From a virus, in IMG/VR virus record IMGVR_UViG_3300008339_000124, positions 1 to 42,424 of that record: a stretch of DNA of 42,424 nt; one strand, written 5' to 3'. Positions 1 through 42,424 of the stretch are shown piece by piece (positions within the stretch are counted from its first letter, which is position 1; each line of letters begins with the position of its first letter). A model generated the notes under the pieces. It was not told the origin of the DNA and searched no databases. It was given only the letters and a program-made list of their open reading frames with translations. Both the position numbers and the translations under genes were made by a program.

Positions 1-1
1 G

Positions 2-475
2 GGAAGCACACAGATACAAAAAGTGTATCTTGGCACGACTCAGTTGTATACTGCATTTGAAGTTGTAATAAATGGAACAGAAAATACTCTAACTGAAAGC
101 ACCAGTTCTTCTGATTTAAGTATCGAGGGATTTACTTTAAGAACTGATGGGTATACCTATGATTATGCTAATTTTTTGGAATCAGTCTTCTTTGCAAACT
201 GGGGTTCTCCTGTAGGAAGCACTGGCGCGGGAGATAATTATTGGGTAAGGGTTACTGCAACAACAACTGATCCTACTCCTGGATTAACTCTTCAAGGAAG
301 CACACGCAATACTTGGTTACAATTAAATACTGCTAGATCGTTTGGATATAGTAAAACTACAACTGGAACGACTGGAACTAACGAAGTAGAATTTCAAGTA
401 GAAATAGCAACAGATGCTGCTGGATCAAACGTAGTTGGAACAGTACTTTGGACTGTAAGAAGAACATATGTTTAA
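2..475 (+). CDS. C-terminal part of a fibre-like or other virion protein (5' end outside window)
   Basis: The frame is open from the left edge, so the gene begins upstream; a GTG at 23 is only an internal possible start. About 157 residues are visible. They are rich in Thr, Ser, Gly and Asn with few charged residues and alternate short hydrophobic strands with polar turns, as in beta-rich phage fibre or adhesin tips. No enzymatic motif or signal peptide is visible. The next gene starts 11 bases downstream with its own ribosome site, so the two look co-transcribed. The position upstream of neck gene 13 fits a tail-fibre or structural region. The family is not recognised; the virion role is inferred from composition and context. 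Confidence 0.55.
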   Translation, partial: GSTQIQKVYLGTTQLYTAFEVVINGTENTLTESTSSSDLSIEGFTLRTDGYTYDYANFLESVFFANWGSPVGSTGAGDNYWVRVTATTTDPTPGLTLQGSTRNTWLQLNTARSFGYSKTTTGTTGTNEVEFQVEIATDAAGSNVVGTVLWTVRRTYV

Positions 476-486
476 TAGGATAACAA

Positions 487-666
487 ATGGCAACTACTCC
501 TGTGACTCGTACTTACACAACGGGTACGGCTGCAACTGAAACTGCCCCTTCTGGCGCAACAAACGTTATCATCGCGGTCTGGGGTGGCGGTGGTGGTGGC
601 GATAACAGGCTTGTCAATGATGCTGGTGATGGCGGACGTGGCGAAGTATCTTTCTATTACACATAA
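487..666 (+). CDS. Small glycine-rich adhesin-like protein (59 aa)
   Basis: ATG at 487 follows a TAGGA ribosome site at 476-480. The product has a Thr/Ala-rich N-terminal half, then a beta strand (VIIAVW) leading into six glycines, a short polar turn, and a GDGGRG segment before a terminal strand (GEVSFYYT). This hydrophobic-strand plus poly-Gly pattern is typical of glycine-rich domains in phage tail adhesins and fibre tips, which are usually much longer with many Gly loops. This copy is therefore a minimal version or a remnant of one. It lies directly behind the fibre-like C-terminus and may be its tip or accessory protein. The function is inferred. Confidence 0.6.
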   Translation: MATTPVTRTYTTGTAATETAPSGATNVIIAVWGGGGGGDNRLVNDAGDGGRGEVSFYYT

Positions 667-669
667 ATA
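662..669 (+). promoter_or_regulatory. Possible late promoter variant (CATAAATA)
   Basis: CATAAATA differs from the T4 late -10 TATAAATA only at the first base. It lies 25 bases before the ATG of the propeller gene at 694 and overlaps the previous stop codon. The same variant occurs before the methyltransferase gene at 26539. Function is inferred. Confidence 0.35.
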
Positions 670-693
670 AATAACTAACAACCGAGATATATT

Positions 694-1683
694 ATGAAAG
701 ATGATAATTTTGTAAAAACCGTCATACAAAATGGCGGTGTGCTTAGACCCATTGTGATACCAAATAATGTGACAAAGGGAACAGGATTATTCAATCCTTC
801 CATATACTATGATGAAAAGAACGATCAGCTTCTTTTGAATCTACGACATTGCCAGTACACTTTCTATCATTCTGAGAAAAAAATGTTCGAACACGAGTTC
901 GGACCGCTTTTGTATCTAAACCCAGAAAACGATATAACGCTAACAACAACTAACTATCTGTGCTATCTGAATGAAGATCTGTCTCTTCAGAAATTCAGTA
1001 AAATCGACACTTCAAAGTTTGATGTTACTCCGATTTGGGAGTTCGTTGGTCTTGAAGATGTTCGACTATTTCGTTGGGACGATAAACTATACGGCTGTGG
1101 TGTACGAAGAGACACAACACCGAATGGCGTTGGTAGAATGGAACTGTCTGAGATAAAGACAGACTTCATGGGTAATGCATCAGAGGCTTCTAGATGGCGA
1201 ATCCCAGCACCAGGCGAAGATGATACTTATTGTGAAAAGAATTGGATGCCAATTTTAGATCAACCATATCATTATGTTAAGTGGAGTAATCCGACAGAGA
1301 TCGTAAAGGTTGATCCAGTCAAAAAAACTTGTATCACTACCTACACAGGCAAGCATGATCCAACTGCTGGCTACTATAGAGGTGGTTCACAGGTACTAAA
1401 TATAGACGGATACTACGTTGCTCTTACTCACACTGTAAGATTATTCAAGAGCGAGGCGGGTAAAAAGGATGCCATATACAGACATGCTTTTGTGGTCTGG
1501 GATAAAGACTGGAATGTTATCAAGTATACTGATGAGTTTTCTTTCATGGGTGCTGATGTTGAATTCAGCTGCGGTATGGCTGAATACAAAGGCAATATCT
1601 TAATATCCTTTGGTTTCCAGGACAACGCAGCATATGTTTTATCAGTACCTAAACAATTTTTGAGTGATTTTATTAATGGATAA
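694..1683 (+). CDS. Five-bladed beta-propeller protein, GH130-like glycosidase/phosphorylase relative
   Basis: The product is 329 residues. Landmarks match the GH130-like propeller proteins that often accompany glycosyltransferases: FNPSI near residue 30, GLEDVRLF at 119-126 (compare the family motif EDPR), EKNWMP at 181-186, and SFGFQDNAAY at 305-314 near the C-terminus. Known relatives act on mannosides as phosphorylases or hydrolases. Whether this copy is catalytic cannot be told from the motifs. There is no signal peptide. The next gene starts inside its last codons (ATG at 1676), so the two are translationally coupled. With the FkbM/radical-SAM fusion this suggests a role in glycan handling or modification, in the cell or on the virion. 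The substrate is unknown. Confidence 0.7.
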   Translation: MKDDNFVKTVIQNGGVLRPIVIPNNVTKGTGLFNPSIYYDEKNDQLLLNLRHCQYTFYHSEKKMFEHEFGPLLYLNPENDITLTTTNYLCYLNEDLSLQKFSKIDTSKFDVTPIWEFVGLEDVRLFRWDDKLYGCGVRRDTTPNGVGRMELSEIKTDFMGNASEASRWRIPAPGEDDTYCEKNWMPILDQPYHYVKWSNPTEIVKVDPVKKTCITTYTGKHDPTAGYYRGGSQVLNIDGYYVALTHTVRLFKSEAGKKDAIYRHAFVVWDKDWNVIKYTDEFSFMGADVEFSCGMAEYKGNILISFGFQDNAAYVLSVPKQFLSDFING

Positions 1684-4504
1684 TCTGCAACGGATTCTTG
1701 AAGAATATATTTTCGATAAAGAAAACCCACAAAAAAACTATAATCTGGCTGTCGAATACGAGTCTATCGGTCAGACAGCTTCTGCCATATCTTTCTTTTT
1801 AAGAGCAGCCGAAAGAACACGAGATAAAGTTCTGAGTTATGAGTGTCTGCTGAAGATCGGTTTGTGCTTCGAGCGTCAGGGTAACAGAAACAATAGTGCA
1901 CTTGGATCTTTCAAGCAAGCGTTGATGCTTCTACCCAATAGACCAGAAGCATACTTCTTGGTGGCACGTAACTATCAAAGAAATAATCTGCATGTTGATG
2001 CCTATACCAACAGCGTTTTCGGTTTAATGCAAGCCGATATTAAAGCCAAACCACTGTCTGGATATGTTGAGTATCCTGGCGAGTACGCCCTTCTGTTCCA
2101 GAAAGCAGTATCTGCTTGGTGGTGGGGAAGAGAAAACGAATCAAGAATTCTGTTCAGAGAGATAGCAGATAATTATTATGATGTTCTGGACGAGTCGCAC
2201 TTCACTGCTGTCAAGAATAACCTACATAACCTGGGTATTGGTCCAGAGTGGGTGACCCACAAGCACTACGAAACATGGAAGCATAATCGTCTACGATTCA
2301 AGTTTAACGGATCCGAAAAGATGAAATACAGCCACGGACAGGCATATCAAGATCTGTTCGTGCTGTCAATGCTTAATGGTAAGACAAACGGCACATACTT
2401 AGAGGTTGGTAGTGCTGGTCCTTACTACGGAAACAACACAGCCCTTCTGGAAGAAACCTATGGCTGGTCTGGCGTTGGTATTGACTTTGATGATAACTTC
2501 GTCAAAGAGTATACAGCTGCCAGAAAGAATCCCGTCTTGAATCAGAACGCACTTACAGTTGACTATTCGAAAGTTCTTGGTGAGCTTGCTGCCGATGGTG
2601 TCGTTGATTACCTACAGTTGGACTGTGAACCATCGTCTATTACCTACGAGATCATGACCAAGATTCCATTTGATCAGTTCAAGTTCCGTGTCATTACCTA
2701 TGAACATGATCATTACTTGGATATGACCAAATCATATCGTAAGAAATCACGCGACTATCTATCTGCGCTTGGTTACGTTCTGGTTGTACCAGATGTGTCA
2801 ACTGATGGTCATTCTTCATTCGAAGACTGGTGGGTTCATAAAGATTTAGTCGAACCTGGTGTGATCGAGAAAATGCAGATCAAGGTCGGCAATATTACTG
2901 ACGTTGAAAAATATATGTTCCCAGCAGTGCCATACATGGCAGATTTTGATTGGGGAGAAATCGCTGAGAATGAGTGGTTCCACGGTGTTGTTTACAACGA
3001 AATATTTGTAGATAACGTATACGAAAGATTTGTTTCTGTGGACGAAGGTGATGTGGTCGTTGATGTTGGAACAAGTGTCGGACCGTTCATCAAAAAGATA
3101 CTTGATAAGAAACCAGCAATAATTCATGGGTTTGAGCCAAATAAATCTCTATGTGAAACCGCTGTTAAAAATGTTGGTGGTGATAATGTCAAGATTCACA
3201 ATTTTGGTATTGCACCTAAAAATGCAACAACTCTTGGCGGTATGTTCGATAAAGATGTTATCAATATTCAAGATGTTCCAAAGGAAGTTAACTGCATAAC
3301 ATTTTCACAATTCATCAAAGACAACAACATCGAAAAGATCGACTTCCTAAAGACTGACTGCGAAGGCGGTGAGTATGATATATTCAATGACGAGAACTTT
3401 GATTGGATCATAAAAAATGTCAAAAAGATATCTGGCGAATTCCATCTTTGCAGCCCAGAGCAAAAAGCTCAGTTCAGAAAATTCAGAGACACTTATCTCA
3501 GACACTTTAGAAAATACAAAGTAGAATCAATTGATTATGTTGATATTCAATGGGATATGTGGAACGACAGCTTTATCGAGTTCTACTATGCGATCAATAT
3601 CCATATCGACAATACGGAGCCTGTAGAGTTTGAGCACTGGAGAGCTACTGACTTCCCGACTATGGAAATCACAACTAACATCGCAGCCAAAGGTTGCGTA
3701 GTTGACTGCACCTTCTGCCCACAGAGAACCCTTGAGAAGGCATACAAAGGAACTCGTATTCTATCTCTCGATGATTTCAAAATGGCTATAGACAAGTTGC
3801 CTAAAGAAGTCCGTGTGACATTTGCTGGATTCACTGAACCCTGGTTGAACAAGCACTGTACGGACATGGTTGAGTATGCCCACGAAAAGGGACACCCAAT
3901 ATCAGTGTTTACCACTGCGGTTGGTATGACAGTTGACGATGTGCATAGGCTGAAGAAAATTCCATACGCTGGTAATCCAAACGGTGGATTCGTTCTCCAC
4001 CTACCTGATCAAGAGCGTATCGCCAAACACCCGCTGAACAAGAACTTCATAGCAGTCATGGAAGCCTTCCACGAAGTCCAGCACGAGATTCAGAACTTCA
4101 CCACCATGTGTATGAGTGATACTGTTCACGAGAAGGTCAGACACCTGTTCCCAACGTCCTATGTCCCTCAGTTCTGGGATAGGGCTGGTAACTTGTCTGG
4201 TGAAGGTTCCTTGAAGCCAGAGCTTGATAAGCTACGAGATAAATACCTTTCGGTACACTATAGTGATACACCAAAGACCTGTGGCTGCGTGGAAGATCTA
4301 TACCACAATGTCATGCTACCAAACGGTGATGTATCCTTGTGTTGTATGGATTATGGGCTAGAGAACATTATTGGGAACCTGTTTGAACAGGAATACAATG
4401 ATGTTGTTCCAAAAAGGCATACCTGTTTCGAGATGTGTAAGACTTGTGAGAATGGTGTAGACCCACCAGGATTTAAGGGTATCCCAATCACAATAGTGCA
4501 GTAA
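1676..4504 (+). CDS. TPR + two FkbM-like methyltransferase domains + radical SAM/SPASM fusion protein
   Basis: ATG at 1676 overlaps the upstream stop and gives 942 residues; an earlier GTG at 1664 is less likely. Residues 1-200 are helical TPR-like repeats. Residues 219-400 look like an FkbM-type methyltransferase (TYLEVGSAGP as the SAM loop, then YLQLDCE). Residues 441-640 are a second one (VVVDVGTSVGPF, then FLKTDCEGGEYDIF). From about 660 a radical-SAM domain begins with CX3CX2C at C674, C678 and C681, the usual [4Fe-4S] ligands. Clustered cysteines near 868-932 (CGC, CC, CFEMC, C) look like a SPASM auxiliary-cluster domain. FkbM enzymes O-methylate sugars and other hydroxyls. SPASM enzymes modify peptides or sugars. 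Combining all three in one phage polypeptide is unusual. The substrate is unknown. Confidence 0.85.
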   Translation: MDNLQRILEEYIFDKENPQKNYNLAVEYESIGQTASAISFFLRAAERTRDKVLSYECLLKIGLCFERQGNRNNSALGSFKQALMLLPNRPEAYFLVARNYQRNNLHVDAYTNSVFGLMQADIKAKPLSGYVEYPGEYALLFQKAVSAWWWGRENESRILFREIADNYYDVLDESHFTAVKNNLHNLGIGPEWVTHKHYETWKHNRLRFKFNGSEKMKYSHGQAYQDLFVLSMLNGKTNGTYLEVGSAGPYYGNNTALLEETYGWSGVGIDFDDNFVKEYTAARKNPVLNQNALTVDYSKVLGELAADGVVDYLQLDCEPSSITYEIMTKIPFDQFKFRVITYEHDHYLDMTKSYRKKSRDYLSALGYVLVVPDVSTDGHSSFEDWWVHKDLVEPGVIEKMQIKVGNITDVEKYMFPAVPYMADFDWGEIAENEWFHGVVYNEIFVDNVYERFVSVDEGDVVVDVGTSVGPFIKKILDKKPAIIHGFEPNKSLCETAVKNVGGDNVKIHNFGIAPKNATTLGGMFDKDVINIQDVPKEVNCITFSQFIKDNNIEKIDFLKTDCEGGEYDIFNDENFDWIIKNVKKISGEFHLCSPEQKAQFRKFRDTYLRHFRKYKVESIDYVDIQWDMWNDSFIEFYYAINIHIDNTEPVEFEHWRATDFPTMEITTNIAAKGCVVDCTFCPQRTLEKAYKGTRILSLDDFKMAIDKLPKEVRVTFAGFTEPWLNKHCTDMVEYAHEKGHPISVFTTAVGMTVDDVHRLKKIPYAGNPNGGFVLHLPDQERIAKHPLNKNFIAVMEAFHEVQHEIQNFTTMCMSDTVHEKVRHLFPTSYVPQFWDRAGNLSGEGSLKPELDKLRDKYLSVHYSDTPKTCGCVEDLYHNVMLPNGDVSLCCMDYGLENIIGNLFEQEYNDVVPKRHTCFEMCKTCENGVDPPGFKGIPITIVQ

Positions 4505-4512
4505 GCTAAATA
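4505..4512 (+). promoter_or_regulatory. Possible late promoter variant (GCTAAATA)
   Basis: GCTAAATA lies 23 bases before the ATG of gene 13. Five such CTAAATA sites fall in intergenic gaps of this window, so it may be a weaker form of the TATAAATA late promoter. Inference from position and similarity only. Confidence 0.35.
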
Positions 4513-4534
4513 CTGCATATTACGGGAGATTTAC

Positions 4535-5275
4535 ATGTTACCATCATCGAGAAACGAACTAAAAGAATACTGTCTGAGAAAACTTGGTAAACCAGTCATT
4601 GAAATCAACGTAGACGATGATCAGGTTGAAGACCGCATTGACGAAGCCTTGCAGTACTATTGGGATTATCACTTTGATGGTACTGAGATGATCTATTACA
4701 AGCATCAGCTCACCGAAGAAGATAAGGTCAACAAGTACATTATTCTCCCAGAGAATATTATCGGTGCTGTCGAGGTTTTCCCAATAGGTGACCCGACAGT
4801 CCGATCAGACGATCTGTTCAACATCCGTTATCAGATCGCCCTGAACGACCTGTACACCCTAACCAGCGTTTCGATGGTTCCATATTACATGGTTATGGAA
4901 CACCTGGCTTTGATTACTCAGCTTCTTGTTGGTCAGAAGCCAATTCGATATAACCGTCACCGCAATCGCTGTCACATCGACATGGATTGGGATACCGTCA
5001 ATATTGGCGAGTATCTATTGATTCGCGGTTACGAGGTTGTGGATCCTGAGCAGTTCACTGATGTTTATAAAGATCAGTGGCTGACCAGATATATCACCGC
5101 GCTTGTTAAGCAGCAGTGGGGTCAGAACCTAACCAAGTTCACTGGTATGCAGTTGCCAGGTGGTGTGACGTTTAACGGAAAGCAAATCTACGATGATGCT
5201 ACTGCTGATATCGAGCGTATGCGTCTGGAAATAATTAATACCTACAGCTTACCAGTTCTTGACATGGTTGGATAA
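4535..5275 (+). CDS. 13: Neck protein gp13-like
   Basis: The 246-residue protein begins with a helical segment (SSRNELKEYCLRKLG) followed by EINVDDDQVEDRIDEALQ and a region rich in Tyr and Trp (YYWDYHFDG), typical of gp13 of T4-like phages. T4 gp13 is about 309 residues; environmental relatives are shorter, as here. In T4, gp13 and gp14 form the neck that closes the filled head and joins it to the tail. A GGGAG ribosome site lies at 4524-4528. Gene 14 follows after 3 bases and then gene 15 overlaps, the conserved 13-14-15 order, which adds strong support. Confidence 0.88.
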   Translation: MLPSSRNELKEYCLRKLGKPVIEINVDDDQVEDRIDEALQYYWDYHFDGTEMIYYKHQLTEEDKVNKYIILPENIIGAVEVFPIGDPTVRSDDLFNIRYQIALNDLYTLTSVSMVPYYMVMEHLALITQLLVGQKPIRYNRHRNRCHIDMDWDTVNIGEYLLIRGYEVVDPEQFTDVYKDQWLTRYITALVKQQWGQNLTKFTGMQLPGGVTFNGKQIYDDATADIERMRLEIINTYSLPVLDMVG

Positions 5276-5278
5276 TAA

Positions 5279-5995
5279 ATGGCGACTTCCGTCTACTTTA
5301 ACAACTTTCAGTCTAGTCAAGAACAGCTACTGATTGAAAATCTGATTATTGAGTCTATAAAAATTTATGGGCATGATGTGTATTACATGCCAAGGATCCT
5401 GGATAATAAAGATCCTATCTACGGTGAAGCAACTTCATCGTCTTACGAGAACGCTTTCTTTGTTGACATGTATATCAAGAACGTCCAGGGCTTCAAAGGA
5501 CAAGGCGATTTCATGTCCAAGTTTGGTCTACAGATCCGCGATGAAATCACATTCACAATCGCTCGTAGAACGTTCTCAGAAGAAGTCGGAATGTATGATG
5601 ATTTGGTTCGCCCCCGTGAAGGCGACCTAATTTATTTACCACTCAACAAAAAGATATTTGTTGTTAAGTTCGTTGAACATGAAGCGATTTTCTATCAAAT
5701 GGGTGCATTGCAAACCTATGATTTAGAATGTGAATTGTTCGAATACTCTGGCGAAACTTTCAATACTGGCATTCCAGAAATCGACAGCTTGATGGATGGT
5801 TACAATCCAAACATGACAAGCGAAGAAATGATGATGGAAGATGGGTTGGTCTTTATTGACGAAGACGGATTTCCGATTATCAATGAGGCATATGCTTTGG
5901 ATCCGAACACATCTGATAACACAGATTTTGAACTTGAAGCCAATACCGTTATTGACTGGACGGAACTGGATCCATTCAGTGAGGGTAGATACTAA
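5279..5995 (+). CDS. 14: Neck protein gp14-like
   Basis: The 238-residue product (T4 gp14 is about 256) has the family's N-terminal region: VYFNNFQSSQEQLLIENLI, then an IYGHDVYYMPR segment, a stretch ending DPIYGEA, and a central beta-rich part (DEITFTIARRTF). The C-terminal third is acidic and probably extended. In T4, gp14 completes the neck together with gp13 and is the site where the tail joins. The ATG follows the gp13 stop by 3 bases. Its own stop (5993-5995) overlaps the next ATG, so 13, 14 and 15 are read as one unit. No strong ribosome site is seen before this start, which suggests coupling to gene 13. Confidence 0.88.
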   Translation: MATSVYFNNFQSSQEQLLIENLIIESIKIYGHDVYYMPRILDNKDPIYGEATSSSYENAFFVDMYIKNVQGFKGQGDFMSKFGLQIRDEITFTIARRTFSEEVGMYDDLVRPREGDLIYLPLNKKIFVVKFVEHEAIFYQMGALQTYDLECELFEYSGETFNTGIPEIDSLMDGYNPNMTSEEMMMEDGLVFIDEDGFPIINEAYALDPNTSDNTDFELEANTVIDWTELDPFSEGRY

Positions 5996-6815
5996 TGTTT
6001 AATACCACCTATTACCACGATACCCTACGAAAATATGTTATCTACTTCGGAACATTGTTCAACGATATCTATGTTAATCGTGAAGTCGATGGCGAAGTAA
6101 CACAGACTCTTAAAGTCCCATTATCATATGGACCAAAAGAACCAATGCTGGCTCGTCTTGAGTCTGATCCAAACCTTAACAAACCAACCGCTATCGTGCT
6201 GCCCCGCATGTCATTTGAAATGACAAGTTTCAAGTATGATAGATCTCGCCACCTTTCTACAGTCGGTAAGCGTGGTAAGACAGCCACAGCCAACGAAAGC
6301 TTGAAGTATATCTACAATCCAGTACCATACAACATTGATTTCCAGCTATACATTATGGTCAAGAGTGCCCAGGATGGTACGAGAATTGTTGAGCAGATCC
6401 TTCCATACTTCACACCAGAGTGGACGGCGACTCTTAACCTCATCCCAGAAATGGCTATAACCCATGACGTTCCTGTTGTCATGACCGATATATCCATGCA
6501 AGATACCTATGACGTGAAATTCACACAGCGCAGAGCAATTATCTGGACGCTGAAGTTTACCATGAAGGGTTACTTGTACGGTCCAGCAAAAGAAAGCAAG
6601 ATAATCAATACTGCAAAAATGAATCTGTATGCCCCATACAAGATCGAAATACCTCAATCGATTCTTGAAGGTGATCCAGATGAAACATTGACAATCTATC
6701 CAGGGCTTACCGCAAATGGTGAGCCAACATCTAACTCATCAATATCTGTTCCAATAAGTGAAATAAATGCTGATGATAACTATGGTTTTATTACTGAGTA
6801 CGAATCTCTTACCCT

Positions 6816-6819
<4 letters not shown>
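5995..6819 (+). CDS. 15: Tail terminator / sheath stabiliser gp15-like
   Basis: At 274 residues it is almost the length of T4 gp15 (272). It shares the start pattern (MFNTTYYHDTLRKYVIYFG, then LFNDIYVNR), a central LPRMSFEMTSF segment, and the IVEQILPYFTPEWTATL block that is highly conserved in gp15. In T4, a gp15 hexamer caps the finished tail, stabilises the contracted-ready sheath and binds the neck. Its ATG overlaps the gene 14 stop (TAATG). Its own stop overlaps the gene 16 start as ATGA. The C-terminal 40 residues are polar and look flexible. Confidence 0.93.
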
Positions 6820-8778
<1,959 letters not shown>

Positions 8779-8782
8779 TAAT

Positions 8783-8790
8783 TATAAATA
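8783..8790 (+). promoter_or_regulatory. T4-type late promoter before gene 18
   Basis: An exact TATAAATA lies 48 bases before the gene 18 ATG, in the 59-base gap after gene 17. In T4 this element is read by host RNA polymerase carrying the gp55 late sigma factor with the gp45 clamp; both are encoded in this window. Confidence 0.8.
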
Positions 8791-8837
8791 TAAACGATAG
8801 TTACAATACAACAACAACCTATTTTTAGGAGAACCAT

Positions 8838-11192
8838 ATGGCATTTCAAGTTAGCCCAGGTGTAAGAGTAAGTGAAATTGATCTTACCACCGTTGTCCCA
8901 GGCGTTTCTACCAACATTGGTGGCTTCGCTGGCGTTTTTAGATGGGGTCCAATTGACCAGCTCGTTTTGGCTGCTTCCGAAATTGATCTAGTAAATCGCT
9001 TCGGTAAACCAACCAATTTCAATGCTGAAACATTCTTCTCGGCTGCAAACTTCCTATCCTATGGTGGTGCTCTGTTCATCAACCGTGCAGCAAATACTTC
9101 TGACGTTTCTGGTGTTACTGGTGTTCTTACTGCGGTTGCCAACGTTGGCGCACTGTCAGAAGCAAATACAACCTTCATTATCAAGAACGAAGATCACTAC
9201 AATACAAAAACAACGTTTGATACCAATGCTAAGTATCTGGCTAAGTACCCAGGTAAGCTCGGTGACTCACTGAAGATCTCGGTTTGCGACAGCGCAAATA
9301 CCTATGAGTCAGTCGTTAACATTAAAACTGATGTTGGTGTAAACGTTGCTGCAACAAAAATTCAATTTGTTATCGGTTCCAACACAGCAACTATTACTGT
9401 TGCTAACGCTGCAACATACAGCGCAACAAAAACTATTGAAGTTGCTAACAGTGTCTTCAATAAGATTACTGTCGGTGACTATATTGCTGCTGGTAATACC
9501 ACTATCGGCAAGCAGTATTTAAAAGTTACTGGAACTACGCTGACTGAAGGTTACATTGAAATAGCACAAACATTCTCTTCGAATTCTACTGGTGTTAATG
9601 GCACTACTGAAGAAATTACAATTTCTGGAACAACCACAGGTTTTGCTGTAGATATGCCTGTTCTTTACACAACCCCAGCTGGAAATACTGTTGTTGGTGG
9701 TCTGACTAGTAACACAACCTACTACATCAAAACACTGACTACAAACTCAACCGCAACAGCCATAACCCTGTCTTCAACGGTTGGCGGTTCAACTATAAAT
9801 CTTACGCCTAAAGCAGAAAACGAAACACACAACCTGGTAAGAGTTGGTAGCGGTAATTCGACAGTTACAATTAACTTTGCTTCGAAGTACAACCTTGCTC
9901 AGAATGCCGAAGACACACAGTTCACCCGTAACTGGGAGTTCTTTAATGTCATTGATCGTGCACCAGGCAAAACTTTTGCTGGTGACCAGGCTGGTATCTC
10001 TGCAAATGACGCACTCCACGTTGTTGTGGTTGATGAAAATGGTGATATCACTGGTGTCAAGAACAATGTTCTGGAAGTATTTCCAGAATTGTCTCGTGGT
10101 ACAGATGCCAAGACCGAAGATGGTGCAACTGCATACTACAAAGATGTGATCAACGATCAGTCTGCGTATGTCTGGTGGGCTAATGATCGTGCTAGTGCTG
10201 CATCGGGTCTTCTGTCTGCCCTGTCAAGCTCTACCAACAGCAAGCCACTAACTCTTTCGTTTGCTGGTGGTTCTGATGGTGCTGACGAATCGACTCTTTC
10301 TGTTGGTATTGTCTCTCTGGCATATGACAAGTTCGCATCGCCAGAAGACGTTGACGTTTCCTTCCTGTTGACTGGTAAGGCTCGTGGTGGTTCGCATGGT
10401 GAACAGCTTCCAAATTACATCATCGACAATGTTGCTGATGTTCGTAAGGACTGCATCGTGTTTGTTTCCCCAGATCGTGCTGACGTTGTTAACAACATCG
10501 GCTTGGAAGCTGCTGATATCGTTGAATTCCGCAACGCTCTGACAGCATCGTCATATGGCTTCCTGGATTCAGGCTACAAGTATCAGTACGACAAGTACAA
10601 TGACGTATACCGCTATATCCCACTGAACGGTGATATCGCTGGTCTGGCTGTTCGCTCGGACAATGAGCGCGATCCTTGGTACTCACCAGCTGGCTTCAGC
10701 CGTGGTGTGATCAAGAATATCGTCAAGCTGGCTTACAATCCTAAGCAAGCAGATCGTGACACCCTGTACAAGTCGGATGTTAACCCTGTTGTTGCATTCC
10801 CAGGACAAGGTATCATCTTGTTTGGTGACAAGACTCTTCTGGGTCGCCCAAGCGCATTTGATCGCATCAATGTTCGCCGTCTGTTCATCGTTCTGGAAAA
10901 AGCAATCGCAGTCGCTGCTCGTTCTTACCTGTTCGAATTCAATGACGAGTTCACCCGTGCGCAGTTCAAAGGTCTGGTTGATCCATTCCTTGCTGACATT
11001 CAGGGTCGCCGTGGTATTACTGACTACCGTGTGGTCTGTGATAGCACCAATAATACTGCCGAAGTCATTGATAGAAATGAGTTTGTTGGCGATATTTACA
11101 TCAAACCAGCCAAGAGCATCAACTACATTCAGCTCAACTTTGTTGCCGTGAGATCTGGCGTTGAATTCAACGAAATCGTTGGACGATTCTAA
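8838..11192 (+). CDS. 18: Tail sheath protein gp18-like, with an extra inserted domain
   Basis: The 784-residue protein opens with the gp18 signature SPGVRVSEIDLTTVVPGVST, then FAGVFRWGP. The conserved C-terminal sheath domain is intact (NVRRLFIVLEKAI; RGITDYRVVCD). Hundreds of copies contract to drive the tube into the host. T4 gp18 is 659 residues. Much of the difference sits at about residues 165-335, a Thr/Asn-rich beta segment whose PAGNTVVGGLTSNTTYYIK part resembles small beta modules seen in other tail proteins. That insertion would sit on the outer protruding part of the sheath (inference). RBS AGGAGA lies just upstream, behind a late promoter. Confidence 0.95.
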   Translation: MAFQVSPGVRVSEIDLTTVVPGVSTNIGGFAGVFRWGPIDQLVLAASEIDLVNRFGKPTNFNAETFFSAANFLSYGGALFINRAANTSDVSGVTGVLTAVANVGALSEANTTFIIKNEDHYNTKTTFDTNAKYLAKYPGKLGDSLKISVCDSANTYESVVNIKTDVGVNVAATKIQFVIGSNTATITVANAATYSATKTIEVANSVFNKITVGDYIAAGNTTIGKQYLKVTGTTLTEGYIEIAQTFSSNSTGVNGTTEEITISGTTTGFAVDMPVLYTTPAGNTVVGGLTSNTTYYIKTLTTNSTATAITLSSTVGGSTINLTPKAENETHNLVRVGSGNSTVTINFASKYNLAQNAEDTQFTRNWEFFNVIDRAPGKTFAGDQAGISANDALHVVVVDENGDITGVKNNVLEVFPELSRGTDAKTEDGATAYYKDVINDQSAYVWWANDRASAASGLLSALSSSTNSKPLTLSFAGGSDGADESTLSVGIVSLAYDKFASPEDVDVSFLLTGKARGGSHGEQLPNYIIDNVADVRKDCIVFVSPDRADVVNNIGLEAADIVEFRNALTASSYGFLDSGYKYQYDKYNDVYRYIPLNGDIAGLAVRSDNERDPWYSPAGFSRGVIKNIVKLAYNPKQADRDTLYKSDVNPVVAFPGQGIILFGDKTLLGRPSAFDRINVRRLFIVLEKAIAVAARSYLFEFNDEFTRAQFKGLVDPFLADIQGRRGITDYRVVCDSTNNTAEVIDRNEFVGDIYIKPAKSINYIQLNFVAVRSGVEFNEIVGRF

Positions 11193-11199
11193 TAAACGG

Positions 11200-11207
11200 T
11201 ATAAATA
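11200..11207 (+). promoter_or_regulatory. T4-type late promoter before gene 19
   Basis: An exact TATAAATA lies 22 bases before the gene 19 ATG, followed by the AAGGAG ribosome site. Placed between 18 and 19, it allows more tube than sheath message, as both are needed in many copies. Confidence 0.8.
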
Positions 11208-11228
11208 AAGAAGCTAAGGAGAAAATAA

Positions 11229-11798
11229 ATGGCTAATCCAGATTTTGATGTAAACGTTCTTAGAAGCCGTCTGGTTACGGGTGGTGCACGTCCCACCCTG
11301 TTCCAAGTGCAAGTTCTAAGCCCACCAGGTGTTACCCTACCATTGTCTTCAACACCATTCTTCGTTGAAGCAACTAGCATCCCAGAATCAACCCTGGGTG
11401 TTATTGGTCAAGCATACATGGGTCGCCAGATCCGTCTTGCTGGTGACCGTAAGTTTGGTGACTGGGGCGTTACTGTTGTCAACGATGAAGACTTCACCCT
11501 GCGTAATGCATTCGAAGCATGGTCATCGAACATCAACACAATGCACGGAAACCTTCGTACCGAAAACACACGCCGTGTTCTTGAGTACAAAGCTGATGCT
11601 ATCGTTTCGCAGTTCGCCAAGACTGGTGAGTTGCTAAGACGTTACCGCTTCAATGGTATTTTCCCAGCTGGTGTTGGCAACATCTCGCTGTCCTGGGGTG
11701 CTGTTGATCAAATTGAAAAGTTTGCCGTTACATTTGCCTACGATTACTGGGTACTTGAACAGGAAGGCACAAGCATCAATGACGGCGTATTGAGTTAA
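11229..11798 (+). CDS. 19: Tail tube protein gp19-like
   Basis: The 189-residue protein (T4 gp19 is 163) has the tube fold pattern: an N-terminal FDVNVLRSRLVTGGARPTLF, the TSIPESTLG loop, a strand GDRKFGDWGVTVVND, and a DEDFTLRNAFEAW helix. The C-terminal FAVTFAYDYWVLE strand is also characteristic. gp19 stacks as hexamers into the inner tube through which DNA leaves. It has its own late promoter and an AAGGAG ribosome site. It lies directly between sheath and portal, as in T4. The slightly longer C-terminus (QEGTSINDGVLS) has no visible motif. Confidence 0.94.
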   Translation: MANPDFDVNVLRSRLVTGGARPTLFQVQVLSPPGVTLPLSSTPFFVEATSIPESTLGVIGQAYMGRQIRLAGDRKFGDWGVTVVNDEDFTLRNAFEAWSSNINTMHGNLRTENTRRVLEYKADAIVSQFAKTGELLRRYRFNGIFPAGVGNISLSWGAVDQIEKFAVTFAYDYWVLEQEGTSINDGVLS

Positions 11799-11817
11799 TC
11801 TAAAGGAATAATTAGTT

Positions 11818-13359
11818 ATGGCTGAATTGTTTGGCTTCCAAATTAAACGCAAGCGTGAAGATATGCCGTTACCAGCGGTTACCAGAATGGATCCAGATGA
11901 TGGATCGCTTGAGGTAGCTGCTGGTGGGATGTACGGTACTGTCGTTGATCTAGACGGTACCGTGCGTTCTGAGGCAGAACTTATTGACAAATACCGTCAA
12001 ATGTCAGAGCACCCAGAAGTGGATAGTGCTATTGACGATATCACCAACGAAGCAATCACTGTCGATCAACAAAAAGATAAAGTGTCTGTGGACCTCACAG
12101 AACTGATGATGGACGATAAGATTAAAGATGCTATCGTTATTGAATTCAACAATATACTTCAACTATTAGAATTCAATACCTATGCGTATGATATCTTTAG
12201 AAGATTTTATATTGATGGTCGCCTCTACTATGAGGCAGTGATTGATCCTAAGATGCCAGATGCTGGTATCCAGGAGCTTCGTTATATCGATCCTCGTAAA
12301 ATCCGTAAGGTGAAAGAGGTGAAGCGTAAGCGTGAACAGCGTACTGGTGTTCTTATGCCAGAAATCGCATCAGAATATTACGTCTATAACGAAAAGGGTT
12401 TTACCAAAGCCCTACAGAATAACTCAGGTAACTATGCACAGCAGTCTGGCATTAAAATCGCCAAAGACGCAGTAGTGCATATTATCTCTGGTATGATGAG
12501 TGCGAAGGGTGATATGGTTCTGTCACACCTACACAAAGCTATCAAACCACTTAACCAGCTGCGTACAATGGAAGACTCGCTGGTTATCTACCGAATTTCT
12601 CGTGCCCCTGAACGCCGTGTCTTCTATATTGACGTTGGCAACCTACCAAAAATGAAAGCGGAACAATACGTCAAGGATATCATGACTCGATTCAAGAATC
12701 GAATCGTCTATGATTCCGCGACAGGTGATATCCGTGATGATCGCAAGTTCATGACCATGCTTGAAGACTTCTGGTTACCTCGCCGTGAAGGTGGTAAAGG
12801 TACAGAAATTTCAGTTCTTCCTGGTGGTCAGAACCTGGGTCAGATGGACGATGTTACCTACTTCCAACAAAAGCTGTATCGTTCACTGAACGTGCCTGTT
12901 ACCCGCATGGAAACATCGGCAATCTATGGTACGGGTCGTGCAACCGAAGTCAGCCGTGACGAAGTTAAGTTCTCTAAATTCATTGACCGTCTCCATGTTC
13001 GTTTCGCTATGCTTTTCTCGAAGATACTTGAGCGTCAACTGATCCTGAAGAAAGTAATCACACCAGATGATTGGTACTTGATTTCTGACAAGATTCAGTT
13101 TGTGTTTGCTAAAGATAACTTCTTCCAGGAGCTTAAAAACTCTGAGATTTTGACTGGTCGTTTGAACCTACTGAATGCTCTTTCGAGTGGTTCTATTGGT
13201 AAATACTACTCACATGATTGGGTCAGAAGAAATGTTCTGATGCAGACCGATGAAGATGTCAAAATGATCGATCAGCAAATCTTGGTTGAGCTTCAGAACC
13301 CGATTTACAACCCACCCCCACCACCACCAGAAAACGTTCCTGGTGGGTCACAGAAATAA
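11818..13359 (+). CDS. 20: Portal protein gp20-like
   Basis: At 513 residues it is close to T4 gp20 (524). Hallmarks are HPEVDSAIDDITNEAI in the first third, IQELRYIDPRKIRKV, the LRTMEDSLVIYRISRAPERR block with VFYIDVGNLPKMKAEQY, and the tunnel/stem region with VTRMETS and RATEVSRDEVKF. Portal dodecamers nucleate the prohead and later form the DNA gate and motor dock. The C-terminus ends in a run of about eight prolines followed by polar residues, a disordered tail. The gene follows gene 19 by 19 bases with a GGAA-type ribosome site. Confidence 0.96.
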   Translation: MAELFGFQIKRKREDMPLPAVTRMDPDDGSLEVAAGGMYGTVVDLDGTVRSEAELIDKYRQMSEHPEVDSAIDDITNEAITVDQQKDKVSVDLTELMMDDKIKDAIVIEFNNILQLLEFNTYAYDIFRRFYIDGRLYYEAVIDPKMPDAGIQELRYIDPRKIRKVKEVKRKREQRTGVLMPEIASEYYVYNEKGFTKALQNNSGNYAQQSGIKIAKDAVVHIISGMMSAKGDMVLSHLHKAIKPLNQLRTMEDSLVIYRISRAPERRVFYIDVGNLPKMKAEQYVKDIMTRFKNRIVYDSATGDIRDDRKFMTMLEDFWLPRREGGKGTEISVLPGGQNLGQMDDVTYFQQKLYRSLNVPVTRMETSAIYGTGRATEVSRDEVKFSKFIDRLHVRFAMLFSKILERQLILKKVITPDDWYLISDKIQFVFAKDNFFQELKNSEILTGRLNLLNALSSGSIGKYYSHDWVRRNVLMQTDEDVKMIDQQILVELQNPIYNPPPPPPENVPGGSQK

Positions 13360-13363
13360 AAGT

Positions 13364-13371
13364 TATAAATA
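13364..13371 (+). promoter_or_regulatory. T4-type late promoter before the prohead core genes
   Basis: An exact TATAAATA directly after the gene 20 stop, 14 bases before the ATG at 13385 and overlapping the TTGGAGA ribosome-site region. The resulting leader would be very short. Confidence 0.75.
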
Positions 13372-13384
13372 ATTGGAGAACATT

Positions 13385-13606
13385 ATGTCAGAATCTATTG
13401 AAATTGTAAGAAGTGCTATGAATGACGATGCTGTTGATGTCGCTGCTACCATTGATGCTCTGTTGAAAGACAGAATCCTTGATAGGCTGGCTGATAAACA
13501 GCAAGAAATTATGCATAGTCTTTATAACGAACCAGAAGAAGCGGAAGAGATCATTGATATTCCAGACCTTGATGATGAAGATCTTTCTCTTAATGCAGAA
13601 GATTAA
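13385..13606 (+). CDS. 67: Prohead core protein gp67-like (small acidic)
   Basis: ATG at 13385, preceded by GGAG, gives 73 residues; a TTG at 13373 lies inside the ribosome site and is rejected. The product starts with ESIEIVRSAMNDDAVDVAA, a helical stretch related to the short N-terminal region of T4 gp67 (80 residues). It ends in a strongly acidic tail (DLDDEDLSLNAED). In T4, gp67 (PIP) is an essential core component that is chopped up by the gp21 protease. The assignment rests on size, acidity and the position right after gene 20. Sequence similarity alone is weak. Confidence 0.65.
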   Translation: MSESIEIVRSAMNDDAVDVAATIDALLKDRILDRLADKQQEIMHSLYNEPEEAEEIIDIPDLDDEDLSLNAED

Positions 13607-13625
13607 TAGGTAAAAAGGAAACACA

Positions 13626-14987
13626 ATGAAATCAAAATCAGAGTTCGATGCAAAAAGATACGTCCAGCTATTCATGGCTGGCTACGTGCCAAGATCTAAG
13701 GACGAAAAGAAGTTCGTAGACAAGCACGTTGCTCAGCTTCACCAGGACGTTAACGGCAATAAAGACGATATCTTCAAAGCCACAAATATTCCACCCCACA
13801 AGCGTCTGCCATATCATGGTTATGAGAAAGGTGCTGACGAAAGAATGTATGAAGATGTCGAGCAGATCGATGAGTGGAGCAAAGATAAGCTAACTTCGTA
13901 TATCATTAGTGCCGCATATGATCTAAGAAGAAGAGGTTTCGAAGATGGTATGCAAGCACACAAGGATTTAGAACCAAATAATGATGATTTTCAACGTAGG
14001 CAAGAAAAGCGCAGTAAGAGACAAATTGGAATAGGACGCGCTGCTCTGAAGTTGGCTTACAGAAAACTACCTGAAGATGTTGAGCAGATTGATGAAGCAT
14101 CTCTTGTTGCTGGAACAAAGTTAATATCAAAGCACGAAGGTGCTGATGGTCACCATGCAGAAGTTCGCTACAGCAAAGAATGGGACGATTATCAAGTGCA
14201 TCATTATCTGAACGGTAAACACTTGGGTGAAGGTCCAGTGTCTTATCACTATGAGGATAAAAAAGACGCTGAAAATGTAGCAAGATACACCACATCAATA
14301 AGAAATCACGATTACACTGATGGTAATAGCCCAACCAAAAGAACTTATGGTAAAGATCCAGTGCAAGAAGCTATTGAAGCACTTGAAGAAGAAATGTCAG
14401 ATGCACAAATGGCAAAGCGTGAGCGCATTGTCAAGTCTATGAAGAAGAAAGCTGGTACATTCAAAAAGCGTTATGGTGAAAAAGCCGAAGACGTTATGTA
14501 TGCAACCGCCACTAAAATGGCTATGGAAGATCTGGATTATGTCAATCTTGACATGACAGATGCTGTTGCTGATCTTATTGAAAGTGAACACAATTTAGTC
14601 GGTAAACAAAAAAATATCGACAAGAATGACAACGGAAAGATTGATGCAGAAGATCTTAAACTTCTTCGTGATCAAAAAGGCTTGAAGCATATGGAAAATC
14701 AAGCTAAGAAAGTCCGTGAAGTTACCAAGAAGTATCCAATGGCTCAAAGAGACGAATCTGTAATCGAACAGCTGCTTTCTCAGATCGATGAAGAAACCGT
14801 TGTCCTGGAATTCAACAGCGGTGAAACCATTGAAATTGTTGGAACACTTGCTGAAAGTATTCTTAATATTTTCATGGAGTTATCCGAAGACAACCAAGCT
14901 CAATTCGAAGAATTGATTTCAGAAAGCATGACTGACTTCGAAGATGCTCTTTCATTCATTGCCGAAGCATATGAGGGGAATGAATAA
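13626..14987 (+). CDS. Large prohead-core/internal protein in the gene 68 slot, with EF-hand and repeat motifs
   Basis: The 453-residue protein occupies the position of T4 gene 68 (141 residues) but is three times longer. The start KSEFDAKRYVQLFMAGYVP is followed by two copies of EDVEQIDE (76-83 and 150-157), each ending in I-D-E and followed by W or A. T4 gp21 cuts after (I/L)-X-E, so these may be processing sites. A Lys/Arg-rich block follows (REKIV-like, MKKKAGTFKKRYGEKAEDV) with VMYATATKMA, a motif common in environmental T4-like phages. Residues 332-343 form a good EF-hand calcium loop (DKNDNGKIDAED). The C-terminus is acidic. An internal or scaffold role is inferred from position. Confidence 0.65.
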   Translation: MKSKSEFDAKRYVQLFMAGYVPRSKDEKKFVDKHVAQLHQDVNGNKDDIFKATNIPPHKRLPYHGYEKGADERMYEDVEQIDEWSKDKLTSYIISAAYDLRRRGFEDGMQAHKDLEPNNDDFQRRQEKRSKRQIGIGRAALKLAYRKLPEDVEQIDEASLVAGTKLISKHEGADGHHAEVRYSKEWDDYQVHHYLNGKHLGEGPVSYHYEDKKDAENVARYTTSIRNHDYTDGNSPTKRTYGKDPVQEAIEALEEEMSDAQMAKRERIVKSMKKKAGTFKKRYGEKAEDVMYATATKMAMEDLDYVNLDMTDAVADLIESEHNLVGKQKNIDKNDNGKIDAEDLKLLRDQKGLKHMENQAKKVREVTKKYPMAQRDESVIEQLLSQIDEETVVLEFNSGETIEIVGTLAESILNIFMELSEDNQAQFEELISESMTDFEDALSFIAEAYEGNE

Positions 14988-15340
14988 TGCCATTAGTCTA
15001 TACACAAAATAAAGGCGGTAAAGCTGTCATTCGTGACACAGCAAACGCAACTTACATAGTTGCTGGTAACTCTGCTGCTTCAAACGTTGCTTCTGCTGGT
15101 GAAACAGTTGTTGGTGCATCGATCTCTCAGATCTGGTGGACTGGTGACTGGACTGTCAAGCGTGGCGCAAACACTGTTCTTGTTCTCAAAGACTCTGGAT
15201 CCTGGGATCTAAATGGTTCTGGTATTAATCTTGGAGAATTCCCAGCTGCTAACCTTGTTGTCGAAGCTGCTAACACAGGAACCATTATTGTTGAGTTGTC
15301 GAAGAACTCGAATTTTGTTTCCGAATACCTGGTAGGATAA
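14987..15340 (+). CDS. Conserved small virion-region protein of unknown function
   Basis: The 117-residue product starts in the stop codon of the previous gene (TAATG). It is Ala/Gly/Val/Thr-rich with predicted beta strands, for example TVKRGANTVLVLKDSGSWDL, and a central IWWTGDWTV motif. There is no signal peptide, transmembrane segment or enzymatic motif. It lies between the gene 68-slot protein and the protease gp21, so it is probably expressed late with the prohead genes. It could be a capsid accessory or decoration protein. That role is inferred only from location and its beta-rich composition. Confidence 0.6.
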   Translation: MPLVYTQNKGGKAVIRDTANATYIVAGNSAASNVASAGETVVGASISQIWWTGDWTVKRGANTVLVLKDSGSWDLNGSGINLGEFPAANLVVEAANTGTIIVELSKNSNFVSEYLVG

Positions 15341-15343
15341 TCA

Positions 15344-16009
15344 ATGAAACTATTCTCAGAATTGTTAGAAGATGTTCAATACATTACCGAAACTCGTGAA
15401 GACGGTAAAAAGAATCTGTACATCACTGGTCCATTCCTTCAGTGTGAAGTGAAAAACCGTAATGGTCGCCTGTATGAGAAGGCAATCATGTCACGCGAAG
15501 TCGCTAGATACAATAAAGATCTTATTGAATCTGGTCGTGCTTTCGGTGAACTCGGTCACCCAGCTGGACCACAAATGAATTTAGAGCGAGTCTCTCACCG
15601 TATTATCAGTCTGAAAGAAGACGGTAATAACTATATCGGTAAGGCTATGCTTATTGACACCCCTTATGGAAATATCGCAAAAGGTATCATCGAGTCTGGT
15701 GGTCGCCTGGGTGTTTCTTCTCGTGGTCTTGGTTCTCTTGAAGAACGCAACGGTACTAAGTATGTCAAAGACGATTTCATGCTGGCAACAGCTGCTGATA
15801 TCGTTGCTGATCCTTCTGCACCTGACGCATTCGTTAATGGGATCATGGAAGGTGTTGAATGGATTTGGGACAACGGTGCTCTTCGTGCTGAAGAAATTGC
15901 TGCTCAGACCCGCAAAAAGATCGATGAGTCAGTGAAAAAACAGGGTATTACGGAAGAAATGAAGTTTAAAGCTTTCTATTATTATCTTGAAAAGCTTTCA
16001 AAATCGTGA
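15344..16009 (+). CDS. 21: Prohead core protease gp21-like
   Basis: The 221-residue protein (T4 gp21 is about 212) begins MKLFSELLEDV and has the protease landmarks: VKNRNGRLYEK, FGELGHPAGP with the candidate catalytic His72, and LGVSSRGLGSL with candidate nucleophile Ser at 125 or 126. A downstream ASP-rich ADIVADPSAPDAF follows. In T4, the serine protease matures the prohead, cutting capsid and core proteins after (I/L)-X-E. Candidate sites of this form are visible in gp23 (residue 58) and the gene 68-slot protein. The start is 3 bases after the previous stop. Confidence 0.94.
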   Translation: MKLFSELLEDVQYITETREDGKKNLYITGPFLQCEVKNRNGRLYEKAIMSREVARYNKDLIESGRAFGELGHPAGPQMNLERVSHRIISLKEDGNNYIGKAMLIDTPYGNIAKGIIESGGRLGVSSRGLGSLEERNGTKYVKDDFMLATAADIVADPSAPDAFVNGIMEGVEWIWDNGALRAEEIAAQTRKKIDESVKKQGITEEMKFKAFYYYLEKLSKS

Positions 16010-16013
16010 ATGT

Positions 16014-16021
16014 TATAAATA
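16014..16021 (+). promoter_or_regulatory. T4-type late promoter before gene 22
   Basis: An exact TATAAATA just after the gene 21 stop and 36 bases before the gene 22 ATG, which has an AAGGAG ribosome site. Confidence 0.8.
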
Positions 16022-16056
16022 AAGATACAGATTAACATATAGTCAAGGAGTAGGGA

Positions 16057-17043
16057 ATGAGTGACAACAGAGAAACCCAATACCTGGATGAAGCATCGGC
16101 TGTCGATACTTTAAGACCAGGTTCCATGCCAGCAAACATCCCAGATAGCAAGGCTGCAATGCTTGCTTATGTGATGCAAGTTGCTGGTGGTATGTCGAAA
16201 GATGATCTGAACGGATTTGCGCAATCTCTTGCACAGATCGGTCATGAAGCAGATCAAGTCCCAGCTGATGCAGATAGCAATCGCGCTACCATCGCTGCTA
16301 AGGGCGCAATGAAGGAAAGCATTGATGAGATGTTCATTGATGAAAACCTTTCGGAAGAATTCAAACAAAAAGCTTCTACTCTGTTTGAAGCTGCTGTACA
16401 CGCACGTTTGGTTATCGAGTCTGCTAATATCCAAGAAGCATACGAAGAGATTCTTGTCGAACAAACTGCTGAAATTGTCGAAGCCGTCACCACCAAGGTT
16501 GACGAGTATCTCGACTATGTTGTAGAAAAGTGGATGGAAGAAAATGAAGTCGCAATTGAGTCTGCCCTGAAAGCAGAAGCAATGGAAAGCTTCATTGAAG
16601 GTCTGAAGACCCTATTCCAAGAACATTACATTGAAATCCCAGACGATAAAGTTGATGTACTTGAAGAACTGGGTAACCAAGTAGAAGACCTGGAAGCACA
16701 GCTGAACGAGTCGATTAACGAAACCATCGAACTCCGTAAGCAACTTGCAGAAGCTTCTATGGAACAAATTTTTGCTGATATGACAGAAGGACTTGCTGCT
16801 ACGCAGATCGAGAAATTCCGCACATTAGCAGAAGGTGTCTCGTTTGAAGGTGACTTACATGATTTTGCCAATAAGCTTTCTGTTATCAAGGAATCGTACC
16901 TTGGTGGCAAAAGACATTCCACTGGCATGATCATGGAAGAATCCCCAAGCCGTGACATTAACGAGCTACATGATGTTGTTCCTGAGTCTGGTGTAATGTC
17001 CGTCTATACACAAGCAATTTCACGTACTGTTAAAAAGCAGTAA
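16057..17043 (+). CDS. 22: Major prohead scaffold protein gp22-like
   Basis: The 328-residue protein (T4 gp22 is 269) is highly acidic and almost entirely helical, with a long coiled-coil-like region around residues 190-240 (VLEELGNQVEDLEAQLNES) as expected for the scaffold core. The middle has ESIDEMFIDENLSEEFKQKA, characteristic of the family. The C-terminal part (FEGDLHDFANKLSVIKESYL) is the most conserved segment of gp22. The core assembles on the portal and is later degraded by gp21 to make room for DNA. It has its own late promoter, and gene 23 follows with another. Confidence 0.93.
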   Translation: MSDNRETQYLDEASAVDTLRPGSMPANIPDSKAAMLAYVMQVAGGMSKDDLNGFAQSLAQIGHEADQVPADADSNRATIAAKGAMKESIDEMFIDENLSEEFKQKASTLFEAAVHARLVIESANIQEAYEEILVEQTAEIVEAVTTKVDEYLDYVVEKWMEENEVAIESALKAEAMESFIEGLKTLFQEHYIEIPDDKVDVLEELGNQVEDLEAQLNESINETIELRKQLAEASMEQIFADMTEGLAATQIEKFRTLAEGVSFEGDLHDFANKLSVIKESYLGGKRHSTGMIMEESPSRDINELHDVVPESGVMSVYTQAISRTVKKQ

Positions 17044-17045
17044 TT

Positions 17046-17053
17046 TATAAATA
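17046..17053 (+). promoter_or_regulatory. T4-type late promoter before gene 23
   Basis: An exact TATAAATA 46 bases before the gene 23 ATG, followed by AAGGAGATAAG as the ribosome site. A dedicated promoter fits the very high demand for capsid protein. Confidence 0.85.
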
Positions 17054-17091
17054 ATAAGTAAACAAGTTTTTTACGCAAGGAGATAAGAAGT

Positions 17092-18423
17092 ATGTTATTA
17101 AATGAAGAAGTACAAAGAAAGTGGGCACCAGTCCTTGAACACGCAGATTTGAGTCCAATCAGAGATGCTGTTCGCAGAAACGTCACTGCTGTTGTTCTAG
17201 AAAATACGGAAAATGAACTCCGTAAGGCTGGATCAATGGTCGGTGGTCAACAGCTGCTGGGCGAAGCTGCTCCAACCAACGCAACAGGTTCTGCTGTTGA
17301 TAACTTCGATCCAGTTCTGATTTCGCTGGTTCGCCGTGCAATGCCAAACCTGATCGCTTACGATATCTGTGGCGTTCAGCCAATGACTGGTCCTACTGGT
17401 CTGATTTTCGCAATGCGTTCGCGTTACGCAAACCAAACTGGTGACGAAGCTTTCTACAACGAAGCTAACACCGCATACGCAACCGTTGTTGGTGGTGCTA
17501 ACACTCTTGGTGACAAGCACGTTGGTGGTTTCCCAGGCAACACAACCACAGGTACAGCTAACCTGGCTGAAGAAGGCATCTATAACTTCGGTGATGGTAT
17601 GTCAACAGCTCAGTCCGAAGCTCTGGGTACATCTGGCAACACTGCATTCCCAGAAATGGCATTCAGCGTTGAGAAGGTCACTGTAACTGCTAAGAGCCGT
17701 GCTCTGAAAGCTGAGTACACCCTAGAACTGGCACAAGACCTGAAAGCAATTCATGGTCTGGATGCTGAAACCGAACTGTCGAACATTCTGTCTACCGAAA
17801 TTCTGGCAGAAATCAACCGTGAAGTTGTTCGCACAATCAGCGTAACTGCTGAAAAAGGTGCTACCGAAGGTACAACCACAGCTGGTGTGTTCGATCTTGA
17901 CACCGACTCGAATGGTCGTTGGTCCGTTGAGAAGTTCAAAGGTCTGATGTTCCAAATCGAGCGCGAAGCTAACCAAATTGCGAAGGGTACCCGTAGAGGG
18001 AAAGGTAACATCATCATTTGCTCGTCCGATGTTGCATCGGCTCTGCAAATGGCTGGTGTTCTGGATTACACCCCAGCTCTGAACAGCAACCAACTGAACG
18101 TTGATGATACAGGCAACACCTTCGCTGGTGTCCTGAATGGTCGTCTGCGTGTCTACATCGATCCATATGCAACTGGCAACTACATGGTTGTTGGTTACAA
18201 AGGTGCCTCGGCATTCGATGCTGGTCTGTTCTACTGCCCATACGTTCCGCTGCAAATGGTCCGTGCCGTTGATCCTTCGAGCTTTGCTCCTAAGATCGGC
18301 TTCAAGACCCGTTACGGTATCGTTGCTAACCCATTTGCACAAGGCACCACAGATGGTCTGGGCGCTCTTGTCGTGGACAGCAACAAGTACTACCGCCGTG
18401 TCCTTGTTCGCAACCTGATGTAA
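17092..18423 (+). CDS. 23: Major capsid protein gp23-like
   Basis: The 443-residue precursor (T4 gp23 is 521) shows the conserved VRRAMPNLIAYDICGVQPM and GPTGLIFAMRSRY blocks, EMAFSVEKVTVTAKSRALKA, and the C-terminal PFAQGTTDGLG. A QQLLGE-AAP sequence at 53-61 matches the (I/L)-X-E cut site of the gp21 protease, so mature protein probably starts at Ala59 (in T4 the cut is after residue 65). The codon for Glu58 is at 17263-17265. Codon use is strongly biased, as expected of an abundant protein. A strong hairpin terminator follows 30 bases after the stop. Confidence 0.97.
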   Translation: MLLNEEVQRKWAPVLEHADLSPIRDAVRRNVTAVVLENTENELRKAGSMVGGQQLLGEAAPTNATGSAVDNFDPVLISLVRRAMPNLIAYDICGVQPMTGPTGLIFAMRSRYANQTGDEAFYNEANTAYATVVGGANTLGDKHVGGFPGNTTTGTANLAEEGIYNFGDGMSTAQSEALGTSGNTAFPEMAFSVEKVTVTAKSRALKAEYTLELAQDLKAIHGLDAETELSNILSTEILAEINREVVRTISVTAEKGATEGTTTAGVFDLDTDSNGRWSVEKFKGLMFQIEREANQIAKGTRRGKGNIIICSSDVASALQMAGVLDYTPALNSNQLNVDDTGNTFAGVLNGRLRVYIDPYATGNYMVVGYKGASAFDAGLFYCPYVPLQMVRAVDPSSFAPKIGFKTRYGIVANPFAQGTTDGLGALVVDSNKYYRRVLVRNLM

Positions 18424-18452
18424 TTAAAACAATAACAGGTGTTGTAACATTC

Positions 18453-18480
18453 AGAGGGAGCAGAAATGCTCCCTCTTTTT
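18453..18480 (+). terminator. Rho-independent terminator after gene 23
   Basis: A perfect 10-bp stem AGAGGGAGCA / TGCTCCCTCT with a GAAA tetraloop is followed by a run of five T. It ends the virion block before the early promoter at 18485. Confidence 0.95.
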
Positions 18481-18484
18481 GCAC

Positions 18485-18512
18485 TTGACAAATCTAAAAA
18501 TCCTGGTATAAT
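18485..18512 (+). promoter_or_regulatory. Sigma70-type promoter (perfect -35 and extended -10)
   Basis: TTGACA at 18485-18490, 16-base spacer, TATAAT at 18507-18512 with an upstream TGG (extended -10). It lies directly behind the gene 23 terminator and would start early transcription of 18591 onward toward uvsY. Confidence 0.85.
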
Positions 18513-18559
18513 TGGGATGTTCTCCTTCATATATTATGGTTCTATGTATATTATGAGAT

Positions 18560-18567
18560 ACTAAATA
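18560..18567 (+). promoter_or_regulatory. Possible late promoter variant (ACTAAATA)
   Basis: ACTAAATA lies 24 bases before the ATG at 18591, next to an early promoter. This would give the tube-like gene both early and late transcription. Function inferred from recurrence of CTAAATA in gaps. Confidence 0.35.
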
Positions 18568-18590
18568 CTGTATAACATAAGGAATCATAT

Positions 18591-19136
18591 ATGAGTCTAG
18601 TTAATAACCAACCCGTCAATAATAACTTTCTATCACCACTTGGCTACAAGTTTCATATTGATAGAATGCCAACGTTTAATTTCTTTGTACAGGCTGTTAA
18701 AGTACCAAATATTAACCTACCAGCAGCCTTGCAGACCACTCCATTCTCTGTCATGCCGTTCCCTGGTGATCACCTACAGTTTGGTGTTCTAGATGTTATA
18801 TTCAAGATGGACGAAGCATTACTTACCTACACAGAGATCTTCGACTGGATGCAAGCCCTTGGCTTCCCAGAACAGTACGAACAATACCGTGCTGGTACGA
18901 TTCCTACCAATTCATCTACAGGTAAAAGAAACACAGTTTCAGATGCTTCTTTGACAGTCCTGTCTTCTGCGATGAATCCGATATTCATCTACAAGTTCCG
19001 TAATCTGTTCCCAACCTCAATTGGTTCTTTCAACTTCGATACCCGTGATTCTGAAGTAACTTACATCACTTGCGAAGTTCAATTCAAGTTTGGTTTCATG
19101 ACCGTTTCAAGAGACCCACAAGAATACGGGGCTTGA
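18591..19136 (+). CDS. Tail tube-like or tail completion protein (gene 3 slot)
   Basis: The 181-residue protein lies between 23 and uvsY, the position that in marine T4-like phages is often annotated as gp3 (tail completion) or as a gp19-like protein. The sequence has FLSPLGYKFHIDRMPTFNFF, VPNINLPAALQTTPF, PFPGDHLQFGVLDVIFKMDE, and IFDWMQALGFPEQYEQY, then SFNFDTRDSEVTYITCEVQFKF. This beta-rich pattern with the VPGI- and GFP-type motifs fits the tube fold shared by gp19, gp48 and gp54. A virion tail role is well supported. Whether it is gp3, a tube initiator or another tube-like protein is not settled here. RBS AAGGAA lies 11 bases upstream. Confidence 0.75.
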   Translation: MSLVNNQPVNNNFLSPLGYKFHIDRMPTFNFFVQAVKVPNINLPAALQTTPFSVMPFPGDHLQFGVLDVIFKMDEALLTYTEIFDWMQALGFPEQYEQYRAGTIPTNSSTGKRNTVSDASLTVLSSAMNPIFIYKFRNLFPTSIGSFNFDTRDSEVTYITCEVQFKFGFMTVSRDPQEYGA

Positions 19137-19161
19137 TTATATCATAGAAATATGTTATAAT
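19133..19161 (+). promoter_or_regulatory. Sigma70-type promoter of uvsY with hairpin in the spacer
   Basis: TTGATT (19133-19138), 17-base spacer, TATAAT (19156-19161). The stretch 19135-19162 is an inverted repeat with 12-base arms around GAAA and one mismatch. The AGAAATATGT-TATAAT core is shared with the promoters at 29083 and 37620. The predicted start lies about 12 bases from the uvsY ATG. Confidence 0.75.
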
Positions 19162-19180
19162 CAAATCTTTGGGAATTGCT

Positions 19181-19615
19181 ATGCGTATTGATGAAATTCA
19201 AGCACTTTGGGAAGCAGACGCTAATATAGACCGTATGGAACTTGGTAATGAAGCTATCAAGATTCCTAAGCTGCACTCGAAGTATTACAAGATCTATATC
19301 GATGAACGTCTTGCCTTGCGTAAGGCACAGGCTGATTATAAGGTCTTGCTCAAAGATAAGCAAGTCTACTACATGGGTGGTATGGACAAAGCAGAACTTG
19401 ACGAGCGTGGATGGGAACAAAACCCTATACGAGTTCTCAAAGCCGACCTACCAACCTATATTGATGCAGACCCAGATATTATCAAACAAGCCCTGAAGAT
19501 CGGATATCAGCAAGAGAAGGTAGACTTCCTGGAAAGTGTTATCAAGACTCTGCGTGAAAGGGGTTTCAATATCAAGTCTGCTATCGAGTGGGCGAGGTTC
19601 CAAGTTGGTGGTTAA
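19181..19615 (+). CDS. uvsY: UvsY-like recombination mediator
   Basis: ATG at 19181 gives 144 residues (T4 UvsY is 137) and the typical start MRIDEIQALWEADANID; a TTG at 19169 is rejected. The centre has KIPKLHSKYYKIYIDERLAL and a KADYKVL-like helix, and the C-terminus FLESVIKTLRERGFNIK, all characteristic of the family. In T4, UvsY loads the UvsX recombinase onto gp32-coated single strands. The ATG lies just downstream of its own promoter, with only GGGA as a weak ribosome site. The stop overlaps the uvsW start (TAATG), so both recombination genes are coupled. Confidence 0.94.
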   Translation: MRIDEIQALWEADANIDRMELGNEAIKIPKLHSKYYKIYIDERLALRKAQADYKVLLKDKQVYYMGGMDKAELDERGWEQNPIRVLKADLPTYIDADPDIIKQALKIGYQQEKVDFLESVIKTLRERGFNIKSAIEWARFQVGG

Positions 19616-21069
19616 TGAGTGATTTGGTAAAGCTAGAACATTACAGTGAAACGTTTTTGAGGGTTCGATGTGAACCCTCTATCATGTATGAAATGTGCGA
19701 TGCCTTCACCTTCATGGTTCCTGGGGCTAAGTTCTCACCGAAATACAAAAACAAGATATGGGACGGCAAGATACGCCTACTCAACACCACGACAGGCTTG
19801 ATATATCGCGGTCTGGTCGATAGTATTGTACGCTTCTGTGATGATAAAGAATACCCCGTCATAGTGGATCCCTTGTTCGCAGCAGACGAGTTCTCGCTAC
19901 ACGAATTGGAACAACTGGTAGAAAGTCTGAAGCTTCCATTCAAACCGCACGACTATCAGCTCGATGGTGTGGTTCATGCGATAAGAAACAAGAGAAGTCT
20001 TTTGATTTCGCCTACTGCTTCTGGTAAGTCGCTGATGATCTATCTGATCACCAGACACTATCGCAAGAAGACGTTGATCGTAGTACCATCGATATCCCTG
20101 GTCCACCAGCTCTACTCTGACTTTGCTGAGTATGGATTTGATTCTGAAAAGTATGTCCATAAGGTCTATCAGGGACAAGACAAAGTAACTGACAAACCCG
20201 TGGTCATTACCACATGGCAGTCTATTGTTGATATGCCGAAGAAGTGGTTTGAGTCTTACGATGTTGTCATTGGTGACGAGGCGCATAACTTTAAAGCCAA
20301 GTCGCTGGTTAGTATCATGTCGAAGATGGAAAACATCGGATACCGCTTCGGCTTCACGGGTACGCTGGACGGCACACAGACCAACAAGCTGGTGCTGGAA
20401 GGGTTGTTTGGTAAGATGAATCAGGTGATCACCACTGCCGAAATGATCGACCAGAAACACGCATCAGACTTCATCATCAAAGCTATTGTGCTTCTGTACA
20501 AAGAAGAAGAAAGAAAAGTTGTTGCCAAAATGACCTACCCGCAAGAGATGGACTTTTTGATATCGAATGCAGCACGAAATAAGTTCATCAAAAACCTGAC
20601 GCTTTCTTTGAAAGGTAATACACTTTTGCTGTTCCAATTTGTAGACAAACACGGCAAAATACTGTATAATATGATAAAAGAAGAAGCTGAAGCGCAGGGG
20701 CGTAAAGTGTTCTTTATTCATGGTGGTGTTGCTGGTGATGAGCGTGAAGCTATTCGCCATATTGTCATGAAAGAAAAGAATGCAATTATCATCGCATCAT
20801 TCGGAACAATGTCTACGGGTACAAACATTCCGAACCTGGACGATGTGATATTTGCAAGTCCATCGAAGGGCAAGATTAGAAACCTACAGTCTATTGGTCG
20901 TGTGTTGCGTAAAGCAGATGGTAAGACCATCGCCACACTCTATGACATTGCAGACGATCTTGCCTGGAACGATAAAAAGAACTATACGCTGCTGCACTTT
21001 GTCGAGCGAATGAACATCTACGCACAAGAGCAGTTTGAATACAAAACATACACAGTGAAAATAACATGA
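19615..21069 (+). CDS. uvsW: UvsW-like DNA/RNA helicase
   Basis: ATG at 19615 overlaps the uvsY stop and gives 484 residues (T4 UvsW 503). An upstream in-frame TTG/GTG region is rejected. The N-terminal domain has FSPKYKNKIWDGKIRLL as in T4 UvsW. The SF2 core has motif I SPTASGKS (K138), motif II DEAH (from D221), FTGTL, and motif VI QSIGRVLRK. UvsW unwinds R-loops and branched DNA, helping switch from origin-dependent to recombination-dependent replication. A TATAAT at about 20665 lies inside the gene and has no -35. The next gene starts within its stop (ATGA). Confidence 0.96.
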   Translation: MSDLVKLEHYSETFLRVRCEPSIMYEMCDAFTFMVPGAKFSPKYKNKIWDGKIRLLNTTTGLIYRGLVDSIVRFCDDKEYPVIVDPLFAADEFSLHELEQLVESLKLPFKPHDYQLDGVVHAIRNKRSLLISPTASGKSLMIYLITRHYRKKTLIVVPSISLVHQLYSDFAEYGFDSEKYVHKVYQGQDKVTDKPVVITTWQSIVDMPKKWFESYDVVIGDEAHNFKAKSLVSIMSKMENIGYRFGFTGTLDGTQTNKLVLEGLFGKMNQVITTAEMIDQKHASDFIIKAIVLLYKEEERKVVAKMTYPQEMDFLISNAARNKFIKNLTLSLKGNTLLLFQFVDKHGKILYNMIKEEAEAQGRKVFFIHGGVAGDEREAIRHIVMKEKNAIIIASFGTMSTGTNIPNLDDVIFASPSKGKIRNLQSIGRVLRKADGKTIATLYDIADDLAWNDKKNYTLLHFVERMNIYAQEQFEYKTYTVKIT

Positions 21070-21491
21070 AGCTATGGGTTATCAAGACAAATAATATAGA
21101 GATTATCTGCGAGATCGTCAAGCGTGGATTATTCTCTATCGCAGTTAAAAACCCAGTTCGTATCCTGGACACAGCTGCTACAGGGAAACTATCTCTTGGA
21201 TATACTGTCTATAGTCCATTCACTACCAATGAAAATATCTCTATAAATAGGATGAACATTGTCTCAATCAGTGAACTCAAAGGTCAGCATGTTGAGTTCT
21301 ATAACAAGACAGTCACCCTACTAAACACCCTAGTTATCCCAGAGCTTGATGGGGAAATCGGGAAGTTTGCAATAGAAATAGACCAAGCCATGAAACGTTT
21401 TGCTGATCGAAAGGAGTATCTTGAAGATGATGCTGACAGCGATGTGGTGATAGTTAATAACAAAAAACCACCTAGGAATAAGCTTAATTGA
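21066..21491 (+). CDS. Sm-like (LSm/Hfq-type fold) phage protein
   Basis: The 141-residue protein starts inside the uvsW stop. Its first 90 residues follow a pattern seen in many T4-like phage Sm-like proteins: ELI-like strand (IEIICEIV), VKNPVRIL, a KLSLGYTVYSPFT strand-loop, then INRMNIVSISEL and an FYNKTV end. The C-terminal half is a helical and acidic tail ending in Lys/Pro/Asn. Sm folds bind RNA or build rings, but no partner is evident. It sits between uvsW and gene 55 in a tightly overlapping operon. The Sm assignment is from recalled family patterns and is moderately certain. Confidence 0.6.
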   Translation: MKLWVIKTNNIEIICEIVKRGLFSIAVKNPVRILDTAATGKLSLGYTVYSPFTTNENISINRMNIVSISELKGQHVEFYNKTVTLLNTLVIPELDGEIGKFAIEIDQAMKRFADRKEYLEDDADSDVVIVNNKKPPRNKLN

Positions 21492-22138
21492 GTACACATT
21501 ACGTAGATAATAAAAAAATGTATGAGGCGATTGTAGAGCACAAAAAAGCAGTCAAGGCTGCTTTAGATGCTGGAGAAAAACCGCCTAGAATACCAGAGTA
21601 TGTTGGAAGTTGCTTTTTGATGATCGCTAAAAACGTAGTCAAGAAGCCTAACTTCTACAACTATCCATTCAAGGAAGAAATGGTTTCTGATGGAATAGAA
21701 AACTGCTGTATGTATTTTCACAACTTCGATCCGAATAAGACCCAGAACCCATTCTCTTATTTCACGACAATTATCTGGTACGCATTCCTTAGAAGAATCC
21801 AGAAAGAAAAGAAACAGCTTTACATGAAGCAAAAGTTGTTCGAGCATTCCGTCACATTCAACGAGATGTTCGATGTGTCCGACCAGGACATGGATGAAGG
21901 TATCACAATTGCCTTCACTACAAGCAGCGATAAGATGAATGATTTTACAACAACCTACGAAGCCTGGATGAAGAAAAAGCACCGTAGACGAGAACGCCAA
22001 GTTGACGCACTAGAAGACAGCGCAACCGAAGCACATTTTGAATTAGAGGATTTAATAGATGGAACAGAGATCGAACCACCAGATTCCTGGGATGATACAG
22101 GACTGGGCGAAACAGGCAACGAATCGGAAGCTTCCTGA
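21488..22138 (+). CDS. 55: Late sigma factor gp55-like
   Basis: A TTG start at 21488 (TTGA overlap with the previous stop) is chosen because STHYVDNKKMYEAI aligns with the N-terminus of T4 gp55 (YNYVNNKELLQAI). The ATG at 21518 would remove that. The 216-residue protein (T4 185) has the core FYNYPFKEEMVSDGIENC, FDPNKTQNPFSYFTTIIWYAF and RRIQKEKKQ. gp55 directs host polymerase to TATAAATA late promoters, which are present here. The clamp-binding C-terminal SLDFLYE of T4 is not visible. The tail is acidic and polar. The end overlaps the ORF at 22059. Confidence 0.93.
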   Translation: MSTHYVDNKKMYEAIVEHKKAVKAALDAGEKPPRIPEYVGSCFLMIAKNVVKKPNFYNYPFKEEMVSDGIENCCMYFHNFDPNKTQNPFSYFTTIIWYAFLRRIQKEKKQLYMKQKLFEHSVTFNEMFDVSDQDMDEGITIAFTTSSDKMNDFTTTYEAWMKKKHRRRERQVDALEDSATEAHFELEDLIDGTEIEPPDSWDDTGLGETGNESEAS

Positions 22139-22232
22139 ACACATAAGATATAATTATGTTCAGGTGCTGACGGTTATCCGTGAATTTTGTGATACCGCTA
22201 TTCGTTCTTATAATAATGAAAGAAAAAAATGA
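22059..22232 (+). CDS. Small helical protein overlapping genes 55 and 47 (57 aa)
   Basis: This short frame starts at ATG 22059 after AGAGGA (22045-22050, 8-base spacing), overlaps the last 80 bases of gene 55, and ends in the ATGA shared with the gene 47 start. An internal ATG at 22092 is an alternative. The product is Lys/Arg-rich and helical (MIQDWAKQATNRKLPEHIRY, then VQVLTVIREFCDTAIRSY) and reads as protein-like, filling the gap that would otherwise be empty. A hairpin at 22134-22164 and a promoter for gene 47 lie inside it. No family is recognised. It is inferred from RBS, overlap and composition. Confidence 0.55.
   Translation: MEQRSNHQIPGMIQDWAKQATNRKLPEHIRYNYVQVLTVIREFCDTAIRSYNNERKK
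22134..22164 (+). repeat. Imperfect inverted repeat (hairpin) at the end of gene 55
   Basis: CCTGAA, bulge CA, CATAA pair with TTATG and TTCAGG around a seven-base loop, giving 11 pairs. There is no following T run, so it is not a typical terminator. It may affect RNA processing or attenuation between genes 55 and 47. Confidence 0.4.
22187..22214 (+). promoter_or_regulatory. Sigma70-type promoter before gene 47
   Basis: TTGTGA (22187-22192), 16-base spacer, TATAAT (22209-22214), 15 bases before the gene 47 ATG. The -35 is weak. Confidence 0.5.
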
Positions 22233-23293
22233 CATCAAAAATTGCCATGATAAACGACACTCACTGGGGTGTTCGCAACGATGATCAAAATTTCTCAGAA
22301 TATTTTAAACGCTTTTACGAAGGCGTTTTCTTTCCTACGCTTAGACGGCAGGGCATCAGCCGTATTTTCCATCTGGGTGATATTGTTGATCGTAGAAAGT
22401 ATATTAATTTTGCTTCTGCGAAACGACTGAGAGAAGACTTCATTGAAATGTGTGTAGCCAATGGTATTGAGCTGCACATCATTCTTGGAAACCATGATGT
22501 GTTCTATAAGAACACCAATGACCTGAACGCGATGGAAGAGTTGAACGTAGACAAGTACCCGAATGTATTTGTGTACAAAGACGCTACCGAAGTGATGATC
22601 GATAATCTGAAAGTGTTGCTTATGCCCTGGATCTGTTCTGGCAACTATGAACATGCAATGAAGGCAATTGAAACAACAGACGCACAGGTTCTGTTTGGTC
22701 ACCTGGAACTGTCTGGCTTTGCCATGTATAAAGGTAATGTCAACGACCACGGTATGTCGCCAAAGGTATTTGAGAAATTCGATCAGGTCATGACAGGTCA
22801 CTACCACCACAAGTCGAGTTCTGGCAACATCAATTATCTTGGTGCGCCTTACCAAATGACCTGGAGTGACTACGGTGATGTGAGAGGGTTTCATATCTAC
22901 GACACTTCCAACCGAATCCTTGAGCATATCGTTAATCCATTCGAGATGTTCCATAAAGTTACCTACAACGATGAAGGTAAAAGCATGGAAGATGTTCTGA
23001 TTGACTGTGAGCCATACCGAGATAACTATGTGAAGTTGGTTGTTGAGAAAAAGACCAACCCCTACTGGTTCGATATGCTGATCAATAAGTTTGAGGCTGC
23101 TGGCGTTAAGGACTTGAAAATACTTGATGATGGTGATAAAATTGACCTTGACGATGATGATTTTGTCGATGAAGCACAAGACACTTTGACTATTTTGAAC
23201 GGCTTCATTGACCAGATGGATATCAAAGGTAACCGTCAGGATTTGACGGAGTTACTTCGTGACCTTTACAGAGATGCTGCGAGTTCTGAATGA
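22229..23293 (+). CDS. 47: Recombination nuclease subunit gp47-like (Mre11 family)
   Basis: The 354-residue protein (T4 gp47 is 339) has the calcineurin-like phosphoesterase motifs in order: INDTHWG (8-14), HLGDIVDRR, LGNHDVF, then FGHLELSG and TGHYHHKS. These bind two Mn ions. With gp46 it forms the T4 Mre11-Rad50 nuclease that resects ends for recombination-dependent replication and helps degrade host DNA. The start overlaps the small ORF (ATGA). The end overlaps the gene 46 start (ATGA at 23290), which ensures balanced synthesis of the pair. An acidic segment with several Asp occurs near the C-terminus. Confidence 0.97.
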   Translation: MTSKIAMINDTHWGVRNDDQNFSEYFKRFYEGVFFPTLRRQGISRIFHLGDIVDRRKYINFASAKRLREDFIEMCVANGIELHIILGNHDVFYKNTNDLNAMEELNVDKYPNVFVYKDATEVMIDNLKVLLMPWICSGNYEHAMKAIETTDAQVLFGHLELSGFAMYKGNVNDHGMSPKVFEKFDQVMTGHYHHKSSSGNINYLGAPYQMTWSDYGDVRGFHIYDTSNRILEHIVNPFEMFHKVTYNDEGKSMEDVLIDCEPYRDNYVKLVVEKKTNPYWFDMLINKFEAAGVKDLKILDDGDKIDLDDDDFVDEAQDTLTILNGFIDQMDIKGNRQDLTELLRDLYRDAASSE

Positions 23294-25005
23294 TAACCTT
23301 TAAGAAAGTACGCTGGCGTAATTTTCTAAGCACTGGCGACTGCTTTACCGAAGTGCAACTGAATCGTTCCCACACCACATTGGTTGTTGGTGAGAATGGT
23401 GCTGGCAAATCGACTATCCTTGACGCTATATCGTTTGCTCTTTTTGGAAAGCCTTTCAGGAACGTCAAGAAAGACCAGTTGGTTAACAGCATCAACAACG
23501 GTAAGACTGTCGTTGAGTTGGAGTTTGCTATCGGCTCGAAAGAGTATATGATCAAGCGTGGAATCAAACCAGCAGTGTTTGAGATTTACCAGGACGGTGT
23601 TTTGGTAGACCAGAATGCTGCGGTCCGTGAGTACCAAGAGTATCTCGAAGACAACATCCTGAAGATGAATCAGAAATCTTTTGCCCAGATCGTTGTCATT
23701 GGATCCGCTTCCTATGTTCCGTTCATGCAACTTACCGCTGCACATCGAAGAGAAGTGATCGAGGATCTCCTTGACCTTCAGGTATTCAGCACCATGAACA
23801 CACTTCTGAAAGAGCGAATCTCTCAGAACAAACAGGACATTCAATCTACAGATCACAGCATCATGCTGGCTCAACAATATATCAAGTTAGTCAACGACAA
23901 CCTAGAAGCCATGAAACGTTTTGATGGTGAGAGCATCACCAAGCTTCAACAGAAGATTGACCAGGAAACCGAGAAAGCCAAAGATAAGATTCGATATGTT
24001 GACGAGATGAGGGGTAGGATTGCTCAGATCAAAGAAAGCCACAGTGAACGCTCAAGAATTGAGGGTGCTGCTAGGAGTGCCAGAGAGTATCAGAACAAAC
24101 ATGCACGGATAGCATCAAAACTGCAAAATGAAGTTGAGTTCCTGGAAAAGCATGTTGATTGTCCGACCTGTAAGCAAAATATCACAGAAGAGTTTAGGGC
24201 AAACACTATCAAAGAAAAAGAATCTATTATTATGGAGTCTATTTTAGAGATGGAAAAATGTGACCATGTGTTCGACAAAATCGAAGACGATCTGAATCGA
24301 TTTATTGAGGATGATAATGATATCGCTGCTATGGAAGCTTCGATTCATAATACGACTTTTGAAGCAAAGACCCATGCCAAGCTTGCCCAGACTTACATGA
24401 CCGAGATGGATAACATCAAGAATAGAACTTCTGTGGATCCAGTCGCTGAGTCACAGGCTAAAGCAAAAGAAAAAGAGTTGGCAGATCTTATTGAAAACAA
24501 GAAACAGATATTGAAAGATAAAGACACTCTTGAGACCGCATCACTTCTTCTCAAAGACGGTGGCATCAAAGCTAAGATTATCAAGCAGTATGTTCCTATC
24601 ATGAACAAGCTGATCAACAAGTATCTTGCATCGATGGACTTCTTTGTCCAGTTTGAATTGGACGAGAACTTCAGCGAGACCATCAAGTCCAGGTTCCGTG
24701 ACGAGTTCAGTTATGCATCATTCTCTGAAGGTGAGAAGACCAGAATCGATCTGGCACTACTTTTCACCTGGAGAGCCATTGCCAGAATGCGTAACTCAAC
24801 CACAACAAATCTGTTGATTCTGGACGAGATCTTCGATGGTGCTCTGGATAGTAGTGGTACGGACGAGTTCCTAAAGATCATCAATACCATCGATGGTGAC
24901 AACAATACTTTCGTTATCAGCCACAAGACAGACCAGATGTACGATAAGTTCCACAGCATTATTAAGTTTGAGAAGTACAAATCATTTTCAAGGATTGCAG
25001 CATGA
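23290..25005 (+). CDS. 46: Recombination ATPase subunit gp46-like (Rad50 family)
   Basis: The 571-residue protein (T4 560) contains Walker A GENGAGKST at 34-42, long coiled-coil regions on either side of a zinc hook CPTC (C291 and C294), the ABC signature FSEGEK at 478-483, and Walker B LLILDEIFDG with D512/E513, followed by a switch His (ISHK). This is the SMC-type layout of Rad50. It partners with gp47 in end resection and recombination-dependent replication. The start overlaps gene 47 and the stop overlaps the deformylase start (ATGA), so deformylase expression is linked to this complex. Confidence 0.97.
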   Translation: MITFKKVRWRNFLSTGDCFTEVQLNRSHTTLVVGENGAGKSTILDAISFALFGKPFRNVKKDQLVNSINNGKTVVELEFAIGSKEYMIKRGIKPAVFEIYQDGVLVDQNAAVREYQEYLEDNILKMNQKSFAQIVVIGSASYVPFMQLTAAHRREVIEDLLDLQVFSTMNTLLKERISQNKQDIQSTDHSIMLAQQYIKLVNDNLEAMKRFDGESITKLQQKIDQETEKAKDKIRYVDEMRGRIAQIKESHSERSRIEGAARSAREYQNKHARIASKLQNEVEFLEKHVDCPTCKQNITEEFRANTIKEKESIIMESILEMEKCDHVFDKIEDDLNRFIEDDNDIAAMEASIHNTTFEAKTHAKLAQTYMTEMDNIKNRTSVDPVAESQAKAKEKELADLIENKKQILKDKDTLETASLLLKDGGIKAKIIKQYVPIMNKLINKYLASMDFFVQFELDENFSETIKSRFRDEFSYASFSEGEKTRIDLALLFTWRAIARMRNSTTTNLLILDEIFDGALDSSGTDEFLKIINTIDGDNNTFVISHKTDQMYDKFHSIIKFEKYKSFSRIAA

Positions 25006-25511
25006 TATACAAGCTTTTACCCGAAAATCACGAAATGCTGTTTCAAGAGATGCAAAAATTTGATTTTGAAAATCCACCCTGCGACCCAGAGCAGCTGGCA
25101 CTCGATCTGATCGAAACTATGAGAGCCAACCAGGGAATAGGCTTATCTGCAAATCAAGTTGGTTTACCCTACCGTGTTTTTGTCATGGAAGGTAGCCCAG
25201 CATTCGTATGCTTCAATCCAAAAGTCGTGGCGGTCAGCTCTGGACTTGCCAAGATGCAAGAGGGTTGTTTATCCTACCCAGACTTTTGGATTGACATTAA
25301 ACGCCCACACACGGTTAAGGTTCGTTTTACTACCCCATCTGGTACTACCACAACCAAGACCTTTGATGAGTGGCACTGTCGATGTTTCCTACACGAACTA
25401 GACCACCTGAACGGAACCCCGTTCTACAAAAACGCAACTAATATGCAAATAGAAGCTGCCCGTAAACTCCGTACTAAAATAACCCGAAACAAGAAAAGGA
25501 TGCTAAAATGA
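25002..25511 (+). CDS. def: Peptide deformylase
   Basis: The 169-residue enzyme has all three metal-site motifs: GIGLSANQ (45-52, consensus GXGLAAXQ with Ser), EGCLS (87-91, Cys89) and HELDH (131-135). These ligate Fe or Zn and hold the catalytic Glu. It removes formyl groups from new proteins, which is needed for N-terminal Met removal. Phage deformylases are known in marine T4-like phages and are usually short and lack a C-terminal helix, which fits here. It overlaps gene 46 and ends in the start of the co-chaperonin gene (ATGA). The pair suggests support of protein synthesis and folding in infected cells. Confidence 0.96.
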   Translation: MIYKLLPENHEMLFQEMQKFDFENPPCDPEQLALDLIETMRANQGIGLSANQVGLPYRVFVMEGSPAFVCFNPKVVAVSSGLAKMQEGCLSYPDFWIDIKRPHTVKVRFTTPSGTTTTKTFDEWHCRCFLHELDHLNGTPFYKNATNMQIEAARKLRTKITRNKKRMLK

Positions 25512-25795
25512 ATGAACTAGCCAGAATGAATCATGTATTCCCGCTACACAAGCGTATTTTAATCAAAGCAAATGACGTACAAACCAAAACGCTTTCTGGT
25601 ATCATAGTTGAAAGTGGTACGGGTGATGAATCTCGAACCGCAACTGTGATCGAGTGTGGACCTGATGTAGAGCACGTCAAGCCAGGATACACCATCTATA
25701 TCATGTGGACGAAAGCCTTACCCGTCAGAATCAGTGGGCTAGACTATTCATTCATCAATGAAGAAGACGTTGTTGCAATTCTGGATAAGGTGTGA
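25508..25795 (+). CDS. 31: Co-chaperonin, gp31/GroES-like
   Basis: The 95-residue protein resembles GroES: N-terminal FPLHKRILIKANDVQTKTLSG, a mobile-loop region (SGIIVESGTGDESR) and the strand ATVIECGPDVEHVKPGY, followed by INEEDVVAIL at the C-terminus. T4 gp31 (111 residues) replaces GroES so that GroEL can fold the large gp23 capsid protein. This copy likely does the same for the capsid protein encoded upstream. It starts in the deformylase stop. An early promoter for the next gene begins inside its last codons (25773). Confidence 0.85.
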   Translation: MNELARMNHVFPLHKRILIKANDVQTKTLSGIIVESGTGDESRTATVIECGPDVEHVKPGYTIYIMWTKALPVRISGLDYSFINEEDVVAILDKV

Positions 25796-25801
25796 TATAA
25801 T
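25773..25801 (+). promoter_or_regulatory. Sigma70-type promoter with extended -10
   Basis: TTGCAA (25773-25778), 17-base spacer ending TGA, TATAAT (25796-25801). It overlaps the end of the co-chaperonin gene and drives the gene at 25822 and probably the tRNA cluster. Confidence 0.75.
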
Positions 25802-25806
25802 TCTTG

Positions 25807-25814
25807 TATAAATA
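25807..25814 (+). promoter_or_regulatory. T4-type late promoter in tandem with the early one
   Basis: An exact TATAAATA, five bases after the early -10 and only seven before the ATG at 25822. A transcript starting here would be essentially leaderless. Confidence 0.55.
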
Positions 25815-25821
25815 ATACACA

Positions 25822-26367
25822 ATGACTTTTTTAGTTGATACTCCATACACAAGATGTTTTATTCGTCAAGAATTTTTCTATGACGAAAAACGTGGTTATG
25901 GGGATTTTACTGAAGCCTATGTATTTGGTTTCCGAAGTGAACCGCAGCGAGTGCCTATGTTCCAGGTTATGCTTGCTAATGGAGCACAGTGGGCTAGAGT
26001 TCCGATACATATGATATGCAGTAAACCCTGTGATCCACTCCCCCTGGATGTTAGCGTTTGGTGGGACTGCTATAGTAGATATTGCACGGTTCATGAATTT
26101 GCTTTTCTAAGAAACCATGCGGTAAATTGCTATGGACGAGATAAACAACTAAGACGAGGCTCGTATCTATTCACAATAGATTGGGCTACTGGTGGCTTCA
26201 GTGAAATACCAGATCAACACAAGAATCATCATATAATTAGTTTAGAGTCTGGGCAGTGGGTGGCTTATCCTAACAATAAATTATTATGGCTTGATGATAG
26301 TTGGATAGAAGGCAAACCAAGTTTTGATTGGGTCAGCCCAAGTAAAGTTTATAGTGTAGAGGGTTAA
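25822..26367 (+). CDS. Conserved T4-like phage protein of unknown function
   Basis: The 181-residue protein starts with MTFLVDTPYTRCFIRQEFFY, followed by GYGDFTEAYVFGFRS and FQVMLANGAQWARVP. It has CSKPCDPLPLDVSVWWDCYS in the middle and an HHIISLESGQWVAYPNNKLLW segment near the end. I recall similar proteins of unknown function in marine T4-like phages, but no domain or active site is recognisable. There is no signal peptide or membrane helix. No Shine-Dalgarno motif precedes the ATG, and two promoters (early and late) lie very close, so the leader is extremely short. It heads the tRNA region. Confidence 0.75.
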   Translation: MTFLVDTPYTRCFIRQEFFYDEKRGYGDFTEAYVFGFRSEPQRVPMFQVMLANGAQWARVPIHMICSKPCDPLPLDVSVWWDCYSRYCTVHEFAFLRNHAVNCYGRDKQLRRGSYLFTIDWATGGFSEIPDQHKNHHIISLESGQWVAYPNNKLLWLDDSWIEGKPSFDWVSPSKVYSVEG

Positions 26368-26379
26368 TGCACACAATAC

Positions 26380-26455
26380 GCTGTCTTAGCTCAGTCGGTA
26401 GAGCACCTGCCTTGTAAGCAGGATGTCGTGAGTTCGATTCCCACAGACAGCACCA
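26380..26455 (+). tRNA. tRNA-Thr (UGU)
   Basis: A 76-base cloverleaf with acceptor GCTGTCT/AGACAGC, anticodon stem CCTGC/GCAGG with loop CTTGTAA (anticodon TGT), T loop TTCGATT and an encoded CCA at 26453-26455. It begins 12 bases after the previous gene. It reads ACA and other Thr codons. Confidence 0.97.
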
Positions 26456-26458
26456 AAT

Positions 26459-26532
26459 GCGTCCATAGTTTAACGGTAAAATGTGATCCTTCCAAGTTCA
26501 GGTCGTGGGTTCGACTCCCACTGGACGCTCCA
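26459..26532 (+). tRNA. tRNA-Gly (UCC)
   Basis: 74 bases with acceptor GCGTCCA/TGGACGC, anticodon loop CTTCCAA (anticodon TCC), T loop TTCGACT and encoded CCA. The anticodon stem TGATC/GTTCA has one U-U mismatch. It lies three bases after tRNA-Thr, so the two are probably cut from one transcript. Confidence 0.93.
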
Positions 26533-26538
26533 AACGAA

Positions 26539-26546
26539 CATAAATA
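26539..26546 (+). promoter_or_regulatory. Possible late promoter variant (CATAAATA)
   Basis: CATAAATA, identical to the site at 662, lies 23 bases before the methyltransferase ATG at 26569. It would allow late expression of that gene apart from the tRNAs. Confidence 0.4.
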
Positions 26547-26568
26547 CTTGACAATATTAGGAATTATT

Positions 26569-27204
26569 ATGTTATCCTTTAGTCAATTTATTAATGAAGA
26601 AACAAAACTTAACAACACCAGGAAAACCCAGGTAGCCACCACTGGTGGAACCTACGAGAAGACTGGTGTATATTTGAGTGATAAGCTTGAACCGAAGTCT
26701 AAGATTATTAGCATCGGTGCTGGTTTAGATCACACAAAGAAAGCATTGATGAAAGGTCTGGGTAAAGGTTATGTTGTTCATGACCACGAACCAAACCCAG
26801 AAGGACGTAAAGAAGCACCAGAGTATACAAACGCATCTAAGATACCAAAGAATGGTTATGATGCAGCAGTTTGCCATAATGTGTTGAATGTTGTAGAACC
26901 AAATGTTAGAGAGCATGTAATGCACTCCATATTCAACTCCATTAAGGAAGGTGGACACGCTATTATCGGCACACGAAAGTGGAAAGGTGATATCGAGAAG
27001 AACAAGAATTCTGAACCCGCTGAAGAAAAGAAAGCGATGTGGGTTAAGAAAGGTTCTGAAAGATCCTACCAAAAAGGGTTTGATGGTGATGAACTGAAAG
27101 ACTATGTTCATGACTATGCGAAAAGAAACGGACACCAGGTTGAGGTTAAAAAGTTAACTGGTATCGCAGCTTCTGGTGTTCATGTTAAGTTATTAAAAAA
27201 ATAG
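26569..27204 (+). CDS. Class I SAM-dependent methyltransferase-like protein with possible capsid-targeting N-terminus
   Basis: ATG at 26569 gives 211 residues; upstream in-frame codons run through two tRNA genes and are rejected. The core looks like a class I methyltransferase: SKIISIGAGLDHTKKAL (SAM loop), VVHDHEPNP as motif II region, and DAAVCHNVLNVVEP as motif IV, followed by IKEGGHAIIGTRKWKGD. The pattern is similar to predicted methyltransferases of DNA-modification clusters, but the substrate is unknown. The first residues MLSFSQFINEE resemble the T4 capsid-targeting sequence (MKTYQEFIAEA) that is cut after (I/L)-X-E. It may therefore be packaged and injected. That is inference. A GGAATT-type weak ribosome site is present. 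Confidence 0.65.
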   Translation: MLSFSQFINEETKLNNTRKTQVATTGGTYEKTGVYLSDKLEPKSKIISIGAGLDHTKKALMKGLGKGYVVHDHEPNPEGRKEAPEYTNASKIPKNGYDAAVCHNVLNVVEPNVREHVMHSIFNSIKEGGHAIIGTRKWKGDIEKNKNSEPAEEKKAMWVKKGSERSYQKGFDGDELKDYVHDYAKRNGHQVEVKKLTGIAASGVHVKLLKK

Positions 27205-27207
27205 TAC

Positions 27208-27295
27208 GCGCCTGTAGAGGAATTGGGAGACTCTCTGGATTTAGGTTCCAGCGTCCGAAAGGGCACTGTCGGTTCGACTCCGACCAGGCGTACCA
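27208..27295 (+). tRNA. tRNA-Leu (UAG)
   Basis: 88 bases with acceptor GCGCCTG/CAGGCGT (one G-U), anticodon stem CTGGA/TCCAG with loop TTTAGGT (anticodon TAG), a long variable arm (class II, as expected of Leu), T loop TTCGACT and encoded CCA. It starts four bases after the methyltransferase stop. Confidence 0.95.
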
Positions 27296-27296
27296 T

Positions 27297-27325
27297 TTGA
27301 TTAACAATAAGTTTTATGATATAAT
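27297..27325 (+). promoter_or_regulatory. Sigma70-type promoter inside the tRNA cluster
   Basis: TTGATT (27297-27302), 17-base spacer ending TGA, TATAAT (27320-27325), seven bases before tRNA-Arg. The start would fall near the first base of the tRNA. Confidence 0.7.
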
Positions 27326-27332
27326 AAGTTAT

Positions 27333-27409
27333 GCGCTCGTAGCTCAACTGGATAGAGCAACGGACTTCTACTCCGTTGGTTGTGGGTTCGACTCCTACCG
27401 AGTGCGCCA
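27333..27409 (+). tRNA. tRNA-Arg (UCU)
   Basis: 77 bases with acceptor GCGCTCG/CGAGTGC, anticodon stem ACGGA/TCCGT with loop CTTCTAC (anticodon TCT), T loop TTCGACT and encoded CCA. It reads AGA/AGG, a codon class that phage tRNAs often supply. Confidence 0.96.
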
Positions 27410-27417
27410 AATTATAT

Positions 27418-27494
27418 CGGAGTATAGCACAGCTTGGTAGTGCGCTTGCTTTGGGAGCAAGAGGTCCAAGGTTCGAATCCTTGTACTCCGACCA
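27418..27494 (+). tRNA. tRNA-Pro (UGG)
   Basis: 77 bases with acceptor CGGAGTA/TACTCCG, anticodon stem CTTGC/GCAAG with loop TTTGGGA (anticodon TGG), T loop TTCGAAT and encoded CCA. The CGG start is typical of bacterial tRNA-Pro. Confidence 0.96.
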
Positions 27495-27500
27495 ATTTAC

Positions 27501-27576
27501 GGGTCCATAGCTCATCTGGGAGAGCGCCAGCTTTGCAAGCTGGATGTGGTCGGTTCGAGTCCGACTGGATCCACCA
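27501..27576 (+). tRNA. tRNA-Ala (UGC)
   Basis: 76 bases with acceptor GGGTCCA/TGGATCC, anticodon stem CCAGC/GCTGG with loop TTTGCAA (anticodon TGC), T loop TTCGAGT and encoded CCA. The usual G3-U70 alanine identity pair is present: G3 of GGGTCCA faces T in TGGATCC. Confidence 0.96.
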
Positions 27577-27579
27577 AAA

Positions 27580-27664
27580 TGCGTGGATGTGCCTAAAGCA
27601 CATGTACCCAAGTAGCCCTAATTGAACAGGTGAACGAGGACTTGGAATTAACCGAGGGCGCGCA
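27580..27664 (+). ncRNA. Structured non-tRNA element in the tRNA array (candidate small RNA or tRNA relic)
   Basis: These 85 bases fill the gap between tRNA-Ala and tRNA-Ser and do not code or fold as a standard tRNA. The ends pair (TGCGT with GCGCA). ATGTGC/GCACAT forms a hairpin with loop CTAAA at 27587-27603. GCCCT (27615-27619) pairs with AGGGC (27655-27659) to form a longer rod. There is no CCA end, no T-loop motif and no anticodon arm. It is likely transcribed with the tRNAs. Whether it is a stable RNA, processing element or decayed tRNA is unknown. Confidence 0.4.
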
Positions 27665-27670
27665 ATTTAA

Positions 27671-27762
27671 GGAAGTGTGGCAGAGCTTGGTTTAATGCAC
27701 CTGACTTGAAATCAGACGATCCTGAGAAGGATCCGTGGGTTCAAATCCTACCACTTCCGCCA
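27671..27762 (+). tRNA. tRNA-Ser (UGA)
   Basis: 92 bases with acceptor GGAAGTG/CACTTCC, anticodon loop CTTGAAA (anticodon TGA) on a CTGA/TCAG stem, a long variable arm (class II), T loop TTCAAAT, discriminator G as usual for Ser, and encoded CCA. Confidence 0.95.
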
Positions 27763-27776
27763 ATAAGAGGTATACA

Positions 27777-27902
27777 ATGGAAAAGCAAGTATTAACTGAA
27801 GTAACACCACCAGGTGAAGAAACTGAAAAGACCGACAAGGAACTTATTCAAGAGATCGTTGAAGCCACAAGTGACCTTCACGATCTCGACTACGCGAAAT
27901 AA
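27777..27902 (+). CDS. Small acidic protein within the tRNA cluster (41 aa)
   Basis: ATG at 27777 follows AAGAGG (27765-27770, six-base spacing). The 41-residue product is acidic and helical, with a Pro-Pro-Gly turn near residue 10 and a run DKELIQEIVEATSDLHDLDY at the C-terminus. It sits between tRNA-Ser and the CAU tRNA and uses the same strand. No family is recognised. A good ribosome site and protein-like composition support translation. Confidence 0.6.
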   Translation: MEKQVLTEVTPPGEETEKTDKELIQEIVEATSDLHDLDYAK

Positions 27903-27978
27903 GTGCCTATAGCTCAACGGTTAGAGCAGAGGACTCATAATCCTTTGGTTCTAGGTTCGAATCCTAGTGGGCGCACCA
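27903..27978 (+). tRNA. tRNA with CAU anticodon (Met, or Ile decoding AUA)
   Basis: 76 bases starting directly after the stop of the small ORF. Acceptor GTGCCTA/TGGGCGC (two wobble pairs), anticodon stem GAGGA/TCCTT with loop CTCATAA (anticodon CAT), T loop TTCGAAT and encoded CCA. The D-loop and the TTTGG after the anticodon arm recall bacterial tRNA-Ile(CAU), whose C34 is changed to lysidine. Elongator Met is the alternative. It is not initiator-like. Confidence 0.92.
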
Positions 27979-27986
27979 ATACTTAA

Positions 27987-27994
27987 ACTAAATA
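27987..27994 (+). promoter_or_regulatory. Possible late promoter variant (ACTAAATA) before the tmRNA
   Basis: ACTAAATA lies eight bases before the first paired base of the tmRNA acceptor piece and within a small palindrome AAACT-AAAT-AGTTT. It may be a start or processing site. Function is inferred. Confidence 0.3.
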
Positions 27995-28063
27995 GTTTAT
28001 ATGGTTGTATGAAGGAACGAGAAGGTTTCTTGGACACGGGTGCAAATCCCGTCTGCTCCACCA

Positions 28064-28093
28064 AAAATGTTTTCTGAGTAAAATATTTTTGAT
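28064..28093 (+). other. Intervening segment of the permuted tmRNA precursor
   Basis: The 30 bases between the CCA and the GGGGCAG form an AT-rich hairpin, AAAATGTTTT pairing with AAAATATTTT around CTGAGT (one G-U). In known permuted tmRNAs such a segment is removed, leaving two RNA pieces. Confidence 0.8.
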
Positions 28094-28141
28094 GGGGCAG
28101 TTTCAGATTCGACAGGGAAAGATATCCGACTGGACAACCAG

Positions 28142-28165
28142 TGAGGCGACTGACTCAATCAGCGC
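28142..28165 (+). other. tmRNA pseudoknot PK1
   Basis: TGAG (28142-28145) pairs with CTCA (28154-28157). The loop bases GCG and CTGA pair with TCAGCGC (28159-28165), leaving one A bulged. The knot ends 14 bases before the resume codon, the usual place for PK1. Confidence 0.85.
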
Positions 28166-28179
28166 AAACCAAAGTAATC

Positions 28180-28218
28180 GCAAATGACGATAACTACATT
28201 CAGGCACTTGCTGCTTGA
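28180..28218 (+). other. tmRNA tag reading frame (ANDDNYIQALAA)
   Basis: Resume codon GCA at 28180 is followed by eleven codons and TGA (28216-28218). The tag begins ANDDNY, like ANDENY of E. coli, and ends ALAA, the ClpXP/ClpAP degron. The six bases before GCA (GTAATC) resemble AUAGUC of E. coli. Confidence 0.92.
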
Positions 28219-28278
28219 TCCAACTGTTCTTCCGAGTGGGTTTCTCAACGGAAGTGGTCGTCCTCTCCAGTAGAGGGC

Positions 28279-28313
28279 TATCAAAAGCATATTGACTTAG
28301 TATGTTTTTGATA
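28279..28313 (+). terminator. Hairpin at the 3' end of the tmRNA gene
   Basis: A 13-bp stem TATCAAAAGCATA / TATGTTTTTGATA (one G-U) with a nine-base loop. The T run is in the 3' arm rather than after it, so this may be a 3' end or processing hairpin, before the next tRNA, rather than a classic terminator. Confidence 0.5.
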
Positions 28314-28329
28314 ACAGGATAAGCAATTT

Positions 28330-28419
28330 GGTTCTCTAGCATAATGGTAATGCACCGAGCTTATACCTCGCACTCCAGATTAGAGGGTTATACAGGTTCA
28401 AGTCCTGTGAGAACCACCA
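28330..28419 (+). tRNA. Class II tRNA with UAU anticodon (Ile by anticodon)
   Basis: 90 bases with acceptor GGTTCTC/GAGAACC, D arm GCAT/ATGC, anticodon loop CTTATAC (anticodon TAT, codon AUA), a 20-base variable arm, T loop TTCAAGT, discriminator A and encoded CCA. The first anticodon-stem pair is a C-C mismatch. Long variable arms belong to Leu, Ser and Tyr tRNAs in bacteria, so an Ile anticodon here is odd. The charged amino acid cannot be told. Confidence 0.85.
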
Positions 28420-28426
28420 GAAACAT

Positions 28427-28501
28427 GCGCGATTAGCTCAGCGGTAGAGCAGTGCCTTTACACGGCGAAGGTCGGGGGTTCGAACCCCTCATTGCGTACC
28501 A
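28427..28501 (+). tRNA. tRNA-Val (UAC)
   Basis: 75 bases with acceptor GCGCGAT/ATTGCGT (two G-U), anticodon loop TTTACAC (anticodon TAC) on a TGCC/GGCG stem, T arm GGGGG-type with loop TTCGAAC, and encoded CCA. Confidence 0.93.
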
Positions 28502-28504
28502 AAT

Positions 28505-28580
28505 ACGGGTGTGATGGAATGGTATACGTATCAGACTTAAAATCTGAGTTTTGTGGGTTCGAGTCCCACCACCCGTACCA
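28505..28580 (+). tRNA. tRNA with UAA anticodon (Leu) but short variable loop
   Basis: 76 bases with acceptor ACGGGTG/CACCCGT, a Leu-like D arm with three-pair stem, anticodon stem TCAGA/TCTGA with loop CTTAAAA (anticodon TAA), a variable loop of only five bases, T arm GTGGG/CCCAC with loop TTCGAGT, and CCA. Bacterial tRNA-Leu normally has a long variable arm, so this form is unusual. Confidence 0.88.
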
Positions 28581-28581
28581 C

Positions 28582-28589
28582 AATAAATA
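28582..28589 (+). promoter_or_regulatory. Weak late promoter-like site (AATAAATA)
   Basis: AATAAATA lies between the last tRNA and the ATG at 28594. It differs from TATAAATA at the first base, and the leader would be too short for a ribosome site. Low confidence. Confidence 0.2.
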
Positions 28590-28593
28590 AAGA

Positions 28594-29079
28594 ATGGCTA
28601 TGTTTGATTATAAAACAAAAATTAATTTTGAAGAAGTAAAAGCTTACATAGAAGCCAATCCAAACTCAAAACTTTATATCGGCTGTGACTCTGAACGAGT
28701 TATAATCAAAGATGTTTGGTATGCTGATTACGCATCTGTTATTGTTGTCCACATTGGTGGTCGCCACGGTTGTCGTGTATTTGGTCAAGTAGATCGTGAG
28801 CGCGATTATGATCAAAACAAAGGTCGCCCACGTATGCGTCTGATGAACGAAGTTATTAAAGTGGCTGAACTATACATTAACCTTGGGAAAACCCTGGGTG
28901 AAGATTTTGAGTGCGATGTTCACCTTGACATTAACCCGAATGAGATTTATGGATCTTCTTGCGTTGTCCAGGAAGCTATTGGATACATTCGTGGTATGTG
29001 TAATGTCATACCGATGGTCAAACCACAGGCATGGGCTGCTACCCACTGTGCAGACCGTCTAAAAGAACTTCGCGCTTAG
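28594..29079 (+). CDS. YkuK-like (DUF458) RNase H-fold protein
   Basis: The 161-residue protein (or 159 from ATG 28600) has the family pattern: a strand YIGCDSE, then a VVHIGGRHGCRVFGQVDRE region, RMRLMNEVIKVAEL, a VHLDINPNEIYGSSCVVQEA segment with conserved Asp and Ser, and a KPQAWAATHCADRL end. YkuK-type proteins have an RNase H-like fold. Acidic residues D32-E34 (in CDSE) and the HLD region may bind metal. The substrate is unknown. It directly follows the tRNA/tmRNA array, so a role in RNA metabolism is tempting but unproven. Confidence 0.75.
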   Translation: MAMFDYKTKINFEEVKAYIEANPNSKLYIGCDSERVIIKDVWYADYASVIVVHIGGRHGCRVFGQVDRERDYDQNKGRPRMRLMNEVIKVAELYINLGKTLGEDFECDVHLDINPNEIYGSSCVVQEAIGYIRGMCNVIPMVKPQAWAATHCADRLKELRA

Positions 29080-29082
29080 CTA

Positions 29083-29111
29083 TTGCATATATCACAGAAA
29101 TGTGATATACT
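29083..29111 (+). promoter_or_regulatory. Sigma70-type promoter of the porin-like gene with a perfect spacer palindrome
   Basis: TTGCAT (29083-29088), 17-base spacer, TATACT (29106-29111). The spacer and -10 carry the inverted repeat TATATCACA-GAAA-TGTGATATA (29088-29109). The AGAAATGTGA-TATACT core aligns base for base with the promoters at 19133 and 37620. Confidence 0.75.
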
Positions 29112-29118
29112 GCATGAC

Positions 29119-29138
29119 ACGGTATGAAAAGATACCGT
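29119..29138 (+). repeat. Leader hairpin of the porin-like gene
   Basis: ACGGTAT pairs with ATACCGT around GAAAAG, near the predicted 5' end of the transcript. It could stabilise the message. It is followed by TTATTTTG rather than a clean T run. Confidence 0.5.
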
Positions 29139-29167
29139 TATTTTGTTGTTTAATTAAAGGAGTCAAA

Positions 29168-29689
29168 ATGAAACTGAAAATCGCTTTAGCTGTTCTTTTC
29201 CTCGCCTTTGCCGTGGGCACTGCTCACGCTGAAGATCGCCTAACCGCTGGATACACTCAGAAGGCTGTTGCCACTCTGAGCGACACCTGGGGTGTTGGTG
29301 TTGAGAAAGACTTCGGTGAACTAGGTGCAGCAACTGTTGTTGGTGACCTTGGTTTTACCAATGTTCTCAACGGCGCATTTGCAGATACCCTGTGGACCGC
29401 TGGACTTGGCGTTGAAGTTCCTCTGTCAGAATTGCTGAACCTTGAAGTTGGTGCTTCGCGTAGCTTCGTCAATGGTGGACAGGATTTCACCCAGTATCGT
29501 GCTGGTGTTGTTTATCAGGGCATCGCATGGCGTTTCGCTGGTGCAGCTGTAAAGGCTGACGGCGTAGACGTTTTCGCAGAAGCTTCCGCAGAACGCAAAG
29601 TCTTTGGTGACCTAGCAGTCGGTGTTGCTTCGAGCTTCGATCAGTCCGAATACTTTGCTACCACAGTATTCGCGTCCTACTCGTTCTAA
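29168..29689 (+). CDS. Secreted beta-barrel outer-membrane-like protein
   Basis: ATG at 29168 follows AAAGGAG. The 173-residue product starts with a clear signal peptide: KLK, a hydrophobic core LALAVLFLAFAVGT-like, and the AHA-E cleavage site after residue 21. The mature part has alternating hydrophobic and polar residues over about eight strands, with many Gly/Ala/Val and aromatic girdle residues, and ends in FASYSF, a C-terminal aromatic typical of barrels inserted by BamA. Phage-borne outer-membrane proteins can block superinfection or alter permeability. Which applies here is unknown. It has its own early promoter and terminator, so it is an independent, probably early, unit. Confidence 0.75.
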   Translation: MKLKIALAVLFLAFAVGTAHAEDRLTAGYTQKAVATLSDTWGVGVEKDFGELGAATVVGDLGFTNVLNGAFADTLWTAGLGVEVPLSELLNLEVGASRSFVNGGQDFTQYRAGVVYQGIAWRFAGAAVKADGVDVFAEASAERKVFGDLAVGVASSFDQSEYFATTVFASYSF

Positions 29690-29698
29690 CTGAAAAGG

Positions 29699-29731
29699 AA
29701 CACCAGCATGGTTCGCCCAGCTGGTGTTTTT
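29699..29731 (+). terminator. Terminator after the porin-like gene, overlapping the next start
   Basis: AACACCAGC pairs with GCTGGTGTT, with an inner TGG/CCA, followed by TTT and more T to 29731. The ATG of the next gene (29708) lies in the loop. Confidence 0.8.
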
Positions 29732-29929
29732 CTTATGATAAAAAAAATATACCGCGAATTAGTCTGCCTGATATTTGGTCATGAAACCAAGACCCTGGTA
29801 TTCAGGGCAGAGAACTTTGAGATAACATACAAAGCCTGTATCCGTTGCGGGTACGCACAGCAGACAGATTTTGAAGAAATTGACGCAGAAATTGTCGATC
29901 TGGATGCAAGTCCAACGGATGCTAAATAG
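29708..29929 (+). CDS. Small cysteine-containing protein of unknown function
   Basis: With ATG at 29708 the product has 73 residues and the AAGGA site at 29695-29699 has an eight-base gap. An alternative ATG at 29735 gives 64 residues but has no ribosome site. An N-terminal hydrophobic segment (ELVCLIFGHET) precedes a CIRCGYAQQ motif, one half of a zinc ribbon, and an acidic C-terminus. The start codon and part of the ribosome site lie in the preceding terminator hairpin, so translation may depend on hairpin melting. No family is recognised. Confidence 0.55.
   Translation: MVRPAGVFLMIKKIYRELVCLIFGHETKTLVFRAENFEITYKACIRCGYAQQTDFEEIDAEIVDLDASPTDAK
29921..29928 (+). promoter_or_regulatory. Possible late promoter variant (GCTAAATA)
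   Basis: GCTAAATA overlaps the stop of the small gene and lies 27 bases before the gp88-like ATG. A small hairpin (ATAGA-GGG-TAAA-CCC-TCTAT, 29926-29946) overlaps it. Confidence 0.35.
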
Positions 29930-29954
29930 AGGGTAAACCCATCTATTTGAGGAC

Positions 29955-31025
29955 ATGATGCTAAATTTCAAACAATTTTTTCAAGACCGCTTGCAGCTTG
30001 AACAGACCGTTGAGTCTGAGATCCAAACCTACGCTATTGATGATTCGTTCTTTGATGATATTATCAGTGAAGCAGATGGTGGAAACTATAATCCAAACAA
30101 CCCTTGGCACAAACTGAAAAGAGGTGCTTCTGAATACTTCGGCGCAACGCCAGAAAGACAGAAGGAAATCCACGCCGAAGCAAAGGGTATTGAATCCAAA
30201 AAAATGATGACTCCTGAATCGGCAAACCCAAAGCTTGCCAAGAACGGAGAAAAGATGCCAGATCATGATACAAAGGCTCTGTTCCTTGCGCCTTCTACCA
30301 TGTCTGGTGTTGACGTTTGCCCAGCAGCATCGAAAGAATGTAAAGCTGCTTGCCTGGGTAAAGAAGCTGGTCGCGCCCATATGCGCCCAACTAAAGACGC
30401 TAAGATCTGGCGTACCAAATTGATGTTTGATCATCCAACCCACTTCTACGCAAAGCTTGACCAGGAAATCACATCTGCCAAGACTGCTGCCCAAAAGAAA
30501 GGTAAGCAACTGGCTGTCCGTTTGAACGGAACCAGTGATATTCCACACGAACAACTAGCACCACAGCTGTTCGAGAAACACAAAGATGTTAAGTTTTACG
30601 ACTACACTAAAATTGCTGGTCGCACAAAGAGCACCAAGACCCCAAGCAACTATCACCTAACCATGTCTTCTACTGGTATCAATCACGAAGACAGCAACTG
30701 GAAGGATGTACGCAAGCACCTGGATAAAGGTGGTGTGGCATCGATGGTATTCAAAGTTCAGACTTCTGCCCGTAATCGCCCAGCTGGTGGTCTACCAACT
30801 CATGTCCATGACGAAGAAACTGGTAAGAAGTATCGTGTTGTAGATGGTGACGAGCACGATCACCGTCACTTGGATCACAAGTACAACAGCGTTCCAAAAG
30901 GTGAGGGCATCATTGCTGGTCTTCGTATGAAAGGTGGTGCAAAGAATGTTGTACGTGCTGGTAAGTTTGCTGTTGATGTTGATAAAGAATCAAATACAGC
31001 TACAGTGAGAAAGGGTGAAAATTAA
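29955..31025 (+). CDS. gp88-like protein with possible capsid-targeting N-terminus
   Basis: The 356-residue protein (ATG at 29955, or 29958) resembles the mycobacteriophage L5 gp88 family: NGEKMPDHDTKALFLAPSTM, a Cys-rich CPAASKECKAACLG, an RLNGTSDIPHEQL segment and FYDYTKIAGR, then MSSTGINHED. The function of the family is unknown. The conserved Cys and His suggest a metal-binding or nucleic-acid enzyme. The N-terminus MLNFKQFFQ with IISE-A at about residues 36-40 resembles a T4 internal-protein targeting region cut after (I/L)-X-E, so it may be packaged and injected. AGGA precedes the start. It is followed within three bases by a zinc-ribbon gene. Confidence 0.65.
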   Translation: MMLNFKQFFQDRLQLEQTVESEIQTYAIDDSFFDDIISEADGGNYNPNNPWHKLKRGASEYFGATPERQKEIHAEAKGIESKKMMTPESANPKLAKNGEKMPDHDTKALFLAPSTMSGVDVCPAASKECKAACLGKEAGRAHMRPTKDAKIWRTKLMFDHPTHFYAKLDQEITSAKTAAQKKGKQLAVRLNGTSDIPHEQLAPQLFEKHKDVKFYDYTKIAGRTKSTKTPSNYHLTMSSTGINHEDSNWKDVRKHLDKGGVASMVFKVQTSARNRPAGGLPTHVHDEETGKKYRVVDGDEHDHRHLDHKYNSVPKGEGIIAGLRMKGGAKNVVRAGKFAVDVDKESNTATVRKGEN

Positions 31026-31028
31026 TTA

Positions 31029-31211
31029 ATGCCCATTTATACATATTCATGCCAAAAGCATGGTGATTTTGAAAAGCTAATCAGAATGCAAGAATCGGAC
31101 AGTGAGCAATCCTGTCCGAAATGCAACACGCAATGTGAACGCATATTTGCTGCCTCTGGTGGTGGTTTTCAATTGAAAGGTGACTGGTTCAAGACTTCAG
31201 GTAAGTATTGA
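31029..31211 (+). CDS. FmdB-like zinc ribbon protein
   Basis: The 60-residue protein starts MPIYTYSCQKHGDFEKLI and has CPKCNTQC with a preceding CQKH, the CX2C pairs of the FmdB zinc ribbon (usually MPIYEYRC...CG). It ends with the typical GGGFQLKGDWFKTSGKY tail. FmdB-type proteins are putative regulators or assembly factors of unknown partner. It lies three bases after the gp88-like gene and may act with it. Confidence 0.85.
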   Translation: MPIYTYSCQKHGDFEKLIRMQESDSEQSCPKCNTQCERIFAASGGGFQLKGDWFKTSGKY

Positions 31212-31236
31212 TTTTTTGCCAGTTTAGTGGTATACT
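31208..31236 (+). promoter_or_regulatory. Sigma70-type promoter before the glycosyltransferase
   Basis: TTGATT (31208-31213), 17-base spacer, TATACT (31231-31236) with TGG upstream. The spacer end AGTTTAGTGG is related to the AGAAAT-RTG core of other promoters here. Confidence 0.7.
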
Positions 31237-31260
31237 ATTGTTTTATTATAAGGAGTGATA

Positions 31261-32121
31261 ATGTCATTTAAAGTCCAAGTCCCAATTGAAGAACTGAGAA
31301 AGCGTAAGCTGTTTGTAGCAACCCCAATGTATGGCGGTCAATGTGCTGGTATGTATACCCGTTCTATTGCCGATCTTTCTGCAATGTGTGCTGCCCACGG
31401 AATTCAGATCCAGTTCTATTTCCTATTCAACGAATCGTTGATTACCCGTGCTCGTAACTATTGCGTAGATGAATTCTTGCGTAGTGAAGCATCTCACCTG
31501 ATGTTCATCGACAGCGACATTGGATTCAATCCAAATGACGTTCTGGCTCTAATGGCTATTCAAGACGATGAAAGCCCATATGACGTTCTGGCTGGTCCGT
31601 ATCCTAAGAAGTGTATCTCCTGGGAAAAGATTAAGCAAGCCGTTGACAAAGGTTTTGCAGACGAGAACCCACAAGAGCTTGAGAAGTTTGTCGGTGACTA
31701 TGTGTTCAACCCACGCAACGGTCAGAATGAAATCCCGATCAACTCACCAGCAGAAGTTTCCGAAGCTGGTACTGGTTTCATGATGATTCGCCGTGCTACT
31801 TTCGAGAAGTACAAAGCAGCGTTCCCGCATTTGTCCTACAAGCCAGATCACGTCCGTACCGCAGCATTTGACGGTAGCCGTGAGATCCATGCTTACTTTG
31901 ACTGCATCATCGACCCTGATTCTAAACGCTACTTGTCAGAAGACTATATGTTCTGCTATAATGTGCAGAAGATGGGTGGGCAAGTTTGGTTGTGCCCTTG
32001 GATGCAACTGCAACACGTTGGTTCCTACATCTTTGGTGGCTCTCTTGCTGACCTGGCTCGTATCGGTGCTTCGGCTACCGCAGACACAAGCCAAATCAAA
32101 CACAAGAAGCATAAGAAGTAA
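31261..32121 (+). CDS. Glycosyltransferase (GT-A type)
   Basis: ATG at 31261 follows AAGGAG; a GTG at 31255 is rejected. The 286-residue protein has LFVATPMYGG at the start, a helix with SLITRARNYCVDEFL, and FIDSDIGF (D84-S-D86, the DXD metal site), then AGTGFMMIRR and YLSEDYMFCYNVQKMGG. This pattern is common in T4-like marine phages. It would transfer a sugar to an unknown acceptor, maybe phage DNA, virion protein or host glycan. It ends in a Lys/His-rich tail (QIKHKKHKK). An early promoter precedes it. It is the first gene before the clamp gene. Confidence 0.85.
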   Translation: MSFKVQVPIEELRKRKLFVATPMYGGQCAGMYTRSIADLSAMCAAHGIQIQFYFLFNESLITRARNYCVDEFLRSEASHLMFIDSDIGFNPNDVLALMAIQDDESPYDVLAGPYPKKCISWEKIKQAVDKGFADENPQELEKFVGDYVFNPRNGQNEIPINSPAEVSEAGTGFMMIRRATFEKYKAAFPHLSYKPDHVRTAAFDGSREIHAYFDCIIDPDSKRYLSEDYMFCYNVQKMGGQVWLCPWMQLQHVGSYIFGGSLADLARIGASATADTSQIKHKKHKK

Positions 32122-32145
32122 TTTTTAATCATTGGAGTTTATATT

Positions 32146-32808
32146 ATGAAGTTTGACCTACGTACTCTTCAGATCCTGAAGAATTTTGCAACAATCAATC
32201 CGTCAATCTTGTTCCGTGAAGGTAATCGTTTGAGCACAATCTCGCTGTCACGCAATGTGATGGCGAGAGCCAAACTTTCAGCTGCTGTTGATAAAGAGTT
32301 TGCGGTTTATGACCTAAACCGCTTTATCGGTATTCTGTCGTTATTCGAAACCCCTGCAATCACTGTCAATGATAAACAACTTGTCATTGCCAGTGATGAT
32401 GGTACTCGCCACGTCAACTTTACTTCTGCTGATAAATCAATGATCTACGCAGCACCTGAGAAGGAAATTGATACTAGCAACTGCAATGTTGAATTCACGC
32501 TCAACCAGGATGTTTTCGCATCGATTAATAAGGGCTTGAGCATTCTACAACTGCCTGAAATCGCTTTCACGGGTGATGGTAACAACATTTACATAAAAGC
32601 CATTGATGTTAAAAACCCTACTGGCGATACCTATTCTTATGTTGTTGGTAAAACCGACAAGTGTTTCCAGTTTATTTTCAAAGCTGAAAACATGAAGTTG
32701 CTTTCTGATAATTATAATGTTAAGCTTTCTGAACAGGGGTTTGCATACTTGTATTCTGATGATGTGGAATACTGGATCTCTGGTGATATCACAAGCAAAT
32801 TTGAATAA
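32146..32808 (+). CDS. 45: Sliding clamp gp45-like
   Basis: The 220-residue protein (T4 228) has the clamp start FDLRTLQILKNFATINPSIL, FREGNRLSTISLSRNVMARA, and YDLNRFIGILSLFETPAI. The C-terminal part (NYNVKLSEQGFAYL) is also typical. The trimer tethers gp43 and also activates late transcription through gp55. RBS GGAG lies at 32135 region. The clamp loader gene 44 follows 11 bases later. Order 45-44-62-regA-43 is as in T4. Confidence 0.95.
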   Translation: MKFDLRTLQILKNFATINPSILFREGNRLSTISLSRNVMARAKLSAAVDKEFAVYDLNRFIGILSLFETPAITVNDKQLVIASDDGTRHVNFTSADKSMIYAAPEKEIDTSNCNVEFTLNQDVFASINKGLSILQLPEIAFTGDGNNIYIKAIDVKNPTGDTYSYVVGKTDKCFQFIFKAENMKLLSDNYNVKLSEQGFAYLYSDDVEYWISGDITSKFE

Positions 32809-32819
32809 GGTTATTTTAT

Positions 32820-33761
32820 ATGATGATGGAAGACTATCTTTGGGCGCAGAAGTATCGCCCTAAAACTATTGACGAATGTATCCTATCCGATGATCTGAAG
32901 CAAACTTTCAAACAGTTTATCAAGGATAAGAATGTTCCCAATCTCATTCTGACTGGACGTGCTGGTATCGGTAAAACAACCGTTGCCCGTGCTTTGCTTG
33001 AAGAGATCGGTAGCGATTACATTGTAATCAATGGTTCTCTCGATGGTAGCATCGATGTGCTACGAACAAAAATCCAACAGTTTGCATCTACGGTTTCTTT
33101 CGTTGGTGGTCGCAAGTATGTGATCATCGATGAAGGCGATTATCTTACCCATGCAACACAGCCAGCACTTCGTAATTTCATTGAAGAGTACAGTAAGAAC
33201 TGCGGTTTCATTCTGACCTGTAACTTCCTGAATAAGATTATGGAGCCACTCCAGAGTCGATTCAGCGTTATTAATTTCTCGTTTCAAAAGGAAGATGCAC
33301 CTAAGCTTGCTGCTTTGTTCTACAAGCGTGTACAAAATATCCTGGGCGAGAATGCTATCAAATACGATCAGGCAGCTGTTGCTGGAGTCATTAAGAAATA
33401 CTATCCTGACTGGCGTAAGTGTCTTAATGAACTGCAACGATATTCCGCTACTGGTTCAATTGACAGCGGTATCCTTTCTAACTTCAGCGAGGTATCTTTG
33501 AATCAGCTAATCATGCTGATGAAAGAGCGTAACTTCACCGAGGTTCGCCAGTGGGTATCAGAGAACACCGACCAGGACACCAGTAGGCTGTTCAGGGCGT
33601 TGTATGATAACGCAGTTAAGTACATCAAACCTTCTTCTATCCCACAGCTTGTTCTTATCCTTGCTGAGTACCAATACAAGAATGCGTTTGTCACAGATCA
33701 TGAAATCAATCTGGCTGCTTGTATGGCAGAGATTATGGTTCAAGTTGAATTTAAGGATTAA
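32820..33761 (+). CDS. 44: Clamp loader large subunit gp44-like
   Basis: The 313-residue AAA+ protein (T4 319) has YLWAQKYRPKTIDECIL at the N-terminus, Walker A GRAGIGKTT (46-54), Walker B VIIDEGDYL, an ALRNFIEEYSKNC sensor region with arginine finger region LQSRFSVINF, as in gp44. Four copies with gp62 load the gp45 clamp on primer-template DNA. ATG at 32820 or 32823 are both possible. The next gene begins two bases after its stop. Confidence 0.96.
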   Translation: MMMEDYLWAQKYRPKTIDECILSDDLKQTFKQFIKDKNVPNLILTGRAGIGKTTVARALLEEIGSDYIVINGSLDGSIDVLRTKIQQFASTVSFVGGRKYVIIDEGDYLTHATQPALRNFIEEYSKNCGFILTCNFLNKIMEPLQSRFSVINFSFQKEDAPKLAALFYKRVQNILGENAIKYDQAAVAGVIKKYYPDWRKCLNELQRYSATGSIDSGILSNFSEVSLNQLIMLMKERNFTEVRQWVSENTDQDTSRLFRALYDNAVKYIKPSSIPQLVLILAEYQYKNAFVTDHEINLAACMAEIMVQVEFKD

Positions 33762-33763
33762 TT

Positions 33764-34006
33764 ATGGCTCGTAAGAAGAAAGTGAAAGTGGAAGATACTG
33801 GCGCAATGGACGCTATGAACCTGAAAGAGTGCAGCATCTGCTCGTCAGAACTGGATGAAGATGATGGTGATATCCGAGGATACTTCGGTATCATTCCTGT
33901 TGCCTTTTGTTGCTGGTGCACGAGCAGTCTGCAAGATATGGTCCAACAGATGAATCCCCATGAATGTGAGAAATGTGGTCACATGAATGGTGAGGAAGAT
34001 GAGTAA
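33764..34006 (+). CDS. Small double zinc-knuckle protein between genes 44 and 62
   Basis: The 80-residue protein has a basic start (ARKKKVKVE), two CX2C pairs (CSICSS and CCWC-type) and a terminal CEKC before an acidic end. Cys arrangement suggests two bound zinc ions. It is absent from T4 at this spot but appears to lie in the replication operon of environmental T4-like phages. A role with the clamp loader is suggested by position only. The next gene (62) starts within its last codons. Confidence 0.6.
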   Translation: MARKKKVKVEDTGAMDAMNLKECSICSSELDEDDGDIRGYFGIIPVAFCCWCTSSLQDMVQQMNPHECEKCGHMNGEEDE

Positions 34007-34388
34007 TCCTTTTGATTATCTGAATGCTATCAATTATGATAAAACGGACTTAATGACTGGTACGGATAACGACCAGTTAGCCGAGTCCGATTATCAGCCA
34101 TTTCTGATCAACCGTGGTCTGTCTCAGCATGTGGATACCATCATGTATGCAAACGTGATGAACCAGTATCCAAACCTAGATAAGAAGCTTCAATTCGACT
34201 ATCTTATAAATATCGTTAGGAAGAAGAAACGCTATGCTAAGTGGGCTAAGGCAAGTGAGGATTTCGACCTGGAAGCGGTGAAGCAGTATTATGGGTTGAA
34301 TACGCAAAAGGCTAGTGATGCACTGAGAGTATTGACTGAGAAGCAGCTTCACCTGATAAAAGAAAAATTAAAAACAGGTGAACCATGA
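33999..34388 (+). CDS. 62: Clamp loader small subunit gp62-like
   Basis: ATG at 33999 after GAGGAAG is chosen; an ATG at 33987 is upstream of that ribosome site. The 129-residue protein begins NPFDYLNAINYDKTDLM, has FLINRGLSQHVDTIMYANVM and FDYLINIVRKKKRYAKW, which are conserved in gp62. T4 gp62 is 187 residues, so the C-terminal part is shorter here. It forms the complex with gp44. The stop overlaps the regA start. A TATAAATA inside (34205) is probably chance. Confidence 0.9.
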   Translation: MSNPFDYLNAINYDKTDLMTGTDNDQLAESDYQPFLINRGLSQHVDTIMYANVMNQYPNLDKKLQFDYLINIVRKKKRYAKWAKASEDFDLEAVKQYYGLNTQKASDALRVLTEKQLHLIKEKLKTGEP

Positions 34389-34789
34389 GTTTATTACAAT
34401 CATTAATTGAGGTAGAACTAGGACATGAAGATGATTTTCTGAAAGTCCGTGAAACATTAACAAGAATCGGTGTAGCGTCTAGGAAGGACAACAAGCTTTA
34501 TCAATCCTGTCATATCCTACACAAACAAGGTCGCTATTACATAGTGCACTTTAAAGAGTTGTTTGCCCTAGATGGTAAAGGTACAGACTTCTCTGAAGAC
34601 GATCTATCCCGCAGAAACACCATCGCGCTTCTTCTTGAAGAGTGGGGTCTGGTGAAGATCGTAAACAAAGCAAAAGCAGAAACCCCGAAGTCTCCTTTGA
34701 ATCAGATAAAGATTCTGACTCACAAAGAGAAGAATGAGTGGGAACTGGTTGCAAAATATAACATTGGTGTTAAGAAAGATACCCGATAA
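34385..34789 (+). CDS. regA: RegA-like translational repressor
   Basis: The 134-residue protein (T4 122) matches RegA over KVRETLTRIGVASRKDNKLY, QSCHILHKQGRYYIVHFKEL and LLLEEWGLVKIVNK, ending EWELVAKYNIG. RegA binds early mRNA start sites, including those of replication genes, and lowers their translation. It starts in the gene 62 stop. A promoter lies just after its stop and serves gene 43. Confidence 0.96.
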   Translation: MSLLQSLIEVELGHEDDFLKVRETLTRIGVASRKDNKLYQSCHILHKQGRYYIVHFKELFALDGKGTDFSEDDLSRRNTIALLLEEWGLVKIVNKAKAETPKSPLNQIKILTHKEKNEWELVAKYNIGVKKDTR

Positions 34790-34795
34790 GGTGTC

Positions 34796-34824
34796 TTGAA
34801 TTGTGAGTTGTTTTCCTGTATAAT
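34796..34824 (+). promoter_or_regulatory. Sigma70-type promoter of gene 43
   Basis: TTGAAT (34796-34801), 17-base spacer, TATAAT (34819-34824), 23 bases before the gene 43 ATG, with GGAG as ribosome site. Confidence 0.75.
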
Positions 34825-34847
34825 GCAGGGATTATTATGGAGTTGTA

Positions 34848-37367
34848 ATGCTTTTTTATACTAATGTACACCTACACAGGGGTAAACTTCTCGTCCGTGG
34901 ATACGACAATGGTGCTCGTATCCGAGAAGAGCATGTGTGCAAACCATATCTGTTCGTGCCTTCTAAATCGGATGATAGTAAGTACAAAACCCTGGATGGA
35001 AAGCCTGTAGATCGAGTTGACTTCGATACGCCGTCTGAAGCCAGGGATTTTGTCAGTCGTTATGACGATGTTCATGGCTTCCAAATCTATGGTATGACGA
35101 ACTACGCATACCCATTCATCAACGACTACTTCCCAAAGACCATCGAGTATGACGAGTCTAAGATCTCTGTTGTCAATATGGATATCGAGGTCGCAGCCGA
35201 TGATGGGTTTCCTGATATTCAGAAAGCCGACAAAGAAGTCACGGCTATCTGTTTGTCGAAGAACAACAAGTTCTATGTGTTTGGTTGCAAGGATTACACG
35301 GTAACCGACTCTCGTGTAAATTATGTCAAGTGCTTAAACGAGCGCGATCTGCTTCGCAAATTCCTTATGGCATGGAACGCACCGTTCCTCACACCCGATG
35401 TTCTGACTGGTTGGAACGTTGAGTTCTTTGACGTGCCGTATCTGGTGAACCGAATCACGAAAGTGTTGAGTGCTGAAGAAGCTCGTACTCTGTCGCCCTG
35501 GCGTTTGCTCGACCAGAAGAAGATCGAAATCATGGGGAAAGAGAACGAAACGTTTGTTCCTGTCGGAATCACGGTTCTCGACTACCTACAACTGTACAAG
35601 AAGTTCTCGTACACACCCCAGGAATCCTACAAGCTGGATCATATTGCTGAGTATGAATTGGGTGAAAAGAAGCTCGATTACTCCGAGCATGGTTCGTTGC
35701 TTGCGTTGTATAAAAACGATTATCAGAAGTTCATCGACTACAACATTCGAGACGTTGAACTGGTAGATAAGCTTGAAGCCCAGAAGAAGTTTATCTCGCA
35801 AGTGTTTGCTATGGCATACGATGCGAAGATCACCTACTCTGACACATTGACTACAGTTCGTATGTGGGATGTTATCATTCATAACCACCTTATGGATCGA
35901 AACATTGTCGTTCCTTTTGTCAAGGTCAGTGAAAGTGACGAGACTTTTGGTGGGGGGTTCGTCAAGGATGTTAAGATCGGTATGAGTAAGTGGGTCGTGT
36001 CTTTTGACTTGAACTCACTGTACCCACATCTTATCATGCAGTACAACATCAGCCCTGAAACAATCATGAATCATATCGATGGTATCAACGTTGATTCCAT
36101 TCTTGAGAATGGTTTGAGCGATGAAGTTCGATCAGATCTGATAGCAAAAAATCTTACTGTCAGTGCCTGTGGTTGGACCTTTGATCGTGGCGTACAAGGT
36201 TTCCTGGGTGAATTGATGCAGACCAAATACGATGATCGTGTGTGGTGGAACAACGAGAAGAAGTCTGCCAACAAGCAGCTGAAGGCTCTTGGTAATGATG
36301 CAGACCCTGCGGAACGCAAGCGTCTTGCGAACCGAGTGGATCAGTGCCACAACATGCAAATGGCAAAGAAGATTCAGCTCAACTCAGCCTACGGTGCTCT
36401 TGGTAACAAGTATTTCCGTTGGTATGATTTGAGAAATGCCGAGTCTATCACCATGTCTGGTCAGCTGTCTATCCGTTGGATGGAACGCGACATGAACATC
36501 TATCTGAACGACTTCTTGAAAACAGAAGGCGAGGATTATGTTGTTGCTTCTGATACCGACTCCCTTTACATCACGATGGAAAAGGTTGTTGATAAGATGG
36601 GTAATCAGCCAGTCGATGATATCGTCACTGCTCTGGACAAGTTCTGCAACGAATACGTCCAAAAGGTTATTAACAAGTCATACGAGAACCTTGCAGACCA
36701 CATGAATGCTTATGCTCAGAAGATGTTCATGAAGCGTGAAGCCATTGCAGACCGTGGTATCTGGACAGCCAAGAAGCACTACATTCTCAACATGTATGAC
36801 CTTGAGGGTGAACGTTTCAAGGAGCCTAAGCTGAAGATTATGGGCATGGAAGCTATCAAGTCTTCGACTCCAGGTATCTGTCGTGTTGCGATTAAGGAAG
36901 GCTTTAAGATTATCATGCAGAAGACCGAGGATGATCTAATCAAATTCGTATCTGATTTCAGAACCAAGTTCTTTTCGTCTAGTTTCGAAGAAGTGGCTTT
37001 CCCCCGTGGTGTGAACAACCTTGAGAAATATAGTGATAAAAATACGGTATACAAAAAGAGTACACCGATTCATGCTCGTGGTGCTTTGGTGTATAACTAC
37101 CTAGTGAACAAGTATGATGTTGGCAATAAGTATCCGTTGGTATCGAGTTCAGACAAGATCAAGTTTTGCTATCTGCGTGTACCAAACCCGTCAGGCGGTA
37201 ATGTCATTTCATGCCCAGGCGAGTTGCCAGTAGAATTTAATGTCGCACCCTACATTGATTATGATACACAGTTCCACAAGACTTTCATTGAGCCACTGAA
37301 TAGCGTGTTAAAGGTTATCGGTTGGAATTATGAAAAGAAATTAACCCTAGATAGATTTTTCACATGA
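34848..37367 (+). CDS. 43: DNA polymerase gp43-like (family B)
   Basis: The 839-residue protein (T4 898) has a 3'-5' exonuclease with D112-I-E114, NVEFFD (Exo II) and YNIRD (D302, Exo III). The polymerase domain has SFDLNSLYP (D387), KKIQLNSAYGALGN, and DTDS (D569, D571). The C-terminus (NYEKKLTLDRFF) resembles the clamp-binding tail of T4 gp43. All catalytic residues are intact, so proofreading and synthesis are expected. It is one unbroken gene, unlike some cyanophage polymerases. The small gene 37376 starts after its stop. Confidence 0.98.
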   Translation: MLFYTNVHLHRGKLLVRGYDNGARIREEHVCKPYLFVPSKSDDSKYKTLDGKPVDRVDFDTPSEARDFVSRYDDVHGFQIYGMTNYAYPFINDYFPKTIEYDESKISVVNMDIEVAADDGFPDIQKADKEVTAICLSKNNKFYVFGCKDYTVTDSRVNYVKCLNERDLLRKFLMAWNAPFLTPDVLTGWNVEFFDVPYLVNRITKVLSAEEARTLSPWRLLDQKKIEIMGKENETFVPVGITVLDYLQLYKKFSYTPQESYKLDHIAEYELGEKKLDYSEHGSLLALYKNDYQKFIDYNIRDVELVDKLEAQKKFISQVFAMAYDAKITYSDTLTTVRMWDVIIHNHLMDRNIVVPFVKVSESDETFGGGFVKDVKIGMSKWVVSFDLNSLYPHLIMQYNISPETIMNHIDGINVDSILENGLSDEVRSDLIAKNLTVSACGWTFDRGVQGFLGELMQTKYDDRVWWNNEKKSANKQLKALGNDADPAERKRLANRVDQCHNMQMAKKIQLNSAYGALGNKYFRWYDLRNAESITMSGQLSIRWMERDMNIYLNDFLKTEGEDYVVASDTDSLYITMEKVVDKMGNQPVDDIVTALDKFCNEYVQKVINKSYENLADHMNAYAQKMFMKREAIADRGIWTAKKHYILNMYDLEGERFKEPKLKIMGMEAIKSSTPGICRVAIKEGFKIIMQKTEDDLIKFVSDFRTKFFSSSFEEVAFPRGVNNLEKYSDKNTVYKKSTPIHARGALVYNYLVNKYDVGNKYPLVSSSDKIKFCYLRVPNPSGGNVISCPGELPVEFNVAPYIDYDTQFHKTFIEPLNSVLKVIGWNYEKKLTLDRFFT

Positions 37368-37375
37368 GGATAAGT

Positions 37376-37630
37376 ATGTCAGACATAGACCTGGATATGG
37401 ATTTTGACTTCGGATTTTCCGCAGTCACCGAAGACGAACTAAAAGCCGTTACTGATGCTACAAAAACAGCACAATATTACAAAGATCAGCGTGACGCTCT
37501 CTACAAGATGATCGTACCGCTGCTTAATAATCTGATGAAAAATGCAGATAAACCTTATATTCTTTGGGCAGACCGAGAAGCTAAAATCAAAGAGTTTAAA
37601 GTTAGGATCGATAAGCTGGTTGCCGATTGA
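37376..37630 (+). CDS. Small acidic protein between gp43 and UvsX
   Basis: ATG at 37376 after GAGG gives 84 residues; an ATG at 37364 overlaps the gene 43 stop. The acidic N-terminus SDIDLDMDFDFGFSAVTED is followed by a helical part (KTAQYYKDQRDALYKMIVPL). A protein of this type occurs between 43 and uvsX in environmental T4-like phages as I recall; its function is unknown. The promoter of uvsX begins in its last codons. Confidence 0.65.
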   Translation: MSDIDLDMDFDFGFSAVTEDELKAVTDATKTAQYYKDQRDALYKMIVPLLNNLMKNADKPYILWADREAKIKEFKVRIDKLVAD

Positions 37631-37648
37631 TTAGAAATGTGGTATAAT
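37620..37648 (+). promoter_or_regulatory. Sigma70-type promoter of uvsX
   Basis: TTGCCG (37620-37625), 17-base spacer, TATAAT (37643-37648) with TGG upstream. The stretch AGAAATGTGG-TATAAT shares its core and spacing with the promoters of uvsY and the porin-like gene. Confidence 0.75.
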
Positions 37649-37664
37649 ATTCCTTTACCGTGAG

Positions 37665-38735
37665 ATGCATATGTCCCTATTAGCAAAGTTATCAAAAAAT
37701 TCTACGATTAAAGAGTCAGATGTTCTGTCTGATTCGTCCTTCTTCAATACGAAGGATATGGTAAGCACATCCGTACCAGCCCTGAATATTGCCCTTGCTG
37801 GTGATGTTGATGGCGGTTTCACTCCAGGTCTTACACAATGGTGTGGTCCATCCAAACACTTCAAGACTCTGTTTACTTTGCTTATGGCTAAAGCCTACAT
37901 GGACAAGTACGCAGACTCTGTGTTGCTGTTCTATGATTCAGAATTCGGTACACCGCTGTCTTACTTTGAGTCTGTTGGTATTGACATGAAGCGTGTTCTT
38001 CACACACCACTAGTCAACATTGAGCTTCTGAAGTTTGATATTATGAAGCAACTTGAAGGTATCAACCGTGGTGATAAAGTATTCATCATGATCGATTCTG
38101 TTGGTAACCTTGCGTCCAAGAAAGAAGTTGATGATGCGCTAGAAGGTAAATCAACCGCAGATATGTCTCGCGCTAAGCAGCTGAAGTCTTTGTTTCGAAT
38201 GGTGACACCGCTGCTCACCATGAAAGATATTCCAATGCATGTGGTCAACCATACCTACAAAACAATGGAACTGTATGCTAAAGATGTTGTTGGTGGTGGT
38301 ACAGGATCATACTATTCTTCGGATAACATCTACATCATCGGAAGACAGCAAGAGAAAGACGGTACTGAATTACTTGGCTACAACTTCATCATCAAGGTTG
38401 AGAAATCTCGCCATGTAAAAGAACAGATGAAGATCCCTATTACCGTAAGTTTCGAAGGTGGTTTAAGTCGCTGGTCTGGTTTACTTGAAATCGCCCAGGA
38501 AACTGGTCATGTTATGAAACCATCCAATGGTTGGTATTCGCGTGTCAATAAGACAACTGGTGAGATCGAGGCTCAAAAGTTCCGTGCAAAAGATACCGAT
38601 ACTGCTGCATTCTGGACACCCATTCTGAATGATGAATCATTCAAGCAAGCGGTGCGTGATATGTACCAGGTGTCAAACGGATCTATTCTTTCTGATGAAG
38701 AAGTAGCTTCGGCTTATGATGTTAGCGAAGAGTGA
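37665..38735 (+). CDS. uvsX: UvsX-like recombinase (RecA family)
   Basis: ATG at 37665 or 37671. The second gives 354 residues (T4 391). The Walker A is GPSKHFKT (59-66 from the second ATG), like GPSKSFKS of T4. Walker B region is VFIMIDSVGNL, followed by LPMHVVNHTYKTMELYAKDV-type segment (here MKDIPMHVVNHTYKTM) and GGGTGSYYSSDNI. UvsX pairs strands in recombination-dependent replication with UvsY. It ends in an acidic tail. The stop overlaps, tail to tail, the end of the minus-strand gene by 14 bases. Confidence 0.96.
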   Translation: MHMSLLAKLSKNSTIKESDVLSDSSFFNTKDMVSTSVPALNIALAGDVDGGFTPGLTQWCGPSKHFKTLFTLLMAKAYMDKYADSVLLFYDSEFGTPLSYFESVGIDMKRVLHTPLVNIELLKFDIMKQLEGINRGDKVFIMIDSVGNLASKKEVDDALEGKSTADMSRAKQLKSLFRMVTPLLTMKDIPMHVVNHTYKTMELYAKDVVGGGTGSYYSSDNIYIIGRQQEKDGTELLGYNFIIKVEKSRHVKEQMKIPITVSFEGGLSRWSGLLEIAQETGHVMKPSNGWYSRVNKTTGEIEAQKFRAKDTDTAAFWTPILNDESFKQAVRDMYQVSNGSILSDEEVASAYDVSEE

Positions 38736-39435
38736 GCATTCTATCGACCTTGCTTCGGATATAATTCTTTAGCTTGTCGATGTACCCACGGTTTCGTAGG
38801 TCTTTGAATACCAGATTCTCAATGGCAAATTCACCAGCCCTTTGAATCGATGTTGCTCTCAACGAAGCCAGCTTGTCTTTTAGATCGCTGGCTTCTTTGA
38901 CTGTACCACGCCCGTTGATAACCGAATCAATACGGTGCATCTGTTCTTCGATCTTGTGCTTCAGACCAACGTCATTGTTGAAATTCAACTTCAGGTTCTT
39001 TGGTTTGACAGTCCACTTATCAGAATAGATTGAATAGACACCCTGGGATTTTGGTGTTTTGGTTTGGTGACTATGGGCGTACACTTCAACAGGAAGTCCG
39101 TATATTTTAACATCATGTTGCAATGCCCATAGGTCTTTCTTGGCAAGCATGAATAGACGCATCTGCTCTTCATCTGTGAATATTGTTTTCTTCATATCCA
39201 CAACCAGGTGAACGTCAATATCCGACTGCTTTGTGTAGTTGTAATTGACATTACCGCCAGTAATGATAATGTCCTCAATGGCATCATCTTCGATCTTGGC
39301 GGTCTTAGCCCATACTTTGGCTATTTTCAAAAGATGTTCACGGACGATAGGTTTTAACTTATCTTCATCGACCCAAAGCTTTGGGTTTAATTCGTCATGG
39401 TATTGTAGCGTTAAATCAAGCTCTTCGTTAATCAT
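38722..39435 (-). CDS. Nucleotidyltransferase-fold protein (minus strand)
   Basis: The only minus-strand gene. The 237-residue protein has IIITGGNVNYNYTKQSDIDV, which gives a G-[GS]-like turn and the DXD motif of nucleotidyltransferases, then HLVVDMKKTIF, and LPVEVYAHSH as third strand with acidic residue. A helical C-terminal half includes LKHKIEEQMHRIDSVI and DLKDKLASLR. The family covers tRNA nucleotidyltransferases and toxin-antitoxin enzymes; this phage type has unknown substrate. An exact late promoter (TATAAATA, minus strand) precedes it, so it is likely expressed late, opposite to the early genes around it. Confidence 0.75.
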   Translation of the reverse strand: MINEELDLTLQYHDELNPKLWVDEDKLKPIVREHLLKIAKVWAKTAKIEDDAIEDIIITGGNVNYNYTKQSDIDVHLVVDMKKTIFTDEEQMRLFMLAKKDLWALQHDVKIYGLPVEVYAHSHQTKTPKSQGVYSIYSDKWTVKPKNLKLNFNNDVGLKHKIEEQMHRIDSVINGRGTVKEASDLKDKLASLRATSIQRAGEFAIENLVFKDLRNRGYIDKLKNYIRSKVDRMLTLR

Positions 39436-39455
39436 AAGATCTCCAGGTTACGGGG

Positions 39456-39463
39456 TATTTATA
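39456..39463 (-). promoter_or_regulatory. T4-type late promoter on the minus strand
   Basis: TATTTATA on the plus strand reads TATAAATA on the minus strand, 20 bases before the ATG of the minus-strand gene. It touches the -35 of the plus-strand promoter at 39464. Confidence 0.75.
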
Positions 39464-39492
39464 TTGACAGGCAGTTAGGTTTCGGTTATAAT
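39464..39492 (+). promoter_or_regulatory. Sigma70-type promoter of gene 41 (perfect hexamers)
   Basis: TTGACA (39464-39469), 17-base spacer, TATAAT (39487-39492): both hexamers are consensus. It lies 21 bases before the gene 41 ATG and back-to-back with the minus-strand late promoter. Confidence 0.88.
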
Positions 39493-39513
39493 GAAGCATC
39501 ATTGGAGTCACGC

Positions 39514-40896
39514 ATGTCCTTAGAAAAAACCATCCTGTCTGGTATGATAGGCAACGAAAATTACCTGTGGAAAGTGCTCCCCCACATTAAGGGCGAATAC
39601 TTTACTGCACGAGAATACAAGATCGCCTTTGACCTTGTAAGCAACTATGCGAACAAATACAACCGAGTGCCTGAAAAGGCTGCTCTCTTTATCGATCTCG
39701 ACAAGCAAGATGGTCTTACAGAAGAACTGTTCAAAAAGACCAAAGACCTCATTAACGAATTATCAAGCCCACCTCAAGACTTTGAGTGGTTGGTCGATAA
39801 CACGGAACAGTTCTGTCAAAGCCGAGCACTTCACCTTGCGATCTATAATGCAATCTCGATTCTTGACAACAAGAGCAAGGATCTTGACAAGGGTGCTATC
39901 CCACAACTTCTGACTGATGCTCTTGGTGTCTCCTTTGACACAAACATCGGTCACGACTTCCTGGAAGACGCAGAAGAACGTTTCGACTTTTATCATCGTG
40001 TAGAGGAAAAGATCCCATTTGATCTTGACTACATGAACCTGATTACGGGTAATGGCATTGCCAAGAAAACTCTGACTGTTATTTTGGCTGGTACTGGTGT
40101 CGGTAAGTCTATGATGATGTGCCATATGGCTGCACACAATCTGCTTGTCGGTAAGAATGTTTTGTATGTCACTATGGAAATGGCAGAGGAACGAATTGCC
40201 GAGCGTATCGATGCGAACACACTGAACATCACGATGGACGATCTTGCTATTCTCCCGAAAGAAAGCTACATGAAAAAGATCGAGCGTGTTCGTGGCAAGA
40301 CTTCAGGCAGACTTGTTATCAAGGAGTACCCGACTTCCCAGGCTGGCTCTGGACACTTCCGTCACTTGTTGAACGAGTTGAAGCAAAAGAAGAGTTTTGT
40401 GCCCGATATTGTCTATATTGATTACATCAACATCTGTGCATCTTCTCGTATGAAGATGAGTGGTTCGGTCAATTCCTACACCTACATCAAGGCAATCGCA
40501 GAAGAACTTCGTGGTCTGGCAATGGAATTCAATCTTCCTATTGTCACTGCAACCCAAACGACTCGTAGTGGTTATGATAGTAGTGATGTGAACTTGACCG
40601 ATACTTCAGAGTCTTTCGGTCTTCCAGCCACAGCGGATCTGATGTTTGCAATCATGTCGAGTGAAGAGTTGGAACAGCTTGGACAGGTTATGATCAAGCA
40701 GCTGAAGAATCGATACAAAGACCCATCAAGGTACAAACGATTCGTGCTTGGTTTAGATAAGCCTAAGATGCGATTCTATAATGTCGAGCAGACTGCCCAG
40801 AAGGATATCACAGACTCTGGACCAGTTATGGATCAAAGCGACTTCGGGCAAAGAATGAAAGCCGAGAAGAAGTTTGATTTCGACAACTTTAAATAA
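39514..40896 (+). CDS. 41: Replicative helicase gp41-like (DnaB family)
   Basis: ATG at 39514 after TTGGAG gives 460 residues (T4 475); a TTG at 39502 is inside the ribosome site. The N-terminal domain has SLEKTILSGMIGNENYL. The RecA-like core has Walker A GTGVGKS (near residues 193-199), VTMEMAEERIAERIDAN, VYIDYINI as Walker B, and TATQTTRSGYDSSDV. It ends with FDFDNF, a Phe/Asp-rich end. The hexamer unwinds the fork and works with primase gp61. A strong terminator follows 5 bases after the stop. Confidence 0.97.
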   Translation: MSLEKTILSGMIGNENYLWKVLPHIKGEYFTAREYKIAFDLVSNYANKYNRVPEKAALFIDLDKQDGLTEELFKKTKDLINELSSPPQDFEWLVDNTEQFCQSRALHLAIYNAISILDNKSKDLDKGAIPQLLTDALGVSFDTNIGHDFLEDAEERFDFYHRVEEKIPFDLDYMNLITGNGIAKKTLTVILAGTGVGKSMMMCHMAAHNLLVGKNVLYVTMEMAEERIAERIDANTLNITMDDLAILPKESYMKKIERVRGKTSGRLVIKEYPTSQAGSGHFRHLLNELKQKKSFVPDIVYIDYINICASSRMKMSGSVNSYTYIKAIAEELRGLAMEFNLPIVTATQTTRSGYDSSDVNLTDTSESFGLPATADLMFAIMSSEELEQLGQVMIKQLKNRYKDPSRYKRFVLGLDKPKMRFYNVEQTAQKDITDSGPVMDQSDFGQRMKAEKKFDFDNFK

Positions 40897-40901
40897 CGAC
40901 T

Positions 40902-40934
40902 AAATACTCCAGATTACCCCTGGAGTATTTTTTT
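40902..40934 (+). terminator. Rho-independent terminator after gene 41
   Basis: An 11-bp perfect stem AAATACTCCAG / CTGGAGTATTT with a seven-base loop, followed by seven T (40928-40934). It closes the replication block. Confidence 0.95.
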
Positions 40935-40946
40935 ATGGCGCAGTAT

Positions 40947-40954
40947 ACTAAATA
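40947..40954 (+). promoter_or_regulatory. Possible late promoter variant (ACTAAATA)
   Basis: ACTAAATA lies 23 bases before the structural gene at 40977, between the gene 41 terminator and its AAAGGA ribosome site. A promoter is needed here, and this is the only late-like candidate. Confidence 0.5.
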
Positions 40955-40976
40955 ATCGATGATTAAAGGATAATTT

Positions 40977-42284
40977 ATGGCACAATTTAGAACCGACACA
41001 TCGGTGTTTCGAGAAGACGGTAAAACACTTTATGAAGTGAATATGCTTAATGGCAGATTTACTGCTTCTGGCACAGCCACTGATGCGTTTGGTCGTCTGA
41101 GAGTATCAGAGCCACTTACTCTGTTTGATTCGTTTCATCGTTATCAGGACAACGGTAAGTTTGCAACAAGCAATAGCGGAACATCAAATACCGAGTTCAA
41201 AACAAATGAATCTATTGTTGATTTGAATGTAGGCACAACTTCGGGTGATAAGTGCTACCGTGAATCTAAAAGAGTGTTCGCATACCAGCCAGGAAAGTCA
41301 TTGCTCATCATGAATACCTTTGTGATGAACGCTCAGAAAACAAATCTAAGACAGCGTGTAGGATATTTCAATTCAGAAAATGGTATATTTTTTGAGAATG
41401 ATGGTACAGACAATTACATTGTATTGAGAAGTTATACATCAGGGGTAGTAAGCGAAACAAGAGTTGCGCAAGCAAATTGGAACATAGATAAGTTTGATGG
41501 AACTGGGCAATCATCTCAATCTAGTCATCCTGATCGCGGAAGTTTAAATATAACTAAATCTAATATTCTTTGGATTGATGTTGAATGGCTTGGTGTTGGC
41601 GATGTCCGTTGTGGATTTGTAGTTGATGGTCTTATGGTTCCAGCGCACATATTCCATAACGATAATCTTAATACAACAACATATATGACAACCGCCATTC
41701 TTCCTGTTCGTTATGAGATCGAAAACACAGGAACAACTGCTTCTGCTTCTAAGATGAAGCAAATTTGCTCTACTGTTATATCTGAAGGTGGTTACACATT
41801 AGAAGGTAAATCTAGAAGCATTATCATTCCTACTAACGAACCAAAAGACTTGCCTACAGCTGGAACATTTACACCTATCTTGTCAATTAGATTGAAGGAT
41901 TCATTCAAAGATGCCATCGCTATACTGAAAGATGTTGAGTTTTTTGGTATCACAAACAATACAAGTTATCGCTACAAAATTATTATTGGTGGAACATTAG
42001 ATGGTGCATCTTGGACCCCTGCTAGTGCAGATTCACCTATAGAATATGATACAACCGCAACTACAGTTACAGGTGGTCGTGATGCTCAAGTTGGATATGT
42101 GAACGTGTCAGCGGGTGCTGGTGGGCAAGCGGTAAATCTTGGAAGAGAAACACTGTTTGCATATCAGTTGGAAAGAGATCCTTTTGCAGCAAGTAACAAC
42201 GGTATTATTATCACACTTGCAGCAACAGGTTCTACAAATGGAAACGATGCTGTTGGTGCTATGAGATGGGAAGAAATAACATAA
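40977..42284 (+). CDS. Virion structural or fibre-associated protein
   Basis: The 435-residue protein has FTASGTATDAFGRLRVSEPL near the N-terminus, a motif widespread in structural proteins of marine T4-like phages and some siphophages. A large beta-rich domain follows (KSLLIMNTFVMNAQ, LRQRVGYFNSENGIFF, ILWIDVEWLGVGDVRCGFV). The second half has Thr/Gly-rich repeats. No enzyme motif or signal peptide is seen. It resembles proteins that form fibres, whiskers or head decorations. It stands behind the gene 41 terminator with its own late-like promoter, as expected of a virion gene. The exact role is not known. Confidence 0.7.
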   Translation: MAQFRTDTSVFREDGKTLYEVNMLNGRFTASGTATDAFGRLRVSEPLTLFDSFHRYQDNGKFATSNSGTSNTEFKTNESIVDLNVGTTSGDKCYRESKRVFAYQPGKSLLIMNTFVMNAQKTNLRQRVGYFNSENGIFFENDGTDNYIVLRSYTSGVVSETRVAQANWNIDKFDGTGQSSQSSHPDRGSLNITKSNILWIDVEWLGVGDVRCGFVVDGLMVPAHIFHNDNLNTTTYMTTAILPVRYEIENTGTTASASKMKQICSTVISEGGYTLEGKSRSIIIPTNEPKDLPTAGTFTPILSIRLKDSFKDAIAILKDVEFFGITNNTSYRYKIIIGGTLDGASWTPASADSPIEYDTTATTVTGGRDAQVGYVNVSAGAGGQAVNLGRETLFAYQLERDPFAASNNGIIITLAATGSTNGNDAVGAMRWEEIT

Positions 42285-42311
42285 TTGAGGTTATAGGGAA
42301 GAATGATTTAT

Positions 42312-42319
42312 TATAAATA
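42312..42319 (+). promoter_or_regulatory. T4-type late promoter before the last gene
   Basis: An exact TATAAATA 58 bases before the GTG at 42377. Confidence 0.75.
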
Positions 42320-42327
42320 CAGTATAC

Positions 42328-42350
42328 CGCTAAAATAAACTGTTTTAGCG
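42328..42350 (+). repeat. Hairpin between late promoter and last gene
   Basis: CGCTAAAA pairs with TTTTAGCG around a seven-base loop. No T run follows, so it is more a 5' leader hairpin of the late transcript than a terminator. Confidence 0.5.
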
Positions 42351-42376
42351 CATAGGATAAGTCTAAGGAAAACTCC

Positions 42377-42424
42377 GTGAAAAAATTAGATAGAAAAGAG
42401 CTTAAAAATAAGCGTCAAGCCAAG
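42377..42424 (+). CDS. Start of a gene cut by the window end
   Basis: GTG at 42377 follows AAGGAA (42365-42370). Sixteen codons are visible, strongly basic (KKLDRKELKNKRQAK), and run off the right edge. A late promoter and hairpin precede it. The family cannot be judged. There is a small chance the start is different, since it is a GTG. Confidence 0.5.
   Translation, partial: MKKLDRKELKNKRQAK

Follow-up and report, generated by a model that had tools for sequence, protein, structure and literature searches.

Is the tmRNA-like sequence in the tRNA cluster of this virus a genuine, working tmRNA gene, and what might a phage gain from carrying it? The window, by which we mean the whole stretch of DNA analysed, comprises the 42,424 bases of an IMG/VR virus record. 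A sequence-only reading had proposed that it holds a circularly permuted, two-piece tmRNA gene in a T4-like genome, with tmRNA finders as the means of checking this. Both ARAGORN and the Rfam models called a permuted tmRNA. ARAGORN placed the gene at 27971-28309 with the tag ANDDNYIQALAA. RF04321, the Rfam permuted-tmRNA model, matched at 28003-28218 with 125.9 bits (E = 2.2e-24), over its curated gathering score of 47, and the beta_tmRNA model RF01850 matched at 27969-28283 with 98.4 bits (gathering score 84). The acceptor half comes first and the 5' half second, with a segment in between, which is the permuted order. The 325-base tmRNA region had a folding z-score of -5.4, and none of 100 shuffled sequences was as stable. 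The tmRNA signal is not due to chance, and these results confirmed the gene as a well-preserved permuted two-piece tmRNA of a known kind.

The carrier is a T4-like phage. By tblastn, its gp17 was 52-53% identical to those of cyanophages and of phage Melnitz, and its gp23 was 74% identical to that of Stenotrophomonas phage DLP_6, 68% to those of Sinorhizobium phages and 66% to that of Melnitz; its DNA polymerase matched PHROG 262. Together with the ARAGORN and Rfam calls, these T4-type core genes bear out the proposed setting of the gene. No photosynthesis genes were seen among 20 of the 24 listed ORFs of at least 180 residues in contig G002 outside the window, and a cyanophage sign was rejected. 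The parts of the gene and its neighbors are as follows.

27903..27978, + strand: tRNA-Met(CAT), the upstream neighbor
27988..27994, + strand: candidate late-promoter core CTAAATA of T4/cyanophage type, proposed from TAAATA enrichment, 6 bases from the pre-tmRNA start ATGGTTGT (28001)
28002..28063, + strand: acceptor (3') piece of the tRNA-like domain, with long-helix strand TGGTTGT, T arm ACGGG-TGCAAAT-CCCGT, acceptor strand CTGCTCC, A73 and an encoded CCA
28064..28093, + strand: intervening segment, a hairpin that lengthens the acceptor stem in the precursor and, going by known permuted tmRNAs, would be removed on maturation
28094..28179, + strand: 5' half of the tRNA-like domain (GGGGCAG, GATTCGACAGGG), long-helix strand ACAACCA, pseudoknot 1 and a 14-base spacer
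28146-28148 and 28150-28152 with 28160-28165, + strand: stem 2 of pseudoknot 1
28180..28218, + strand: tag reading frame GCA...TGA, giving ANDDNYIQALAA (ARAGORN)
28219..28312, + strand: 3' part of the coding piece, with stem-loops CTTCCG/CGGAAG and CCTCT/AGAGG, then a 33-base hairpin
28330..28580, + strand: tRNA-Ile(TAT), tRNA-Val(TAC) and tRNA-Leu(TAA), the downstream neighbors
28594..29079, + strand: RNaseH_like (PF04308) protein, with AATAAATA before it; a homolog (66% amino acid identity) lies near the tmRNA of the related phage contig L059

The tmRNA is thus flanked by tRNA-Met and tRNA-Ile, and 11 tRNAs lie in this stretch. A peptide deformylase gene (PF01327, 121 bits; 25002-25511) near this cluster is a second translation-related gene. 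On visual inspection, the 195-residue protein encoded at 29102-29689 appears to have a signal peptide and to resemble outer-membrane proteins; searches of PHROGs, Pfam, PDB sequences and phage records gave no match within the limits applied.

The structural details of the sequence-only reading were all found in place. CTGCTCC (28053-28059) pairs with GGGGCAG (28094-28100) at 7 of 7 positions, including a G3-U70 wobble, and is followed by A 28060 and CCA 28061-28063, read directly from the sequence. The long helix is formed by TGGTTGT (28002-28008) and ACAACCA (28134-28140), and the conserved GATTCGACAGGG is present at 28106-28117. The stem of an H-type pseudoknot ends at 28165, 14 bases ahead of GCA 28180, and the tag occupies 28180-28215 before TGA 28216-28218. 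The tag frame therefore has its resume codon, an AA end and a stop directly after ANDDNYIQALAA.

The alanine identity of tmRNA is set by G3-U70, A73 and CCA. As far as sequence can tell, all of these elements are present in the window tmRNA, and G3-U70 (13 of 13 sequences), A73 and CCA were invariant among its relatives. Around these fixed positions the stems have changed in a paired manner. Across 13 related sequences, both-side changes occurred at 18 of 27 pairs (shuffled mean 10.0), and the covariation score was 0.431 against a shuffled mean of 0.149, with none of 500 shuffles as high and slid registers giving 0.049-0.098. In the proposed register 89.7% of cells paired, against 42.7-48.9% in slid registers, a control biased toward the window structure, since the counted pairs were defined on the window itself. 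Pairing was complete (100% of cells) in the T stem and the acceptor stem and reached 84.6% in pseudoknot helix 4 and 78.2% in helix 5, the more distant rows being out of register in the pseudoknot. All eight pairs of the pseudoknot, which lies upstream of the resume codon, showed both-side changes. Between the window and the related contigs L032 and L059, the acceptor stem goes from CTG/CAG to CAT/ATG and the T stem from ACGGG/CCCGT to GGCGG/CCGCC, all as paired changes; in stem 2 of pseudoknot 1, three of six pairs differ between DLP_6 and the window, each on both sides. Given these compensatory changes in stems and pseudoknot, the window RNA looks to be under selection as a working tmRNA.

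The T-loop of the window copy is TGCAAAT, where beta-type relatives mostly have TTCGATT or close forms. We considered TGC at this place as a defect or a phage mark and rejected both, as it is common in bacterial permuted genes, mostly of Caulobacterales among the 80 matches listed. G stands at that T-loop position in 83 of 120 viral sites, duplicates included.

Scored against the three permuted types, the window copy is nearest to the betaproteobacterial one (beta 98.4 bits, cut-off 84), with alpha just over its cut-off too (50.5, cut-off 50) and cyano below (34.1, cut-off 70). A bacterial member of RF01850 scores 251.5 bits, far above the window. Stenotrophomonas phage DLP_6 (beta 103.7, alpha 54.2), which is also the closest record by gp23, and Menderavirus Bhz51 (beta 92.1, alpha 47.8) are likewise beta-type over the cut-off with adjoining tRNA genes; their tmRNA cores are 62.8% and 68% identical to that of the window, with other tags and no TAAATA in place. 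IMG/VR record G003 is also beta-type (beta 121.1, alpha 88.2). Xanthomonas phage Rb1 scores best with beta, yet below its cut-off (68.8), and G004 is under both cut-offs (beta 50.1, alpha 47.8). Melnitz, Mosig and HTVC008M score best with the alpha model. Melnitz and the pelagimyophages similarly carry permuted tmRNAs in T4-like aquatic phages, according to passages of PMC9004378, and TATAAATA lies directly upstream of the Melnitz tmRNA. Melnitz differs from the window in its alpha type (alpha 106.7 bits, beta 25) and in having a glutamine riboswitch, as described in the same passages; in the window no riboswitch exceeded the Rfam gathering score.

The nearest tmRNA to the window copy is that of L032/L059, 82% identical over 144 aligned bases, with near-identical outer ends, a tRNA cluster and, in L059, the RNaseH_like gene. 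Its 3' part is mostly alike that of the window (28219..28312). The strong 33-base hairpin at 28280-28312 is largely kept there as well and is a candidate 3' end, terminator or processing site. For a tree of tmRNA cores we started from 188 ARAGORN calls, of which 63 failed the motif (those shown were alpha bacteria); of the 125 left, 107 were kept after removal of duplicates and limitation of alpha bacterial rows to 14. Support was 0.956 for the pair of window and L032 and 0.881 for the group of four phages that also includes Bhz51 and DLP_6, while that for the three-phage node was 0.006. With so few bacterial rows in this tree, statements on origin are unsafe.

These comparisons bear on whether the gene could be a neutral remnant of host origin that has no function in the phage, picked up for instance at an integration site. 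tmRNA genes are often integration targets of genomic islands, according to part of PMC11915505, and the locus differs in the strain contig L127 (below). Nevertheless, the gene is complete and covaries across diverged phages, and its nearest relative is a phage copy, whereas the best bacterial core among the few compared is 62% identical. The tmRNA is moreover identical in three contigs: the 62-kb contig G001 and the 64-kb contig G002 are 99.9-100% identical to the window, and 27971-28313 is unchanged in both. We therefore regard a remnant as highly improbable. Contig L125 stops ahead of the locus. Beyond the window, G002 encodes a 1194-residue protein with collagen repeats (PF01391; L219:181-3762), perhaps a fiber.

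It had also been suggested that the phage might steer tagging with a degron of its own choosing. In part this stood: exact matches to the tag ANDDNYIQALAA came from 2 IMG/VR contigs, both belonging to the window's phage species, and from none of 84,980 species genomes (contigs of at least 3,000 bases), making it private to this phage within the data searched. It is also unlike the three beta-type bacterial tags compared (ANDERFALAA, ANDEHFAIAA and ANDENFALAA), and the 113 phage tags called by ARAGORN comprised 67 distinct ones. Were relabelling the main purpose, the private tag would shift which protease or adaptor takes the product. However, the tag has an ordinary start (AND..Y) and an ordinary end (ALAA), which give no pointer to a changed destination; variation among phage tags is mostly mid-tag, 108 of the 113 end in [LMIV]AA, and the ALAA end is recognized by ClpX, as stated in part of PMC3985003. 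Relabelling as the main purpose is accordingly very unlikely in our view.

Some tag calls were unusual. For L032 and L059 ARAGORN starts the tag at GTA (VKANDSYYNQALAA); GCA, two codons on, gives ANDSYYNQALAA, of the same length as the window tag (12 residues). In nine further contigs (L019, L051, L060, L069, L083 and L092, also L021, L097 and L110) the tags were very long, for example ANAFKPEVTVPMSVFADQELVAA, or started late to give ADAELVAA, which reflects either unusual tags or a misplaced resume codon.

Taken together, the gene is best explained, and we think probably so, as a functional circularly permuted tmRNA of betaproteobacterial type, an accessory gene in a T4-like phage lineage that rescues ribosomes and tags the stalled products. 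Its transcription, processing, charging, tagging and benefit are steps that we infer. Host enzymes of tRNA processing would cleave the transcript into two pieces, acceptor and coding, that stay joined by pairing, and the host alanyl-tRNA synthetase would charge it via the G3-U70 pair. With host SmpB and EF-Tu the charged tmRNA would then enter ribosomes stalled on broken mRNA and provide A-ANDDNYIQALAA followed by a stop, and the tagged protein would go to ClpXP. SmpB gave no match in 10 phage records including that of the window, whose genome is incomplete, as against matches in 10 of 14 control genomes; the phage would therefore rely on SmpB from the host. Ordinary trans-translation with host SmpB most economically accounts for the alanine-identity pair, the pseudoknot, the spacer, the ends of the tag and the stop, all of which are kept. 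The related phage L059 keeps both the tmRNA in its tRNA cluster and a homolog of the nearby RNaseH_like gene.

A phage tmRNA might instead act as a decoy, binding host SmpB or ribosomes and dampening host trans-translation rather than performing it. Mycobacteriophage DS6A offers a precedent in its TLD-only tmRNA, and a similar molecule strongly inhibits tmRNA, as reported in a portion of PMC4131195. The window gene, however, keeps the coding part, namely pseudoknot 1 with compensatory changes, the 14-base spacer and an open tag ending ALAA, and L032/L059 retains the 12-residue tag ANDSYYNQALAA if read from GCA. We consider a decoy very unlikely. The earlier proposal of a phage-borne rescue RNA survives as to its role, ribosome rescue being the best explanation, but such an RNA is neither rare nor new.

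When in infection would rescue take place? Of the 25 TAAATA sites on the + strand of the window, 12 fall 7-60 bases ahead of a CDS start, in regions that together cover 5.5% of positions (binomial 2e-9); shuffles of those stretches gave an expectation of 3.2. The 43 CDS starts were hand-picked from the ORF list. The motif precedes gp23 (17092) and is missing before gp46 (23290), the DNA polymerase (34848) and gp17 (7189). One site lies 13 bases ahead of 28002. Going by parts of PMC3037559 and PMC9004378, both take TATAAAT as the late motif of T4. Across 81 distinct phage permuted tmRNA loci, TAAATA was present within 60 bases upstream in 33 (9.3 expected from mononucleotide shuffles), at -20..-5 in 29, and at -120..-61 in two; these deduplicated counts replace one of 51/112 that included near-duplicate phages. 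The bacterial control says little (0 of 43, with 0.3 expected), and the tmRNAs of DLP_6, Bhz51 and Rb1 are without the motif. TTGAC at sigma-70 spacing precedes TAAATA in 12 of the 81 loci, where the same box may thus serve as an early promoter; the window has no such box. A literature search, mostly of less than full texts, returned nothing on late promoters of phage tmRNAs. On a late-promoter reading that depends on a motif of 6-7 bases, CTAAATA at the gene's 5' end points to tmRNA synthesis (also) late in infection. Late synthesis would keep ribosomes free during the cutting of host and phage mRNAs. Most likely, the window tmRNA supplements host tmRNA late in infection together with host SmpB and ClpXP, and extra rescue capacity at that stage is our preferred guess as to the phage's benefit.

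The locus itself varies. Over 9,988 bases (17670-27657 of the window) the strain contig L127 and the window are 98.3% identical, and L127 is without the tRNA-Ser stretch. It departs from the window one base after tRNA-Met (27979), and the 560 bases up to its contig end (L127:10165-10724) are unrelated to the window; they contain two small ORFs (98 and 75 aa) and no tmRNA, and had no match among phage records. Hence the locus varies within the species, the tmRNA being absent there or further on, and the gene is not essential at this place. As the divergence begins upstream of the motif, a single variable segment contains both the motif and the gene; a break between tRNA-Met and promoter is as expected of a cassette of tmRNA and promoter. 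We tentatively suggest, with somewhat more doubt than conviction, that T4-like phages trade the tmRNA as a cassette with its own late promoter at the first bases of the precursor, and that RNA bearing a tag private to the phage adds to, or overtakes, the rescue pool of the cell late in infection.

The permuted form had been called noteworthy for a T4-like genome, a view that does not hold. The kind is already known, since 53 of 133 unique phage tmRNA structures are two-piece in the account given in part of PMC9004378, and our pattern scan of IMG/VR found at least 119 stretches, 104 of those listed being called permuted tmRNA by ARAGORN. Six of 10 named phage records were over the Rfam cut-off (DLP_6, Bhz51, Melnitz, Rb1, Mosig and HTVC008M), Bhz51 and Rb1 having entered the set because an earlier tmRNA search had found them; phiN3, phiM12, S-SCSM2R and S-CREM1 gave no match over it. 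Four of 40 gp46-related contigs searched (out of 80) were over the cut-off, namely G001 and G002, of the window's species, G003 and G004; four more gave weak matches only (19.5-22.5 bits), many records being fragments. Two of the genes over the Rfam cut-off have no tmRNA feature annotated at their place, KU682439.2 (DLP_6) 102838-103059 and KC465899.1 (HTVC008M) 145161-145370. Neither tmRNA nor ssrA is mentioned in the main text of the DLP6 paper (PMC5349666). What is new here is the window member, the unannotated DLP_6 gene, the variable locus and the promoter pattern.

As a clue to the host, which the permuted form had also been thought to give, it is weak. The type is beta-like, but the nearest named carriers infect Stenotrophomonas, and permuted tmRNA was over the cut-off in 3 of 80 sampled genomes (carrier included; weak in 55 more) in the order of the one beta-type carrier. 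Stenotrophomonas itself may have a one-piece tmRNA. A passage in the Marzo paper (PMC8928761) describes the phage copy as similar to a beta-class tmRNA of S. maltophilia, which would go against this. That carrier was the only beta-type match over the cut-off among 299 sampled Pseudomonadota, with weak matches in 200 more. Host assignment by tag and type was tried and is unsettled, the tag having no match in the species genomes.

The window gene adds a well-preserved beta-type member to the two-piece tmRNAs of phages, which are common and sometimes missed, as in DLP_6 and HTVC008M. The Melnitz authors proposed upkeep of hijacked machinery or early tagging of host proteins, as set out in part of PMC9004378, and the promoter pattern makes timing testable, early action as they propose against late expression as the window motif suggests. 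Tagging by a phage tmRNA, if demonstrated, would be direct evidence of phage investment in ribosome rescue.
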